Shown piece after piece: positions 1-64,000 of a stretch of 64,000 nt of DNA. A program made the position numbers and the translations under genes. Numbering within the stretch: the first letter of the stretch is position 1; every line of letters begins with the position of its first letter. The stretch comes from Marivita lacus (GTDB taxonomy: Bacteria > Pseudomonadota > Alphaproteobacteria > Rhodobacterales > Rhodobacteraceae): contig NZ_BMFC01000002.1 in NCBI RefSeq assembly GCF_014637725.1, positions 62,907 through 126,906 on the forward strand, read 5' to 3'. The notes beneath the pieces were generated by a model. It had not been told where the DNA came from and made no database searches. It saw only the letters and a program-made list of their open reading frames with translations.

Positions 1-570
1 CCGATGTCGGCGGAATGGATGAGCGCCTGCATCTCGGACATCATGGACGATAGCGCGGTGGCGTTTTCCGAGCTGGGGCTGCTCTTGCCGCATATGAAAC
101 TGAAAGGTCCGAACCGCGTGTTCTCCAACGTCCATGCGGGCGGTCTTGGTTGGGCCATGCCTGCAGCCCTTGGCGCGCAACTGGCCGACCGGGACCGGCT
201 GGTGATCGCCTGTGTGGGGGATGGATCGTACATGTTCGCCAATCCGGTTGCCTGTCACCAGATCGCCGAAGCGCTGGGTCTGCCGATCCTCACCATCATC
301 AAGAACAACGCGATGTGGAACGCGGTGCGCCGGTCTGTGGTCAAGGGCTATCCGGACGGGGCGGCGGTACGGCAGAACCGCATCCCGCTCACCTCGCTCG
401 AGCCGCTGCCGGACTTCACGCAGGTGGCCCGTGCCAGCCGCGCGCATGCCGAACGGATCGAGCGGGGCGCAGACCTGCCCGACGCCCTGCGCCGCGCGGT
501 CGAGGTGATCCGCACCGAACGCCGTCAGGTGCTTCTGGACCTGTCGGTTGCGGCGTCGGACGATCATTGA
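1..570 (+). CDS. Thiamine-diphosphate-dependent enzyme, C-terminal part (5' end outside window)
   Basis: The frame is open to the window edge, so only the last ~189 residues are present. They form the pyrophosphate-binding domain of the acetolactate synthase/benzoylformate decarboxylase superfamily: an AGGLGWAMPAALGA stretch, then GDGS (nt 217-228), then Asn-Asn (nt 304-309), the usual GDG-X(~26)-NN Mg/ThDP motif. Such enzymes decarboxylate or ligate 2-oxo acids. The stop overlaps the start of the next gene (TGATG), so the two are probably co-translated. Nearby aldehyde dehydrogenases fit a 2-oxo acid decarboxylase that makes an aldehyde, but substrate cannot be read from this fragment. Superfamily assignment is firm; specific function is unknown. 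Confidence 0.85.
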   Translation, partial: PMSAEWMSACISDIMDDSAVAFSELGLLLPHMKLKGPNRVFSNVHAGGLGWAMPAALGAQLADRDRLVIACVGDGSYMFANPVACHQIAEALGLPILTIIKNNAMWNAVRRSVVKGYPDGAAVRQNRIPLTSLEPLPDFTQVARASRAHAERIERGADLPDALRRAVEVIRTERRQVLLDLSVAASDDH

Positions 571-1319
571 TGGATCCGGTGTCTTTGGCCTTTGCCTTTG
601 TCGGCATCCTGCTGGGCGGGTTCCTCAAGGGGGCCACCGGAGCGGGCGCGCCGGTTGTGGGCGTGCCGGTTCTGGCCATCGTGTTTGACGTGCCGATGGC
701 GGTGGCGATCTTTTCCGTGCTCAACCTCTGCACCAATATCTGGCAAAGCTGGGCCTTTCGGGCCGAGGTGACAGAGCATCGCTTTGTCTGGACCTTTGCC
801 GCGACGGGCGCGGTTGGGGCTGTGCTGGGGTCGATCCTGCTGGCGTCCTTGCCGGTGCCGCTTTTGATGGGGGCGCTGGCGGGGGTGGTCTTCGCCTATA
901 TCGGGCTGCGCCTGGCACGGCCGAACTGGGTGTTGTCGCGTGCGCGCGGACGGCAGATGGGGCCTTACGTGGGTTTGATCGGCGGCGTGATGCAGGGGGC
1001 GGGCGGGTTGTCCGCGCCGGTCTCGATCACCTTCCTGAACGCGCTGAACCTGCCGCGCAAGGAGTTCATCGCGACCATCGCCATCTTCTTTCTGGCAATG
1101 TCGGTCACGCAGGTGCCTGCGCTTGCCGCACTGGGCATTCTGACCTGGGACCGGTTGCTGCTGGCGTTTCTCGCGCTGATCCCGATGTTCCTGGGCATTC
1201 CCATCGGATCATTCGCGGCGCGGTTCCTGTCGAAACAGGCCTTCGACCGGCTGATCCTGTCGCTTCTCGCGGTGATCGCGGTCAAGCTGATCTGGGACGC
1301 GGTGCAGGCGGGTATGTAG
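570..1319 (+). CDS. TauE/SafE family anion (sulfite/sulfoacetate-type) exporter
   Basis: A 249-residue hydrophobic protein with about eight predicted membrane segments and two related halves. The first begins with GILLGGFLKGATGAGAPVVG and the second carries GLIGGVMQGAGGLSAPV; these Gly-rich repeats typify the TauE/SafE (DUF81) family. Known members export sulfite, sulfoacetate or other small organic anions through the inner membrane. The ATG at 570 overlaps the upstream TGA, which decides the start. It is followed by a strong bidirectional hairpin (1328-1351). A sulfonate role is possible, since a DHPS cluster lies 24 kb away, but the family has many substrates. Confidence 0.85.
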   Translation: MDPVSLAFAFVGILLGGFLKGATGAGAPVVGVPVLAIVFDVPMAVAIFSVLNLCTNIWQSWAFRAEVTEHRFVWTFAATGAVGAVLGSILLASLPVPLLMGALAGVVFAYIGLRLARPNWVLSRARGRQMGPYVGLIGGVMQGAGGLSAPVSITFLNALNLPRKEFIATIAIFFLAMSVTQVPALAALGILTWDRLLLAFLALIPMFLGIPIGSFAARFLSKQAFDRLILSLLAVIAVKLIWDAVQAGM

Positions 1320-1327
1320 ACGACAAA

Positions 1328-1355
1328 CGCCACCCCCGGTCGGGGGTGGCGCTTT
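1328..1355. terminator. Bidirectional intrinsic terminator
   Basis: Stem CGCCACCCCC (1328-1337) pairs perfectly with GGGGGTGGCG (1342-1351) around loop GGTC. CTTT follows on the + strand and AAA precedes, giving a T run on the - strand. It sits between the convergent ends of the TauE-like gene and the flotillin-like gene, so it can serve both. Confidence 0.8.
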
Positions 1356-1373
1356 GCGTGAGTTCGGCAGGGC

Positions 1374-2924
1374 TCAGCCCTTCTTGTCGCTCGCGGGCAG
1401 AACCCCGTCCATGTTGATGCCGATCTGATCGCCGATCTTCTTCATCGCGGGCAGGGCCACGGCCATGTCGAGGATCGAGTCGATGGTCTGGCTGACGGGG
1501 GACGTGCTGCCGCCACCTTCGGTCTTGCCAAGCCCGGTGACATGGTTGATGTTGATGCCGCGGATCTTCTCGGCCGGTTTCACCATTTCGGCAAGAATCT
1601 TCGGCATCGCGTCCAGCCGTGCCTTTTCCAGCTCCATCGCCATCAGCGCCTCTGACCGGGTGTTCTCGGCCTTGATGCGCTCACCTTCGGCGTCGGCCTC
1701 GGCGGTCTTGTAGACCTTCATCGACGCCGCCTCCTCGCGGCGAATGACACCCTTGGCCTTGGCGACCTCCTGATCCGCAATCGAGGTGATGCGGGCGCGT
1801 TCGGCATTCGCCTCGGCGTCCTGCTGGGCCGCGATCAGGGCCAGCGACTTGCGCCGTTCGGCCACGGCCATTTCGCGCAGGGTCTGGATTTCCTCTTCGG
1901 CCTTGACCAATTGCGCGCGGGCCATGGTCGCCTCTGCGCGTGCCTTGGATTCCTCTTCACTCTTGGCGGCGGTCTGGATGACCTTTTCCTGCTCTGCGAT
2001 CTCCAAGGACCGCAATTGCGCGATCTCGGCTTCGCGGATCTGCAATTCACGCTGGATCGAGGTGGCCTGAATCTCCTGCTCCATGCGGATGCGGGCCTGT
2101 GCGGCCTCGCGTTCCGCATCGGCCTTGCGGCGCGCCACTTCGGTCAGCTGCGCGGCCAGCAGGGTTTCGATTTCCTGCGTCTGCGCGATCTCGGCGCGGC
2201 GTTCCTCCAGTTCGATCTCGAGCCGGCGCTGGTTCGCCTGAACCTCGGCGCGGCGCACGGCGACGGCGGTTTCGCCTTCGATCTCGGCGCGTTCCTTTTT
2301 GGACTTGGCGATCACCTCGGCCAGCTTGCGCATGCCCACCGCGTTGAAGGCGTTGTTCTCGTCCAGCGACGAAAACGGCGTCTGATCCAGCGCGGTCAGC
2401 GACACGCTGTCAAGCTGCAACCCGTATTTCACCAACGTGTCCGCCAGAGCCTCGTGCACCTCGCGCACGAACTCGGTGCGGTTCTCGTGCAGTTCGTCCA
2501 TCGTCATCTGGGCCGCGACCGCGCGCAGGGCGTCGACCATCATCCCGTCGATCAGCGACTTGAGCTGATCGGGCTGGAAGGTGCGCTTGCCCAGCGTCTG
2601 CGCGGCGCGCACGATGGCCGCGTCTTCGGGCAGAACGGAGGCATAGAATTCAGCGCCCACGTCGATGCGCATCCGGTCCTTGGTGATCAGCGCGCTGTCG
2701 CCCGCGCGGGTCACCTCCATGCGGATCGTCTGCATGTTGACGCGGCTGATCTCGTGGAAGAACGGAATGGCAAGCGTGCCGCCGTCAATCACCACCTTGC
2801 GCCCGCCGATGCCGGTGCGCACGAGGCTGACCTCGTTTGTGGCGCGTTCATAGAACCATGCCGCCAGCACCACCAAGATGGCGGCGATGACCAGAAGCAG
2901 GATGATCCATCCAAGGGCTGTCAT
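1374..2924 (-). CDS. SPFH/band-7 (flotillin-like) membrane protein
   Basis: A 516-residue protein with one N-terminal membrane segment (residues ~3-22), a band-7/SPFH domain (~30-220), a long Ala/Glu/Arg-rich coiled coil (~200-430) and a short C-terminal tail. This is the YqiK/flotillin layout: an inner-membrane scaffold of lipid microdomains. The start at 2924 is preceded by a good ribosome site (GGGAGG about 7 nt upstream); an upstream in-frame ATG at 2996 would run into the neighbouring gene. The usual partner, an NfeD/YuaF-type protein, is absent; an aldehyde dehydrogenase lies directly upstream. Its role here is unclear. Confidence 0.85.
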   Translation of the reverse strand: MTALGWIILLLVIAAILVVLAAWFYERATNEVSLVRTGIGGRKVVIDGGTLAIPFFHEISRVNMQTIRMEVTRAGDSALITKDRMRIDVGAEFYASVLPEDAAIVRAAQTLGKRTFQPDQLKSLIDGMMVDALRAVAAQMTMDELHENRTEFVREVHEALADTLVKYGLQLDSVSLTALDQTPFSSLDENNAFNAVGMRKLAEVIAKSKKERAEIEGETAVAVRRAEVQANQRRLEIELEERRAEIAQTQEIETLLAAQLTEVARRKADAEREAAQARIRMEQEIQATSIQRELQIREAEIAQLRSLEIAEQEKVIQTAAKSEEESKARAEATMARAQLVKAEEEIQTLREMAVAERRKSLALIAAQQDAEANAERARITSIADQEVAKAKGVIRREEAASMKVYKTAEADAEGERIKAENTRSEALMAMELEKARLDAMPKILAEMVKPAEKIRGININHVTGLGKTEGGGSTSPVSQTIDSILDMAVALPAMKKIGDQIGINMDGVLPASDKKG

Positions 2925-2947
2925 GTGTAATCCTCCCTGTGTGCTGA

Positions 2948-4423
2948 TCAAAAGACCGGCGGGTAATGGCGGCCGCCGCGTTCGAGCGTGATCCACCGGA
3001 GTTCCGTAAACGCATCGAGCGACCAGCGCCCGCCGTAGCGGCCCACGCCCGAGGCCTTGACCCCGCCGAACGGCACTTGCGGCTCGTCGTTGATGTTCTG
3101 ATCGTTGACGTGGACCATCCCTGTCTCGAGCCGCCCAGCCATGCGCAGCGCGCGGCCTTCGTTCGCGGTCCAGACAGCGGCCGTCAGCCCATATTCTGTG
3201 TCGTTGTTCATCTCGATCGCCTCGTCCTCGGTGCGGAACGGGCTGACGATCACCACGGGGCCGAAGGTTTCGTCATGCCAGATGTCCATCGACCGGTCGA
3301 CATGGGTCAGCACGGTGGGTTCGACGAAGTTCTCCCACGCGTTGCCCCCGAGTGCGACATGCGCGCCCTTGGCGACCGCATCGTCGATCAGCGCCTTGAC
3401 CCGGTGCGCCTGACGGGTGTTGACCAGCGGTCCGATCACGTTGGACTTGTCGTTGACATGCCCGGTCTTCAGCTTGGCCGCGCGGGCAAGGAATTTCTGC
3501 ATGAAGGGCTCGTAGATGCTTTCATGGATCAGCAGCTTTTCCGTCGACATGCAGACCTGGCCCTGGTGCATGAAGCTGCCGAAATTCGCGGCTTCGGCGG
3601 CCTTGTCGAGATCTGCATCCTCGAGCACGATCATCGAATCCTTGCCGCCCAGTTCGACGCAGCATTTCTTGAGATGCGCACCGCATTTGGCCGCGATATG
3701 CCGACCCACCGCGGTGGAGCCGGTAAAGGAAACCGCCTTGACGCGCGGGTCCTCGATCAGGGCATCGCCCACCTCGGCCACGCTGTCGCGCGAACAGGTC
3801 ACGACGTTGAACACACCTGGCGGAACGCCGGCTTCCTCGAGCACTTCGGCATGGAACAACCCGCCTGCGTAGGGCGTGTCCTCGGACGGCTTCAGCACGA
3901 CGCAATTGCCTACTGCCAGCGCCGCCGCATAGCCGCGCGAGGTCAGGATGCCGGGCATGTTCCAGGGCGAGATCACGCCCACGACACCCAGAGGCCAGCG
4001 CGTTGCCATCGACACCTTGCCATCGGCAGAAGGCAGCACCTCGCCGGTGGCTTGATAACAGAGCGACGCGGAGGTGCGGAAAATCTCGGCCACGAAGCCG
4101 GCCTCGAACACGCCCTTGCCGTACCATCCGCCGCCTTCGTGCATGACCGCATGGATGAAATCGTCCTTGCGGCTTTCCCAGACCTCGGCAATGCGCAGCA
4201 GCATCTTGGCCCGCTCCTGGAAATTGCGCGCCGACCATTCGGGAAACGCGGCCTGTGCGGCGGAAATGGCGCGGTCCATGTCAGTGGCGCTGCCATCGGG
4301 GATGCGGGCATAGAGCGAATTGTCCGACGGGTTGAGATCGTCAAAGGTGCGGGCGGCGGGCACCCAGCTTCCCCCGATATACAGGCCGCGGATCGTCGGG
4401 GCGGAGGCGGTGGAGTCGAGCAT
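2948..4423 (-). CDS. NAD(P)-dependent aldehyde dehydrogenase (aromatic/benzaldehyde-type)
   Basis: A full-length 491-residue ALDH. Visible landmarks are the PWNMPG segment, the FTGSTAVG nucleotide-binding motif, general base Glu in VELGGKDS, catalytic Cys ~291 in GQVCMSTEK, and the C-terminal PFGGVKASGVGRYGG. The GQ(I/V)CMSTE form around the Cys is typical of benzaldehyde, salicylaldehyde and vanillin dehydrogenases, which oxidise aromatic aldehydes to acids. It is the distal gene of a leftward run with livFGMHJ (4 bp after livF). A second ALDH of the same type heads the run. The aromatic preference is inferred from motif and context. Confidence 0.88.
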   Translation of the reverse strand: MLDSTASAPTIRGLYIGGSWVPAARTFDDLNPSDNSLYARIPDGSATDMDRAISAAQAAFPEWSARNFQERAKMLLRIAEVWESRKDDFIHAVMHEGGGWYGKGVFEAGFVAEIFRTSASLCYQATGEVLPSADGKVSMATRWPLGVVGVISPWNMPGILTSRGYAAALAVGNCVVLKPSEDTPYAGGLFHAEVLEEAGVPPGVFNVVTCSRDSVAEVGDALIEDPRVKAVSFTGSTAVGRHIAAKCGAHLKKCCVELGGKDSMIVLEDADLDKAAEAANFGSFMHQGQVCMSTEKLLIHESIYEPFMQKFLARAAKLKTGHVNDKSNVIGPLVNTRQAHRVKALIDDAVAKGAHVALGGNAWENFVEPTVLTHVDRSMDIWHDETFGPVVIVSPFRTEDEAIEMNNDTEYGLTAAVWTANEGRALRMAGRLETGMVHVNDQNINDEPQVPFGGVKASGVGRYGGRWSLDAFTELRWITLERGGRHYPPVF

Positions 4424-4427
4424 GGCG

Positions 4428-5576
4428 TTATCTCCTTGGCTTGTAGGTTTCGGCCCGGCGGGCGGCGGCTTCGATCTCTTCGATCATGGCGCGCAGCCGG
4501 TCCGAGGATGAGGCGAAGTCGGGAATGGAGGGCTGCGCCGGGCGTGAGGGTGTGCTTGGCTGGAGCGGCGCAGGGGCGCGGGGCGGTGGCGCGGCACCGT
4601 TGCGACGCGAAGCCGAGGCGCTGGCCTTGGCGACCAGATCGGTGATGTTCGGTGTATTGGGCTTTGGAGCGGGCGCTGCGCTTTTGGTCACCGGTGCGGG
4701 TTTGGGCGCGGGCGCGGCTGTAGGCGCAGGGCGTGTCGGTGCGCCGACCGATTTCATCGCCGCCGCCGCGATATCGCTGGGTTTTGGCCCTGCCGCAGGA
4801 CGCGGGGGTGTGGCTTTCGGCATCGCCGCCGGGGCAGGGCGCTTGGCCCCGGTCGCGGCTCCGCCGCCACCCAGATAGGCTTTTTGCACCGCGGGGTCAT
4901 TGGCCAGCCGGTCTGCATCATCCTCGTGCACGATCTCTCCGTTCTCCAGCAGGTACCCGCGATCCGCGATGCGCAGGCTCTGCTTGGCGTTCTGTTCGAC
5001 CAGCAGAATGCCCAACCCCGCCTGTTTCACCACGCGCAGGCTCTGGAACAGGTCCTTGCACAGGAGCGGCGACAGACCCAGGGACGGCTCGTCCAGAGCA
5101 AGGATCGACGGGTTCGACATCATCGCGCGGCCGATGGCGACCATCTGCTGTTCGCCGCCCGACATGGTGCGCACGGTTTGCTTGCGGCGTTCGCCCAGCT
5201 TGGGAAACAGCGACAGCACGCGGTGCAGGTTGCCCGCCTCATCGTCGCGGGCGCGTTCGGCATAGGCGCCAAGGGTCAGGTTTTCCTCGACCGTCAGGTC
5301 GCCGAACACGCCGCGCCCCTCGGGCACCAGCGCGATCCCGGCCTCGACGATCCGGTGCGGCTTTTCACCGACCAGATCGGTGTTTTCGAGCAGGACCTCG
5401 CCGGTCACGTGGCCTTCGCAGATGCCGCAGACCGCCTTGAGCAGCGTCGATTTTCCGGCCCCGTTCGCGCCAAGGATCACCACGATCTCGCCCTTGCCGA
5501 CGCGCAGGGACGCGCCGTGCAACGCGCGGTGCTTGCCATAGATGACGGACAGGTTGCGAACCTCAAGCATCGTCAT
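4428..5576 (-). CDS. livF: LivF-type ABC transporter ATPase with long Pro/Ala-rich tail
   Basis: Residues 1-~237 are a standard LivF ATPase of the branched-chain amino acid/amide uptake family: Walker A GANGAGKST, signature MSGGEQQ, Walker B ILALDEPS, H-loop in LVEQN. The fold ends at the usual VQKAYLGG (~nt 4870). About 145 further residues follow, rich in Pro, Ala and Lys, low complexity and probably disordered, ending in a charged amphipathic helix (DRLRAMIEEIEAAARRAE). LivF proteins are normally ~235-240 residues, so the tail is unusual. The gene overlaps livG by 14 bp. An alternative ATG lies 6 nt downstream of the start. Confidence 0.9.
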   Translation of the reverse strand: MTMLEVRNLSVIYGKHRALHGASLRVGKGEIVVILGANGAGKSTLLKAVCGICEGHVTGEVLLENTDLVGEKPHRIVEAGIALVPEGRGVFGDLTVEENLTLGAYAERARDDEAGNLHRVLSLFPKLGERRKQTVRTMSGGEQQMVAIGRAMMSNPSILALDEPSLGLSPLLCKDLFQSLRVVKQAGLGILLVEQNAKQSLRIADRGYLLENGEIVHEDDADRLANDPAVQKAYLGGGGAATGAKRPAPAAMPKATPPRPAAGPKPSDIAAAAMKSVGAPTRPAPTAAPAPKPAPVTKSAAPAPKPNTPNITDLVAKASASASRRNGAAPPPRAPAPLQPSTPSRPAQPSIPDFASSSDRLRAMIEEIEAAARRAETYKPRR

Positions 5577-6300
5577 CCCCCAGATAGGCGCGGATCACCT
5601 CGGGGTCGGACAGCACCTGTTCCGGCGTGCCTTCGGCGATCTTGAGCCCCGTTGACATGACCACGCAGCGATCACAGAGCGACCGGATCGCGTCCATCAC
5701 GTGCTCGACCAGAATGATCGTCCGCCCCTCGTCGCGCAGCCGCTTGATGAGCGTGATGCCTTCCTCAAGCTCGGTCGGGTTCAGCCCGGCCAGCCATTCG
5801 TCCAGCAGCAGAACCTTGGGTTCGGATGCCAGCACGCGGGCCAGTTCGACGCGCTTGGTGTCGATATAGGTCAGCTCTCCGACATGGGCATTCGCCCGGC
5901 GGTCCAGCCCGACCAGCGCCAGCATCCGCAGCGCGTGGGCATCCGCCTCGGCCCCCCAGCGGCGGCGATGGCCAAACACGGCGCCCGCGCGGACGTTTTC
6001 AAGCACGGTCATCGATGGCAAAAGGCGCACAAGCTGGAACGTCCGGGCAATGCCGCGCCGGGCGATGTCGGCGGCGGACAGGTGCGAGATTGGCGTGCCG
6101 CGCAGGGAAATCGTGCCCTCGGTCGGTTTCAGCGCGCCCGAGATCAGGTTCAGCGTCGTGGACTTGCCCGACCCGTTGGGGCCGATCAGACCCAGCACTT
6201 CATGCTCGGTCACGTCGAAATCCATGTCGTTCACGGCAACCAGCCCGCCAAAGCGTTTGGTGGCCCCGCGCAGTGACAGTACCGTGGGTCCGGTGGTCAT
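5563..6300 (-). CDS. livG: LivG-type ABC transporter ATPase with degenerate signature motif
   Basis: A 245-residue LivG-like ATPase with Walker A GPNGSGKST, Q-loop region RTFQLVRLLP, and H-loop LVEHVMD. The C-loop, expected to be like L(S/P)YGQQR, reads ELTYIDTKRVEL, without the Gly and Gln residues. Walker B ends DEW rather than DEP. The frame is otherwise clean, so this does not look like a sequencing slip. In heterodimeric ABC ATPases such changes usually make one ATP site weak. It partners LivF, which keeps canonical motifs. The start overlaps the livM stop by 4 bp. Confidence 0.9.
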   Translation of the reverse strand: MTTGPTVLSLRGATKRFGGLVAVNDMDFDVTEHEVLGLIGPNGSGKSTTLNLISGALKPTEGTISLRGTPISHLSAADIARRGIARTFQLVRLLPSMTVLENVRAGAVFGHRRRWGAEADAHALRMLALVGLDRRANAHVGELTYIDTKRVELARVLASEPKVLLLDEWLAGLNPTELEEGITLIKRLRDEGRTIILVEHVMDAIRSLCDRCVVMSTGLKIAEGTPEQVLSDPEVIRAYLGDDDA

Positions 6301-7232
6301 GCAAACGCCTCCCGGTCGCGCAGCCTGCGCTTGCCGCTTTCGATCAGCCCGACAAAGCCGCGCGGCAGCAGGTAGACGATCACCAGGAAGCTGAGACCCA
6401 GCAACAGCGTCGTCTGGTTCGGGAAACTGGCCGAAATGGTTTCAAACAGCAGGGTGAACGGGATCACGCCCACCAGCGGTCCCCAAAGACGGCCCGTGCC
6501 GCCCAGAAGCGCCATGATGACCACCAGGAAGGACAGCATCGGGGAAAAGGCCAGCGCCGGTTCGATGTAGATATAGCGCGGTGCCAGCATCGACCCGACC
6601 ACCGCAGCGGTCGCACCCGATACCATGAACAGCAGGATCTTGGCGCGCGAGGTGTTGATGCCGGAGTGGCGCGCGACCTCTTCGTCGTCGCCGATGATGC
6701 GCAGGGCAAACCCCAGCCGCGACCGTCCGATGGCCCAGCCGGTCAGGTAGACGATCCCGGCCAGCGCCACGAGCTGCCAGTAGATATGCACCTCGGTGAT
6801 GTCGGTCAGCACATAAAGGCCTTTCTGGCCGGACACGTTCTGCCCCCATGTCACCACCTGTCGCACCAGTTCGGCGAGGCCCAGCGTGAAGATCACGAAA
6901 TAGACCCCCGACAGGCGCAGAGTGGCAAAGCCCACCAGTGCCGCAAGCACCGCGCCCAGAATGGCGGCGATGGGCAGGGTCAGCCAGTAATTCATCCCGT
7001 TCTCGATCCCGATGGCAGTGGTGTAGGTGCCAAGGCCGAAAAACGCGGCGGTCGCGAGCGAGATGTAATGCGTCGGGCCCGAAAACAGCGCCCAGCTTGT
7101 GGCAAGAACCGCATACATCGCGATGGTGATGCCGATGGACAACATGTAGGCGTCGCCGGTCAGCGGCAGGCAGGCGGCCACCGCCAGCAAAACCGCCGAC
7201 AGCGTGAGGGATTGCCAGTCGCGCTTGGTCAT
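6297..7232 (-). CDS. livM: LivM-type ABC transporter permease
   Basis: A 311-residue integral membrane protein of the LivM permease family (about 8-10 segments). It carries the typical ISLATAAFFGLGTYT start of the core and the cytoplasmic loop containing GRSRLGFALRIIGDDEEVARHSG, which contacts the ATPases. Four-bp overlaps with both livG and livH show tight translational coupling. It forms the membrane channel with LivH for uptake of an amino acid, amide or small aromatic acid; several HAAT-family systems in soil and marine bacteria carry aromatic acids. Confidence 0.92.
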   Translation of the reverse strand: MTKRDWQSLTLSAVLLAVAACLPLTGDAYMLSIGITIAMYAVLATSWALFSGPTHYISLATAAFFGLGTYTTAIGIENGMNYWLTLPIAAILGAVLAALVGFATLRLSGVYFVIFTLGLAELVRQVVTWGQNVSGQKGLYVLTDITEVHIYWQLVALAGIVYLTGWAIGRSRLGFALRIIGDDEEVARHSGINTSRAKILLFMVSGATAAVVGSMLAPRYIYIEPALAFSPMLSFLVVIMALLGGTGRLWGPLVGVIPFTLLFETISASFPNQTTLLLGLSFLVIVYLLPRGFVGLIESGKRRLRDREAFA

Positions 7233-8095
7233 GACGTGCGCCTTCCGAAGAGGCCCTGCGGACGGAAGAGCAGGATCAGGACAAAAAGCAGATAGGCAGC
7301 GGCCAGCGTCAGGCCGGGATCGATCAATGTGGCCACGACGGTCTCCAGTATCCCCAGCAGCAGTGCTGCAACGATGGTGCCGCGCACGTCACCGACACCG
7401 CCCATGATGACGATGACCAGCGCCTTGAGCGTGAACATCACACCCGTGGAGGCATCCAGCGTCAGGAAGGTGGAAATCAGCGCGCCACCCACTGCCGTGA
7501 CGGCGCCTCCCAAAGCAAAGGCCAGCGCCGACAGCCGGGGCACGTCGATGCCCACCAGCCGCGCGCTTTTGGGATCGACCGCAATCGCACGGATCGACAT
7601 GCCCGCGCGGGTCCGGTTGAGCCAGAGCCACAAGCCACCGCAGATGATCACCGCCGCCAAAGCTGCCGTCACACGGTTCAGTGCGTAGGTGTCGCCGATC
7701 AGAGTGATGGGGCGCGCGAGGTAGGAATAGGAAAAATAGTCACCGCCAAAGAGCGCCAGCATGATCCCGACCGATACGAAGGCCAGACCGAAGGTGGTCA
7801 GGATTGCATCCACCTCGAGCTGACCCTGCGACTTGGCGCGTCTGACCAGCGGGCGCAACATGACGACATAGATCAGCCAGTTCACGGCAAAGGCCAAGGG
7901 TGCCACGATGAAGATCGTCAGAAGCGGGCTGACCTGTCCGGCGGTGTAGAACCAGAAGGCGGCAAAGCCACCCGCCACAAGGAACTCCCCGTTGGCGAGG
8001 TTCATGATCCTTGCCATGCCGTATTGCAGGTTCAGCCCCATCGCGATCAGCGCGTAGGTGCCGCCCAGCAGCAGACCTGTGATCAGAATGTCCAT
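7229..8095 (-). CDS. livH: LivH-type ABC transporter permease
   Basis: A 288-residue LivH permease: TYALIAMGLNLQYGMARIMNLANGEF at the N-terminus and the RAIAVDPKSARLVGID cytoplasmic loop are diagnostic. The ATG at 8095 is preceded by GGAG 8 nt upstream and preferred over an in-frame ATG at 8131 that would reach the hairpin region. It is separated from the binding-protein gene by 54 bp that hold a perfect hairpin (8120-8140). Confidence 0.92.
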   Translation of the reverse strand: MDILITGLLLGGTYALIAMGLNLQYGMARIMNLANGEFLVAGGFAAFWFYTAGQVSPLLTIFIVAPLAFAVNWLIYVVMLRPLVRRAKSQGQLEVDAILTTFGLAFVSVGIMLALFGGDYFSYSYLARPITLIGDTYALNRVTAALAAVIICGGLWLWLNRTRAGMSIRAIAVDPKSARLVGIDVPRLSALAFALGGAVTAVGGALISTFLTLDASTGVMFTLKALVIVIMGGVGDVRGTIVAALLLGILETVVATLIDPGLTLAAAYLLFVLILLFRPQGLFGRRTS

Positions 8096-8119
8096 GTGGT
8101 CTCCGGGTTTGGTTTGGAT

Positions 8120-8140
8120 GGCCCCGGACATGCCGGGGCC
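8120..8140. other. Intercistronic hairpin after the binding-protein gene
   Basis: GGCCCCGG (8120-8127) and CCGGGGCC (8133-8140) form a perfect 8-bp stem with loop ACATG. No T run follows on the - strand, so it is more likely an RNA-stability or processing element that raises binding-protein mRNA over permease mRNA than a full terminator. Confidence 0.65.
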
Positions 8141-8149
8141 GTCACGGGA

Positions 8150-9352
8150 TTATTCCCAGCCGGTCTTGGGCTGCGCGGGAACGGCACCCTCGCGTCCGGT
8201 GGAGGCGACGCCCTTGAACACGCCGTCCTGCCACTGGCCGACAGTCCAGTACTGCGCGTTCGAATTGTTCTCGTCCCATGTGATCGGGCCGACGATCGTA
8301 TCGAACGCGTTGTTGGCAAGATACTCGGACACGGCGGCGCGGTCGGTCGTACCCGCACCTTCGATGGCTTGCTGAAGGATCTGGAACGACGCATAGACCG
8401 CCGCAGAGGCCCAGAAATCAGGCTTGGCCCCGGTCACCGCTTCGTGACGGGCGGCGTAGTCCTTGAACGCATCGCCATCGGCGAAGACGCCACCGGCCCC
8501 AAGCACACCTTCGGCAGCGGCTCCGAACCGTCCGCCATAAGACGGGAAGGATGTGGCCACGGCGGTGTAGAACGCCTTGGGCGCAAGCCCCGCGATCTGC
8601 GCCTGTTCGGTCAGGCCGAACGTGTCGGGCGGGTAGGACCACGCGACAAAAGCGTCAGGGTTTGCATCGCGCGCCCCGTTGACGACGGGCGACAGGTCCT
8701 GCGTGCCCAGCGGATAGGAGGAATCGTAGACGATCTCGAACCCGGCTGCCTCGAATTGTGGACGTGCCGCCTCGGCCAGTTCGATGCCGAACGCGTCGGC
8801 CACGTTGACCATGGCGACCCGGCTGCCGATCTCGCCGGCCTCGCGCATCTGGGTCAGAACCTCGACGACGCCGCCCGACAGGCCGGTGGCCCCGCCCAGC
8901 AGGAAGAACATGTTGGGGAACTTGCCCGACAGGTCTTCGATCTGGTCCGAGATGGCCGTGTGCGTGATCATCGGATAGCCGTAGCGTTCAAAGATCGGTG
9001 CCGACGCGATGTTCAGGCCCGTGCCATAGGGCGCGAGGATGAAATCCGCCTCGTCCTGTGTTGCCAGACGCTGGACCGCCTTGATGGTTTCGCCGGGGTT
9101 GGTCTGGTCATCGTACTCGATGATCTCGACCATCATTTTTGTGCCGCCGACGTCGATGCCGCCCGCTTCGTTCACGTCATGCGCCCAAAGCTGCACGTTC
9201 GGCCAGAACGTGACCGCGCCGCCCCCGGCAAGCGGGCCGGTTTTCGGGCCGACCGCGCCGATCTTGAGCACGTCCTGTGCCGCGACCGGACCGGCCAGGG
9301 CTGTTGCGACCGACAGCGCCGCTGCCAGGCCGAAGAGTTCTCTGCGTTTCAT
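8150..9352 (-). CDS. livJ: LivJ-type periplasmic substrate-binding protein
   Basis: A 400-residue type I periplasmic binding protein of the Liv/HAAT family. It has a signal peptide with cleavage after the VAAQ region (residue ~25), then DVLKIGAVGPKTGPLAGGG, the usual first strand and ligand loop. The start at 9352 is fixed by GGGAGGA upstream and the signal peptide. It captures ligand for LivHMGF. The ligand is not readable, but two aromatic-type aldehyde dehydrogenases in the same run make an aromatic or aryl-amino compound plausible. Confidence 0.92.
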   Translation of the reverse strand: MKRRELFGLAAALSVATALAGPVAAQDVLKIGAVGPKTGPLAGGGAVTFWPNVQLWAHDVNEAGGIDVGGTKMMVEIIEYDDQTNPGETIKAVQRLATQDEADFILAPYGTGLNIASAPIFERYGYPMITHTAISDQIEDLSGKFPNMFFLLGGATGLSGGVVEVLTQMREAGEIGSRVAMVNVADAFGIELAEAARPQFEAAGFEIVYDSSYPLGTQDLSPVVNGARDANPDAFVAWSYPPDTFGLTEQAQIAGLAPKAFYTAVATSFPSYGGRFGAAAEGVLGAGGVFADGDAFKDYAARHEAVTGAKPDFWASAAVYASFQILQQAIEGAGTTDRAAVSEYLANNAFDTIVGPITWDENNSNAQYWTVGQWQDGVFKGVASTGREGAVPAQPKTGWE

Positions 9353-9365
9353 GTGATGTCCTCCC

Positions 9366-10733
9366 TTATTGACTTTTTGTGGTTTGTTTTGCCGATGGGT
9401 GGTCGTGCAGGGCAATCCATTGGCATTCGGTGAATTCCGCCACCGCGTCGCGCCCACCGAACCGGCCATGGCCCGACGCCTTGACGCCGCCAAAGGGCAG
9501 GCGGGGGTCGTCGTAGACGGTCGATCCGTTGACATGGCCGATCCCGGTCTCGATCTGGAACAGCATGTCCTGCGCCGCCTTGGTGTCTTGGCTGAAGACC
9601 GAGGCGACAAGGCCGAATTCCGTATCATTGGCGATGGCCAGCGCCTCTTCGGCATCGGCCACGCGGATCACGCCGGTGACCGGGCCGAACGCCTCATCGT
9701 CATAAAGCATCATCCCGGGGGCGACGCGATCCAGAACCGCGGGCTGCAATCCTCCGCCCGACAGTTCTCCGCCAGTGACGAGCACCGCGCCCTTGGACAC
9801 TGCATCGTCGATCATGGCGCGCACCCGCACCGCGGCCGCCGGGCTGATGAGGGCACCCAGAGGGCTGGGCTGACCGGGGGCAAAGCGCAGCGTCTCGGCC
9901 TCTGCCGCCAGCCGCGCCACAAACTCCGCCGCGATGGAGGTGTCGACGATGACCCGTTCGGTCGACATGCAGACCTGCCCCTGATTGAAGAAACTGCCAT
10001 GCGCGATGGCGCGTGCGGCATGGTTGAGATCGGCATCCGCCAGAACCACCGCCGTGCCCTTGCCCGACAGCTCGAGCAGGCAGGGCTTGAGATGCTGCGC
10101 CGCCGTCATCGCGATTTCGCGCCCCACACGTGTCGATCCGGTGAAATTCACCCGCCGCACCGCAGGATGCGCAATCAGTGCCTCCACCACCTCTTCGGCG
10201 TGATCGGGCGCGTTGGTGATATAGTTCAAAACCCCGTCCGGGAGCCCCGCGCTGCAGATCGTCTCGGCCACCCATTCATGCGTCTTGGGGCAAAGTTCAG
10301 ACCCCTTGAGCACGATCGTGTTGCCACAGGCCAGCGGGGCCGCCACGGCACGAGTGGCGAGCGTCACTGCCGCGTTCCACGGTGCGATGCCCAGCACCAC
10401 ACCGGCAGGACGACGGCGCAGGATATGACCCGCAACCGGGCTTTCGGTGTTGTCGAGAACCTCTGCCAGATCGGCGGTCTGGCGCAACATCGCTGCCGCA
10501 ATGCCCACGTTGAAGCGCACCCAGTCTGGCGAGGATCCGACCTCGGCGCAGGCGATCTCGACAACCTCGTCTGCGCGGGCGGTCATCGCATCGGCGGCGT
10601 TCATCAGCAGGGCAATGCGCTCGCGCACCGGCGTCGCCGCCCAATCGGCAAAGGCACAGGCGGCGGCAACTGCAGCAGCGCGCGCCTCGGTGGCGCGTCC
10701 GGCGGCGGCACGGGTGACAACTGCATCCGACAC
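9366..10733 (-). CDS. Aldehyde dehydrogenase, vanillin/salicylaldehyde type
   Basis: A 455-residue ALDH with APWNAAV, NFTGSTRVG, Glu in LLELSGKGT, and catalytic Cys ~255 in GQVCMSTERVIV, ending LPFGGVKASGHGRFGG. The NQGQVCMSTERVIVD context is characteristic of vanillin/salicylaldehyde dehydrogenases. It is somewhat shorter than average ALDHs (usually ~480) owing to a compact N-terminus. It heads the leftward ald-livJHMGF-ald run and is divergent from an AraC regulator. Likely substrate: an aromatic aldehyde (inference). Confidence 0.87.
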   Translation of the reverse strand: MSDAVVTRAAAGRATEARAAAVAAACAFADWAATPVRERIALLMNAADAMTARADEVVEIACAEVGSSPDWVRFNVGIAAAMLRQTADLAEVLDNTESPVAGHILRRRPAGVVLGIAPWNAAVTLATRAVAAPLACGNTIVLKGSELCPKTHEWVAETICSAGLPDGVLNYITNAPDHAEEVVEALIAHPAVRRVNFTGSTRVGREIAMTAAQHLKPCLLELSGKGTAVVLADADLNHAARAIAHGSFFNQGQVCMSTERVIVDTSIAAEFVARLAAEAETLRFAPGQPSPLGALISPAAAVRVRAMIDDAVSKGAVLVTGGELSGGGLQPAVLDRVAPGMMLYDDEAFGPVTGVIRVADAEEALAIANDTEFGLVASVFSQDTKAAQDMLFQIETGIGHVNGSTVYDDPRLPFGGVKASGHGRFGGRDAVAEFTECQWIALHDHPSAKQTTKSQ

Positions 10734-10836
10734 CGGGTCTCGTCGTTCGAACGCGACAACCGGGTCAGGCGCGACATGTCGCCCTGCAATTATCAGGCGG
10801 GTCTCGTACAGTTGCTCCTCCCCAGGCTCACTGAAC

Positions 10837-10858
10837 GCAGCCGACTCCTCGCGGCTGC
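10837..10858. other. Hairpin in the divergent regulatory region
   Basis: GCAGCCG (10837-10843) pairs with CGGCTGC (10852-10858) across an 8-nt loop, in the region upstream of the leftward aldehyde dehydrogenase. It may be a leader structure or an operator; no T run follows. Confidence 0.35.
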
Positions 10859-10895
10859 TCTATAAAAAGGCTCTGGCTTACGCGGAGTAAATGAT

Positions 10896-10925
10896 ATTCT
10901 GCGGCAATAATTTTACATTCTGTGG
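10896..10925. promoter_or_regulatory. Direct repeat, probable AraC-type operator
   Basis: ATTCTGCGG (10896-10904) and ATTCTGTGG (10917-10925) are direct repeats 21 bp apart, two helical turns, the usual spacing of AraC-family half-sites. They lie in the 200-bp region between the AraC-type gene and the divergent aldehyde dehydrogenase. The second copy covers the alternative GTG start at 10922, which favours the ATG at 10934. Confidence 0.5.
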
Positions 10926-10933
10926 GATTCTTC

Positions 10934-11827
10934 ATGCCAGACCGACGATTTCGCGATTCTGCCACGGTTCGCGCAGGGGCTTTGACCGGGGATTTGCGCA
11001 GCCGCATCGTCGGTCTGGCCGAAAGCCTGCATGGCCCCTCGTGGTGCGCCATCCTGCTCGAGGACGGGGGTGCGGTGCTGTCGGGCGAAGACGCCCGGAT
11101 CGAGGCGCCGGTGCTGGCATGGCGCCCATGGGACGAGACATCGCGCCTGCGGTTCGATGCAGGGGCGGTCGGCACCTATGTGCTGCTCAGCGCCAGTGCT
11201 CTTGGCAATACCATCGGACACCTGCCCGAAGCCCGCGACCTGCGGGATGTGGCCGATCACGCGCTCACCGTGCCGCTGACCGCTTCGACCGAACGCCGGT
11301 TCGCCTTGCGCACCGCCTTTGCAGGCATTCGACGCGAGCTCGAGGAAGACGCCGTGGCGGCGCACGTCGTGGTCGAAGCCTATCTGCGGGTCATCCTGAT
11401 CGCGCTTCTGCGCGCCGCGCCGTCCTATTCCGAGGGTCCACAAGGGGCCAGCCCGTCGCACCGCGCCTTCACCCGGTTCAGCACCCTGGTCGAACGGCAT
11501 TTCCGTGACCGCTGGTCTGTGTCGCTTTATGCGCAAACGCTGGGGCTGACGCGCGACCGGCTGGGCGACATGTGCCGGCGGGTGCGGGGGCTTGGCCCCA
11601 AGGACATCATCGACCGGCGGGTGATGATCGAATCGCGGCTGCTGCTGGAAACCTCGGGCCGGTCGGTGAACGAGATCGCCAGCGCTCTGGGCTTTGGATC
11701 AGCCGCGCAGTTCAACCGTTTCTTCGTGCGCCATGCTGGTCAGCCACCGGGGGCATACCGGGTCGCCTTCCTCCGCGGAATCGAGAAGGGCGTATCGGAT
11801 CCGGCCCGGCCATTCGATTGGCCCTAA
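10934..11827 (+). CDS. AraC/XylS family transcriptional regulator
   Basis: A 297-residue protein with an N-terminal sensory half without clear family match and a C-terminal AraC-type double helix-turn-helix (~200-290). The DNA-binding half contains SLYAQTLGLTRDRLGDMCRR (first HTH) and SVNEIASALGFGSAAQFNRF (second HTH, close to the family consensus). The ATG at 10934 is chosen; a GTG 12 nt upstream lies in the operator-like repeat. Divergent orientation from ald-livJHMGF suggests that it controls that run. Members commonly sense aromatic acids or sugars. Confidence 0.85.
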   Translation: MPDRRFRDSATVRAGALTGDLRSRIVGLAESLHGPSWCAILLEDGGAVLSGEDARIEAPVLAWRPWDETSRLRFDAGAVGTYVLLSASALGNTIGHLPEARDLRDVADHALTVPLTASTERRFALRTAFAGIRRELEEDAVAAHVVVEAYLRVILIALLRAAPSYSEGPQGASPSHRAFTRFSTLVERHFRDRWSVSLYAQTLGLTRDRLGDMCRRVRGLGPKDIIDRRVMIESRLLLETSGRSVNEIASALGFGSAAQFNRFFVRHAGQPPGAYRVAFLRGIEKGVSDPARPFDWP

Positions 11828-11834
11828 CGCATCT

Positions 11835-11905
11835 CTGTATACAGGATCGGGCTGAATTTTTCATATTGATGACGAAATTCCCAGATTGACAGATTCCTGT
11901 ATACA
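11835..11905. promoter_or_regulatory. Twin TGTATACA operators for the GntR regulator
   Basis: CTGTATACAG (11835-11844, a perfect palindrome) and CTGTATACA (11897-11905) occur 62 bp apart, just upstream of the GntR gene. The core TGTATACA matches the palindromic sites commonly bound by FCD-type GntR proteins. Two spaced copies suggest autoregulation, perhaps with looping, of the operon that follows. Confidence 0.65.
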
Positions 11906-11963
11906 ATTTACCCAAGCTCTCGGGACGTCGCAGGGGAGAGCGGCGCGCGCCTGGGGAGAGTGC

Positions 11964-12692
11964 ATGTCTGATCGCAAGACGCAGTTCGAAAAGGCGTTGC
12001 TGGGGCTTCGGTCGCTGGTGATGAGCGGCGAATTCACGGGCAGCACACGCTTGCCCGAGGTCGCTCTGGCCGACCGGCTGGGCCTGTCGCGCACGCCGCT
12101 GCGGCAGGCGATGGATCAGCTTGTCTCAGAAGGTCTGCTCGAGAGGATCGAAACCGGCGGCTGCCGCGCGGCGCGGTTCACGCTCGATGACATCAACGAC
12201 GCCATCGAACTGCGCGGCGTGATCGAAGGAACGGCGGCGCGGTTGGCGGCAGAGCGGGGGGCCGATCCCGCGATCATGCTTGATGCGGAGCGCGTGCTGG
12301 ACAGGATCGACACGGCGCTGGCGCGTCCCGATCACATCGACTTCGACGCGTATATTATTGAAAACGCGGCCTTTCACCAAATCCTGTCACGTCTTGCCGG
12401 CAGCCAGCTGATGCAGCGCGAGGTGGACCGTGTCAGCCGCCTGCCGCTGGCGTCCCCCAGCGCGTTTCTGCGCGAACAGGAGCTGATCCCGGATTTCAGC
12501 GCATCCCTGTTGCGCGCACAGCACCAGCACCGCGCCATCGTCGAGGCGATCCGCGCCCGTGAAGGCGCGCGCGCCGAACACCTGTCCCGCGAACATGCCC
12601 GCCTTGCGCGGCGCAATCTCGACCACCTCGCCAATGCCGGTCCGGGGGTCGCGACACGCGTGCCCGGCCTGTCTCTACTATCAGCAGAATAA
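11964..12692 (+). CDS. GntR family (FCD domain) transcriptional regulator
   Basis: A 242-residue protein with an N-terminal winged helix (TRLPEVALADRLGLSRTPLRQAMDQL, residues ~29-55) and a C-terminal all-helical FCD ligand domain (~85-220) containing ELRGVIEGTAARLAA. GntR/FCD proteins are usually repressors released by a carboxylic or aromatic acid. The ATG at 11964 has a GGGGAGAG ribosome site. It heads the O-demethylase/TRAP/dioxygenase operon, only 23 bp before it, and carries twin TGTATACA sites upstream. Confidence 0.9.
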   Translation: MSDRKTQFEKALLGLRSLVMSGEFTGSTRLPEVALADRLGLSRTPLRQAMDQLVSEGLLERIETGGCRAARFTLDDINDAIELRGVIEGTAARLAAERGADPAIMLDAERVLDRIDTALARPDHIDFDAYIIENAAFHQILSRLAGSQLMQREVDRVSRLPLASPSAFLREQELIPDFSASLLRAQHQHRAIVEAIRAREGARAEHLSREHARLARRNLDHLANAGPGVATRVPGLSLLSAE

Positions 12693-12715
12693 CACTTTTA
12701 GAGGAAAACACACCT

Positions 12716-14122
12716 ATGCCCAGCTTGTCCGACAAGATGAAAGAATGGGGAAATCCCGTTGAAATGCTTCGCAATTCCCAGATCGGGATGTATGTCTACC
12801 CGGTCGTGACACCGGAATTCCGCAACTGGCGCGTGGAACAGGAAGCGTGGCGTCACAGCGCCGTGCTGTTCGACCAGTCGCACCACATGGACGAGCTGAT
12901 CGTCGAAGGTCCGCAGGCCGAGGAGTTCCTTGCCTATCACGGCATCAACGCCTTCGGGAATTTCGACCTGAACCGCGCCAAGCATTACGTACCCGTCACG
13001 CCGAACGGCCACGTGATCGGGGACCACATCATCTTCCGTGAACGCGAGGACAAGTTCATCCTCGTGGGTCGCGCGCCGACCTCCAACTGGCTGATGTTCG
13101 CGGCGGCCTGGGGCAAGTGGAACGTGCGGATCAAGCACGATCCCCGCTCCACATCCCGCCCCGAAGGCGAGCGCGTGCTGCGTACCCATTACCGCTACCA
13201 GATCCAGGGTCCGGACGCGCCGAAGATTTTCGAAAAGATGAACGGCGGCCCGATCCAGGACATCAAGTTCTTCCATGTCGACTGGATCAACATCGGTTCC
13301 AAGAAGGTGCAGGCACTGCGCCACGGCATGTCCGGCGCGCCGGGTCTCGAGGTCTGGGGTCCCTACGAGGACAAGCACTACATCCATTCGACCATCCTTC
13401 AGGCGGCCAAGGACGCGGGCGTTGATCTGGTCCAGTGCGGCAGCCGCGCCTATTCGACCAACACGCTGGAATCCGGCTGGATTCCGTCGCCGCTGCCCGG
13501 CATCTATACCGGCGACGGCATGCTGGCCGATTACCGCGACTGGCTGGGCACCGACATGTACGAAGCCGCAGGCGCCATCGGCGGCAGCTTTGTGTCGGAC
13601 AATATCGAGGATTACTACGTCAACCCGTTCGAGCTGGGCTACAACTTCTACATCGGCTGGAAGAAAGACGATTTCATCGGCAAGGATGCGCTTCTCAAGA
13701 TGAAAGAGAGCAAGACCAACCGCAAGAAGGTCACCTTCGAGTGGAACAAGGAAGACGTGCTCAAGGTCATCGCATCGGCCTTCGAGGACGGCATCCCCTA
13801 CAAGTGGATCGACTTCCCGCAACCGAACTACGCGTCAAGCTCGGCCGATATGGTCATGCATGGCGACAAGATGGTCGGCATGAGCATGTTCAACGGCTAC
13901 AGCTACAACGAACGCTGCGTGCTGTCGCTGGGTGTCGTCGATCAGAGCGTCGAGATCGGGGACATCCTGACCATGCGCTGGGGCGAATCCGACGATACGG
14001 CAAAAACATCCGCCGAAAAGCACAAGCAGGCCGAAATTCGGGTGCGGGTGTCGGAAACACCGTACTCAAGCGAGGCACGGGAAAGCTATGCTGCTGACAG
14101 TTGGCGGGCAAAAGCCGTCTGA
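12716..14122 (+). CDS. LigM/DesA-like tetrahydrofolate-dependent aromatic O-demethylase
   Basis: A 468-residue GcvT-fold protein that follows Sphingobium LigM (vanillate/3-O-methylgallate O-demethylase, ~470 aa) along its whole length: VEMLRNSQIG, YVYPVV, FDQSHHM, RHGMSGAPGLE(V)WGPYE, TLESGWIPSPLPGIYTGD, GAIGGSFVS, NIEDYYVNP. Residues recalled as active-site Tyr31, His60 and Tyr247 of LigM have counterparts at Tyr28, His57 and Tyr246. These enzymes move a methyl ether group to tetrahydrofolate, giving 5-methyl-THF and a phenol. It is followed by a hairpin and a TRAP transporter. The exact substrate (vanillate, syringate or other) is not certain. Confidence 0.85.
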   Translation: MPSLSDKMKEWGNPVEMLRNSQIGMYVYPVVTPEFRNWRVEQEAWRHSAVLFDQSHHMDELIVEGPQAEEFLAYHGINAFGNFDLNRAKHYVPVTPNGHVIGDHIIFREREDKFILVGRAPTSNWLMFAAAWGKWNVRIKHDPRSTSRPEGERVLRTHYRYQIQGPDAPKIFEKMNGGPIQDIKFFHVDWINIGSKKVQALRHGMSGAPGLEVWGPYEDKHYIHSTILQAAKDAGVDLVQCGSRAYSTNTLESGWIPSPLPGIYTGDGMLADYRDWLGTDMYEAAGAIGGSFVSDNIEDYYVNPFELGYNFYIGWKKDDFIGKDALLKMKESKTNRKKVTFEWNKEDVLKVIASAFEDGIPYKWIDFPQPNYASSSADMVMHGDKMVGMSMFNGYSYNERCVLSLGVVDQSVEIGDILTMRWGESDDTAKTSAEKHKQAEIRVRVSETPYSSEARESYAADSWRAKAV

Positions 14123-14177
14123 TCAGCAGGGTTTCGGGGCGGCGGTCACGCAGAAGGATCGCCGCGCCCTATCACAT

Positions 14178-14203
14178 GGCCTGACATGGATCAGGCCGCT
14201 TTT
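14178..14203 (+). terminator. Attenuating terminator-like hairpin before dctP
   Basis: GGCCTGA (14178-14184) pairs with TCAGGCC (14191-14197) around loop CATGGA, followed by GCTTTT. It lies in the 92-bp gap between the O-demethylase and TRAP binding-protein genes. It could attenuate read-through or protect the upstream mRNA end. Confidence 0.55.
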
Positions 14204-14214
14204 GGGAGGACATC

Positions 14215-15189
14215 ATGACACTGAGAACCACCTTTATCGGCGCTGCACTGGCCGTGGCCGCTGCCGCACCTCTTGCGGCGCAGGAGTTGAAATTCGCCAA
14301 TTTCACGCCGCCGTTCCACACGGTCAACGCCAGCGTGATCGAAAAGCTGAACGCCGATCTGACGGCGGCCACCAATGGCAGCCTGACCGTGCGCGGCTAT
14401 CACGGCGGTGAACTGGGCGCAGGTCCGGTCGAGCAATATATCCGCGCCGTGCAGGGCGTGGCCGACATGGTCTGGGGCTTGCCGGGCTATACCTCGCAGC
14501 AGTTCGAGAAAACCATGATCGTCGAACTGCCGGGCGTCCTGCCCGAAGGCAAGACGGGAGCCGACGCGCTGTGTGACGCGATGGACGAGATCTCGGGCGA
14601 GTTTCCCGGCACAGTGCCGGTCGCGCTTTGGACGTCCGAGCCGAACATCATGATCATGAAGGACAAGGTTGTCCGCACCCCTGCCGATCTGGCGGGGCTC
14701 AAGATCCGTGTCGCTGGTGCCACGGCTGGCAAGGTGGCCGAAGCACTGGGCGCAACCCCGGTGCAGATGCCGATCAACCAGGTCTACAACGCGATGCAGA
14801 CCGGCTTGATCGACGGTGTGTTCACCGGCGCCTCGACGCTCAGCGACTTCAAACTCGACGAGGTCGCGGATGCCTACACGCTGGGTGCACCCTTGGGTCG
14901 GCTGGCGTTCTTCGCGGTGATGGGGCAGGGATCGTATGACGCCCTGTCGGACGACGCGAAAGCGGCGCTGGATGAGGCGCGTGGCTGTGGTCTTGGCAAC
15001 AATGCCGAAACGGCATGGAATGCCACCGCAGCCGAGGCGCTTGAAGTCGCCCGTGCGGATGCGGGCAACACCGTTGTCGATCTGACCGCCGAAGAGGCAC
15101 AGGCCTTCGAGGATGCCGTGTCGAACGTCGTGGCCGATTACGTGGCCAGCGTTGGTGGCGAAGCGGCTCTTGCAGCGATGCAGAACTGA
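14215..15189 (+). CDS. TRAP transporter substrate-binding protein (DctP family)
   Basis: A 324-residue DctP-type protein with a Sec signal peptide (cleavage near residue 23, after PLAAQ). The ligand-domain landmarks are PADLAGLKIRVAGATAGKVAEALGATPV and the MQTGLIDGVFTG segment. The TRAP family binds organic acids in the periplasm and passes them to the QM permease. GGGAGGA lies 7 nt before the ATG. The operon position after a LigM-like enzyme suggests an aromatic carboxylate ligand. Confidence 0.92.
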   Translation: MTLRTTFIGAALAVAAAAPLAAQELKFANFTPPFHTVNASVIEKLNADLTAATNGSLTVRGYHGGELGAGPVEQYIRAVQGVADMVWGLPGYTSQQFEKTMIVELPGVLPEGKTGADALCDAMDEISGEFPGTVPVALWTSEPNIMIMKDKVVRTPADLAGLKIRVAGATAGKVAEALGATPVQMPINQVYNAMQTGLIDGVFTGASTLSDFKLDEVADAYTLGAPLGRLAFFAVMGQGSYDALSDDAKAALDEARGCGLGNNAETAWNATAAEALEVARADAGNTVVDLTAEEAQAFEDAVSNVVADYVASVGGEAALAAMQN

Positions 15190-15192
15190 GCC

Positions 15193-15696
15193 TTGGAGCG
15201 GATACGCACCCTTGCGGACAGGCTGATCGGCCTGTCCGCTGCCCTCGGCGCCACGGCGCTGATCGTGGTGGTGGTCGTGATCCTGATCGACGTGGTGGGG
15301 CGTGCCCTTGGCAGTCCCCTTTACGGCAGTCAGGACATCACCACGATGGCCACGGTGATCCTCGTCTTTGCGCCCATGGCGCTTTGTGACCGCCTGGGTG
15401 GTCACATCTCGGTCGACCTTTTCGAACGGTATTTTCCCGCATCCATGAACCGCGCCATCGACATCACCGTTGCCCTGTCAGGGGCCGTGATCTTTGCCGC
15501 GCTGGCATGGGCCACGTGGGACAGTGCCAAGCTGTCGGTCATGCTCAACCTGTCCACAAACCTGCTCTATCTGCCCAAGGCATATTTCCAATGGGCCGCG
15601 ATCGGCTTCATGGGCGTTGCCGCAATGGGCCTTGCCCTCCGGGCGCTGGAACTGGCCGTGACCGGACGCGATGTCCGTGCGGAGCAGCAGTCATGA
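15193..15696 (+). CDS. TRAP transporter small permease (DctQ family)
   Basis: A 167-residue protein with four predicted membrane segments, including the DctQ family stretch VVVILIDVVGRALG and the middle GGHISVDLF. The best start is a TTG at 15193, 3 bp after dctP; no ATG or GTG in frame gives a full first membrane segment. It stabilises the large TRAP permease. Its stop overlaps dctM by 4 bp. Confidence 0.88.
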   Translation: MERIRTLADRLIGLSAALGATALIVVVVVILIDVVGRALGSPLYGSQDITTMATVILVFAPMALCDRLGGHISVDLFERYFPASMNRAIDITVALSGAVIFAALAWATWDSAKLSVMLNLSTNLLYLPKAYFQWAAIGFMGVAAMGLALRALELAVTGRDVRAEQQS

Positions 15697-16997
15697 CCGC
15701 CTCCATCACGGGTATTGTCGGTATCCTTGCGCTTTTTGCCTTGCTCGTGCTGCGCATGCCGGTGGCCTTTGCGATGTTCGTCGTGGGCTTCGTGGGCATC
15801 TGGGCCCTGAACGGCCTCAACGCCGCAACCTCGCTTCTCGCGTCCGAGGCGTTCACGCTCGCGTCCTCACCCGAACTGGTGGTGATCCCGCTCTTCATCC
15901 TGATGGGCAATGTCGCGTCACATACCGGCATGAGCCGCCGCTTGTTCGACGCGGCCTATGCCGTGATCGGCTCGGTCCGGGGTGGTCTTGCCTCGGCCAC
16001 GGTGATCGGCTGCGGCGGCTTTGCCGCGCTGTCCGGATCATCCGTTGCCTCGGCCCTCACGATGGGCAAGGTCGCGCTCGCTGAAATGGAGCGGTTCAAA
16101 TACGATGATCGCCTGTCGACCGGCGTTGTTGCCGCTGGTGGCACGCTGGGCATCCTGATCCCGCCCTCGACCGGCTTTGTCATCTACGCCATTCTGACCG
16201 AGCAATCCATAGGCCGGCTGTTTCTGGCCGGGGTGTTTCCGGGGCTGCTCTTGCTGGCGATGTTCGTGCTGGCCGTCACGATCCTGTGCTGGCTGCGCCC
16301 CGAATTGGGACCGGCCGGTCCAACCACGGCCCTGTCCGAGAAACTCCGCGCCGTGGGCGGTGCCGGGCCTATCGTTCTGGTGATCTTCATCACCATCGGC
16401 GGCATGTATGGCGGGTTCTTTTCACCCGTCGAGGCGGCGGCTGTCGGGGCAGGGTCGGTCATCCTGATCGGCTGGATCACCCGCACTCTGGACCTGTCCA
16501 TGCTCTGGGTCGCGGCGAAGGACAGCGTGGTGACCACTGCCACCGTCATGCTGATCCTGATTGCCGCGCACATGATCAACCCGTTCCTCGCGCTCAGCCA
16601 CATGACCGACCTCGTGGCACAGGCCTTTGTCGCGCTGGAACTGGGGCCGATGGGCAGCCTCATGCTGATCCTCGGCATCTACCTCGTTCTGGGCTGTTTC
16701 CTCGAAGGCTTCGCGATGCTCGTGCTGACCCTGCCGATCTTCTTTCCCATCGTGCTCGAGCTGGGGATCGACCCGATCTGGTTCGGCGTGCTGGTGGTTC
16801 TCTCACTTGAAATGGGCCTGATTTCGCCCCCCGTGGGGCTGAACGTGTTCATCGTGAAATCCGTGGCCCCCGGCGTGGCGCTTGGGCGCATCTTTATCGG
16901 CGTCATCCCGTTCTGGATCATGATGATGGTCACGCTGGCGATCCTCGTGGCCTTCCCGCAAATCTCGCTTTTCCTGCCCAACACCATGTTCAATTGA
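15693..16997 (+). CDS. TRAP transporter large permease (DctM family)
   Basis: A 434-residue, ~12-segment DctM protein. Landmarks are LFILMGNVASHTGMSRRLFDAAYAVIGSVRGGLA, GGTLGILIPPSTGFVIYAILTEQSIG and LISPPVGLNVFIVKSV. It is the sodium-coupled transport unit of the TRAP system. The ATG overlaps dctQ (ATGA), which fixes the start. It is followed within 7 bp by the dioxygenase-like gene. Confidence 0.93.
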   Translation: MTASITGIVGILALFALLVLRMPVAFAMFVVGFVGIWALNGLNAATSLLASEAFTLASSPELVVIPLFILMGNVASHTGMSRRLFDAAYAVIGSVRGGLASATVIGCGGFAALSGSSVASALTMGKVALAEMERFKYDDRLSTGVVAAGGTLGILIPPSTGFVIYAILTEQSIGRLFLAGVFPGLLLLAMFVLAVTILCWLRPELGPAGPTTALSEKLRAVGGAGPIVLVIFITIGGMYGGFFSPVEAAAVGAGSVILIGWITRTLDLSMLWVAAKDSVVTTATVMLILIAAHMINPFLALSHMTDLVAQAFVALELGPMGSLMLILGIYLVLGCFLEGFAMLVLTLPIFFPIVLELGIDPIWFGVLVVLSLEMGLISPPVGLNVFIVKSVAPGVALGRIFIGVIPFWIMMMVTLAILVAFPQISLFLPNTMFN

Positions 16998-17004
16998 GGC
17001 GCTT

Positions 17005-17964
17005 ATGACCGAACCCTGCTTTGACGTTGCACATCTTGGCCATGTGGAGGTCCTGACCAACACCTTCGACGAGAGCCTTGATTTCTTCACGCGGGTCTAT
17101 GGTCTGAAACTCTCGGCGATGGACGGCGACAGTGCCTACCTGCGGGCGTGGGACGATTACGAATTCCACACGCTCAAGTTGACCAAATCCGACACCACCG
17201 GCGTGGCCCATATCGGCTACCGCGTGTCGTCCGAGGCGGCGCTGGAACGGCGTGTGAAGGTGATCGAGACGTCAGGCTATATGGTTCATGGCTGGGTCGA
17301 CGGCGATCTGGGGCATGGCCGCGCCTACAGGTTCGAGGATCCGTTCGGCCATGTGTTCGAGCTTTACTGGGACACTGTGAAATATGACCCGCCCGAGGAC
17401 GACAAGCCGGCGCTCAAGAACATGTCCAGCCGCTTTCACGCGCAAGGCGTGTCGCCGCGCCGGATCGACCATTTGAACCTGCTGGCCGAAGACGTGATCC
17501 AATTCCGCGACTTCATGATCACCTGCCTTGGCAGCCGCGTGACCGAACAGATCCGGCTCAACAACGGGCGGTTGGGCGGCTGCTGGTTCACCATCAACAA
17601 CAAGACCTATGATCTGGCCTGCACCGAGGAACACGGGCGCGGCCAGAACCGCCTGCACCATGTCACCTACGCCACCGACCAGCGCGAGGACATCCTGCGC
17701 GCCGCCGACATCTTTCTGGAAAACGGCGTCCATATCGAAACCGGCCCGCACAAGCATGCCATTCAGGGGACGTTTTTCCTGTATGTCTGGGAACCGGCGG
17801 GCAACCGGGTGGAACTGGCGAACGCAGGCGCGCGCCTGATCCTGCAACCCGACTGGGAAACGATCACCTGGACCGAGGACGAGCGCAAGAAGGGGCAGGC
17901 CTGGGGGCTCAAGACGATCGAGACCTTCCACACCCATGGCACGCCGCCCGTCACCGCTGAGTGA
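17005..17964 (+). CDS. Type I extradiol dioxygenase-like (VOC superfamily) enzyme
   Basis: A 319-residue protein made of two VOC modules, the layout of catechol 2,3-dioxygenase and biphenyl-diol dioxygenase. The C-terminal module keeps the three iron ligands: His ~156 (RIDHLNLL), His 218 or 219 (NRLHHVTYAT) and Glu ~270 (NRVELANAG). The N-terminal module (HLGHVEV...GHVFELYWD) is the usual vestigial half. These enzymes open an aromatic ring next to two adjacent hydroxyls using Fe(II) and O2. With a LigM-like O-demethylase in the operon, a demethylated catechol is a reasonable substrate. The next gene overlaps its stop by 1 bp. Confidence 0.82.
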   Translation: MTEPCFDVAHLGHVEVLTNTFDESLDFFTRVYGLKLSAMDGDSAYLRAWDDYEFHTLKLTKSDTTGVAHIGYRVSSEAALERRVKVIETSGYMVHGWVDGDLGHGRAYRFEDPFGHVFELYWDTVKYDPPEDDKPALKNMSSRFHAQGVSPRRIDHLNLLAEDVIQFRDFMITCLGSRVTEQIRLNNGRLGGCWFTINNKTYDLACTEEHGRGQNRLHHVTYATDQREDILRAADIFLENGVHIETGPHKHAIQGTFFLYVWEPAGNRVELANAGARLILQPDWETITWTEDERKKGQAWGLKTIETFHTHGTPPVTAE

Positions 17965-18770
17965 TGGAGGCAGCGCCCGCAGACATGGTGGATGCGTGGC
18001 TGTCCCGGCTGGGGCTGACTGCTGCGCCGCCGGTGACACTGGGCGGGTTGACCACCATAACCCGCGCGCATCTGGACCGTATCCCGTTCGAAAACCTGAC
18101 CGTCTTTTGCGGCGATGTTCCCGAGCTTGGGCTCGAGGCGCTTGCCGCCAAAATGCTCCATAACCGGCGCGGAGGATATTGTGTCGAGGTCAATCCGCTG
18201 CTCTGCGCCGCTTTGCGCGGTCTGGGTTTTGACGCCCGTCTTCGCATGGCGCGGGTCATTTGGCAGCGCGATGTGCCGGGGCCGCGCAGCCATTGCGTCT
18301 GCATCGTGACGCTGGACGGGGTCGAGCACCTTGTCGATGTGGGCTTCGGCGGGCCGGGGCCAATCGCGCCGGTGGCGTTGAACAATGATGCAGGTGATGT
18401 CGACCTGCGCACCCGGACCCGCGCCGGGCTGGGCACCGTGCTGAGCCGACAGGTCGATGTGGATGATTGGCGCGATCTCTACACCTTCACCGACGAACTG
18501 ACGACGATGTCGGATGTGCAGGCGGGCAACTGGCTGGCGGCCACCATGCCGGGATCCCTGTTTGCCCGGACGCTGGTCGTCACCCGCCAGAGCGGCGACA
18601 CGCGACTGGTGCTGGACGGTGCCCTGTTTCGCAAGTTTGCAAAGGGCAGGGAGTTGCAGGCGGAAACTTTGCAAACTCCGGACGCGGTGATCACCTGCCT
18701 GCAGGATTCCTTTGGACTGGACCCGGTGCCGGGGCTGAAAGACGCGTTGATCCGCAAAGGCATTTTTTGA
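17964..18770 (+). CDS. nat: Arylamine N-acetyltransferase
   Basis: A 268-residue NAT family protein with the full catalytic triad: Cys73 in NRRGGYCVE, His110 in RSHCVC and Asp125 in LVDVGFGG, matching the standard 69/107/122 spacing. It moves acetyl from acetyl-CoA to aromatic amines, hydrazines or hydroxylamines. The ATG overlaps the dioxygenase stop (TGATG), so it belongs to the same operon. An aromatic-amine step or detoxification of a co-imported arylamine would fit. It converges on the ROK gene with only 8 bp between stops. Confidence 0.9.
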   Translation: MEAAPADMVDAWLSRLGLTAAPPVTLGGLTTITRAHLDRIPFENLTVFCGDVPELGLEALAAKMLHNRRGGYCVEVNPLLCAALRGLGFDARLRMARVIWQRDVPGPRSHCVCIVTLDGVEHLVDVGFGGPGPIAPVALNNDAGDVDLRTRTRAGLGTVLSRQVDVDDWRDLYTFTDELTTMSDVQAGNWLAATMPGSLFARTLVVTRQSGDTRLVLDGALFRKFAKGRELQAETLQTPDAVITCLQDSFGLDPVPGLKDALIRKGIF

Positions 18771-18778
18771 CCGGATGG

Positions 18779-19978
18779 TCAGAAAACCGCCAGACCCGCA
18801 TTGGTGTTCAACAGGAACTGCGTGAAGATCGGGCTGCTGGCCGCACCGATGGCGCGGGCATTGCCGCCCACGCTGCCGGGTTCGATCTGCGGCGCGATCA
18901 GGCCGCGCGTGTCCTGGTTGACCAGATAGCGCCGTACCCGTTCCACCAGTTCGGTCCGCACCGAGGCGGGGAACGCCCCGTCGATCAGCACCGCCTCGAA
19001 GTCGATCACCGCGCAGACCGACAGTGACGCCTTGGCCAGTTCCTGCGCGGTTTCCCCGATCCACGGCTCGACATAACGGGACAGGTCGGTCCAGTCCTGC
19101 GGCTGATGCCAGAGCACGCGCGGATCGACCCCGGCCTGCACCAACCGCCCTTCGAGCAGGTGGATGGAGGCCACGTCGATCAATTGCTGGCTTTCGCCCA
19201 ACGGCCCTGTGCTGCGCAGCGACCCCAGCGCGCCCGCATTGCCCTGATTGCCTTCGAACACCGTGTTATTGAGAACAACGCCACCACCCACGAACGAGCC
19301 GATGAAGAAATAGGCGTAGTCGCGAAACCCGTGATTGTGGCCGTAAAGATGCTCGGCCCGGCAGGCGGCGGTGGCGTCATTCACCACGAACACCGGAAGG
19401 TCGCTGAACCGGGAGACCTGTTCCTCGAAATCCAGATCCTTCCACGATCTGAACCGCTGCGACGGCGCGCCGATCAGGTCGTTCCATTTCCAAAGCTCGA
19501 AAGGGGCCGCGATCCCGATGCCACAGACACGGTCCACCGCGTCGGGCGCAAGACCGCCCAGCAGGGTGGTGATGCCCTGTTCTAGAAAGGCGAACACATC
19601 GTCTGGCAGGGGGTACTGATAGGCCGTCGAGACCTGAGCGCGCACGGTGCCGGTGAAATCCAGCAACAGCAACTCTGCGCTGCGCCGCCCGATCTTGAGG
19701 CCCAGCGACAGCACCCCGTCGGGCGACAGCTCCATCGGGATCGAGGGCTTGCCGACCTTGCCGCGCACCGGATCGCCTCGGCGCAGAAATCCGTCCTGTT
19801 CCAGCTTGCGAAAGATCACCGACACGGTCTGCGGAGACAGCCCCGTCAGGCGCGCAAGATCGATTCCGGCCATGCCGCCACGGCGCTGCAACATCGACAG
19901 GAGCAAGCGTTCATTATGGTTGCGCACACCGCTCTGGTTGACGCCCCCACTTGCCCCTCTGATCTTACCACCGTCCAT
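18779..19978 (-). CDS. ROK family transcriptional regulator (sugar-responsive)
   Basis: A 399-residue regulator with an N-terminal winged helix (IDLARLTGLSPQTVSVIFRKL, ~40-60) and a C-terminal ROK kinase-like domain. It resembles Mlc/NagC-type repressors that respond to sugars. It is divergent from frcBCA and shares a 195-bp region with an AT-rich palindrome. Likely the local regulator of that sugar transporter. Confidence 0.9.
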   Translation of the reverse strand: MDGGKIRGASGGVNQSGVRNHNERLLLSMLQRRGGMAGIDLARLTGLSPQTVSVIFRKLEQDGFLRRGDPVRGKVGKPSIPMELSPDGVLSLGLKIGRRSAELLLLDFTGTVRAQVSTAYQYPLPDDVFAFLEQGITTLLGGLAPDAVDRVCGIGIAAPFELWKWNDLIGAPSQRFRSWKDLDFEEQVSRFSDLPVFVVNDATAACRAEHLYGHNHGFRDYAYFFIGSFVGGGVVLNNTVFEGNQGNAGALGSLRSTGPLGESQQLIDVASIHLLEGRLVQAGVDPRVLWHQPQDWTDLSRYVEPWIGETAQELAKASLSVCAVIDFEAVLIDGAFPASVRTELVERVRRYLVNQDTRGLIAPQIEPGSVGGNARAIGAASSPIFTQFLLNTNAGLAVF

Positions 19979-20031
19979 GGTGATGACCTTAATCCAGGAA
20001 AATCCTTTGTTTAAGATGGCAGAGTGTATTT

Positions 20032-20060
20032 AATAAATAAAGTTTATTTATTTATTGACA
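20032..20060. promoter_or_regulatory. AT-rich palindrome (ROK operator) next to a TTGACA -35 box
   Basis: AATAAATAAA (20032-20041) and TTTATTTATT (20043-20052) form a perfect inverted repeat around one G. AT-rich TTATTT/AAATAA palindromes are typical Mlc/NagC (ROK) operators. TTGACA at 20055-20060 is a perfect -35 element reading toward frcB, so bound repressor would block it. No clear -10 was seen. Confidence 0.6.
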
Positions 20061-20173
20061 GCACTGCGTTTCTCTGGCCTTTTCGATACCAACCTGTTGC
20101 GGGATCGCAGGCAGGGGGAGCGGGCATTGCATGGCCCGAAGGACTTAAAAGCGATTATTTCTGGGAGGAAATC

Positions 20174-21193
20174 ATGAAGAAACTTCTGCTGAGCTCGGCT
20201 GTTGCCCTTGCGTCCATGTCCGGTGCGGCCTTTGCCGCAGGTCACGGCGTCAGCGCGTGCCTGATCACCAAAACCGACACCAACCCGTTCTTCGTCAAGA
20301 TGCGCGAAGGCGCAGAGGCCAAGGCCGCCGAACTGGGCATGACGCTCAACAGCTATGCAGGCAAGATCGACGGTGACCACGAAACACAGGTCGCCGCCAT
20401 CGAGACCTGCATCGCCAATGGTGCCAAGGGCATCCTGCTCACCGCGTCCGACACCGGTTCCATCGTTCCGGCCGTTCAGCAGGCCCGCGATGCGGGCATC
20501 CTCGTGATCGCCCTCGACACGCCGCTTGATCCGATCGACGCGGCGGACATGACCTTCGCGACCGACAACTTCCTTGCCGGCGAACTGATCGGTCAGTGGG
20601 CCGCTGCCGCTTTGGGGGATGACGCTGCCAATGCGCGCATCGCGACGCTTGACCTTGCGGTCAGCCAGCCGACCGTGGACGTGCTGCGCAACCAGGGCTT
20701 CCTTCAGGGCTTCGGCATCGATCTGGGCGATCCCAACGTGATCGGCGACGAAACCGATCCCCGCATCGTCGGCAGCGACGTGACGCAGGGCAACGAAGAG
20801 GGCGGTCGCCGCGCGATGGAGAACCTGCTGGCGCAGGACCCGACCATCAACGTGGTGCACACCATCAACGAACCCGCTGCTGCCGGTGCCTACGAGGCGC
20901 TCAAGGCCATCGGTCGTGAAAACGACGTGCTGATCGTGTCGGTCGATGGTGGCTGCCCCGGCGTCCAGAACGTCAAGGACGGCGTGATCGGTGCAACCTC
21001 GCAGCAATACCCGTTGCTGATGGCCTCCAAGGGCATCGAGGCGATTGCCGCATGGGCCGCGGATGGTACCAAGCCGTCGGCAAGTGATGGCAAGGACTTC
21101 TTTGACACCGGCGTGGCGCTTGTCACCGACAAGCCGGTCGACGGGGTGGACTCCATCGACACCGACGAAGGCATGGAGCTTTGCTGGGGTTGA
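20174..21193 (+). CDS. frcB: Sugar ABC transporter binding protein (FrcB-like)
   Basis: A 339-residue type I periplasmic binding protein with a Sec signal peptide (first ~22 residues, cleavage near AFAAGHG). The mature start [20 protein letters not shown] and the [16 protein letters not shown] segment closely match rhizobial FrcB, which binds fructose, mannose and ribose. GGGAGGA precedes the ATG. First gene of frcBCA, followed by a strong 12-bp hairpin. Confidence 0.9.
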
Positions 21194-21221
21194 TCCGACT
21201 CAGCTCAGACTGAACAGTCAG

Positions 21222-21251
21222 GACAGGGGCGGGGAACGACCCGCCCTTGTC
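21222..21251. other. Intercistronic 12-bp hairpin after frcB
   Basis: GACAGGGGCGGG (21222-21233) pairs with CCCGCCCTTGTC (21240-21251), with one G-T wobble and loop GAACGA. There is no T run. It probably stabilises the abundant binding-protein mRNA relative to frcCA. Confidence 0.65.
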
Positions 21252-21285
21252 ACAAGAACGGCCGTGTCTTCGGGGGAGGAGTCTC

Positions 21286-22347
21286 ATGCCATCATCAGAC
21301 AATTATGAATCGGTTGTCGGCAAGGCGAATGCCGAAATCGCATCCTTCGGTGGACGCGAGAAAACCCTGATCGACCGGTTTCACCACGCCTTGCACACCA
21401 CGCCTGCCTTGGTGCCGCTCATCGTGCTCGTTTCCGCGATCATCGTGTTTGGCCTCGCGCTTGGATCGCGGTTCTTTTCACCCTTCGCGCTGACGCTGAT
21501 CCTGCAACAGGTGCAGATCGTCGGCATCGTCGCCGCCGCGCAATCGCTGGTGATCCTGACCAAGGGCATCGACCTGAGCGTTGGTGCCATTGCCGTGATC
21601 TCGTCGGTGGTGATGGGGCAGTTCGCGTTCCGCTACGGCTTGCCGCCGGGCCTTGCGGTGATCTGCGGGCTGGTGGTCGGCACGGCCATTGGCGCGGTCA
21701 ATGGCTGGCTGGTGGCGCAGATGAAACTGCCGCCCTTCATCGTGACGCTGGGCATGTGGCAGATCGTGCTGGCGGCGAATTTCCTTTATTCCAAGAACGA
21801 AACCATCCGGTCGCAGGAGATCGCTGAGCAGGCCCCTCTTTTGCAGATCATGGGGGCCAAGTTCGAAGTCGGCGGTGCGGTCTTTACGTTGGGCGTTGTG
21901 TTCCTTGTCCTTCTGGTGGCGGTGCTGGCCTTCGTGCTCAAACACACCGCCTGGGGCCGGCATGTCTATGCCGTGGGCGATGACCCCGAGGCGGCGGAGC
22001 TGGCGGGCGTGAACGTCAAGCAGACGCTGATTTCCGTCTATGCGCTGGCCGGTCTGATCTGTGCCTTCGCGGGCTGGGCGCTGATCGGGCGCATCGGGTC
22101 GGTGTCGCCGACCTCCGGGCAATTGCTGAACATCGAAAGCATCACCGCCGTGGTGATCGGGGGCATCTCCCTGTTCGGAGGGCGCGGGTCGATCCTTGGC
22201 ACCTTCTTTGGCGCGCTGATCGTCGGGGTGTTCACCCTTGGTCTGCGCCTTGCCGGGGCGGATGCGCAATGGACCTTCCTTCTCATCGGTGTGCTGATCA
22301 TCGCCGCCGTGGCCGTGGACCAGTGGATCAGAAAGGTGGCAGCCTGA
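21286..22347 (+). CDS. frcC: Sugar ABC transporter permease (FrcC-like)
   Basis: A 353-residue permease of the ribose/xylose/fructose family, with about 10 membrane segments. It carries GIDLSVGAIAVISSVVMGQ, the GWLVAQMKLPPFIVTLGMWQI segment and GRHVYAVGDDPEAAELAGV, the loop that contacts the ATPase. The ATG at 21286 has a GGGGGAGG ribosome site. The stop overlaps frcA by 1 bp. Confidence 0.92.
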   Translation: MPSSDNYESVVGKANAEIASFGGREKTLIDRFHHALHTTPALVPLIVLVSAIIVFGLALGSRFFSPFALTLILQQVQIVGIVAAAQSLVILTKGIDLSVGAIAVISSVVMGQFAFRYGLPPGLAVICGLVVGTAIGAVNGWLVAQMKLPPFIVTLGMWQIVLAANFLYSKNETIRSQEIAEQAPLLQIMGAKFEVGGAVFTLGVVFLVLLVAVLAFVLKHTAWGRHVYAVGDDPEAAELAGVNVKQTLISVYALAGLICAFAGWALIGRIGSVSPTSGQLLNIESITAVVIGGISLFGGRGSILGTFFGALIVGVFTLGLRLAGADAQWTFLLIGVLIIAAVAVDQWIRKVAA

Positions 22348-23114
22348 TGGAACCGATTTTGAAAGGCCGTGGACTGGTCAAGCGTTATGGCCGCGTGACT
22401 GCGCTGGACCGCTGTGATTTCGACCTGATGCCCGGCGAGATCCTAGCCGTGATCGGCGACAATGGCGCGGGCAAATCCTCGCTCATCAAGGCGGTGTCGG
22501 GCGCGGTCATTCCCGACGAAGGCACCGTGACGCTCGAAGGCAAGGACGTGCGGTTCACCACGCCGATCGAGGCGCGTGCGGCGGGCATCGAAACCGTCTA
22601 CCAGACGCTGGCCATGTCGCCCGCGCTGTCGATTGCCGACAACATGTTCATGGGCCGCGAGATCCGCAAGCCCGGCTGGCGGGGCAAGTGGCTGCGCCAG
22701 CTGGACCGCCCGATGATGGAGAAACTGGCCCGTGACAAGCTGACGGAGCTGGGGCTGATGACGATCCAGAACATCAATCAGGCGGTGGAAACCCTGTCCG
22801 GGGGCCAGCGTCAGGGCGTGGCCGTGGCCCGTGCCGCCGCGTTCGGATCGAAGGTCATCATCCTGGACGAGCCGACCGCAGCCCTGGGCGTCAAGGAAAG
22901 CCGCAAGGTGCTGGAGCTGATCCAGGACGTGAAATCGCGCGGCATTCCGATCATCCTGATCAGCCACAACATGCCCCATGTGTTCGAGGTGGCCGACCGC
23001 ATCCATGTTCACCGTCTGGGCAAGCGGCTCTGCGTGATCGACCCCAAGGATTATACCATGTCCGACGCGGTGGCCTTCATGACCGGGGCCAAGGATGCAC
23101 CGGAAGCGGCGTAA
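22347..23114 (+). CDS. frcA: Sugar ABC transporter ATPase (FrcA-like, single domain)
   Basis: A 255-residue ATPase with Walker A GDNGAGKSS, signature LSGGQRQGVAV and Walker B VIILDEPTAALG. A single nucleotide-binding domain (not the double-domain RbsA form) is typical of FrcA. It starts by TGATG overlap with frcC. The kinase gene frcK found in rhizobia is not here. A terminator follows. Confidence 0.92.
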   Translation: MEPILKGRGLVKRYGRVTALDRCDFDLMPGEILAVIGDNGAGKSSLIKAVSGAVIPDEGTVTLEGKDVRFTTPIEARAAGIETVYQTLAMSPALSIADNMFMGREIRKPGWRGKWLRQLDRPMMEKLARDKLTELGLMTIQNINQAVETLSGGQRQGVAVARAAAFGSKVIILDEPTAALGVKESRKVLELIQDVKSRGIPIILISHNMPHVFEVADRIHVHRLGKRLCVIDPKDYTMSDAVAFMTGAKDAPEAA

Positions 23115-23134
23115 ACCTTCTTGTTCTGCACATT

Positions 23135-23163
23135 GGCCCTGCCTTTCGGCGGGGCCTTTTCTT
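23135..23163 (+). terminator. Intrinsic terminator after frcA
   Basis: GGCCCTGCC (23135-23143) pairs with GGCGGGGCC (23148-23156) with one wobble and loop TTTC, followed by TTTTCTTT. Confidence 0.8.
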
Positions 23164-23301
23164 TGGGGTCTTGCCACCCCGATCCGACAAAGCCGCCTCC
23201 TGAATGCACTTTTTTCGGAACCATTCCGCGCGGTGGGAGTTGACCCACCCGCAAGGTGGCTTTGAGCCGCCTCTAAAGCGTGGAAACAAGGAATTACGAG
23301 C

Positions 23302-24225
23302 ATGGAAGAGGTGGAAGCCGTTGCCAACGGCCTGTGGGATCAGATCAACGCGGTCTTCACGATGGAGATCTACAATGGCCGGTCGCTGGCGGACCTGCTG
23401 ACTCTCGAGGCGCTTTTGTCCCTGCTGGGCAGCGCGCTGGGGGCAACGCTGATCCTCGTGCTCGGCTTCGTTGTCTCGGGCGTCCTGAGCCGTCGGATCA
23501 CGCGGATCGGGTCGATGCATGCGAGCCTCGACGACACGCTCTTCGTGTTCTTCGGCAACATCGTCCGTTACATCATCCTCGGGTTCACCACGCTGTTCGT
23601 GCTCAACACGTTCGGGGTGCAGACCACGTCGATCATCGCCGTCATCGGTGCCGCCGGTCTGGCCATCGGCCTGGCGCTGCAGGGCACGCTGTCCAATGTC
23701 GCGGCGGGGGTCATGCTGATCCTGTTCCGCCCGCTCAAGAACGGGGATTTCGTGCAGGTGAACGACGTGCTGGGCACGGTCAAGGAGATCACGCTGAACT
23801 ACACCGAGATCGCCGATATCGGCAACGTCAAGGTCGTGGTGCCCAATTCCGAAGTCTGGGGCAAGACGATCAAGAACTATTCCGGCTACAGCACCCGCCG
23901 CGCCGAATGGGAATTCGGTGTCGGCTACGGGGTCAATCTTGCCAAGGCCGAAGAGGTGATCCGGGACACGATCATGTCCGATCCCCGGTCCCACTCAGAG
24001 CCTGCACCGTTCATTCAGGTCAACAATCTCAACAGCAGTAGCGTCGATTTCCTGGTCCGCGTGTGGTGCGCGGCGTCGGATTACTTTCAGTATCAGGCCG
24101 ACATGAAGCGCAAGGTCAAGGAAGCGCTGGACGCGGCGGGTGTCGATATTCCTTTCCCGACCCGCATGGTTGTGATGCAGGGCAACGGATCGGTACAGGA
24201 CGCGGAACGACTGGCCGCCGAATAG
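23302..24225 (+). CDS. mscS: Small-conductance mechanosensitive channel (MscS family)
   Basis: A 307-residue MscS protein. Three membrane segments are followed by the pore helix region with Gly/Ala-rich GAAGLAIGLALQGTLSNVAAG, the FRPLKNGDFVQVNDVLGTVKEI beta domain, and a C-terminal cage domain ending PFPTRMVV. It releases solutes on hypo-osmotic shock. The gene stands alone behind a terminator, 6 bp from a convergent stress-protein gene. Confidence 0.92.
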   Translation: MEEVEAVANGLWDQINAVFTMEIYNGRSLADLLTLEALLSLLGSALGATLILVLGFVVSGVLSRRITRIGSMHASLDDTLFVFFGNIVRYIILGFTTLFVLNTFGVQTTSIIAVIGAAGLAIGLALQGTLSNVAAGVMLILFRPLKNGDFVQVNDVLGTVKEITLNYTEIADIGNVKVVVPNSEVWGKTIKNYSGYSTRRAEWEFGVGYGVNLAKAEEVIRDTIMSDPRSHSEPAPFIQVNNLNSSSVDFLVRVWCAASDYFQYQADMKRKVKEALDAAGVDIPFPTRMVVMQGNGSVQDAERLAAE

Positions 24226-24231
24226 GTCAGG

Positions 24232-24645
24232 TCAGTCGCCCTTGCGATGCACATGAACCGCGCAGGGCGCGTGGCGCACCACGCGGGCGGCGGTCGAGCC
24301 GAGGAAAAAGTCGCTCAGCCCCGGTTTGTGCGATCCGATCACGATGCAGTCGAACCCGTGCTGGGCCGCATAGTCGATGATGGTGCGCGCCGAATGACCC
24401 GTGACCAGAGCGGGTGTCACGTCGTCCAGCCCGGCGATCTTTTCGTTCAGCCGTTCGCGGGCCGTGTCGAATCCGGCCTTGACCACCTCGTCGTCCAGAT
24501 AGGCCTTCACCGTGCCTTGCGGGGCTTCGTAGACATGCAGCGCGACGATCTCGCCGCCCTCGGATCGCAGCACCCGCGCCACTTCGAGCGTTTGCGGTGA
24601 TACGCCGTGATCCAGCGCCATGGGAACAAGGATTTTGCTGTACAT
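24232..24645 (-). CDS. Universal stress protein (UspA family)
   Basis: A 137-residue single Usp domain starting MYSKILVPMALDHG and ending with the nucleotide-binding region IVIGSHKPGLSDFFLGSTAARVVRHAPCAV, close to the ATP-binding G-2X-G-9X-S/T motif. It is the last gene of the leftward DHPS-type cluster, 29 bp after hpsP. Many TRAP operons end with a Usp gene, where it may bind ATP and modulate transport. Confidence 0.9.
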   Translation of the reverse strand: MYSKILVPMALDHGVSPQTLEVARVLRSEGGEIVALHVYEAPQGTVKAYLDDEVVKAGFDTARERLNEKIAGLDDVTPALVTGHSARTIIDYAAQHGFDCIVIGSHKPGLSDFFLGSTAARVVRHAPCAVHVHRKGD

Positions 24646-24674
24646 CTCAAATCTCCTTTGGGTGTGGGGCAGGT

Positions 24675-25655
24675 TCAGCCCCAGGGCTGCAGAACGATTT
24701 TCGGTGTCGCGATCTTGCCGTGGCGCAGGTCGTGAAAGGCGCTGGCCCCATCGCTCAGAGGGCGTGTGCGAAACCAGTCCAGCGGCCCCAGACGCCCGTC
24801 AAAGATCGCCTGCGCGGTGTCGCGGAAATCCTGCGCGGTGTAGGTATAGGTGCCGACGAAGGTGATTTCCTGCAACGTCATGCGGCGCACATCCAGCCCG
24901 CCGGTGTCTTCGCCCAGCCCCACATGGCCGATCACGCCACCGGGCAGGGCATGGGCCGACGCTGCGGCGCGGGTGGCGGCATAGCCCACCGCGTCGATGA
25001 TCAGGGGGTAGAACCCGGTCGGTTCCGCCACGGCGGTTTCGCCGCATTCATCGCTGAGAAACGCGCGGCGGGCCGGGTTCGGCTCGACCACCGTGACATC
25101 CGCGACCCCCATCGCCTTGAGCGCCAGCGATGCCGCAAGGCCGATGGCACCGCCTCCCAGAACCAGCGCGCGACGGTCCATCGACGGGTGCAGTGCGGCC
25201 AGCGCCAGCCTGACCGTGTGCCAGCTGACCGCCAGCGGTTCCGCCAGCGCGGCCTTGTCCAGCGGTACAGCGTCCGGGACGGTCACAAGGTTCGATGCGG
25301 GCATCGACACGAATTGCGCAAAGGCGCCCGGTCGCGGCTCCATCGAGATGATCTGGCGCGTCGGACACAGGTTTTCCCGCGCGGCTTGGCAGGCGGCACA
25401 GGTGCCGCAGGTCACCAGCGGATTGATCGTCACGCGGGTGCCGTCCATCGGCCCGCCCTGAACCACGCCCGCTGCTTCATGCCCAAGGATCAGCGGGGCA
25501 GGGCGGCGCGCGTCATGGCCCAGATAGGCATGCATGTCTGACCCGCAAATCCCGACCGCCTCGATGCGGATGAGGTGTTCGCCCTCGCGCGCGGTGATGT
25601 CCGGCACCTCGCGATAGGCCAGCGTTTCCAAGTCTTCGTAAACCAGCGCCTTCAT
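24675..25655 (-). CDS. hpsP: Zinc-dependent alcohol dehydrogenase, HpsP-like
   Basis: A 326-residue medium-chain dehydrogenase with catalytic-zinc motif GICGSDMHAYLGHDARRPAP-GHEAAG, structural-zinc cysteines in TCGTCAACQAARENLC, and nucleotide loop VLGGGAIGLAA. The ATG at 25655 overlaps the SDR stop (ATGA) and excludes a longer frame that runs upstream through the SDR. In the Cupriavidus/Ruegeria DHPS pathway, HpsP with HpsO interconverts the enantiomers of 2,3-dihydroxypropane-1-sulfonate through the 2-keto form. Gene order supports that role; the sequence alone says only polyol/sugar-type dehydrogenase. Confidence 0.78.
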   Translation of the reverse strand: MKALVYEDLETLAYREVPDITAREGEHLIRIEAVGICGSDMHAYLGHDARRPAPLILGHEAAGVVQGGPMDGTRVTINPLVTCGTCAACQAARENLCPTRQIISMEPRPGAFAQFVSMPASNLVTVPDAVPLDKAALAEPLAVSWHTVRLALAALHPSMDRRALVLGGGAIGLAASLALKAMGVADVTVVEPNPARRAFLSDECGETAVAEPTGFYPLIIDAVGYAATRAAASAHALPGGVIGHVGLGEDTGGLDVRRMTLQEITFVGTYTYTAQDFRDTAQAIFDGRLGPLDWFRTRPLSDGASAFHDLRHGKIATPKIVLQPWG

Positions 25656-26413
25656 TTTGCGGTAAACCCTCCGTCCACCATGAGAACCTGACCCGTGACA
25701 TAAGACGACGCATCCGAGCACAGGAACAACACCGGCCCGTCGATATCCTCCATCCGGCCATTGCGCCCGATGCACGTCTGCGCCGCGTTGCGGGCGGCGC
25801 GGTCGGGGTCGGAGAACACAGCCTGTGTGAGTTCGGTCGGAAAGAACCCCGGCCCGATGGCGTTGGCGGTGATCCCGTGGGGTGACCAGGCTTCGGCCAT
25901 GGCGCGGGTCAGTTGCGCGATGCCGCCCTTGGTGGCGCCATAGGCGATGCCGCCCGGAAAGGCGCGGGTGGTCTGGAGCGAGGCGAAGTTGACGATCCGG
26001 CCCCAGCCCTTGGCCTTCATCGCGGGCACCAGCGCTTGCGACAGGAAAAACGGTGCCGACAGGTTCAGCGCCAGTGTCATGTCCCAGCCATCGGGCGTCA
26101 CGTCATCCGCCGCTTCGCGCGTGTTGACGCCTGCCGCATGGATCAAGATGTCAGGCGCACCGAACGGGGCCGACACAGCCTCGACCAGCGCAGGCAGTCC
26201 GTCGCGGTCGGTCACGTCGCCCACGACATATGCGGCTGCCGCACCGATCTCGGCGCACAGGCTGGCCAGCGCGTCCTGCCGCCGGGCCACACCCACGACG
26301 CGCGCCCCCGCTGCGGCCAGCGTGATCGCGGCACGCCGTCCGAGGCCGGAACTGGCGCCGGTGATGACAGCCACCTTGCCCTCAAGGTGGAACAGCTTTG
26401 CGGGATCAGCCAT
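25652..26413 (-). CDS. hpsO: Short-chain dehydrogenase/reductase, HpsO-like
   Basis: A 253-residue classical SDR: NAD(P)-binding TGASSGLGR at residues ~18-26, HAAG (variant of NNAG), catalytic Ser in NFASLQ, and YGATK for the Tyr/Lys pair. The C-terminal GQVLMVDGGFTAK is standard. Next to an HpsN-like gene it is best read as HpsO, the DHPS 2-dehydrogenase. It overlaps hpsN by 8 bp and hpsP by 4 bp, so the three are one translational unit. Confidence 0.8.
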   Translation of the reverse strand: MADPAKLFHLEGKVAVITGASSGLGRRAAITLAAAGARVVGVARRQDALASLCAEIGAAAAYVVGDVTDRDGLPALVEAVSAPFGAPDILIHAAGVNTREAADDVTPDGWDMTLALNLSAPFFLSQALVPAMKAKGWGRIVNFASLQTTRAFPGGIAYGATKGGIAQLTRAMAEAWSPHGITANAIGPGFFPTELTQAVFSDPDRAARNAAQTCIGRNGRMEDIDGPVLFLCSDASSYVTGQVLMVDGGFTAK

Positions 26414-27713
26414 CTGCGGTCAGATCGAAATTGGTGCCGGGAAAGTACTTGGCCAGACGCACATCGGCCGCACGGGCGTGGCCTTCCATGCCTTCGAGCC
26501 GGGAAATCCGGGCTGTCGCTTCGGCGATCGCCTTTGATCCCTCTCGGGTGGCGCGCTGCCACGTGACGATCTTCATGTACTTGTGGACAGACAGACCGCC
26601 GGTATAGCTGGCCGCGCCCGAGGTCGGGAGGACATGGTTCGTGCCCGTCGCCTTGTCGCCATAGGACACGGTGGTTTCCTCGCCCAGAAACAGCGAGCCA
26701 TAGCAGGTCAGGCGGTCCAGCCACCAATCCAGATCCTCGGCCTGCACCGTCAGGTGTTCGGGTGCGTATTCATCGGAACAGGCGGCCATGTCCTCGCGGT
26801 CTGAACACAGGATCACCTCGGCATAGTCGCGCCACGCAGCGGCTGCGTTCTGGCTGTTCACCTCGGGCAGATCGGCGATCAGGCCGGGGACGATATCCAT
26901 CACCTTTTGTGCCAGTGCGCGGTCATCCGTGACCAGCCAAACGGGCGAATTGTAGCCGTGCTCGGCCTGGCTCACCAGATCGGTTGCCACGATATGCGGA
27001 TCGGCGGTCTCGTCGGCAAGGATCAGGCTGTCGGTCGGTCCGGCGATCATGTCGATCCCGACACGGCCAAAGAGGATGCGCTTGGCCTCGGCCACGAACT
27101 GGTTGCCGGGTCCGACAAGGATATTGGCCTTGGGCAGACCGAAGAGACCAAACGTCATCGCGGCCACACCCTGCACGCCGCCCATCGCCATGATCTGGTG
27201 CGCACCCGAGATATGCGCGGCATAGACGATTGCGGGCGCGATGCCGACACCGGGGCGGGGGGGCGAACAGGCGGTGATATGACGGCAGCCCGCCACCTTG
27301 GCGGTGGTCACGGTCATGATGGCCGACGCGATATGGCTGTAGCGCCCACCGGGCACATAGCAGCCTGCCGCGTCCACGGGGATCGCCTTTTGCCCGGCGA
27401 TCATGCCCGGCACGATCTCGACCTCGACATCCGACATGGTGGCCTTTTGCGCCTCGGCGAAACGGCGCACATTGTCCTGCGAAAACTCGATATCGCGCTT
27501 GAGCTTTTCGGGCACCAGCGCGCTGGCCGCTTCGATGTCTTCGGGTGTCAGCAGGACATTGCCTTCGTACTTGTCGAACTTGCGGGCATAGTCCATCGCG
27601 GTCGCATCGCCGCCCGCCTCGATATCGGCAAGGATGGTCTTGACGGTCTCGTGCACTTCGGAGGCATCGGATTTCGCCGTCAGGGTCGCTTTTTTCAGGT
27701 ATTCTCGTGTCAT
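26406..27713 (-). CDS. hpsN: HisD-family sulfopropanediol 3-dehydrogenase, HpsN-like
   Basis: A 435-residue paralogue of histidinol dehydrogenase. It has the NAD site GPGNQFVAEAKR, the zinc-ligand segment SQAEHGYNSP (Gln and His), Asp in VSYGDKATGTNH and the His in GGLSVHKYMK. No other his gene is nearby; instead it sits with TRAP, SDR and zinc-ADH genes. That set matches hpsN, which oxidises (R)-DHPS to (R)-sulfolactate with NAD. The assignment rests on family resemblance plus operon. Sulfolactate-desulfonating genes (suyAB, comC, slcC) are not in the window. Confidence 0.82.
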   Translation of the reverse strand: MTREYLKKATLTAKSDASEVHETVKTILADIEAGGDATAMDYARKFDKYEGNVLLTPEDIEAASALVPEKLKRDIEFSQDNVRRFAEAQKATMSDVEVEIVPGMIAGQKAIPVDAAGCYVPGGRYSHIASAIMTVTTAKVAGCRHITACSPPRPGVGIAPAIVYAAHISGAHQIMAMGGVQGVAAMTFGLFGLPKANILVGPGNQFVAEAKRILFGRVGIDMIAGPTDSLILADETADPHIVATDLVSQAEHGYNSPVWLVTDDRALAQKVMDIVPGLIADLPEVNSQNAAAAWRDYAEVILCSDREDMAACSDEYAPEHLTVQAEDLDWWLDRLTCYGSLFLGEETTVSYGDKATGTNHVLPTSGAASYTGGLSVHKYMKIVTWQRATREGSKAIAEATARISRLEGMEGHARAADVRLAKYFPGTNFDLTADG

Positions 27714-27725
27714 AATCGTTAAGTC

Positions 27726-29051
27726 CTACTTGTAGATATCAGGCAGCAGCGTTGTGGAAATCGCCGGCACATAGGCGATGAACAGAACCACGACGAGCAT
27801 GCCCAGAACGAAAGGAATGGCGCGGGCTGCAATCTTGAGGATGGATTCCCCGGTGATGCCGGAAACCACGAACAGGTTAAGCCCAAGCGGTGGCGTGATG
27901 AAACCGACACCCAGAGCGGTGATCATCATGATGCAGAACTGGATCTCGTTCATGCCGATATTGTCGGCAAGCGGCTTGAGAATGGGCGCAAGGATCACGA
28001 TGTTCGGCGTCGTCTCCATCACGCAGCCCGCCGCGATCAGGATGCCGATCATCAGCAGGATGAGGATCCACGGCTCGTCCGTCAGCGCGGTCACCGATGT
28101 GACAAAGCCCTGCGGCACACCCATGATGGCCAGCGCTTCGGCCAGAGGTGCGGAAAAGGCGATGATCGGCAGGATCACCCCGTTGACCTTGGCGGAACTG
28201 AGCAGCATTGCCGGGAAATCGGCGAATGACAGCGTGCGCAGGATGAAGCCCATGATGATGGTCACGACCACCGCCGTCGCCCCGGCCTCGGTCGGGGTCA
28301 GCCGCCCCGAGAAGATGCCGTAGAAGATGATCCCCGGCACGATGAAGGCGTACCAGCCGGATTTCAGCGCACGTCCCAACTGGGCCAGATATTCGCTCAT
28401 CGAGATGTTGCCGCCACCTTCGTAGCCGTGGATTCGGTTGACGATCACGTTGGTGACGAGGATCGAGATCAGGATCGCCAGACCGGGGATCAGCGCCGCC
28501 AGAAACAGCGTCGAGGCGGAAATGCCCAGCACAAGGCCGATGATGATATAGGCAATCGACGGCGGAATGAGGATGCCGGTACAGGCACCCGCCGCGACCA
28601 GCGCGCAGGCATAGGGGCGGGGATAGCCCGACTCCACCAGCCGCGCGATGGTCATGCGCCCGACGGCGGCAGCGCCTGCCGCATCAGAGCCCGAGATGGC
28701 GGCGAACATGCCGCAGACCAGCACCGTGGCCGATCCGAACCCGCCCTTGGCGAATTGCGTCAGCGCCTCTGCCACGTCCAGAAACTTGCGACTGAGCCCG
28801 GTGCGCACCAGCACGTCGCCCGTGAGGATGAACAAGGGCACGGCGGTCAGCGCAAAGGCGTCGATCCCGGTGAACAGGCTCTCGCCCACAGCGCTCAGCG
28901 GCAGGTCGCCCGACATCATCAGCATGATGATGGCCGCAGCGCCGATGGCGGCCCAGACCGGCACCGCCAGCGCGATCAGTGACACGAAGAGGATCACCGG
29001 AACGTAGAAATCCCAGCCAAGATCGACTGTCTGATTGATTTGTTGCCACAT
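27726..29051 (-). CDS. TRAP transporter large permease (DctM family), DHPS cluster
   Basis: A 441-residue DctM protein of ~12 segments with LFILTGDVLVRTGLSRKFLDVAEALTQF, GACTGILIPPSIAYIIIGLVLG and FITPPLGLNLFVVSGITGE. It lies 12 bp before hpsN and 13 bp after the small permease. Probably the DHPS importer subunit (called hpsM or similar in other strains). Confidence 0.92.
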   Translation of the reverse strand: MWQQINQTVDLGWDFYVPVILFVSLIALAVPVWAAIGAAAIIMLMMSGDLPLSAVGESLFTGIDAFALTAVPLFILTGDVLVRTGLSRKFLDVAEALTQFAKGGFGSATVLVCGMFAAISGSDAAGAAAVGRMTIARLVESGYPRPYACALVAAGACTGILIPPSIAYIIIGLVLGISASTLFLAALIPGLAILISILVTNVIVNRIHGYEGGGNISMSEYLAQLGRALKSGWYAFIVPGIIFYGIFSGRLTPTEAGATAVVVTIIMGFILRTLSFADFPAMLLSSAKVNGVILPIIAFSAPLAEALAIMGVPQGFVTSVTALTDEPWILILLMIGILIAAGCVMETTPNIVILAPILKPLADNIGMNEIQFCIMMITALGVGFITPPLGLNLFVVSGITGESILKIAARAIPFVLGMLVVVLFIAYVPAISTTLLPDIYK

Positions 29052-29064
29052 GGGTCAGGGTCCC

Positions 29065-29577
29065 TCAGTCAAACAGCTTGTCGCCTTCGTAGACGTCGGT
29101 TCCATCCCGGAGGGATTTGACATCACGAAGGAAGGATTGGATCAGTCGCCACACGATCAGGGTGAACCCGACCGGGACCGCCATCAGGAACCAGGCCTGC
29201 GAAATCCGCAGACCCGCTGTGACCGATCCGAAATTCAGCGACACATGCACGGTTTCCAGCGACCAGTAGAGCGCGACCAGCGCCACGAGGAACATCACGA
29301 TATCGCCGAAGATATAAAGCAGCGCCTTGGCGCGCGGGCCGAGGTAATGCATCACCACGTCGATGCGAATGTGGGCGCGTTCCTTGACGGCTGCTGCGGC
29401 CCCGATCCACGCTAGGTAGATGAAGGAATAGCGCACGATCTCTTCGCCCCAGATCGACGAATAGGAGAAGATTTCGCGCCGCAGCACTTCGATCGCCATG
29501 GTGATGACCAGCATCACGTAAAAGGTCAGAAGCAGCCACCGTTCGGCGTTGCGGTCGATGGTACGCAGAGTTTTCAT
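29065..29577 (-). CDS. TRAP transporter small permease (DctQ family), DHPS cluster
   Basis: A 170-residue protein with four membrane segments and the DctQ pattern EEIVRYSFIYLAWIGAAAAVKERAHIRIDV. It is in operon with the large permease. It is separated from the binding-protein gene by a 110-bp gap with a hairpin. Confidence 0.9.
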   Translation of the reverse strand: MKTLRTIDRNAERWLLLTFYVMLVITMAIEVLRREIFSYSSIWGEEIVRYSFIYLAWIGAAAAVKERAHIRIDVVMHYLGPRAKALLYIFGDIVMFLVALVALYWSLETVHVSLNFGSVTAGLRISQAWFLMAVPVGFTLIVWRLIQSFLRDVKSLRDGTDVYEGDKLFD

Positions 29578-29652
29578 GGGTCCCTCGGGGCGTCACGGCA
29601 CATCCATACAATCCCGGTGGACCGGAGCGCGGACAGACCGTTGTGAGAAGGG

Positions 29653-29677
29653 GCGGGCGCTGCTGGACAGCGCCCGC
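29653..29677. other. Intercistronic 10-bp hairpin after the TRAP binding-protein gene
   Basis: GCGGGCGCTG (29653-29662) pairs perfectly with CAGCGCCCGC (29668-29677), loop CTGGA. It lies just downstream of the DctP stop on the - strand with no clear T run, as seen after other binding-protein genes here. Confidence 0.65.
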
Positions 29678-29687
29678 ATGTCGGGGA

Positions 29688-30833
29688 TCAGGCGTCGTGG
29701 ACGTAATGCCTGCCCATCGTGCCAGCCGCTTCGACCAGCTTGTCGAAGGTCTCCATCGACCCGGCCAGTTCGGTCTTGAAGCTGTCCCATTCGGACCGCT
29801 GATAACCGACGGTGTCCTGCCATTCGGCCAACTGATCGGCGCTCAGCGAATGGAATTCGACACCCGCCTTGCGCATCTCCGCCATTGCGAAGGTTCGCGA
29901 CGACGGCACCTTGGCAAGGTTCTGGTGGAAGCTCATTTCCGACGCCCACTCGATGGCCTCCTGCACGTCGCCGGGCAGGGTGTTGTACCATTCGAGGTTG
30001 CAGGCGTAGCACTGGCTGTCCGGCACCGCCTGGGTGAAGGTGACATGGCTCAGGATGTCCTTGAAGCCGAACGCGTACAGCGCGCCAACCGCCGGGTCGA
30101 GAGCATCGGCAACACCCTGCTTGATCGCGGACGGTGTTTCGCCCCAGGCCACCGGCGTCGGGTTTGCGCCGCCCATCCGGTAGAACTGCTGCAGCATCTG
30201 CGATCCCGGCACCCGGAACTTGACGCCTTGCAGGTCTGCGGGGGTGATGATCGCGTTGCCACCTTGACGCACGGCCATGACGCGCGGGTCGATGCAGAAA
30301 TAGAACATCGGCTTGAACCCGCGCTGTTCGACCGCCGCGTTCACTTCGGTCTTCCAGATGTCCGAGGTGACAAGGTTCACGAAGCGTTGGTTGGCCCCGC
30401 AGAAATACGGCATGTTGATCAGGTCGACCGCAGGCGCAAAGGGCGCGAAGTTGGACAGCGAGAACTGGCCGGCATTGATCGTGCCGCCCTGAACCTTCTG
30501 GGCCAGTGCCGACCCGGTGCCGAGCTGCCCACCCGGAGCCAGCTTGACATAGATCTTGCCGTTCGATGCGTTCTGAAGGTTTTCCTTCACGTCCAGCTGC
30601 ATCATCGGGTAGCTGCGCGTCGTTCCGATCACGTACTCGGTGGCCAGCGTCATCACGTGGTCGGCTGCAGCCTCGCGGTCGCGCTCTTCGTTGGCGGTCT
30701 GGGCGGACGCCTCGGACGAGGTCAGCACACCTGCAGCACCGGCCACGATGGCCGCCGTGAAGCCGCCGGTGCCCATGATCTTCAGGAAGTTGCGGCGCTC
30801 TTCGGATGCGAGCTCGTTGTGGTCATCAGTCAT
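29688..30833 (-). CDS. TRAP transporter substrate-binding protein (DctP family) with Tat-type signal
   Basis: A 381-residue DctP protein. The N-terminus has ERRNFLK followed by a hydrophobic stretch and ASAQ, a twin-arginine export signal rather than an ordinary Sec signal, so it may fold before export. Ligand-domain landmarks are ITPADLQGVKFRVPGSQMLQ and AIKQGVADALDPAV. The ATG at 30833 is preceded by GGGAGGAG. First large gene of the DHPS-type cluster; likely DHPS-binding by context. Confidence 0.9.
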   Translation of the reverse strand: MTDDHNELASEERRNFLKIMGTGGFTAAIVAGAAGVLTSSEASAQTANEERDREAAADHVMTLATEYVIGTTRSYPMMQLDVKENLQNASNGKIYVKLAPGGQLGTGSALAQKVQGGTINAGQFSLSNFAPFAPAVDLINMPYFCGANQRFVNLVTSDIWKTEVNAAVEQRGFKPMFYFCIDPRVMAVRQGGNAIITPADLQGVKFRVPGSQMLQQFYRMGGANPTPVAWGETPSAIKQGVADALDPAVGALYAFGFKDILSHVTFTQAVPDSQCYACNLEWYNTLPGDVQEAIEWASEMSFHQNLAKVPSSRTFAMAEMRKAGVEFHSLSADQLAEWQDTVGYQRSEWDSFKTELAGSMETFDKLVEAAGTMGRHYVHDA

Positions 30834-30854
30834 ATGGTCTCCTCCCAATTGACG

Positions 30855-31040
30855 TCAGCTGCCGTTTTTGTTCTTTCGGTCAGCTTCTTTTTTCAGAATG
30901 GCAACGACGAACAGCATCGCCGCCGCGAACAGAACCAACATCTCCCCGATATCCGAAAGGAACGCGGTCCCCGCAAAAGCACCCAGCGCGACATTGGCGA
31001 AGTAGATCCCAAAGACGATGGCGGATGCAGCAAGAAACAT
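30855..31040 (-). CDS. Small two-segment membrane protein, unknown
   Basis: A 61-residue ORF starting MFLAASAIVFGIYFANVALG, with two hydrophobic segments (~1-20 and ~32-50) and a very basic C-terminus (KKEADRKNKNG). It lies 21 bp upstream of the TRAP binding-protein gene, downstream of the twin LacI operator, so it would be the first gene of the operon. I recognise no family. Coding status is likely but not certain. Confidence 0.6.
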   Translation of the reverse strand: MFLAASAIVFGIYFANVALGAFAGTAFLSDIGEMLVLFAAAMLFVVAILKKEADRKNKNGS

Positions 31041-31076
31041 GGCGAACCCCGGATATCATGTTGATTCTGAAATCAG

Positions 31077-31113
31077 TGTAAGCGCTTGCATTTGCATCAT
31101 GCAAGCGCTTACA
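31077..31113. promoter_or_regulatory. Twin LacI-family operators in mirror arrangement
   Basis: TGTAAGCGCTTGCA (31077-31090) and its exact reverse complement TGCAAGCGCTTACA (31100-31113) have centres 23 bp apart. Each contains AAGCGCTT, the classic LacI/PurR/CcpA-like core. They lie between the divergent LacI-type regulator and the leftward DHPS operon and probably control both. Confidence 0.8.
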
Positions 31114-31183
31114 TCTTAACCATGCATCGTTTATGACGCGTCCGCGATGCACTTGATGGGCACTGGCACGGAAAAGGAGACCG

Positions 31184-32206
31184 ATGTCACAACTGCGCTC
31201 CGTACCCACACTGGATGACGTGGCACGCGCGGCTGGCGTGTCGACAGCGACCGTCTCGCGCTGCCTGAATTCGCCCGAACGGGTGGTCGAGGACACCCGC
31301 AAGCGGGTCATGTCGGCGGTGGAACACCTGGGCTACACGCCCAATTTCGGCGCGCGGGTGATGGCGGCCAGGCGCACGTTCACCATCGGCGCGATCATCC
31401 CGACGATGGAAAACGCCATTTTCGCTCGTGCGCTTCAGGCCTTTCAGGAAGAACTGCACGCCCGCGGCTACACGCTGCTGGTCGCGAGCTCTGCCTACCA
31501 GCCCGAGATCGAGGAAGAGCAGATCCGGTCACTCGTGGCGCGGGGTGCGGACGGGCTGTTGCTGATCGGCCATGACCGCGATCCGGCGGTCTACGACTAT
31601 CTCAAAAGCCGCGAGATCCCGGTTCTGTCGGCCTGGGTCTACCTGCCCGACACCGGCCAGCCTGCGGTCGGGTTCGACAATCGCCGCTCCATGTTCGCAC
31701 TGGCGCAGCAGGTGATCGACTTCGGGCACCGTCGCATCGCTATGATCTCGGGCATCACCAAGGGCAATGACCGCGCGGCGGGACGTGTTCTGGGCCTGCG
31801 CGATGCGTTGCAGGCCAACGGGCTTGATCCCGAGGCGATGCCGGTGATCGAAACCCCGTATGGTGTGGAAAACGGGGCCGACGCCCTCAGGTCCCTGATG
31901 CAGGCCGATGCACGGCCCACGGTCGTGATGTGCGGCAATGACGTGCTGGCCGTGGGCGCCTTGCGCGGCGCGCAGGACATGGGGCTGTCGGTGCCGCAGG
32001 ACGTGTCGGTCACCGGGTTCGACGATATCGAACTGGCCCGCATCGTCACGCCGCAGATCACCACTGTGCATGTCCCGCACCGCGAGATGGGGCGCAAGGC
32101 GGCCATCGCCCTTGTCGACATGGTGGAAAAGCGCAGTACGGGAGACGTTGTTGAGCTGAAAAGCACGCTGAAGATCCGCGGCTCGCTGCGTGATCTCAAC
32201 GGCTGA
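31184..32206 (+). CDS. LacI family transcriptional regulator
   Basis: A 340-residue LacI protein. It has the N-terminal HTH TLDDVARAAGVSTATVSRCLN with hinge helix GARVMAARRT, then the periplasmic-binding-like effector domain (~62-330) with TGFDDIELARIVTPQITTVH. It is divergent from the DHPS/TRAP cluster and has matched operators at 31077-31113. Inferred local repressor (or activator) responding to the imported sulfonate or its metabolite. Confidence 0.93.
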   Translation: MSQLRSVPTLDDVARAAGVSTATVSRCLNSPERVVEDTRKRVMSAVEHLGYTPNFGARVMAARRTFTIGAIIPTMENAIFARALQAFQEELHARGYTLLVASSAYQPEIEEEQIRSLVARGADGLLLIGHDRDPAVYDYLKSREIPVLSAWVYLPDTGQPAVGFDNRRSMFALAQQVIDFGHRRIAMISGITKGNDRAAGRVLGLRDALQANGLDPEAMPVIETPYGVENGADALRSLMQADARPTVVMCGNDVLAVGALRGAQDMGLSVPQDVSVTGFDDIELARIVTPQITTVHVPHREMGRKAAIALVDMVEKRSTGDVVELKSTLKIRGSLRDLNG

Positions 32207-32219
32207 TTACCCGCCTGCG

Positions 32220-32987
32220 TCAACTGGCCTGCGTCACCACCACCTCGGTGTCCCATGCCGCGCAGCGCTCCGGCAGGTCGGCGGGCAGGGGGGCATCGGT
32301 GAACAGGGTGTCGATCTCGGACAGCGACGCGATCCGCGCGGGCGCGTTGCGCTTCATCTTGGACGCATCGGCGACGAGATAGGTCTTGCGCGATTGCTGC
32401 AGGATCGTCTGGCTGACCCCCACCTCCTGAATGTCGAAATCCAGCAGGTCGCCATCCCGGTCCAGCGCCGAACAGCCGATGATCGCAAGGTCGAACTTGA
32501 ACTGCAGGATGGTCTCGATGGCCAGCTTGCCCACCAGCCCGCCATCGGCGCGCCGCAGGTTGCCGCCGGTCACGACCACTTCGCAGCCCTGCGTTTCGGC
32601 CAGGATATTGGCCACGTTCATGTTGTTGGTGACAACCAGCAGGTTCTGGTGCGCACGCAGCTCGCGCGCCACGGCCTCGGTGCTGGTGCCGATGTTCAGG
32701 AACAGCGAGATGTTGTTGGGGATGCGCTGTGCGCAAGCCTTGGCCATCGCCGCCTTGGCCTTGGCGTTCAGCGTCTGGCGCTGTTCATAGCCGATATTGC
32801 TCGTGCTCGACGGAAGCATCGCACCGCCATGCACCCGCTCGAGACGTCCATCCTCGGCCAGATCCGACAGGTCGCGGCGGATGGTTTGCAGCGTCACGCC
32901 GAAATGTTGCGCCAAGCCTTCGACCGTGACCTTTCCTTCCTGTCGCGCGATTTCAAGGATGTCTCGGTGGCGAAAGGCGTGGGACAT
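32220..32987 (-). CDS. glpR: DeoR family repressor of the glycerol regulon (GlpR-like)
   Basis: A 255-residue DeoR protein with HTH VTVEGLAQHFGVTLQTIRRDL at residues ~21-41 and a sugar-phosphate-sensing domain containing LVVTNNMNVA and the typical NIGTSTEA loop. The ATG at 32987 gives the standard GlpR length; a TTG at 33014 is an alternative. It is divergent from glpD. By analogy with GlpR it would be released by glycerol-3-phosphate. The 13-bp gap to the convergent LacI gene holds no terminator. Confidence 0.9.
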   Translation of the reverse strand: MSHAFRHRDILEIARQEGKVTVEGLAQHFGVTLQTIRRDLSDLAEDGRLERVHGGAMLPSSTSNIGYEQRQTLNAKAKAAMAKACAQRIPNNISLFLNIGTSTEAVARELRAHQNLLVVTNNMNVANILAETQGCEVVVTGGNLRRADGGLVGKLAIETILQFKFDLAIIGCSALDRDGDLLDFDIQEVGVSQTILQQSRKTYLVADASKMKRNAPARIASLSEIDTLFTDAPLPADLPERCAAWDTEVVVTQAS

Positions 32988-33140
32988 GGGCGATCTCGGA
33001 GCTGTGTCGTTCAAGGGGTGCAGCGAAGGCGATTCCGCCGGAAAGTAGGACCGGCCAGAGACCGCGTTCGATCATGATACCGGTCTTAGCGCGCAAAACC
33101 CTAATGCCAAATTTTGTGTGAATTCATGGGGATAGATAAA

Positions 33141-33160
33141 AACGAACATAAACGAACAAA
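33141..33160. promoter_or_regulatory. Tandem GlpR-type half-sites
   Basis: AACGAACATA (33141-33150) and AACGAACAAA (33151-33160) are head-to-tail repeats at exactly one helical turn. The first matches the enterobacterial GlpR half-site AWCGAACATW. They sit ~75 bp upstream of glpD in the glpR-glpD gap. Confidence 0.6.
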
Positions 33161-33233
33161 TTCGCCTTGCGTGATGGCTGCTCAATCCGCATAAATCGCA
33201 GAGGATTTACGTGGCCTTGGGAGGTGGTACGCG

Positions 33234-34829
33234 GTGATCGACCAAACCATCAAACCAGCAGATCTTTTCGTCATCGGTGGTGGCATCAACGGATGTGGCA
33301 TCGCACGCGACGCGTCGGGCCGCGGATTGTCGGTGACACTGGCCGAGATGAACGACCTTGCCTCGGCCACATCCTCGGCCTCGACCAAGCTGTTCCACGG
33401 CGGGTTGCGCTATCTGGAATATTTCGAATTCCGTCTTGTTCGCGAGGCGCTGGTCGAACGTGAAGTGTTGCTCAAGGCAATGCCGCATATCAGCTGGCCG
33501 ATGCGCTTTATCCTGCCTTATCATGAGGATATGCGGTTCGAATCCGACACGCCCACATCACGCCTGCTGAATTTCGTGATGCCGTGGATGAAGGGACGCC
33601 GTCCCGCCTGGCTGATCCGGTTGGGGCTGTTTCTCTATGACAACCTCGGGGGCCGCAAGATCCTGCCGGGGACCAGGACCCTGTCACTGGACGGAACGCC
33701 GGAAGGTGCGCCGCTGGAAGACCGGTTTTCCAAGGCTTATGAATATTCCGACTGCTGGATCGAGGATTCGCGCCTTGTCGTGCTGAATGCCCGCGATGCC
33801 GAAGCGCGCGGTGCCACGATCCTTCCCCGCACCAAGGTGCTGTCGGCAGCGCGCGAGGGTGACCTGTGGCGCGTAGAAACGCAAAATACCGAAAGTGGCG
33901 AGACCCACACGCATTACGCCCGGATGCTGGTGAATGCCGGTGGTCCGTGGGTGGGCGACATCATCCAGACCAAGGTGCGGCTCAATTCCACCGAAGGTGT
34001 GCGTCTTGTTCGCGGCTCGCATATCGTAACGCGCAAGCTTTACGATCACGACAAGTGCTATTTCTTTCAAGGTACGGATGGCCGGATCATCTTTGCCATT
34101 CCCTACGAGACCGATTTCACCCTGATCGGCACCACCGACGCCGAACACGACGATCCGTCCAAAACGCCCGAATGCACCCCGGAGGAACAATCCTACCTGC
34201 TGAACTTCGCCAACCAGTATTTCAAGCAGGACCTCGGCGATGCCGATGTGGTCTGGACCTATTCCGGCGTTCGTCCGCTTTATGACGACGGGGCCAGCAG
34301 CGCGACGGCGGCAACGCGGGATTACACGCTCAAGGTCGATGCCACCGGCGGCGCACCGGTGCTCAACATCTTTGGCGGCAAGATCACAACCTATCGCCGC
34401 CTTGCCGAAAGCGCGCTGGACAAGGTCTCCGAACATCTGCCCAATGTCAAAGGTCCGTGGACAGCCGGTGTCACGCTGCCCGGCGGGGATTTCCCGGTCG
34501 ACGGGTTCGACGCGCTTGTCGCGGACCTGCAAGACAAGTTTCCCTTCCTCGATGCCTTCTGGGCGCGCCGCCTTGCGCGCGCCTATGGCACCGAAGCGCC
34601 CGAGATCCTCGGGACCGCACGGGAAGCCGCCGACCTGGGCCGCGATTTCGGCGCGACCCTGACCGAGGCCGAGGTGAACTGGCTGATGTCACAGGAATAT
34701 GCCCACACCGCCGAAGACGTGGTGTGGCGGCGCAACAAGCTGGGCCTGCGCCTGAGCGCGGATCAAATCAAGGGTTTGGACAACTGGATGGCGGATCAGC
34801 GCCAATCCCGGTCCAAAGCCGCAGAATAG
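33234..34829 (+). CDS. glpD: Aerobic glycerol-3-phosphate dehydrogenase
   Basis: A 531-residue FAD enzyme with dinucleotide motif FVIGGGINGCGIARDASGRG, FHGGLRYLE, and the C-terminal GGKITTYRRLAE of GlpD. It oxidises glycerol-3-phosphate to dihydroxyacetone phosphate at the membrane and feeds electrons to ubiquinone. It starts at GTG 33234 behind GGGAGG. First gene of the glpDSTPQ-UVK operon; the order matches Rhizobium leguminosarum. Confidence 0.95.
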   Translation: MIDQTIKPADLFVIGGGINGCGIARDASGRGLSVTLAEMNDLASATSSASTKLFHGGLRYLEYFEFRLVREALVEREVLLKAMPHISWPMRFILPYHEDMRFESDTPTSRLLNFVMPWMKGRRPAWLIRLGLFLYDNLGGRKILPGTRTLSLDGTPEGAPLEDRFSKAYEYSDCWIEDSRLVVLNARDAEARGATILPRTKVLSAAREGDLWRVETQNTESGETHTHYARMLVNAGGPWVGDIIQTKVRLNSTEGVRLVRGSHIVTRKLYDHDKCYFFQGTDGRIIFAIPYETDFTLIGTTDAEHDDPSKTPECTPEEQSYLLNFANQYFKQDLGDADVVWTYSGVRPLYDDGASSATAATRDYTLKVDATGGAPVLNIFGGKITTYRRLAESALDKVSEHLPNVKGPWTAGVTLPGGDFPVDGFDALVADLQDKFPFLDAFWARRLARAYGTEAPEILGTAREAADLGRDFGATLTEAEVNWLMSQEYAHTAEDVVWRRNKLGLRLSADQIKGLDNWMADQRQSRSKAAE

Positions 34830-34839
34830 GGGGCCGGAC

Positions 34840-35928
34840 ATGACGCTTGAACTCAAAGGCGTGTCCAAGGTGGTCGAGGGGCAAACCCATATCTACCCCA
34901 CGGACCTGACACTGGAAAAGGGCACGATGAACGTGCTTCTGGGGCCAACCCTGTCTGGCAAGACGTCGCTCATGCGCCTGATGGCGGGGCTCGATGTGCC
35001 TGCGACCGGACGGATCATCTGGCAGGGCAAGGATGTCACCGGCATGCGCGTTCAGGACCGCAAGGTGGCGATGGTCTACCAGCAGTTCATCAACTATCCG
35101 TCGATGACCGTCTACGAGAACATCGCGTCCCCGATGAAGCTGATGGGCGTCGACCGCGCCGAGATCGACCGCCGCGTGCGGGACACCGCCGCGATGATGA
35201 AACTGACACCGATGCTCGACCGCAAGCCGCTGGAATTGTCCGGCGGGCAGCAACAGCGCTGTGCCTTGGCCCGCGCGCTGGTGAAGAATGCAGGGCTTGT
35301 CCTGCTTGATGAACCGCTCGCCAACCTGGACTACAAGCTGCGCGAGGAATTGCGGATCGAGATCCCCAAGATTTTCGAGGAATCGGGCTCGATCTTCGTC
35401 TACGCGACCACCGAACCCGAAGAGGCTCTGCTTCTGGGTGGCAATACTGCCACGCTGTGGGAGGGCCGGGTCACGCAGTTCGGTCCCACGCCCGAGGTCT
35501 ACCGCCAGCCGGTCGATGCCACCACGGCGCGGGTGTTCAGCGATCCGCCGATGAACTTCCTGCCAATCACCAAATCGGGCGACCAGCTCAGCTTTGGCGA
35601 CAACAAGACGACGCAGGCCATGGGCCGCCTTGCTGATCTGCCGGACGGCACCTACACCGCCGGGTTCCGCCCCAATCATCTTGAAATAGGTCAGCACGCG
35701 GGGGACGCCATGTTCTTTACGACGCGCCTGACCGTGACCGAGCTCACCGGGTCGGAAACCTTTGTGCATCTCGATCACCACGGCCAGCGCTGGGTCGGGC
35801 TGATCCACGGCGTGCACGATCTGAAACTGGGCGAGGATCTGACCGTGTGGCTCGATCCGCGGCATGTCTATGTCTTTGACGAACAGGGCAGGATGATCGC
35901 GCCAGCATCTTACGCGCTGGCGGCCTGA
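34840..35928 (+). CDS. glpS: Glycerol ABC transporter ATPase GlpS
   Basis: A 362-residue ATPase of the MalK/UgpC type: Walker A GPTLSGKTS, signature LSGGQQQRCALARAL, Walker B LVLLDEPLANLD, and a C-terminal regulatory TOBE-like half (~240-362). All catalytic motifs are intact, unlike those of GlpT. It starts 10 bp after glpD. In Rhizobium, GlpS and GlpT energise glycerol import. Confidence 0.92.
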   Translation: MTLELKGVSKVVEGQTHIYPTDLTLEKGTMNVLLGPTLSGKTSLMRLMAGLDVPATGRIIWQGKDVTGMRVQDRKVAMVYQQFINYPSMTVYENIASPMKLMGVDRAEIDRRVRDTAAMMKLTPMLDRKPLELSGGQQQRCALARALVKNAGLVLLDEPLANLDYKLREELRIEIPKIFEESGSIFVYATTEPEEALLLGGNTATLWEGRVTQFGPTPEVYRQPVDATTARVFSDPPMNFLPITKSGDQLSFGDNKTTQAMGRLADLPDGTYTAGFRPNHLEIGQHAGDAMFFTTRLTVTELTGSETFVHLDHHGQRWVGLIHGVHDLKLGEDLTVWLDPRHVYVFDEQGRMIAPASYALAA

Positions 35929-35938
35929 AGGAACGGAA

Positions 35939-37035
35939 ATGGCAAAGATCACACTCGATAACCTGGCACATTCCTACCTGCCCAATCCGAAATCCGAGGA
36001 TGATTTCGCTCTCAAGGAGCTGAATCACGATTGGGACGATGGCGCGGCCTATGCGCTTCTGGGGGCGTCCGGATGCGGAAAATCCACGCTTCTCAACATC
36101 ATATCCGGCCTTCTTCATCCCAGCCAAGGCCGCATCCTGTTCGACGGGCAGGACGTGACGCATGCCCCCACGGCCCAGCGCAACATCGCGCAGGTGTTCC
36201 AGTTCCCGGTCGTCTACGACACGATGAGCGTCTACGACAACCTCGCCTTCCCGCTGCGCAATCGCGGCTGCGACGAGACCTATGTGGCGCAGCGCGTGCA
36301 GGAAATCGCCCGGATGATCGGCATGGAAGACACGCTGCGCAAAAAGGCGCGCGGGCTGACCGCAGATGCCAAGCAGAAGATCAGTCTTGGCCGGGGCATG
36401 GTGCGCAAGGACGTGAACGCCCTGCTGTTCGACGAACCGCTGACCGTAATCGACCCGCATATGAAGTGGGAATTGCGCACGCAGCTGAAAAAGCTGCACC
36501 ATGATTTCGGCCATACCATGATCTACGTGACCCATGACCAGACAGAGGCGCTGACCTTTGCCGACAAGGTGGTGGTCATGTATGACGGTCGTGTGGTGCA
36601 GATCGGCACACCCGAACAGCTGTTCGAACAGCCGGAACACACGTTTGTCGGCTATTTCATCGGCTCTCCGGGCATGAATGTTCTGCCCGCCGAGGTCGAG
36701 GGCACCATGGCGAAAGTCGGCTCGCAGACCATCCCGCTTGCGGGCGGCTACCGACCGGCCAGCGGCAAGGTCGAGATCGGCGTGCGCCCCGAGTTTGCCC
36801 GCCTCAGCCAGTCCGAAGGTCTGCCCGTGACGATCCGTCGGATCGAGGATGTGGGCCGTCACAAGATCATTCGCGCGCAGTTCGAAGGCCATGACATCAA
36901 CATCATCGCAGGCGAAGACGACCCCGTCAGCGCCGACATGAACCGCGTCAGCTTCGATCCGGCGCATGTGAATGTCTATGTCAACGACTGGCGCATCGCG
37001 CCCGATCGCTCGCAATCCGTGGGGGAGGCCGCGTA

Positions 37036-37036
<1 letters not shown>
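35939..37036 (+). CDS. glpT: Glycerol ABC transporter ATPase GlpT with degenerate signature
   Basis: A 365-residue MalK-type ATPase with Walker A GASGCGKST and Walker B ALLFDEPLTVID, but the C-loop reads ARGLTADAKQKISLGRGM, lacking SGGQ. The rest, including the TOBE-like C-terminus, is normal. Paired with canonical GlpS, it implies an asymmetric ATPase pair. I believe the change may be shared by the GlpT family, which a comparison would settle. The stop overlaps glpP (TAATG). Confidence 0.9.
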
Positions 37037-37905
<869 letters not shown>

Positions 37906-37909
37906 GCCG

Positions 37910-38775
<866 letters not shown>

Positions 38776-38776
<1 letters not shown>

Positions 38777-39045
38777 TGACGGAACTACAAAAACAGCTGT
38801 GGGCTGCTCACGGTGGTGATTTCCTTGAACGCTTGGAGAAATTGAGAACTGGGCCACAGTACCGGTTGGAAGACGTTTTTGCTGCCGATTGGGAGGGCTT
38901 AGGCGACGGAACGCTAAGGCAGAACATCGGACGAGCGATTTCGGCGGCTTTCTTGGAAAAACACCCCGACATCGACCCAACTGTCTTTGAGCAAACCGTA
39001 GTGAACGGAACGCCGAACCGTATGCAATACAGGAGATTAAAATAA
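38776..39045 (+). CDS. Small ORF inserted in the glycerol operon, possibly DUF1413-like
   Basis: An 89-residue soluble protein with overlaps at both ends: TGATG with glpQ and TAATG with glpU. By hand count its G+C is ~50%, against ~60% in sampled glpQ. It uses TTG, CTA, TTA, AGG and AGA codons that are rare around it. The central part (YRLEDVFAADW, then LGDGTLRQNIGRAISAAF and a final NRMQYRRLK) resembles small DUF1413-type proteins, a tentative match. It is not part of the Rhizobium glp operon as I know it. Likely a recent horizontal insertion; function unknown. Confidence 0.75.
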
Positions 39046-39323
39046 TGGATCTCTCATGGATGGCATGGACATGGCCTACCGCGATCTTCTTCATGGTCAT
39101 CGCGAGCCTGCTGATCGTCTTCACGATCCTGGCCATCAAATTTCCCGAGACGCCGCGCACCGGCATCTTGCGGATCGAAACGACGCGGGGTGACCGTTTG
39201 TTCATCACGCTTCTGGGCAGCGCCTTCATCAACCTCGCCTGGCTTGGACTGGTCGGAGAAAACCAGCCTTGGGCCCTCGGGGTTTGCGCGCTCTATGCAC
39301 TCGCGGTGTTCCGCTGGGTGTGA
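39045..39323 (+). CDS. glpU: GlpU, small membrane protein of the glycerol transporter (DUF2160)
   Basis: A 92-residue protein with about three hydrophobic segments (starting MAWTWPTAIFFMVIASLLIVFTILA) and the conserved FPETPRTGILRIETTRGDRLFI loop of the DUF2160/GlpU family. It normally follows glpQ directly; here the small ORF sits between. The role in glycerol uptake is known only genetically. Confidence 0.88.
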   Translation: MDLSWMAWTWPTAIFFMVIASLLIVFTILAIKFPETPRTGILRIETTRGDRLFITLLGSAFINLAWLGLVGENQPWALGVCALYALAVFRWV

Positions 39324-39399
39324 CGAACACGCCGGCGCCCTCCCGATGACGGGGCGGCGCCAAACTTCAACCAAGTTCTCAATACCGGGGAGGAACCTA

Positions 39400-41112
39400 A
39401 TGAACTTGAACCTGAAATCCTCAACAGCGGCGCTGCTGATCCTTGCGGGTCCGGCATTCGCCGACATGGACGCAGCGCGTGCGTTCCTGGATGCAGAGAT
39501 CGGCGATATGTCGTCGCTCGACCGCGCCGCCCAGGAAGCCGAGATGCAGTTCTTCATCGACGCGGCCCAGCCCTTCCAGGGGATGGACATCAAGGTGGTG
39601 TCGGAAACCATCACCACACACGAGTACGAAAGCCAGGTGCTGGCACCCGCCTTCACCGCGATCACCGGCATTCAGGTTACCCATGACCTGATCGGCGAAG
39701 GCGACGTCGTTGAAAAGCTGCAGACGCAAATGCAGTCGGGCGAAAACGTCTATGACGCCTATATCAACGATTCCGACCTGATCGGCACCCATTGGCGCTA
39801 CCAGCAGGTGCGCAACCTGACCGACTGGATCGCCGGCGAGGGCGCGGACGTGACATTGCCGACGCTCGATCTCGACGATTTCATCGGCACGCAGTTCACA
39901 ACCGCACCGGATGGCAAGCTCTACCAGCTGCCGACCCAGCAGTTCGCGAACCTGTACTGGTTCCGCTACGATTGGTTCAACGACGAGCAGAACAAGGCGG
40001 ATTTCCAAGAGAAATACGGCTATGAGCTTGGCGTTCCGGTCAACTGGTCAGCTTACGAGGACATCGCCGAATTCTTTACCGGCCGTGACCTGAGCCGTAT
40101 GGGCGTCGAAGGCGAAGTCTTCGGCAACATGGACTACGGCAAGAAAGACCCGAGCCTTGGTTGGCGCTACACCGACGCGTGGATGTCGATGGCCGGCATG
40201 GGCGACGTGGGTGAACCCAACGGCCTTCCGGTCGACGAATGGGGCATCCGCGTGAACGAGAACTCGCAGCCCGTCGGTTCTTGTATGGATCGTGGCGGTG
40301 CGACCAACGCGCCTGCAGCGGTCTATGCCGTCGAAAAGGCGATCGAATGGCTGGAAAAGTACACGCCTCCCGCTGCGGCTGGCATGACCTTCTCTGAAGC
40401 GGGCCCGATCCCCGCTCAGGGCAACATCGCGCAGCAGATGTTCTGGTACACCGCCTTTACCGCGGACACCGTGAAGCCTGATCTTCCCGTGATGAACGAA
40501 GACGGCACACCCAAGTGGCGCATGGCTCCCAGCCCGCATGGCGTCTATTGGAAAGAAGGCCAGAAGGTCGGCTACCAGGACGTGGGGTCGTGGACGCTGA
40601 TGAAATCCACCCCGGTGGATCGTGCGCAGGCCGCGTGGCTCTATGCACAATTCGTCACCTCCAAGACCGTGGACGTGAAGAAATCCCATGTGGGACTGAC
40701 CTTCATCCGCGACAGCTCGATCAATCATGAAAGCTTCACCGAACGCGCACCGCGTCTGGGTGGTCTGGTCGAATTCTACCGCTCGCCGGCACGGACGGCA
40801 TGGTCGCCCACCGGCACCAACGTGCCTGACTATCCGCGTCTGGCACAGCTGTGGTGGCAGAACATCGGCGATGCCATGTCCGGTCAGAAGACCGCGCAGG
40901 AAGCGCTTGATGCGCTTTGTGAAGCACAGGAAGACGTGATGGCGCGTCTCGAGCGTGCAGGCGTCCAGGGCGATCTGGGTCCGGTCCTGAACGAAGAGCG
41001 CGATCCCCAGTACTGGCTCGAACAGCCGGGTGCACCATTCCCCAAGCTGGAGAACGAGGACGAAGAGCCTCAGACCATCGCCTATGATGAGCTGATCAAG
41101 TCCTGGCAGTAA
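39400..41112 (+). CDS. glpV: Glycerol ABC transporter binding protein GlpV
   Basis: A 570-residue extracellular solute-binding protein (family 1 type) with a Sec signal peptide (cleavage near AFADMD, residue ~21). It is longer than typical sugar-binding proteins, as GlpV proteins are. GGGGAGGA sits before the ATG. It captures glycerol in the periplasm for GlpPQST. A perfect 12-bp hairpin follows the stop. Confidence 0.92.
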   Translation: MNLNLKSSTAALLILAGPAFADMDAARAFLDAEIGDMSSLDRAAQEAEMQFFIDAAQPFQGMDIKVVSETITTHEYESQVLAPAFTAITGIQVTHDLIGEGDVVEKLQTQMQSGENVYDAYINDSDLIGTHWRYQQVRNLTDWIAGEGADVTLPTLDLDDFIGTQFTTAPDGKLYQLPTQQFANLYWFRYDWFNDEQNKADFQEKYGYELGVPVNWSAYEDIAEFFTGRDLSRMGVEGEVFGNMDYGKKDPSLGWRYTDAWMSMAGMGDVGEPNGLPVDEWGIRVNENSQPVGSCMDRGGATNAPAAVYAVEKAIEWLEKYTPPAAAGMTFSEAGPIPAQGNIAQQMFWYTAFTADTVKPDLPVMNEDGTPKWRMAPSPHGVYWKEGQKVGYQDVGSWTLMKSTPVDRAQAAWLYAQFVTSKTVDVKKSHVGLTFIRDSSINHESFTERAPRLGGLVEFYRSPARTAWSPTGTNVPDYPRLAQLWWQNIGDAMSGQKTAQEALDALCEAQEDVMARLERAGVQGDLGPVLNEERDPQYWLEQPGAPFPKLENEDEEPQTIAYDELIKSWQ

Positions 41113-41121
41113 GCTGCCTTT

Positions 41122-41158
41122 GATCGGGGCGCGCATTCCGCGCCCCGATCCCCTTTAT
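41122..41158 (+). terminator. Strong hairpin (partial terminator) after glpV
   Basis: GATCGGGGCGCG (41122-41133) pairs perfectly with CGCGCCCCGATC (41139-41150), loop CATTC, followed by CCCTTTATT. It may terminate part of the transcripts and stabilise the upstream mRNA, reducing glpK relative to glpV. Confidence 0.7.
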
Positions 41159-41238
41159 TCCCTTTCCTGTTTGATCCTTTCCAACTGTCCTGAAAAACTG
41201 GACCGATAAAACACGTCACCACGGGAGGCCCGCCGCAC

Positions 41239-42729
<1,491 letters not shown>

Positions 42730-42769
42730 AAGCCGCGTCGACGCGGCTTGAAGGGCTTTCGAAAGCCCT
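42730..42769. repeat. Two perfect TCGA-centred palindromes after glpK
   Basis: A 20-bp palindrome at 42730-42749 (AAGCCGCG TCGA mirrored) and an 18-bp one, AGGGCTTTCGAAAGCCCT (42752-42769), stand side by side between the convergent glpK and quinone oxidoreductase genes. They likely act as a bidirectional transcript end. Confidence 0.75.
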
Positions 42770-42777
42770 GTCCCGCG

Positions 42778-43767
42778 TTACCCCACCTTCAGCACGATCT
42801 TCCCGATATGGACCGAGCTTTCCATTCGCGCATGCGCCTGTGCGGCATCCTCCAGCGCGCAGATGCTGTCCATCACCGGCGCGATCCGGCCCGAGGCCAG
42901 ATGCGGCCAGACCTCGGATTCGAGATCGCGGGCGATGGCGGCCTTGGCGGCGACCGACTGGGGCCGCAGGGTCGATCCGGTGATCGTCTGACGGCGCATC
43001 ATCAGCGGCGCGAAATTGATCTCGGCCTTGGGGCCTTGCAGGAACGCAATCTGCACCAGCCGACCGTCATCGGCCAGTGCCCGCAGGTTGCGCTGGATGT
43101 AGTCGCCCCCCACCATGTCGAGGATCACATCCGCGCCGCCCATCGCGCCCATCAGATCGACGAAATCCACATCGCGGTAGTTCCACGCGGCCTCGGCCCC
43201 CAGCGCCACGCAGGCCGCACATTTGTCGGCGGATCCGGCGGTGGTGAACACCCGCGCGCCGCGCAGATGCGCCAGTTGGATCGCGGTTGTGCCGATGCCG
43301 GATGACCCGCCATGCACGAGGAATCGCTCCCCGGCCTGCAGGTCACCGCGCCGGAACACATTTGACCAAACGGTAAAGAATGTCTCGCAGAGCGCCGCCG
43401 CCTGATCCATCGGCATGCCCTCGGGCACTGGCAACGCATGATCGGCGTGGGTGGTGACGTATTCCGCGTAACCGCCACCGGGAAGAAGCGCTGTCACCGC
43501 ATCGCCCACGGTCCAGCGCGACACACCGGCACCGACAGCCGCCACGGTGCCAGACGCTTCGAGCCCGGGCAGGGGGGACGCACCCGCCGGAGGGTTGTAG
43601 GCTCCGGCCCGTTGCAGCGCGTCGGGGCGGTTGACCCCGGCATAGGCGACCTTGATCAGGATTTCGCCCGCCTTGGGCGCGGGCACCGGCACGGTCACGG
43701 GCTGCAGGACCCCGGGTCCGCCGTGGGTGGTGATTTCGATGGCGGTCATTGTAGCGGGAAGGGTCAT
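42778..43767 (-). CDS. NAD(P)H quinone oxidoreductase (zinc-free MDR family)
   Basis: A 329-residue medium-chain reductase of the quinone oxidoreductase type, without zinc cysteines. Landmarks are GVNRPDALQRAGAYNPPAG, the LVHGGSSGIGTTAIQLAH nucleotide site and SGTVAAVG. It reduces quinones or enals with NADPH. Start chosen at 43767; ATG 43749 is an alternative, and neither has a clear ribosome site. It is divergent from metY. Confidence 0.85.
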   Translation of the reverse strand: MTLPATMTAIEITTHGGPGVLQPVTVPVPAPKAGEILIKVAYAGVNRPDALQRAGAYNPPAGASPLPGLEASGTVAAVGAGVSRWTVGDAVTALLPGGGYAEYVTTHADHALPVPEGMPMDQAAALCETFFTVWSNVFRRGDLQAGERFLVHGGSSGIGTTAIQLAHLRGARVFTTAGSADKCAACVALGAEAAWNYRDVDFVDLMGAMGGADVILDMVGGDYIQRNLRALADDGRLVQIAFLQGPKAEINFAPLMMRRQTITGSTLRPQSVAAKAAIARDLESEVWPHLASGRIAPVMDSICALEDAAQAHARMESSVHIGKIVLKVG

Positions 43768-43931
43768 GGCGCTGCGGTCTCCTGTCTCGATCCTGCCCCT
43801 TGTGTCGCAGATTGCGCCCGCGCTGCAAGCCCGCAGTACGGTCGTTTCGCCCGGTGTCCCTGACTCGGAACGCTGTTCTTCAGGCACCCGACGGGCAGGG
43901 GGCGGCTGTTCTTTCGCGCAGGTCAACAGTT

Positions 43932-43943
43932 GTGAGGCCTCAC
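43932..43943. promoter_or_regulatory. Palindrome upstream of metY
   Basis: GTGAGGCCTCAC is a perfect 12-bp palindrome ~50 bp before the metY start, in the gap shared with the quinone oxidoreductase gene. Possible operator; no regulator can be named. No SAM-II riboswitch core was found. Confidence 0.4.
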
Positions 43944-43993
43944 GTGATGCCCTAATCCTGTGCGCAACCAGACAGTTCCAAGGGGAGAGAACC

Positions 43994-45283
43994 ATGACAG
44001 ACGGACCAAATTACGGCTTCGACACGCTTCAGATCCACGCAGGCGCACGGCCCGATCCGGCCACAGGCGCGCGGCAGGTGCCGATCTACCAGACCACCGC
44101 TTATGTCTTCCGCGATGCCGATCATGCGGCGGCGCTCTTCAACCTGCAGGAAGTGGGCTACATCTACTCGCGCCTGACCAACCCGACCGTGGCCGCGTTG
44201 CAGGAACGCATGGCGACGCTGGAAGGCGGGGTCGGCGCGGTCTGCTGTTCCTCGGGCCATGCAGCGCAGATCATGGCGCTGTTCCCGCTGATGGGACCGG
44301 GCAAGAACATCGTCGCCTCGACGCGGCTTTATGGTGGCACGATCACCCAGTTCAGCCAGACGATCAAACGCTTCGGCTGGTCCGCGACATTCGTCGATTT
44401 CGACGATCTGGACGCGGTGAAAGCGGCGATCAACGACGACACCCGCGCGGTGTTCTGCGAATCCATCGCCAATCCGGGCGGCTACATCACCGATCTGGAC
44501 GCGATCTCGGCCATCTCCGACGCGGCGGGCATCCCGCTCATCGTCGACAACACCAGCGCCACGCCGTATCTCTGCCGCCCCATTGAACACGGTGCCACTC
44601 TGGTTGTGCATTCGATGACCAAGTACCTCACCGGCAACGGCACGGTCACGGGTGGCGTCGTGGTGGACTCAGGCCGCTTCGACTGGTCCGCCAATGACAA
44701 GTTCCCGTCGCTCAGCGCGCCCGAGCCTGCCTATCACGGGCTCAAGTTCCACGAGACCTTCGGATCATTGGCCTTCACCTTCCACGGCATCGCCATCGGC
44801 CTGCGCGATCTGGGCATGACGCTCAACCCGCAGGCGGCGCATTACACGCTGATGGGGATCGAGACCCTAAGCTTGCGGATGCAGAAGCACGTCGAGAACG
44901 CCATGGAAGTGGCGGGCTGGCTCGAAACCCATGACGCGGTCGAAGCGGTGACCTATGCCGGTCTGCCGTCCTCGCCCTACAACCATCGGGTGGCCAGCAT
45001 TTGCCCGAATGGCGCAGGTGGGCTCTTCACGGTCAAGCTCAAGGGCGGCTACCAGTCCTGCATCAAATTCGTCGATGCGCTGCAAATCTTCAGCCACGTG
45101 GCCAACCTTGGAGACACGCGCAGCCTCGTGATCCACTCTGCCTCGACCACGCACCGGCAACTGACGCCCGAGCAGCAGGAAGCGGCGGGCGCGGGCCCCA
45201 GCGTGGTGCGCATTTCCATCGGCATCGAAGACCCGACGGACCTGATCGCGGATCTGGACCAGGCGCTGAACGCGTCGAAGTGA
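43994..45283 (+). CDS. metY: O-acetylhomoserine (thiol)-lyase
   Basis: A 429-residue PLP enzyme of the Cys/Met metabolism family: [21 protein letters not shown] start, [18 protein letters not shown], and the PLP lysine in [17 protein letters not shown]. It makes homocysteine from O-acetylhomoserine and sulfide, the direct-sulfhydrylation route to methionine. The start at 43994 follows AGGGGAGAG. Confidence 0.94.
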
Positions 45284-45286
45284 TCC

Positions 45287-45352
45287 GGAAGGCGTTTCGA
45301 AACGCCTTCCCGCATTTTCGAAAATGCGGTCAAGCCCGTTCGAACGGGCTTG
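45287..45352. repeat. Three consecutive perfect TTCGAA-centred palindromes
   Basis: Perfect palindromes at 45287-45310 (24 bp), 45310-45329 (20 bp) and 45331-45352 (22 bp), all centred on TTCGAA, fill the gap between the convergent metY and UPF0173 genes. Each can form an RNA hairpin on either strand, so they likely mark transcript ends. Confidence 0.85.
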
Positions 45353-45361
45353 CCGCCCACC

Positions 45362-46054
45362 TCAGAGGCTGATCGCCTCCATCACCTGCGGTTCGATCAC
45401 GTCCACATCCGGCAGCGCCCGCACCAGCCCTTCGGCGGATTGCTCCAGCGCCGGGAAGGTGCGGTAGTGGCACGGGATCAGCGTCTTGAAGTCGAAATAT
45501 CGTTTCGCGGCATAGGCCACGCCCGACATGTCCATCGTGTAATAGCCGCCCGCCGACAGGATGCCGATGTCGGGATTGTAGTAATCCCCGATCCAGTCCA
45601 TGTCGGCCATGATCGACGTATCCCCCGAGAAATAGAGCGTCTTGCCGTCGCCGCGCAGGATGAACCCGGTTTCCATCCCCATGTAGCGCGGGGTATCGCC
45701 GACCTGCATGGTTGAGGAATGCGAGGCTGGCACCAGCGTCACCGCCACATTGCCCAGCGTGATCGTGCCGCCCTTGTTGAAGGCATGGCCCTCTTTCGCG
45801 CCAAGTCCGTGCAGGTGTTTGGCGAGTTCCACCATGCCCGAGACCGGTGCGCCGGTCTTGCCCGAGATCTCGACCACATCCGCCGTGTGATCGCCATGTC
45901 CATGGGTCACGAGGATATGCGTCGCCCCCGCGATGGCCGCGTCCTTGTCCTGACCCTCCATCATCGGATTGCCGTTCAGCCACGGATCGACCAGCAGCAC
46001 CTGATCGCCGATCTCGATGCGGAACGATCCGTGTCCAAGCCATATGATGTTCAT
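45362..46054 (-). CDS. Metal-dependent hydrolase, UPF0173 (metallo-beta-lactamase fold)
   Basis: A 230-residue MBL-fold protein with THGHGDHTAD (HxHxDH metal site), GGYYTMDM and PCHYRTFP as in the UPF0173 family. The ATG lies 138 bp from bchE in the opposite direction; the gap carries the bchE regulatory sites. The substrate is unknown. Confidence 0.88.
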   Translation of the reverse strand: MNIIWLGHGSFRIEIGDQVLLVDPWLNGNPMMEGQDKDAAIAGATHILVTHGHGDHTADVVEISGKTGAPVSGMVELAKHLHGLGAKEGHAFNKGGTITLGNVAVTLVPASHSSTMQVGDTPRYMGMETGFILRGDGKTLYFSGDTSIMADMDWIGDYYNPDIGILSAGGYYTMDMSGVAYAAKRYFDFKTLIPCHYRTFPALEQSAEGLVRALPDVDVIEPQVMEAISL

Positions 46055-46123
46055 CTGAATGCCCTCCCTGTTGGTTCGGGAAGGCTAGCACAGCGACGGC
46101 TGTGGAAAAGGTCTGATGCTGTT

Positions 46124-46137
46124 TTGATCTGTGTCAA
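46124..46137 (+). promoter_or_regulatory. FnrL-like site upstream of bchE
   Basis: TTGATCTGTGTCAA fits the FNR consensus TTGAT-N4-ATCAA with one change. FnrL is known to activate bchE in Rhodobacter. It overlaps the first PpsR-like site. Confidence 0.6.
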
Positions 46138-46174
46138 TTTTTTCTGACGAACAAAGTGTCAGAATAAGTTGACA
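46132..46174 (+). promoter_or_regulatory. Tandem PpsR/CrtJ-type sites upstream of bchE
   Basis: TGTCAGAATAAGTTGACA (46157-46174) is an exact TGT-N12-ACA site with the preferred TGTCA..TTGACA ends. TGTCAATTTTTTCTGACG (46132-46149) is a near copy with one mismatch. Starts are 25 bp apart. PpsR/CrtJ represses photosynthesis genes in oxygen or light and often binds paired sites. Confidence 0.75.
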
Positions 46175-46192
46175 CATACGGGGAGAGTCGCA

Positions 46193-47857
46193 ATGCGCAT
46201 TTTATTTGTCCATCCCAACTACCGCTCCGGCGGTGCCGAGATTGCAGGCACATGGCCGCCCGCCTGGGTCGCCTACCTGTCCGGCCATCTGCGGCAGGCA
46301 GGGTTCGACGACATCCATTTCATCGACGCCATGACCGACAATGTCGACGATGCCGAACTGGCGCGTCAAATGGAAGAGATCAAACCGGATGTGGTCGGAG
46401 TGACCGCGATCACCCCGTCGATCTACCGCGCCGAGGATGTGCTCAAGGTCGCCAGCGACGTGGTGCCGAATGCCGTGCGTATGCTGGGCGGCGTGCACGC
46501 GACCTTCATGTACAAGCAGGTCCTGTCCGAGGCACCTTGGGTCGATGTGATCGTGCGCGGCGAGGGCGAGGAGATCTGCACCGAACTGATGCTGGCCATC
46601 GAGGACGGGCGCTGGCCCGCCGACAAGCACAAGATCAAGGGTCTGGCCTTTCTGGACGACGGCCAGATCGTCGCGACCCCGGCGGCAAGCACGGTCAAGG
46701 ACCTCAGCAAGATCAAGCCCGACTGGACCGTTCTGGAATGGTCGAAATACATCTACATCCCGCTGAACACGCGCGTGGCGATCCCCAACCTTGCGCGCGG
46801 CTGTCCGTTCACCTGTTCCTTCTGTTCGCAATGGAAATTCTGGCGCGACTACCGCGTGCGCGATCCCAAGGACGTTGTGGACGAGATCGAGGATCTGGTG
46901 GACAACCACGGCGTCGGCTTCTTCATCCTTGCCGACGAGGAACCCACCATCAACAAGAAGAAGTTTGTCGCCTTCTGTCAGGAACTGATCGACCGGGGTC
47001 TGCCGGACCGCGTCAAGTGGGGCATCAACACCCGCGTGACCGACATCTACCGCGACCGCGATCTGCTCAAGTTCTATCGCAAGGCGGGGCTGGTGCATGT
47101 GTCGCTTGGCACCGAAGCGGCGGCACAGATGAAGCTCGATATTTTCAACAAGGAAACACGCGTCGACGAGAACAAGACCGCCATTCGCCTGCTGCGCGAG
47201 GCCGACATTCTGGTCGAGGCGCAGTTCATCGTGGGGCTGGACAACGAGACGCCAGAGACGCTGGAAGAGACCTACCAGATGGCCTGGGACTGGCAGCCTG
47301 ATCTGGCGAACTGGTCGATGTACACGCCTTGGCCTTTCACACCCTTGTTCCAGGAGTTGAAGGATCAGGTCGAAGTGTTTGATTTCAGTCGATATAACTT
47401 TGTCACCCCCATCATGAAACCCGCCGCGATGGAACGCGGGGAACTGCTGGACGGGGTGATGAACAATTACCGCCGCTTCTACATGAAAAAGGCGCTGTTC
47501 CATTATCCGTGGCGCGGCACCGGGTTCCGGCGGCGCTATCTGCTGGGCTGTCTCTACGCCTTCCTCAAGGCGGGCGTGGGCCGCACCTTCTACGATCTGG
47601 GCAAGGTGGGCTATACCGGGCCGCAATCGAAGAACAAGCTGGATTTCCATTTCGACGAGACCCGCACCATCGCCGAGGCGCAGATGGACGATTGGGTGTC
47701 CTCGGCCGACAAGGCCGCCGCTGCCAAGGAACGGCGCGAGGCGGTGAAGGCTCAGATGAAGGAACGGTCGGCCACGCGCACGCAGGATTTCAAGCTGCCC
47801 AACGGGGCCGAGATCAAGGCCTGTGGAGGTGGACCGCAACAGATGGAGGACGTCTGA
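46193..47857 (+). CDS. bchE: Mg-protoporphyrin IX monomethyl ester anaerobic cyclase
   Basis: A 554-residue B12-binding radical SAM protein starting [20 protein letters not shown], the BchE hallmark. The N-terminal B12-type domain (~1-140) is followed by the iron-sulfur triad in CPFTCSFC (Cys ~204, 208, 211) and the SAM barrel. It builds the fifth ring of bacteriochlorophyll with oxygen from water. The start at 46193 has GGGGAGAG. It overlaps bchJ by ~35 bp. No other photosynthesis genes are in the window, but PpsR- and FNR-type sites precede it. Confidence 0.93.
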
Positions 47858-48452
47858 GGATGTCCGCCACGAGGCCGGTCAAGATGCCCTGATCGGCCCC
47901 AACGCGATCCTGCAACTTCTGCCGCCGCTGGACCGGGCGTTTGGTCCAGCACGCACCGCACAGATGCTCGCCGAAGCGGGGGTGACGGCGATGCCCGACG
48001 GCACCCGCATGATCCCCGAAACCGACGCCGCACGACTGCACCAGTTCTTGCGCCGTGACGCACCCGAGATCGCGGCGTGCCTGAGCGCAGAGGCGGGAAG
48101 AGGCACCGCCGATTACATCCTCGCCCACCGCATCCCCAAGCCGGTGCAAACACTCCTCAAACTGCTGCCTGCGTCCCTCGCAGCCCGTGCACTCTCGGGG
48201 GCCATCGCCAAACACGCCTGGACCTTTGCCGGATCGGGCACATTCCGCGTCGTGTCGCCCTGGTGCTTCGAGATCGGGCAAAACCCCATCGTGCGGGGCG
48301 AGACCAGCGCAACCCCGCTCTGCCACTGGCACGCAGCGGTGTTTGAACGGCTCTACCGCGTGCTGGTGCATCCGGCAGCGACCTGCGTCGAGACCGCCTG
48401 TTGCGCCAGCAGCGCTGCGGGCATCTGCCGGTTCGACATAACAAGCGGGTGA
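47823..48452 (+). CDS. bchJ: BchJ, V4R-domain bacteriochlorophyll biosynthesis protein
   Basis: A ~209-residue protein with [19 protein letters not shown] near the start and the C-terminal V4R domain ending [23 protein letters not shown] and the Cys-rich [12 protein letters not shown], as in BchJ. It was long called the 4-vinyl reductase but is now thought to deliver substrate. No ATG fits; the GTG at 47823 (or 47829) overlaps bchE. The true start may lie nearer IGPNAI, so the first ~20 residues are uncertain. Confidence 0.85.
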
Positions 48453-48541
48453 CGCGCGCCACCCTGCCACTTGAACCCGGCACCCCGGATCGCTAAACGC
48501 TGGCCAACACTCTGCCACCGCGATCCAAGGGGAAAGCACGC

Positions 48542-48829
48542 ATGTCCATCGACACCGAAACAGCCGCCCGCGTGGCCAAGCTTGCACGCATCCGCGTCGA
48601 GCCCGAGGCGCTGCCTGCACTGGCGCAGGAATTCAGCAACATCCTTGGATTCATCGAGCAACTGAACGAAGTCGATGTGGACGGTGTGGAACCGATGGTC
48701 AGCGTCACCCCGATGCGGCTCAAGCGGCGCACGGACGGTGTCACCGATGGCGGCATGCAGGACAAGATCCTCGCCAATGCCCCCGATGCCCGCGAAGGAT
48801 TTTTCGCCGTGCCGAAGGTGGTGGAATGA
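48542..48829 (+). CDS. gatC: Asp-tRNA(Asn)/Glu-tRNA(Gln) amidotransferase subunit C
   Basis: A 95-residue Gat[20 protein letters not shown] at the start and [26 protein letters not shown] at the end are characteristic. It wraps GatA and GatB. AAGGGGA precedes the ATG. It overlaps gatA by 4 bp. gatB is not in the window. Confidence 0.94.
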
Positions 48830-50313
48830 TGTCCGACCTGACCAAGCTCAAAATCTCCGAGGCCCGCGACGCGCTGCGCAAGGGCGACGTGACATCCGTG
48901 GAACTGACCGACGCGTGCCTCAAGGCCATCGACACCGCCGACGCGCTGGGTGCCTTTGTCCACAAGACCCCCGAACTGGCGATGGGCCAGGCGAAATCCG
49001 CCGATGACCGGATCAAGGCCGGGGGCGCGCCCGACCTCTGCGGCATCCCGCTGGGCATCAAGGATCTGTTCTGCACCAAGGGCGTGCCGTCCCAGGCCGC
49101 CAGTGCCATCCTGAACGGCTTCAAGCCGGAATACGAAAGCACCGTCACCAGCCAGCTGTTCGATGCAGGCGCGGTCATGCTGGGCAAGCTCAACATGGAC
49201 GAGTTTGCCATGGGGTCGTCGAACGAGACCTCGACCTATGGCAACGCGATCAACCCATGGCGGCGCGGCAATGACGCGACCGCGCTGACGCCGGGTGGCT
49301 CCTCGGGTGGCTCGGCCGCTGCCGTCGCCGCCGACCTCTGCCTCGCCGCCACCGGCACCGACACCGGCGGGTCCATCCGCCAGCCCGCCGCCTTTACAGG
49401 CATCACCGGGATCAAGCCCACCTACGGGCGCTGCTCGCGCTGGGGCATCGTCGCCTTCGCGTCCAGCCTCGATCAGGCCGGCCCGATGACCAAGGATGTG
49501 CGCGACGCCGCCATCATGCTCGAGGCGATGTGCGGCCACGACCCCAAGGACAGCACCAGCGCCGATCTGCCCGTGCCGAATTTCGAGGCGATGCTGACCG
49601 GCGACATCCGCGGCAAGACCATCGGCATCCCGCGCGAATACCGCATGGACGGCATGCCCGACGCGATCGAGACGCTCTGGTCCGAGGGGCGCTGCATGCT
49701 CGAAGATGCAGGCGCGGCGATCAAGGATATCTCCCTGCCGCACACCAAATACGCGCTGCCCACCTATTACGTCATCGCCCCCGCCGAAGCGTCGTCGAAC
49801 CTCGCGCGCTATGACGGCGTACGTTACGGCCACCGCGCGAAACTGGCGCAGGGCGACGGCATCACCGACATGTACGAGAAAACCCGCGCCGAAGGCTTCG
49901 GCCCCGAGGTGCAGCGCCGCGTCATGGTCGGCACCTACGTGCTGTCCGCAGGCTTCTACGACGCCTATTACAACCGCGCCCGAAAGGTCCGCACCCTGAT
50001 CAAGCGCGACTTCGAAGACGTGTTCGCCCAAGGCGTCGATGCGATCCTGACCCCGGCCACGCCCTCTGCCGCGTTCGAGCTCGGCAAGAAGCACGTCGAT
50101 CCGGTCGAGATGTATCTGAACGACGTCTTCACCGTCACCGTGAACCTCGCCGGTCTTCCGGGCATCTCGGTACCGACAGGTGTCGACAGCAACGGCCTGC
50201 CACTCGGCCTGCAACTGATCGGCCGCCCATGGGAAGAGGGTGATCTGCTGAATACCGCCTACGCGCTCGAGCAGGCAGCGGGCTTTGTGGCAAAGCCAAC
50301 CCAATGGTGGTAA
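48826..50313 (+). CDS. gatA: Asp-tRNA(Asn)/Glu-tRNA(Gln) amidotransferase subunit A
   Basis: A 495-residue amidase-signature protein with the Ser-cisSer-Lys triad: Lys in [11 protein letters not shown] (~79), the [15 protein letters not shown] loop (~155-165) and the nucleophilic Ser in [11 protein letters not shown] (~178). It releases ammonia from glutamine for transamidation of misacylated tRNAs. A start 3 nt later (ATG 48829) is possible. Confidence 0.95.
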
Positions 50314-50336
50314 TTTTTCACCCAATGAGGCAGAAC

Positions 50337-51044
50337 ATGACCCCGAGACTTTGCACTTTCCGCGCACTTGCCGGAGGCATCGCACTTCTGGCGGTCACCG
50401 CGTGCACGTCGACCATTCCCGACAGCGGCGTCGGGTTCGACCGCATCGACGGTTACAACCAGCAACGCGACGCGGTGCTCGAAGGGCGCGCGGCCCCGAC
50501 CACCATCGGCGCGCCCCCCACCGTGACCGGCGCACCTCTTTCGGCGACCGGCCCGCTTGATGCGGCGGCGCTTGACGCGCGCCGTACCAATTCCGGTGTC
50601 GAGCCGGTGCAGGCGTCACCCGGCAACCCCGCACCCCAGATCGTCGAAAACGCCTCGGGCATCTCGGGCGAGAACGATTTCGACGCGGTCGCCAACACGC
50701 GCTCGATCGAAGGTGACGCAGCGCTGATCGCGCAGAACCGCGCCCGCTACGAAATCATTGCCCCCGAGGAACTGCCGACACGCCCCGGCACCAACACGCC
50801 CAATATCGTGGCCTACGCGCTGCAAACCACCAATCCCAAGGGCGCGCCGATCTATCGACGGTCGTCCTTCGCCACGGAAAATCGCCACCTGCGCAACTGC
50901 GCGGCATTTACCTCGGCGGATCTCGCGCAAGAGGCGTTTCTTGCGGGCGGCGGGCCTGATCGGGACCGTCAAAACCTCGATCCCGATGGCGACGGGTTCG
51001 CCTGCACCTGGGATCCGGCACCGTTCCGCGCGGTGCGCAACTGA
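50337..51044 (+). CDS. Lipoprotein with C-terminal excalibur-like domain
   Basis: A 235-residue protein. The signal peptide ends in a lipobox (LAVTAC, Cys ~21), so it is probably membrane-anchored. A low-complexity Pro/Thr/Ala middle is followed by a C-terminal ~50-residue module with paired cysteines and DPDGDGFACTWDP, like the excalibur calcium-binding motif. ATG 50337 is chosen for GAGG 7 nt upstream; ATG 50325 is possible. Found next to an amidase; a cell-envelope role is likely. Confidence 0.8.
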   Translation: MTPRLCTFRALAGGIALLAVTACTSTIPDSGVGFDRIDGYNQQRDAVLEGRAAPTTIGAPPTVTGAPLSATGPLDAAALDARRTNSGVEPVQASPGNPAPQIVENASGISGENDFDAVANTRSIEGDAALIAQNRARYEIIAPEELPTRPGTNTPNIVAYALQTTNPKGAPIYRRSSFATENRHLRNCAAFTSADLAQEAFLAGGGPDRDRQNLDPDGDGFACTWDPAPFRAVRN

Positions 51045-51703
51045 CGCCGATCTGGCATCCCTCCCCGAATTGCGGCCCGCGCCGCGGCGGCGCGCGGCCT
51101 GACCTGATCGTCCTGCATTACACCGCGATGGGCTGCGCGCAAAAGGCGCGCGACTGGCTCTGCCACGACGACGCGCAAGTCTCGGCCCATTACGTGCTCG
51201 CCCCCGATGGCACGACCTGGCACCTGGTGGACGAGGCGGACCGTGCCTGGCACGCGGGGGCAGGGGCCTGGGGCCCGATCGAGGATGTGAACTCGCGCTC
51301 CATCGGCATCGAGATCGCCAATACTGGCAGCACGCCCTTTGCGGCAAGGCAGATGGACGCGCTCGACAGCCTCGTGGCGGGCATCATGGAGCGACACGCG
51401 ATCCCGCCCGAACGGGTGATCGGCCATTCCGACATGGCTCCGGGCCGCAAGATCGACCCCGGCGCGCGGTTCGACTGGCGGCGGCTGGCACGGCAGGGCC
51501 TGTCGATCTGGCCAGAAGCAAACGGCGCCGGCGATTTCACCGCCAACGCGCGCCGTTTCGGCTACACCGCAGATGTCCCCCTCGACACATTGCTGCACAG
51601 TTTCCGCCTGCGCTTTCGCCCCGCAGCGACAGGCCCGCTCGACGACACCGACCGCGCGATCATGGCAAATCTCGCAGACCGCTGGCCGGTCGCCGCGTCC
51701 TGA
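51041..51703 (+). CDS. AmpD-like N-acetylmuramoyl-L-alanine amidase with non-ATG start
   Basis: An amidase_2 zinc enzyme. Ligands are His in IVLHYTAM (~26), His in VIGHSDMAPGRK and the Asp in KIDPGARFDW. It cuts the lactyl-peptide bond of muropeptides. The first ATG in frame (51128) would delete the first strand and the first zinc His. Homology runs further upstream (WHPSPNCGPRRGGARPDL), where an in-frame stop at 50957 leaves only CTG codons. The best start is CTG 51041, overlapping the lipoprotein TGA (CTGA). No signal peptide, so probably cytoplasmic recycling. Confidence 0.85.
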   Translation: MTPIWHPSPNCGPRRGGARPDLIVLHYTAMGCAQKARDWLCHDDAQVSAHYVLAPDGTTWHLVDEADRAWHAGAGAWGPIEDVNSRSIGIEIANTGSTPFAARQMDALDSLVAGIMERHAIPPERVIGHSDMAPGRKIDPGARFDWRRLARQGLSIWPEANGAGDFTANARRFGYTADVPLDTLLHSFRLRFRPAATGPLDDTDRAIMANLADRWPVAAS

Positions 51704-51733
51704 GCTTCTCTGGTTTCCAAATATCTCGGGGGT

Positions 51734-51785
51734 TTGGGGGCAGAGCCCCCAAGCGGTTCAACAGGCGATGCGTCGACGCATCGCC
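51734..51785. repeat. GC-rich hairpin and TCGA-centred palindrome at a convergent junction
   Basis: TTGGGGGC (51734-51741) pairs with GCCCCCAA (51745-51752) around AGA. A perfect 22-bp palindrome follows at 51764-51785, centred on GTCGAC. They lie between the convergent amidase and pccR genes and probably end both transcripts. Confidence 0.75.
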
Positions 51786-51791
51786 GCGCGC

Positions 51792-53189
51792 TCAATTCAA
51801 CTCATAGGGCAAAATTCCACGCCGATGCGTCTGGATCGTCAGCTTGCGCTCCAGCGGTGGCACAGAGCGTTGATGACAATTCGACCGCTCGCAGATGCGG
51901 CAGGAAATCCCGATCGGCTCGAACGCGCCGTCGCGGGTCAGGTCCAGCCCGTCGGCATAGACCAGCGCGCCCGCGTGCTTGACCTCGCATCCCAGCGCAA
52001 TCGCGTAGCGCCGTACAGGCGCGCCGAAATGCCCGCCGGTTTTCGACACGTCGCGGGCCAGCGAGATATAGCGCACCCCGTCCGGCGTTTCGGCCAGCTG
52101 CCGCAGGAACCGCCCCGGCGTCTCGAACGCCCGGTGCACGTTCCAGAGTGGGCAAGCCCCGCCGAAGCGCGCGAATTGCAACCGCGTGGCGGAATGGCGC
52201 TTGGTGATCGTACCCGCCTGATCGACGCGCACGAAAAAGAACGGGATGCCTTTCGCGCCGGGCCGTTGCAGCGTCGACAGGCGGTGGGCCACCTGCTCGA
52301 TGGACGCGCCGAACCGCCGCGCCATCAGTTCCAGATCATGCCGCGTGTCATGCGCCGCCTGCAGGAACTGGCGGTAGGGCATGACCGCCGCCCCGGCAAA
52401 GTAGTTCGCCAGCCCCAGCCGGGCGATGTCGCGCGCGGAATCCGACTGGAACCGCCCCAGATCGAGCGTCGCATCCAGCAGCTTGCCATGCCGCGTCAGC
52501 GCCAGTTGCAGCATCATCTGGAAGGTCTGGGTCTCGGGTGCCGCAAGTGACGAGAGGGTCAGTTCCTGCCGCAGCTCGTCAAAGCGGCGCAGGTCGGGTA
52601 CGTTGGCAAAGCGCACTTGCAGCCCTTCGTTCTCCAGACCCCGGATCGCGGCGCGCACGCGGTCGGTGCCGGTCAGCTTGGTCGCAACATGCTCGGCGGC
52701 CTTGTCCACCGCGTCGATGTAATTGTCGCAATAGTGGAAGAAATCGCGCACCTCTTCCCAGGGAGAGGGCTGCAATTGCGCGCCTTCACGGCCCAACGCC
52801 TCGTCCAGGGACGCCAGCCGTTCGTGGGTCTGGCGATAGGCGCGGTGCAGTTCGAGGAAGGCGCGCGCCAGCCCCGGCGCGTTCGAGGCGGTCAGGCGCA
52901 GATCGGCGATGGGGGGGGCTGCATCGGCAAAGACCGGATCGGCCAGCGCCTCGCGCATGTCCGAGATCATCCGTTCCGCATCGCCCTGACCCAGTTCCGT
53001 GACGTCGATGCCGAATTCCTGCGCCAGCGCCAGCACCACCGTGGTCGACAGCGGGCGCTTGTTGTTCTCCATCTGGTTCAGATAGGGCAGGGACACCCCC
53101 AGCTTGGCCGCAAAATCACGCTGGGTGATTCCCAGCCGGGTGCGAATCTCGCGCAGCTTGGCACCGGCATAGAGTTTCTGGGTGGGCAT
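51792..53189 (-). CDS. pccR: PccR-type short-chain fatty acyl-CoA regulator (ScfR family)
   Basis: A 465-residue protein with an N-terminal XRE-type HTH (GITQRDFAAKLGVSLPYLNQMENN, ~18-41), a middle domain like the IrrE/DUF955 fold (~165-310), and a C-terminal DUF2083-like region with conserved Cys (ISCRICERSNCHQRS). This is the ScfR layout, of which Rhodobacter PccR controls propionyl-CoA carboxylase. Start 53189 excludes an implausible upstream frame. The pcc genes lie 1.5-7 kb away and TTTGCAAA boxes occur upstream of both. Confidence 0.87.
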   Translation of the reverse strand: MPTQKLYAGAKLREIRTRLGITQRDFAAKLGVSLPYLNQMENNKRPLSTTVVLALAQEFGIDVTELGQGDAERMISDMREALADPVFADAAPPIADLRLTASNAPGLARAFLELHRAYRQTHERLASLDEALGREGAQLQPSPWEEVRDFFHYCDNYIDAVDKAAEHVATKLTGTDRVRAAIRGLENEGLQVRFANVPDLRRFDELRQELTLSSLAAPETQTFQMMLQLALTRHGKLLDATLDLGRFQSDSARDIARLGLANYFAGAAVMPYRQFLQAAHDTRHDLELMARRFGASIEQVAHRLSTLQRPGAKGIPFFFVRVDQAGTITKRHSATRLQFARFGGACPLWNVHRAFETPGRFLRQLAETPDGVRYISLARDVSKTGGHFGAPVRRYAIALGCEVKHAGALVYADGLDLTRDGAFEPIGISCRICERSNCHQRSVPPLERKLTIQTHRRGILPYELN

Positions 53190-53202
53190 CGCATCCTCGG
53201 GG

Positions 53203-53240
53203 TTTGCAGCTTTGCAGTCGGTCAGACCCGAGTTTGCAAA
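53203..53240. promoter_or_regulatory. TTTGCA boxes upstream of pccR (probable PccR autoregulation)
   Basis: TTTGCAAA at 53233-53240 (self-complementary) and two adjacent TTTGCAG copies (53203-53209 and 53211-53217) lie between the MFS stop and the pccR start. They match the boxes in front of pccB. Confidence 0.65.
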
Positions 53241-53241
53241 T

Positions 53242-54471
53242 TCACCCGGCGCTGTCCAGACCTCGCAGCTGCCGCGACCGCCATATGACAAGCTGGATCG
53301 CGACAATGGCGCAGACCGCCGTGACCAGCATGATCCACAAGAGCGGCCATGCGCCGGTGCCCTGCACCAGCAACGCGCCCGCCAGCGCCGACAGCGCAGC
53401 CCCACCGCCCAGCATGATCGCGCCGCCAAGCCCGGACGCCGTGCCCGCAAGGTGCGGGCGCACCGACAGCATGCCCGCCGTTGCGTTGGGGATGGTCATG
53501 CCGTTGCCAAGGCCCACGAAGGTCATGAAGCCGAAGAACGTCCATTGCGACCCGAGACCCAGCCAGAACACGCCCATCGACAGCAGGATGCCCGTGCAAT
53601 TGATGAAGGTTCCCACCAGCACCATCCGATCGACACCGATCCGCGCCGAAAACCGCCCCGAGATGAAATTGCCGAGGAAATAGCCGATTGCGGGCGCGCC
53701 GAAGAAAAAGCCCAGAACGGCGGGGGACATGCCGAACACCTCGGTCCCCACATAAGGCGCGCCGCCGAGATAGGCGAAGAACGCGCCCGACGACATGGCC
53801 GCCGCGACGGCATAGCCCCAGAAGCGCGGGCTGGTCAGCAGTTCGGGATATTGCGCGAATTGCTGGCCCAGCGACAGGCCGCTGACGGTGGCGGTTTCGC
53901 CCAGATCGCGCCATGTCAGCCAGTAAAGGCCAAGCCCGAGGATCAGCAGCAGCCAGAAATTCGCCTGCCAGCCGAACACCTGATCCAGCACGCCGCCGAA
54001 GGCCGGGCCGATCATCGGCACCACGGCCATGCCCATGGTCACGTAGCCGATCATCGATGCGGCCTGATCCTGCGGGACGCAATCGCGCACGACGGCGCGG
54101 CTGAGCACCATCGCGGTGACGATCACCGCCTGCGCCATGCGGAAGCCGAGGAAGGTGTAGATGTCGGGCGCATAGATGCAGCCCAAGGTCGCCACGCAGA
54201 AGCCGCCGATGCCCCAGAGGATCACCGGGCGGCGGCCCATCTTGTCCGAGATCGGCCCGATCAGGATTTGCAGCACCGCGTTCACACCAAGATAGACCGC
54301 GACCGACAGCTGCATGATCCAGTATTCGGTCTGGAAATGGGCCGTCATGTTGGGCAGGGAGGGCAGGAAAATGTTCATCACCAACGCCGACAGCCCTGCG
54401 AGCAGGATCAGTGTGACAATATGCGGCGGTGTGGAGCGGTCGAGAAATCGAACCTTGGAGGCGTAACTCAT
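53242..54471 (-). CDS. MFS transporter, Bcr/CflA drug-resistance family
   Basis: A 409-residue, 12-segment MFS protein with LSALVMNIFLPSLPNMTAHF, YLGVNAVLQILIGPISDKMGRRPVIL (motif A) and RAVVRDCVPQDQAASMIGYVTMGMAVVPMIGP (motif C), as in Bcr/CflA multidrug exporters. It is divergent from pccB across a region with TTTGCAAA boxes and reads into pccR (52-bp gap), so it may be in the PccR regulon. The export substrate is unknown. Confidence 0.87.
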   Translation of the reverse strand: MSYASKVRFLDRSTPPHIVTLILLAGLSALVMNIFLPSLPNMTAHFQTEYWIMQLSVAVYLGVNAVLQILIGPISDKMGRRPVILWGIGGFCVATLGCIYAPDIYTFLGFRMAQAVIVTAMVLSRAVVRDCVPQDQAASMIGYVTMGMAVVPMIGPAFGGVLDQVFGWQANFWLLLILGLGLYWLTWRDLGETATVSGLSLGQQFAQYPELLTSPRFWGYAVAAAMSSGAFFAYLGGAPYVGTEVFGMSPAVLGFFFGAPAIGYFLGNFISGRFSARIGVDRMVLVGTFINCTGILLSMGVFWLGLGSQWTFFGFMTFVGLGNGMTIPNATAGMLSVRPHLAGTASGLGGAIMLGGGAALSALAGALLVQGTGAWPLLWIMLVTAVCAIVAIQLVIWRSRQLRGLDSAG

Positions 54472-54529
54472 TACGTATCGCTATGCCTGCGGTTGAGGAA
54501 TGTCCATATGCGCAGGCGTAGCGATACAA

Positions 54530-54585
54530 TTTGCAAATTTGCAATTTGCAAAACATGCTCTTTCCAGAGTTTGCAAATTTGCTCA
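54530..54585. promoter_or_regulatory. Cluster of TTTGCAAA boxes between MFS and pccB
   Basis: TTTGCAAA at 54530-54537, 54545-54552 and 54570-54577, with partial copies at 54538-54545 (TTTGCAAT) and 54578-54582 (TTTGC). From memory, Rhodobacter PccR binds paired TTTGCAAA motifs. The spacing here differs from the 4-bp gap I recall. Confidence 0.75.
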
Positions 54586-54647
54586 TTAGCGCTTGAGGCG
54601 GGGCCGCGCGTCGGTATGTTCGCCACACAGCGACAAGGGGACGGTTC

Positions 54648-56180
54648 ATGAAAGATATTCTGCAAGAGTTGGAAACCCGCCGCGCGGATGCGCGCATGGG
54701 GGGTGGGCAGAACCGCATCGACGCGCAGCATGCCCGTGGCAAGCTGACGGCGCGCGAGCGGGTGGAGCTGCTGCTCGATGAAGGCAGCTTTGAAGAATAC
54801 GACATGTTCGTCACCCATCGCTGTACCGATTTCGGGATGGAAAAGAACCGCCCCGCAGGCGATGGCGTGGTCACGGGCTGGGGCACGATCAATGGCCGCA
54901 TGGTCTATGTGTTCAGCCAGGACTTCACGGTTCTGGGCGGCTCGGTCAGCGCGACCCATGCGATGAAAATCTGCAAGATCATGGATATGGCGATGCAGAA
55001 CGGCGCGCCGGTGATCGGGATCAACGACTCGGGTGGTGCGCGTATCCAGGAAGGTGTCGACAGCCTTGCCGGCTATGGCGAGGTGTTCCAGCGCAACATC
55101 ATGGCCTCGGGTGTGGTGCCGCAGATCAGCATGATCATGGGCCCGTGCGCGGGTGGCGCGGTCTACAGCCCTGCGATGACCGATTTCATCTTCATGGTCA
55201 AAGACAGCTCCTACATGTTCGTCACAGGCCCGGACGTGGTCAAGACCGTGACCAACGAACATGTGACCGCCGAGGAACTGGGCGGTGCCGTGACGCATAC
55301 GCGCAAATCCTCGGTTGCGGATGGCGCCTTCGAAAACGATGTCGAAGCCTTGGCCGAAGTGCGCAGGCTGGTGGATTTCCTGCCGCTCAACAACCGCCAG
55401 CCCAGCCCGACGCGGCCGTTCTTTGACGATGTGGACCGTCTTGAGGAATCGCTCGACACGCTGGTGCCGGAAAACGCCAACACGCCCTATGACATGAAGG
55501 AGCTGATCCACAAGATCGCGGACGAGGCGGATTTCTACGAGATCCAGGAAGAGTTCGCCAAGAACATGATCACCGGGTTCATCCGCCTTGAAGGGCAGAC
55601 CGTGGGTGTGGTGGCGAACCAGCCGATGGTTCTGGCCGGTGTTCTGGACATCGATTCTGCCCGCAAGGCGGCGCGCTTCGTGCGGTTCTGCGACTGTTTC
55701 GGCATTCCGCTGCTGACGTTTGTGGATGTGCCGGGGTTCCTGCCGGGGACAAGCCAGGAATATAACGGCGTGATCAAGCACGGGGCCAAGCTGCTCTTTG
55801 CTTACGGCGAGGCGACGGTGCCGAAGGTGACGGTCATCACCCGCAAGAGCTATGGCGGGGCCTATGTGGTGATGGCGTCCAAGCACCTGCGCGCGGATGT
55901 GAACTATGCCTGGCCCACCGCCGAGATCGCGGTGATGGGGGCGAAGGGCGCGACCGAGATCATCCACCGCGCCGATCTGGGCGATGCGGGCAAGATCGCG
56001 GCCCATGCGGCGCAATACGAGGACCGGTTCGCCAATCCGTTCGTGGCGGCGGAGCGGGGCTTTATCGACGAGGTGATCCAGCCGCGCAGCACGCGCAAAC
56101 GGGTGGCCCGCGCCTTTGCCGCGCTGCGGTCGAAGAAACAAGAGATGCCGTGGAAGAAGCACGACAACATTCCGTTGTGA
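54648..56180 (+). CDS. pccB: Propionyl-CoA carboxylase beta chain (carboxyltransferase)
   Basis: A 510-residue carboxyltransferase: [21 protein letters not shown] start, [16 protein letters not shown] and [18 protein letters not shown] (acyl-CoA oxyanion-hole loops), and [11 protein letters not shown] near the end, all PccB-like. It transfers CO2 from biotin to propionyl-CoA to form methylmalonyl-CoA. It is separated from pccA by 2.2 kb with two terminators. Confidence 0.94.
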
Positions 56181-56184
56181 GGGG

Positions 56185-56204
56185 AGCCGGGCTGTAGCCC
56201 GGCC
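56185..56204. terminator. Inverted repeat after pccB
   Basis: AGCCGGGCT (56185-56193) and AGCCCGGC (56196-56203) form an 8-9-bp stem with a 2-nt loop. No T run; it resembles short GC-rich repeats that end genes in many proteobacteria. Confidence 0.45.
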
Positions 56205-56220
56205 TACGAGTTAGGCAGAG

Positions 56221-56940
56221 ATGGCACGGGATGGCTGGCATATTTTGCGCGATGAGGACGGGCTGACCTTGGCCCGGCATCTGCCTGCGCGCTTTGACGT
56301 GTCGGTGGAGGCTGAGGTTCCGCTCTGTGATGCGGGCCGTCTGGCGCGGCAGGTGCGGCAGGACATGTGGCGCGCGATGCAGCGGGTGCGGGGGTTTTCC
56401 CCGGTTGTGCGGGTGGAGCGTTTGGGCGATGTGATGCGCGTGTCGGCAGGGGGGCGTGTTCCGGCTGAGGCGCGGTCGGATGCGCAGCGCAAGATTGCGG
56501 ATGTGCTGGAGGATGGCCGTTGTCGCGCGCGGTGGGTTCGGTGGGCCGGTGCGTGCAAGCACACATCCACCCTTCTCGCGCTGTTTCTTGCGGTGCCGGT
56601 CTTGGCGAGCGAGCCGCTCGAAGTGCCCTCGGGCCAGCCGGTCACGTTCCAGGAGATGCTTTGGGACAGGCCGGGAAGCGGGCTGGTCTACCGGTTCCGG
56701 TTCGTGGCGCCCGAAATCGGTCAGGAGGGGCGGGAATACGAGGATGTGGAGATCGACATGCACCATCTGTGCGAAACCTACGCGATTCCGCGGCTGTCCG
56801 ATCTCGGGCCACAGCCCAGCCAGATCGTGATTTCCCTGAGCCGGGAAGAGACCGAATTCGGCGTCGCCCATGACGACGTCACCCAGTTTTTCGAGGCATA
56901 CCGCGTCGAGGACGAGACCTGCATCTTGGAGTTTTTTTGA
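56221..56940 (+). CDS. Two-part hypothetical protein (soluble domain joined to DUF6497-like domain)
   Basis: A 239-residue ORF that looks like two proteins joined. Residues 1-~105 form a basic soluble domain with MWRAMQRVRGFSPVVRVERLG, known as a ~100-residue stand-alone protein in related bacteria. Then a hydrophobic, signal-like stretch (LLALFLAVPVLASEPL) leads into a ~115-residue domain resembling DUF6497, normally a separate secreted protein. There is no stop or good start codon between them. Could be a true fusion, a lost stop or a sequence error. Confidence 0.7.
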   Translation: MARDGWHILRDEDGLTLARHLPARFDVSVEAEVPLCDAGRLARQVRQDMWRAMQRVRGFSPVVRVERLGDVMRVSAGGRVPAEARSDAQRKIADVLEDGRCRARWVRWAGACKHTSTLLALFLAVPVLASEPLEVPSGQPVTFQEMLWDRPGSGLVYRFRFVAPEIGQEGREYEDVEIDMHHLCETYAIPRLSDLGPQPSQIVISLSREETEFGVAHDDVTQFFEAYRVEDETCILEFF

Positions 56941-57064
56941 TGCTTCCACAACATGTTGCGAGACGTCGTTCAGATCGGGCTCGGGTTGAGTCTTTTGCGT
57001 CACAGGGCCGCGATGTTGCGGACCGTGGATATCTTTCACCCCTGCTTTCGGGATATTCTTGGAC

Positions 57065-57100
57065 CGACTGCACCCAAGCAGTCGTTACCTCGAAACGAGG
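57065..57100 (+). other. Two consecutive hairpins upstream of the small lipoprotein
   Basis: CGACTGC-ACCCAA-GCAGTCG (57065-57084) is followed directly by CCTCG-AAA-CGAGG (57088-57100). Structured leader RNA or processing site; no T run. The rest of the 214-bp gap shows nothing else clear. Confidence 0.45.
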
Positions 57101-57154
57101 ACAGGCAGGACCATCCGGTCTTGTTGGTTCCTTTGAACCTGACAGGAGAACAAG

Positions 57155-57301
57155 ATGTCCAAGAGCATCAAGCTTCTTGCCGCAGTCGGTCTTTTTGCAA
57201 TTCTGGCCGCGTGCGGTCAGAAACAGACCAACGAAGAGTTTGTGGTTATCGACCCTGAGCCGATCAGCCACGAGCCCGTGCACACAGGCAAGTACAAGTA
57301 A
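57155..57301 (+). CDS. Small lipoprotein, 48 residues
   Basis: Starts MSKSIKLLAAVGLF and has a lipobox (ILAAC, Cys ~20), then a short acidic tail ending HTGKYK. AGGAG lies 8 nt before the ATG. Probably an outer- or inner-membrane lipoprotein of unknown role, one of several small envelope proteins between pccB and pccA. Confidence 0.78.
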   Translation: MSKSIKLLAAVGLFAILAACGQKQTNEEFVVIDPEPISHEPVHTGKYK

Positions 57302-57364
57302 ACCTGAAACGGGGCGGGCAGAGGCGTCCGCCCCCTTTTCGGCGCTGCTTGGCGGGGGTGTCCC

Positions 57365-57727
57365 ATGCTGAAGCATCGCGGCTTTCCGGGGCGTCTGCCG
57401 GGGTCAGATTACCAATTCGTCATCCGCCGGTCGAACCCCAAAGGGGTCACGCCGCTGATCAAGCGCGAGCGTTACCGCGACCGCCGTCCGCCCGACAAGC
57501 GCGCGGACCTGGCTTTCATGGCGGCGCTCTGGGCGCATTTCGGCACCGAACCCTTTGAGCGGGGCAATCTGGATGCGGGGCGGCTCAGCTGGCTCTTCGG
57601 GCGCGAGGTGCTGCCCTATGACGATCCGTTCGATCCCGAAAGCTACGAGGCGCTGTTGATCATCAACGAGCCGGTGGCACGGGCGTCGTTCCCCGAAGCC
57701 TTCGACGACAACGAGGATTGGGCGTGA
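57365..57727 (+). CDS. Conserved hypothetical protein, 120 residues
   Basis: A basic soluble protein starting MLKHRGFPGRLPGSDYQFVI, with VIRRSNPKGVTPLIKRERYRDRR and an acidic C-terminus (PEAFDDNEDWA). No domain recognised. Codon use is like the neighbours and the upstream GGCGGGGG may act as a weak ribosome site. Confidence 0.65.
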   Translation: MLKHRGFPGRLPGSDYQFVIRRSNPKGVTPLIKRERYRDRRPPDKRADLAFMAALWAHFGTEPFERGNLDAGRLSWLFGREVLPYDDPFDPESYEALLIINEPVARASFPEAFDDNEDWA

Positions 57728-57829
57728 TGCCGCTGATCCTTTGCGGAAATGCGCGGGAAAAGGCCGACCGCTTGGGTTGTGTTGACGTAACGATTGACAC
57801 GTCGTGCGGTTGTGACACTGTGGACATGT

Positions 57830-57929
57830 TCCTAGTGAAATGGCGTTTGCAGATCGCGCCATCTGTTCACCGTTACCCTTCCCCTGTCGGGCGTCTTGGT
57901 CACACCCCATGCCAAGCGCCCGACTTTTT
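57830..57929 (+). ncRNA. Candidate small RNA with intrinsic terminator
   Basis: Read 5' to 3', the stretch holds a hairpin in which GTGAA-ATGGCG (57835-57845) pairs with CGCCAT...TTCAC (57857-57870) with a small bulge, an unpaired pyrimidine-rich stretch with CCCTTCCCC, then a terminator: GTCGGGCGTCTTGG (57886-57899) pairing with CCAAGCGCCCGAC (57912-57924) and TTTTT (57925-57929). Hairpin, C/T-rich seed and rho-independent end is the usual build of trans-acting sRNAs in Rhodobacterales. Endpoints are approximate. Confidence 0.55.
57886..57929 (+). terminator. Strong intrinsic terminator (13-bp stem, T5)
   Basis: The stem described for the candidate sRNA has only one bulged T and ends in TTTTT. 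It would stop any transcript coming from pccB, making it unlikely that pccA depends on that promoter alone. Confidence 0.88.
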
Positions 57930-58064
57930 ACGTTTTGGATCAGAATGTTACAGGGATGGGCAAGGTTCTGCCCAATTCCCGCTATCGGGCGCTTCGCGTT
58001 GGAACAATGCGGTGATCCCAGTTGTTATTCCCCTGAGGTCAATAACCTGCAAGGGAGCAGACAC

Positions 58065-58280
58065 ATGCATATCCACAAGATCAAACCCGCATTCGCATTC
58101 GCCGTTGTTGCGCTGCTGGGCCTGTCGGCCTGTGGCGACACGCTGGGTGAACAGGCGCTTCTGGGCGGCGCGGCCGGTGCCGGCACAGCCGTCGCAACGG
58201 GCGGTGATGCTATCACCGGTGCGGCAGTCGGCGGTGCGGCCAATGTCGCCTATTGCCAGACCTATCCGGAACGCTGCTGA
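58065..58280 (+). CDS. Small Gly-rich lipoprotein, 71 residues
   Basis: Starts MHIHKIKPAFAFAVVALLGL and has a lipobox (GLSAC, Cys ~22), then a Gly/Ala-rich stretch (GGAAGAGTAVATGG) like a glycine zipper, and a C-terminal Cys pair (AYCQTYPERC). AAGGGAG precedes the ATG. Probably a membrane-anchored envelope protein of unknown role, followed by a terminator. Confidence 0.78.
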   Translation: MHIHKIKPAFAFAVVALLGLSACGDTLGEQALLGGAAGAGTAVATGGDAITGAAVGGAANVAYCQTYPERC

Positions 58281-58313
58281 CGCTTCAGCGCGCCCAAATC
58301 TCTCACGGAATTC

Positions 58314-58348
58314 GACCGTTCGGACCACGCGTCCGGGCGGTCTTTTTT
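58314..58348 (+). terminator. Intrinsic terminator before pccA
   Basis: GACCGTTCGGAC (58314-58325) pairs with GTCCGGGCGGTC (58331-58342), two G-T wobbles, loop CACGC, followed by T6. It separates the lipoprotein transcript from pccA. Confidence 0.85.
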
Positions 58349-58406
58349 ATGCCATCGCCGCGGGATCGTTCCCCGGCCAAGAAAAGACTGACGGAAAGGG
58401 ACAGAC

Positions 58407-60407
58407 ATGTTCGACAAGCTCCTGATTGCCAACCGCGGCGAGATCGCCTGCCGGGTCATCAAGACCGCCCGCAAGATGGGCATCAAGACGGTGGCGATCT
58501 ATTCGGATGCCGACAAGCACGCGCTGCATGTCGAGATGGCGGACGAGGCGGTGCATATCGGCCCGCCGCCCGCGAACCAGTCCTATATCGTCATCGACAA
58601 GGTGATGGAGGCGATCCGCGCGTCCGGCGCGCAGGCGGTGCATCCGGGCTACGGCTTCCTGTCGGAGAACCCGAAATTCGCACAGGCGCTTGAGTCGGCG
58701 GGTGTGGCGTTCGTCGGACCACCCGTAAAGGCGATCGAGGCGATGGGGGACAAGATCACCTCGAAGAAGATCGCGCAGGAGGCGGGCGTGTCGACGGTCC
58801 CTGGTTACATGGGGCTGATCGAGGACGCGGACGAGGCGGTGAAGATCTCGAACGAGGTCGGGTATCCGGTGATGATCAAGGCCAGCGCTGGCGGTGGTGG
58901 CAAGGGCATGCGGATCGCATGGTCCGATGAAGAGGCGCGCGAGGGCTTCCAGTCGTCCAAGAACGAGGCGGCCAACAGCTTTGGCGATGACCGGATCTTC
59001 ATCGAAAAATTCGTCACCCAGCCGCGCCATATCGAGATCCAGGTGCTCTGCGATGCGCATGGCAACGGGATTTACCTGAACGAGCGCGAGTGTTCGATCC
59101 AGCGCCGCAACCAGAAGGTGGTCGAAGAGGCCCCGTCGCCGTTCCTTGACGAGGCGACGCGCCGCGCGATGGGCGAACAGTCGGTCGCGCTGGCCAAGGC
59201 GGTGGGCTATACCAGCGCGGGCACTGTCGAATTCATCGTCGATGGCAACAAGAACTTCTACTTCCTCGAAATGAACACCCGCTTGCAGGTGGAGCACCCG
59301 GTGACAGAGTTGATCACGGGGGTCGATCTGGTCGAACAGATGATCCGCATCGCCAATGGCGAGCCGCTGTCGATCACGCAGGATGACGTCAAGATCAACG
59401 GCTGGGCCATCGAGAACCGGCTCTATGCCGAAGACCCGTATCGCGGGTTCCTGCCTTCCATCGGGCGTCTGACCCGCTACCGTCCGCCCGCCGAGGGTGC
59501 CTTGGGCAACGGCATCGTGCGCAACGACACCGGCGTCTTCGAGGGTGGCGAGATCAGCATGTATTACGACCCGATGATCGCCAAGCTGTGTACATGGGCC
59601 CCGACGCGGCTCGAAGCGATTGAAACCATGCGCAACGCGCTGGACAGTTTCGAGGTCGAGGGCATCGGTCACAACCTGCCCTTCGTGGCGGCGGTGATGG
59701 ATCATCCCAAGTTCATCGCGGGCACCATGACCACCGCCTTCATCGAAGAGGAATATCCCGAGGGGTTTGAGGGTGTGACGCTGGGCGAAGAAGCGCTGAA
59801 GCGCGTCGCCGCCGCCACTGCCGCGATGAACCGGGTGGCCGAGATTCGCCGGGCGCGCATTTCCGGCACGCTCGACAACCACGAACGCCGGGTGGGCGAA
59901 GACTGGAACGTCGCGCTGCAGGGGCAGGATTACGACGTGACGGTCGCTGCCGATCATGACGGATCGACCGTACGCTTTGCCGATGGCAGCGACATCCGGG
60001 TGAGCGGCAACTGGACGCCGGGTGACCCGCTGGCTCGCATGACGGTCAATGGCGATCCGCTGGTGATGAAGGTCGGCAAGATCTCGGGCGGGTTCCGCAT
60101 CCGCAGCCGGGGGGCTGAGCTCAAGGTGCATGTCCGCACCCCGCGTCAGGCCGAACTGGCCCGCAAGATGCCCGAAAAGGTGCCGCCGGACACGTCGAAG
60201 ATGCTGCTCTGCCCGATGCCCGGCCTGATCGTGAAGATCAACGTCGCAGAGGGTGACGAGGTGCAGGACGGGCAGGCGCTGTGCACCGTCGAGGCGATGA
60301 AGATGGAAAACATCCTGCGCGCCGAACGCAAGGGCATCGTGTCCAAGATCAACGCGGCGGCGGGTGACAGCCTTGCCGTGGACGATGTGATCATGGAGTT
60401 CGAGTAG
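58407..60407 (+). CDS. pccA: Propionyl-CoA carboxylase alpha chain (biotin carboxylase + biotin carrier)
   Basis: A 666-residue protein in the order biotin carboxylase (~1-450; ATP-grasp loop SAGGGGKGMRI, catalytic EMNTRLQVEHPVTE), linker domain (~500-590), and biotin-carrier domain with VEAMKMEN (biotinyl-Lys ~632). Standard PccA architecture. With PccB it makes (S)-methylmalonyl-CoA. It must have its own promoter, since a terminator lies 59 bp upstream; no TTTGCAAA box is seen directly before it. Confidence 0.95.
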   Translation: MFDKLLIANRGEIACRVIKTARKMGIKTVAIYSDADKHALHVEMADEAVHIGPPPANQSYIVIDKVMEAIRASGAQAVHPGYGFLSENPKFAQALESAGVAFVGPPVKAIEAMGDKITSKKIAQEAGVSTVPGYMGLIEDADEAVKISNEVGYPVMIKASAGGGGKGMRIAWSDEEAREGFQSSKNEAANSFGDDRIFIEKFVTQPRHIEIQVLCDAHGNGIYLNERECSIQRRNQKVVEEAPSPFLDEATRRAMGEQSVALAKAVGYTSAGTVEFIVDGNKNFYFLEMNTRLQVEHPVTELITGVDLVEQMIRIANGEPLSITQDDVKINGWAIENRLYAEDPYRGFLPSIGRLTRYRPPAEGALGNGIVRNDTGVFEGGEISMYYDPMIAKLCTWAPTRLEAIETMRNALDSFEVEGIGHNLPFVAAVMDHPKFIAGTMTTAFIEEEYPEGFEGVTLGEEALKRVAAATAAMNRVAEIRRARISGTLDNHERRVGEDWNVALQGQDYDVTVAADHDGSTVRFADGSDIRVSGNWTPGDPLARMTVNGDPLVMKVGKISGGFRIRSRGAELKVHVRTPRQAELARKMPEKVPPDTSKMLLCPMPGLIVKINVAEGDEVQDGQALCTVEAMKMENILRAERKGIVSKINAAAGDSLAVDDVIMEFE

Positions 60408-60482
60408 GTCAATGAAACTTGCGGCGGCGACCATCGCAGATGGGGGGCTTACCAGCTGCGGTCCTTCCGGGCCGGGTTGGTC

Positions 60483-60959
60483 TCACCATCCCCTCGGCAA
60501 CCCGTCGGTGTTGTCTTTGATTTCCTGCTGGCGGGTCGGCATCTTGTCGATGGCGCGGGTGATTTCACGGACGCTCCACGGCAGGGGCTTGCGCTGCTTG
60601 ACGCCGCCATCCTTGTCGATGATGGCCAGCATGAAGCCGCGCGGACGCAAGGCTTGGCGGAAGGATGAGCGGGCGGAGGGATCGGTGTCTGTGATGATCA
60701 CCACGTCCCGCACATCGAGCGCGTTCAGCTCGCTCATCAGGAACTGCATCTGCTGGACGTATCGCGGATCGGCGGGGCTATCGGCAAAGACCACCACGGG
60801 CCGCTTGATCCACAGAAAATCCTCCAGCGTCACGTTTTCGGCCAACTGGATCATGTCGACGGATAGGTCGTCGACGGTCGGGCTGTCGTCCTGTGCCTGT
60901 CCCGAAACGGGAGAGCAGAGCAAAAGTGCAGCCAGCATCACGGGTAAAAGCTTCTTCAT
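60483..60959 (-). CDS. DUF4174 secreted protein
   Basis: A 158-residue protein with a signal peptide ([22 protein letters not shown], cleavage ~22) and a thioredoxin-like DUF4174 domain with [22 protein letters not shown] and [10 protein letters not shown]. It lies on the strand opposite to pccA and mcm. ATG 60971 is an alternative start. Probably periplasmic; function unknown. Confidence 0.83.
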
Positions 60960-61154
60960 GCTTCGGAACATAGGGCGTGCAGATCACAATGCGAAGGCTC
61001 GAAGCGGTGTGACTGGCAAAAAAGTGACCGGCTTTCAGCAGGCCCATTCGCGGGACCGGATCAGACCCGCGGCCCGCCCCCAAGGACTTTCACCGCAGAT
61101 CGCCGTGGCCCCAAGGGCTGCCGCGGCCGCGAAGACAAAAGGATAACCAGACCG

Positions 61155-63284
61155 ATGACTGCCAAGAAAGACACATGGCGCACGCTTGCCGAAGCCGAAT
61201 TGCGGGGCAAGCCGCTGGACACGCTCACCTGGAAGACGCTCGAAGGGATCGAGGTGCAGCCGCTTTATACCGAGGACGACGTGAAGGACCTGCCGCATCT
61301 GGGCACCATCCCCGGCGAAGCGCCGTTCACGCGCGGGGTGAAGGCGACGATGTATGCGGGCCGTCCCTGGACGATCCGGCAATATGCGGGGTTTTCGACG
61401 GCCGAGGAATCGAACGCCTTTTACCGCCGCAATCTGGCCGCCGGTCAGCAGGGGGTGTCGGTCGCCTTCGATCTGGCGACGCACCGGGGTTACGACAGCG
61501 ATCACGAGCGGGTCACGGGCGACGTGGGCAAGGCCGGTGTGGCGATCGATTCCGTCGAGGACATGAAGATCCTCTTTGACGGCATCCCGCTGGATCAGGT
61601 GTCGGTGTCGATGACGATGAACGGCGCGGTCATTCCGATCCTCGCGAGTTTCATCGTCGCCGGCGAAGAGCAGGGGCACGACAAGGCGGTTCTGTCGGGC
61701 ACGATCCAGAACGACATCCTCAAGGAGTTCATGGTCCGCAACACCTATGTCTACCCGCCCGAGCCGTCGATGCGGATCATCGCGGACATCATCGAATATA
61801 CCAGCGCCGAGATGCCCAAGTTCAACTCGATCTCGATTTCCGGCTACCACATGCAGGAGGCGGGCGCGAACCTTGTGCAGGAGCTGGCCTACACGCTGGC
61901 GGATGGCAAGGAATACGTGCAGACCGCGATGGCCCGCGGCATGGATGTGGACAAGTTCGCAGGAAGGCTGTCGTTCTTCTTTGCCATCGGCAAGAACTTC
62001 TTCATGGAAGTGGCCAAGCTGCGCGCGGCGCGGATGCTCTGGTACCGGATCATGGATGATCTGGGGGCCAAGAACGACCGCTCCAAGATGCTGCGCACCC
62101 ATTGCCAGACCTCGGGTGTGTCGCTGGCCGAACAGGACCCCTATAACAACGTGATCCGCACCGCCTACGAGGCGATGAGCGCGGTTCTGGGCGGCACGCA
62201 GTCGCTGCACACCAATGCGCTGGACGAAGCCATCGCGCTGCCGACCGAGTTTTCGGCGCGGATTGCGCGCAACACGCAGTTGATCCTGCAGGAGGAAACC
62301 GGCGTGACCAAGGTGATCGATCCGCTGGCAGGGTCCTATTACGTCGAAAAGCTGACCCATGATCTGGCTGAAGCCGCATGGAAGCTGATCGAGGAGGTCG
62401 ACGAGATGGGCGGCATGACCAAGGCGGTGGCGAGCGGAATGCCTAAGCTGCGGATCGAGGAAACCGCTGCGATGCGGCAGGCGCTGATCGACCGTGGGCA
62501 GGACGTGATCGTGGGGGTCAACAAGTACCGCCGCGACACCGAAGACCAGATCGACATTCTGGATGTCGACAACGTGGCGGTGCGCAAGTCGCAGATCGCG
62601 CGGATCGAGACGATCCGTGCCACCCGCGATCAGGCCGCGTGCGATGCTGCGCTTGCGGAACTTGAGAAACGCGCGGCACAAGGCGGCAACCTGTTGGACG
62701 CTGCGGTCGAGGCCTGCCGCGCCCGCGCAACAGTCGGAGAGATCAGCATGGCGATGGAAAAGGTTTTCGGCCGCCACCGGGCCGAGGTCAAGACATTGGC
62801 GGGCGTCTATGGCGCGGCCTATGAAGGCGACGAAGGCTTTGCCGCCATCCAGCGCTCGGTCGAGGCCTTCGCCGAGGACGAAGGCCGCCGCCCGCGCATG
62901 CTGGTGGTCAAGATGGGGCAGGACGGGCATGACCGGGGCGCCAAGGTGATCGCCACGGCCTTTGCCGATATCGGGTTCGACGTGGATGTCGGCCCGCTGT
63001 TCCAGACGCCGGCCGAGGCGGCGCAGGATGCCATCGACAACGATGTGCATGTGATCGGGATCTCAAGCCAGGCCGCGGGACACAAGACACTGGCCCCCGA
63101 ACTGGTCAAGGAGCTCAAGGCGCAGGGCGCGGGGGACATTCTGGTGATCTGTGGGGGGGTGATCCCGCAGCAGGATTACCAGTTCCTCTATGATGCCGGG
63201 GTCAAGGCGATCTTCGGGCCGGGGACCAACATCCCCGAGGCGGCGCAAGACATCCTGCGGCTGATCCGCGAGGCGCGCGAGTGA
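61155..63284 (+). CDS. scpA: Methylmalonyl-CoA mutase
   Basis: A 709-residue adenosylcobalamin enzyme. The catalytic barrel (~1-560; [41 protein letters not shown]) is followed by the B12-binding domain (~575-709) with [10 protein letters not shown] (axial His ~592). It converts methylmalonyl-CoA to succinyl-CoA, the last step of propionyl-CoA assimilation. The single-chain homodimer form. The epimerase is not in the window. Confidence 0.95.
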
Positions 63285-63293
63285 GTTGAAGGT

Positions 63294-63329
63294 GGGCGGA
63301 CGCGCCCGCGCTTTTCCGTTGACGGAAAA
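63294..63329 (+). terminator. Weak terminator-like hairpins after methylmalonyl-CoA mutase
   Basis: GGGCG-GACG-CGCCC (63294-63307) is followed by GCGCTTTT, then TTTTCCGT (63312-63319) pairs with ACGGAAAA (63322-63329). Together they probably end the mutase transcript. Confidence 0.5.
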
Positions 63330-63353
63330 TCGCCCGCATGTGTGAATGGTGGC

Positions 63354-63971
63354 ATGATGTTCGAACTGGATCATATCGCGGTTGCGGGGGAGACCCTCGA
63401 CGAGGCTGTGCGCCACAGCGAAGAGGCGCTTGGCCTGCCCTTGGGCATGGGCGGGCAGCACGCGCATTACGCCACTCACAACCGCCTGTTGGGTCTGGAG
63501 CAGGACCTTTATTTCGAAGCCATCGCCCCCGATCCGTCGCAGCCGAAACCCGACTATCCGCGTTGGTTCGGTCTGGATGAGTTCGACGGTCCGGCGCAGC
63601 TCGACAAGTGGATTTTGCGCTGTCCCGATATCGACGCGGCGCAGCGGATGTTTCCAGAAGCGGGCGAACCGGTGCATCTGAGCCGGGGCGACCTGAGCTG
63701 GACGATGCTGGTACCGCCCGATGGCCGCTTGCCATACGGCGGGCAATTTCCCGCGATCATCCAGTGGCATACCGATACGCCGCCGGGGATGACGCTGCCC
63801 AGTGCGGGGCTGCGGCTCGAGGCGTTGACGATCTGCGGGCCGGATGTAGACGACCTGAGAACGCGGCTGGCCCCGGTGTTCGACGATGACCGCGTGATCT
63901 ATCGCACCATTGCCGAGCGGATGATGCAGGCGGTGTTCCTGACAACCAGCGGGCGGCGCATCCTGACATGA
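63354..63971 (+). CDS. Glyoxalase-like (VOC) domain protein
   Basis: A ~205-residue protein starting MMFELDHIAVAGETLDEAVRHSEEALGLPL, a glyoxalase_3-type VOC fold, with QFPAIIQWH as the second module core. No metal triad is clear. Start at 63354 or 63357; a GTG at 63342 is possible. Overlaps the next gene by 4 bp (ATGA). Function unknown. Confidence 0.8.
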   Translation: MMFELDHIAVAGETLDEAVRHSEEALGLPLGMGGQHAHYATHNRLLGLEQDLYFEAIAPDPSQPKPDYPRWFGLDEFDGPAQLDKWILRCPDIDAAQRMFPEAGEPVHLSRGDLSWTMLVPPDGRLPYGGQFPAIIQWHTDTPPGMTLPSAGLRLEALTICGPDVDDLRTRLAPVFDDDRVIYRTIAERMMQAVFLTTSGRRILT

Positions 63972-64000
63972 TCATCCGTCCCGCGCGTCCCGAGGATGCA
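63968..64000 (+). CDS. N-terminus of a probable GNAT acetyltransferase (truncated by window end)
   Basis: Only MIIRPARPEDA is present, the usual first strand of GNAT-family N-acetyltransferases. The ATG overlaps the VOC gene stop. Too short to assign a substrate. Confidence 0.5.
   Translation, partial: MIIRPARPEDA

Follow-up and report, generated by a model that had tools for sequence, protein, structure and literature searches.

Regulation of bchE by FnrL and PpsR/CrtJ has already been published, as has the location of bchEJ outside the photosynthesis cluster in roseobacters; the account given here draws on the accessible parts of the sources cited. In R. sphaeroides (Cereibacter), an FnrL site, TTGACatgcATCAA, was reported for bchEJGP (PMC2908626) and a PpsR site, TGTCAACTGAAATGGACACA, for bchEJ (PMC4344238). 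They match exactly the FNR site and PpsR site 2 of one locus in our collection, L100 (genome G051), which carries TTGACATGCATCAA and, 33 bp further on, TGTCAACTGAAATGGACACA, and which we took as the R. sphaeroides type because both sites are identical in sequence. In R. sphaeroides, mutation of the TCAA motif at its T (-57) lowered bchE-lacZ activity with FnrL by about 90% (PMC4263372); this T is likewise at -57 in L100. In microarrays of an R. sphaeroides fnrL mutant, bchE was unchanged or changed in the opposite way (PMC4263372), and in a second publication the gene is given as repressed in this organism (PMC4634722). In R. capsulatus, a CrtJ ChIP peak is located at bchE (PMC5362033), bchEJGP is repressed by CrtJ/SAerR (PMC6199135), and bchE was activated by FnrL in RNA-seq (PMC5643017); the accessible FnrL table for this species holds only aerR and bchF under photosynthesis, and not bchE. 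Tandem PpsR/CrtJ palindromes have been described as overlapping promoters (PMC2654016, PMC6199135).

In Dinoroseobacter, MPE, the substrate of BchE, builds up in a bchE::Tn mutant, which indicates that a bchE outside the cluster works there (PMC10890935). This D. shibae mutant has not lost bacteriochlorophyll, and for acsF::Tn MPE is the only pigment listed; BchE is therefore the minor and AcsF the main cyclase in the conditions tested (PMC10890935). The main text of the D. shibae FnrL paper, as far as accessible, carries no bchE locus tag.

Here, we analyzed a window of 64,000 nucleotides from Marivita lacus (C2:62907-126906 of an assembly of 4.77 Mb in 65 contigs), in which a 51-bp stretch at 46124-46174 can with good confidence be regarded as a compact redox/light operator of a self-contained bchEJ unit, with FnrL as the predicted activator and tandem PpsR as the predicted repressor. 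What is possibly new is its fixed geometry with a shared half-site; of the 22 neighbourhoods that bchEJ occupies outside the cluster, 19 retain the FNR part of this geometry. We found no description of a shared half-site or a fixed offset in the accessible parts of the literature examined, which excluded most subscription journals.

Predicted operator of the bchEJ unit

The gene bchE, encoding the oxygen-independent Mg-protoporphyrin IX monomethyl ester cyclase, occupies 46193..47857 on the plus strand (TIGR02026, 825.7 bits, cut-off 481.35) and has an open frame of 554 aa. The closest of the matches listed for this BchE come from three metagenome bins (95-96%) and from Marivita (94, 92, and 89%), which marks the genome as that of a Marivita-like roseobacter. 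Translation likely starts at the ATG at 46193, which is preceded by the ribosome-binding-like sequence GGGGAGAG (46180..46187, plus strand), seen as G-rich columns in the anchored alignment described below; an alternative TTG at 46169 would extend the frame, but falls within PpsR site 2. On the same strand follows bchJ (47823..48452; TIGR02019, 195.2 bits, cut-off 74.3), whose frame opens at a GTG. With the GTG at 47823 taken as the start codon, the last 35 bases of bchE also belong to bchJ; since the ATG at 47861 is in a different frame from bchJ, translational coupling of the two genes is likely. The divergent neighbour at 45362..46054 (minus strand) encodes a metal-dependent hydrolase (NF001911, 218.4 bits) and is not part of the unit. 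Together with gatC and gatA, it makes up the neighbours of bchEJ, and no linkage to other photosynthesis genes was found.

The gap upstream of bchE measures 138 bp (46055-46192). It contains a putative FnrL (FNR-type) site, TTGATCTGTGTCAA, at 46124..46137 on the plus strand, 69 to 56 bp 5' of the bchE ATG. This site has one mismatch to TTGATN4ATCAA and matches TTGAY-N4-RTCAA, the FnrL consensus in published site tables (PMC2908626). Two putative PpsR sites on the same strand follow: site 1, TGTCAATTTTTTCTGACG (46132..46149), has one mismatch to TGTN12ACA, and site 2, TGTCAGAATAAGTTGACA (46157..46174), is an exact palindrome, also when compared with the longer TGTCAN8TGACA. The starts of the two are 25 bp apart, leaving 7 bp between the palindromes (46149 to 46157), which is within the 7-8 bp of tandem PpsR operators, and site 2 starts 33 bp 3' of the start of the FNR site. 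A previous sequence-only reading of this DNA had reported the FNR palindrome, the exact TGT-N12-ACA site with its one-mismatch copy 25 bp upstream, and the length of the gap, and all of these were recovered at the same positions. The overlap that it had noticed between the FNR palindrome and the first PpsR-like site (46124-46137 versus 46132-46149) was borne out as well; it consists of the hexamer TGTCAA (46132..46137, plus strand), which is common to the right half of the FNR site and the left half of PpsR site 1.

Class II activator sites of the FNR type are centred near -41.5 from the transcription start. If FnrL acts from this position, transcription of bchE is predicted to start near 46172, and class II geometry would place the -10 element at CAGAAT (46160..46165, plus strand), inside PpsR site 2. 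This weak match is the only -10-like element upstream of bchE, and a promoter scan of this upstream region revealed no sigma-70 consensus promoter.

Genome-wide, the strict composite TTGAN6TCAA-N19-TGTN12ACA occurs once, upstream of bchE. Its parts are more frequent: TGTCAN8TGACA, with up to one mismatch, was found at 119 places compared to 30 for the reversed pattern, and TTGAN6TCAA at 70 places compared to 15. The photosynthesis cluster, with 20 other photosynthesis genes and ppsR named at about 690-736 kb of contig C1, accounts for 12 of the 119. Both exact TTGAN6TCAA motifs in this stretch (696674 and 717233) are within open reading frames, and thus, among bacteriochlorophyll genes, the exact motif was seen in an intergenic position only at bchE. 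Apart from the cluster and bchE, the genome has six further exact PpsR palindromes, which we inspected for additional targets; no photosynthesis gene was recognised by eye among the adjacent open reading frames, two of which (both on L181) were searched against families. An exact PpsR-like palindrome at L182:2041-2058 is located directly 3' of an open reading frame, presumably one for a protein resembling a phage capsid protein.

Both regulators are encoded in the genome. PpsR (TIGR02040, 476.5 bits, cut-off 275.4) belongs to the cluster on contig C1, and the B12-binding protein gene that adjoins ppsR is, by position, that of AerR. FnrL (L184:1767-2513, minus strand) scores 462.4 bits against the equivalog model NF045989 (cut-off 300) and carries N-terminal cysteines, CNDCPIRHRAVCARC. 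An FNR box, TTGATCTGTATCAA, is present between the fnrL ATG and the divergent hemN (TIGR00538, 394.7 bits), and another, TTGATGCAGATCAA, upstream of ccoN (TIGR00780).

Conservation of the layout and of the shared half-site

We compared the window with the best 80 of 579 relatives, giving 81 bchE loci, of which 76 are non-sphingomonad (window included). TTGAN6TCAA was present within 200 bp of the start in all 76 of these. A TGTN12ACA motif 32-34 bp from the FNR start was found in 59 of the 81 loci, with a distance of exactly 33 bp in 48. When these upstream regions were resampled 243,000 times under a first-order model, the combination of FNR site and PpsR site 2 did not appear once; this null result and the recurrence in relatives indicate, at the level of sequence comparison, that the motifs in the window are not chance matches. 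Alignment of related bchE upstream regions, which had been suggested along with the original description of the sites, hence found the motifs conserved rather than missing. Across loci, the FNR site is located 62-92 bp 5' of the ATG (103 bp in L111 and 107 bp in L177), and its offset to PpsR site 2 stays at 32-34 bp. PpsR site 1 was found with up to one mismatch in 44 of the 76 non-sphingomonad loci and with up to two in 51, and TGTN12ACA at the offset is absent from 17, so that no single PpsR site is universal.

The layout was not found at the five sphingomonad bchE loci, although the FNR motif is matched at -90 in one of them (L073). In the other four (L068, L069, L076, and L088), the FNR-like site invariably reads TTGAY-N4-CGCAA, and PpsR sites are missing. 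Their BchE proteins (78-80% identity) are nested among roseobacter sequences in the tree, which suggests horizontal transfer.

Conservation was also assessed per column in an alignment of 82 rows (the 76 loci and six more; effective number 37.6). As TTGAN6TCAA served as the anchor of the alignment, conservation of the eight FNR letters TTGA and TCAA follows from the choice of rows. PpsR site 2 reached 0.77 bits per column, compared to 0.12 for the 30 columns upstream, 0.25 for the gap between the PpsR sites, and 0.23 for the 19 columns after site 2.

The right half of the FNR site and the left half of PpsR site 1 form one TGTCAA in 52 of the 76 non-sphingomonad loci, and GTCAA is present in 68. 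The G of this hexamer deviates from the A of the FNR consensus and is required by the TGT of PpsR. In 50 of the 82 loci of the alignment, the right half of PpsR site 1 has at most one mismatch; the C column of this half reaches 1.19 bits. This right half is absent from 8 of the 10 loci with ATCAA and from 24 of the 72 loci with G (Fisher p 0.0115); a tree-aware test of this link, with too few independent pairs, was not significant, and we do not use it as proof. The T at 46134, which matches the T changed in the published mutant, belongs to the half-site of PpsR site 1 as well. Because one TGTCAA serves both sites, competition between FnrL and PpsR at this hexamer is plausible and, given the overlap, probable.

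In a second sample, we drew 198 genomes of the family, which overlap with the first sample in species and partly in identical contigs. BchE was found in 46 of them (E 1e-150); 44 of these 46 also have BchG, and BchE genomes are therefore nearly all phototrophs. The strict composite was identified in 28 of the 198 genomes, directly 5' of bchE in 23, and the reversed pattern in none; 23 of the 46 BchE genomes are without it. The five composites not preceding bchE are those of genomes G001, G064, G096, G100, and G105. By eye, the one in G105 (L108:1501-1551) precedes a zinc alcohol dehydrogenase-like gene, by chance or as another target.

Deeper draws contained BchE in 7 of 289 genomes class-wide and in 8 of 398 phylum-wide, our own genome included in both. 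The offset of 33 bp between the FNR site and PpsR site 2 recurs before bchE of L165 (70% identity) and L170 (66%), from two other alphaproteobacterial families, and of L177 (59%), from the same family. The FNR site together with PpsR site 1 was found in L170 and in L173 (71%, same family), while L167 kept PpsR site 1 and not the left half of the FNR site. No such layout was detected at bchE of L168, L169, L174, or the far relative L171 (31%). L175 and L176, of another class or order and taken as betaproteobacterial, have PpsR-like sites in other arrangements. In L175, at -88 to -63 (TGTCATGAAATATTGACATTTCTCAA), the right half TTGACA of a PpsR palindrome may double as the left part of an FNR-like site; if so, this mirrors the order of FNR and PpsR in the window.

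Position of bchEJ relative to the photosynthesis cluster

The earlier note had placed the FnrL-like and PpsR-like sites at a bchEJ locus without other photosynthesis genes, and this is supported, the cluster being on contig C1; the sites are, however, likewise found before bchE within the cluster, as in the R. sphaeroides type. We scored loci as outside when no cluster gene was present within about 8-10 kb and left seven with short flanks open. Neighbourhoods were defined by shared genes among four per side at 55% identity; L021, whose match to the bchP query is only 29%, was scored as outside here and in the tree. The 44 outside loci fall into 22 neighbourhoods. Three of these belong to sphingomonads and do not show the layout; the other 19 retain the FNR site. 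The neighbourhood of the window is common to L010-L014.

We mapped location on a single-gene BchE tree of 91 rows, built by a quick method under LG+G4. Of its rows, 50 were scored as outside, five as cluster edge, and 29 as with ppsR and bchG, leaving the seven short-flank rows open. The in/out label changes at least six times on this tree, and parsimony with three-state scoring required eight changes with outside at the root. All 29 ppsR-bchE-bchG rows are part of one clade of 32 on the Rhodobacter side (SH-aLRT 94, just below the starred level). Five of the seven outgroup rows have bchEJ outside the cluster, and the other two carry it at the puhE end. Unlike its nearest tree relatives, Marivita sp. 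GX14005 (L018) has bchEJ close to the bchD end of the cluster, at a distance of about 0.9 kb.

The sequence-only reading had left undecided whether bchEJ left the main cluster or never joined it. The outside state at the root and the outgroup rows favour the latter for the lineage of the window, in which bchEJ probably never joined, as far as a single gene, the flank lengths, and the sampling allow. That an ancestor's cluster once held bchEJ and lost it together with its operator is unlikely in our judgement, even though 29 tree rows have bchEJ with ppsR (as ppsR-bchE-bchG on contigs of sufficient length), and ppsR directly adjoins bchG in the window genome, with no bchEJ between them. Leaving does seem to happen, as the outside rows L060 and L064 fall inside the ppsR-bchE-bchG clade. 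Against it for the present lineage speak the parsimony root and the single origin of the ppsR-bchG position, the location of bchEJ in the outgroup rows, and the region before bchG. In the 30 loci that we compared out of 44 BchG matches, PpsR-like sites are present before or at the assumed bchG start whatever precedes it, be it bchJ (10), ppsR (19), or nothing that we found (1), and TTGAN6TCAA is present in none. With bchG having its own PpsR-like sites and no such motif, bchEJ looks like a self-contained insert. The idea that a remnant of the bchE promoter persists as a scar between ppsR and bchG was rejected on the same count. Our own bchG is preceded by TTGATGTGAATCGA, with one mismatch to TTGATN4ATCAA; the remaining loci of the 30 do not share it, and it is probably there by chance.

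Proposed mode of regulation and comparison with known systems

For Marivita lacus, we infer binding of FnrL and PpsR, the direction of their effects, and the transcription start. At low oxygen, FnrL would bind 46124-46137 and activate from the class II position, with transcription starting near 46172. PpsR would bind both palindromes, whose 7-bp spacing is that of its usual tandem operators. Site 2 would cover the predicted -10 element and start; site 1 would cover the -35 region as well as the right FnrL half-site. Given this coverage, we propose that bound PpsR blocks both the polymerase and FnrL. As a result, bchEJ would be expressed at low oxygen with PpsR off the DNA, a pattern that would fit the oxygen-independent BchE, the oxygen-dependent AcsF remaining in the main cluster, where acsF is present. 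Beyond this, the 51-bp stretch might be a portable operator for FnrL/PpsR competition, in which binding is mutually exclusive by geometry and which is kept in register as a cassette across alphaproteobacterial families while bchEJ is found at many unrelated addresses; to this wider proposal we give slightly less than even credence.

It is possible, though we rather doubt it, that FnrL and PpsR act independently, the overlap arising because both half-sites read GTCAA and PpsR working through site 2 alone. The R. sphaeroides-type loci L100 and L099, which keep the FNR site and PpsR site 2 without site 1, are consistent with this, as is the presence of site 1 with up to one mismatch in only 44 of 76 loci. 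Independent action does not account for the right half of site 1, which FnrL does not need and which is nevertheless conserved in the 50 of 82 loci with its C column of 1.19 bits, nor for the 7-8 bp tandem spacing, described as typical of PpsR operators (PMC2654016). The main activator at the FNR site might also be another CRP/FNR-family protein of the genome rather than FnrL, since HTH_Crp_2 was found at 17 places, 11 of them above cut-off, CrpK also acts on the bchE site of R. sphaeroides (PMC4263372), and in D. shibae the induction of photosynthesis genes involves DnrD and DnrF in addition to FnrL (PMC5398030). We consider this quite improbable, because FnrL of this genome is an above-cut-off equivalog with FNR boxes before hemN and ccoN, and because bchE fits the FnrL logic of oxygen-independent isoenzymes. 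Some aerobic phototrophs lack bchEJ, which has been ascribed to little benefit in aerobic life (PMC12654162), and the motifs could accordingly be chance matches or dead remnants beside a bchE that the organism does not use. Such a reading is barely credible in view of the conservation, the null results (0 of 243,000 resamplings; reversed composite in 0 of 198 genomes), the open BchE frame of 554 aa, and the phenotype of the Dinoroseobacter bchE::Tn mutant (PMC10890935).

An operator read by FnrL and PpsR bears on the use of two cyclases, as aerobic roseobacter phototrophs can keep the oxygen-independent enzyme beside the oxygen-dependent one. Its conservation indicates when BchE should be made, which argues that the enzyme is in use, contrary to the idea that it brings little benefit in aerobic life. 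The shared half-site offers a simple, testable model of how oxygen and light signals might be integrated, and conservation across many addresses shows that regulation goes with the gene unit and not with the neighbourhood.

Overall, the locus resembles several described systems in part. Like the bchEJGP promoter of R. sphaeroides (Cereibacter), it has FnrL and PpsR sites 33 bp apart; unlike in the window, this promoter is inside the cluster between ppsR and bchG, and its right FNR half reads ATCAA without a PpsR site 1, hence without a shared half-site. The bchEJGP genes of R. capsulatus (CrtJ/AerR) show, in the accessible parts of the sources, a combination of CrtJ at bchE and activation by FnrL like the one predicted here; the CrtJ motifs there are 45 to 500 bp apart, compared to the 7-bp tandem in the window (PMC6199135). 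In Dinoroseobacter shibae (Dshi_2636/2637) and Roseobacter litoralis, bchEJ is outside the cluster as in the window, and the accessible parts of the reports on these loci describe no operator (PMC6052148, PMC12654162). Tandem PpsR/CrtJ operators of the bchC type and of Congregibacter consist, as in the window, of a pair of TGTN12ACA motifs 7-8 bp apart (PMC2654016, PMC6199135). Unlike the window, they are presented in the accessible parts of these papers without mention of an FNR site within site 1.
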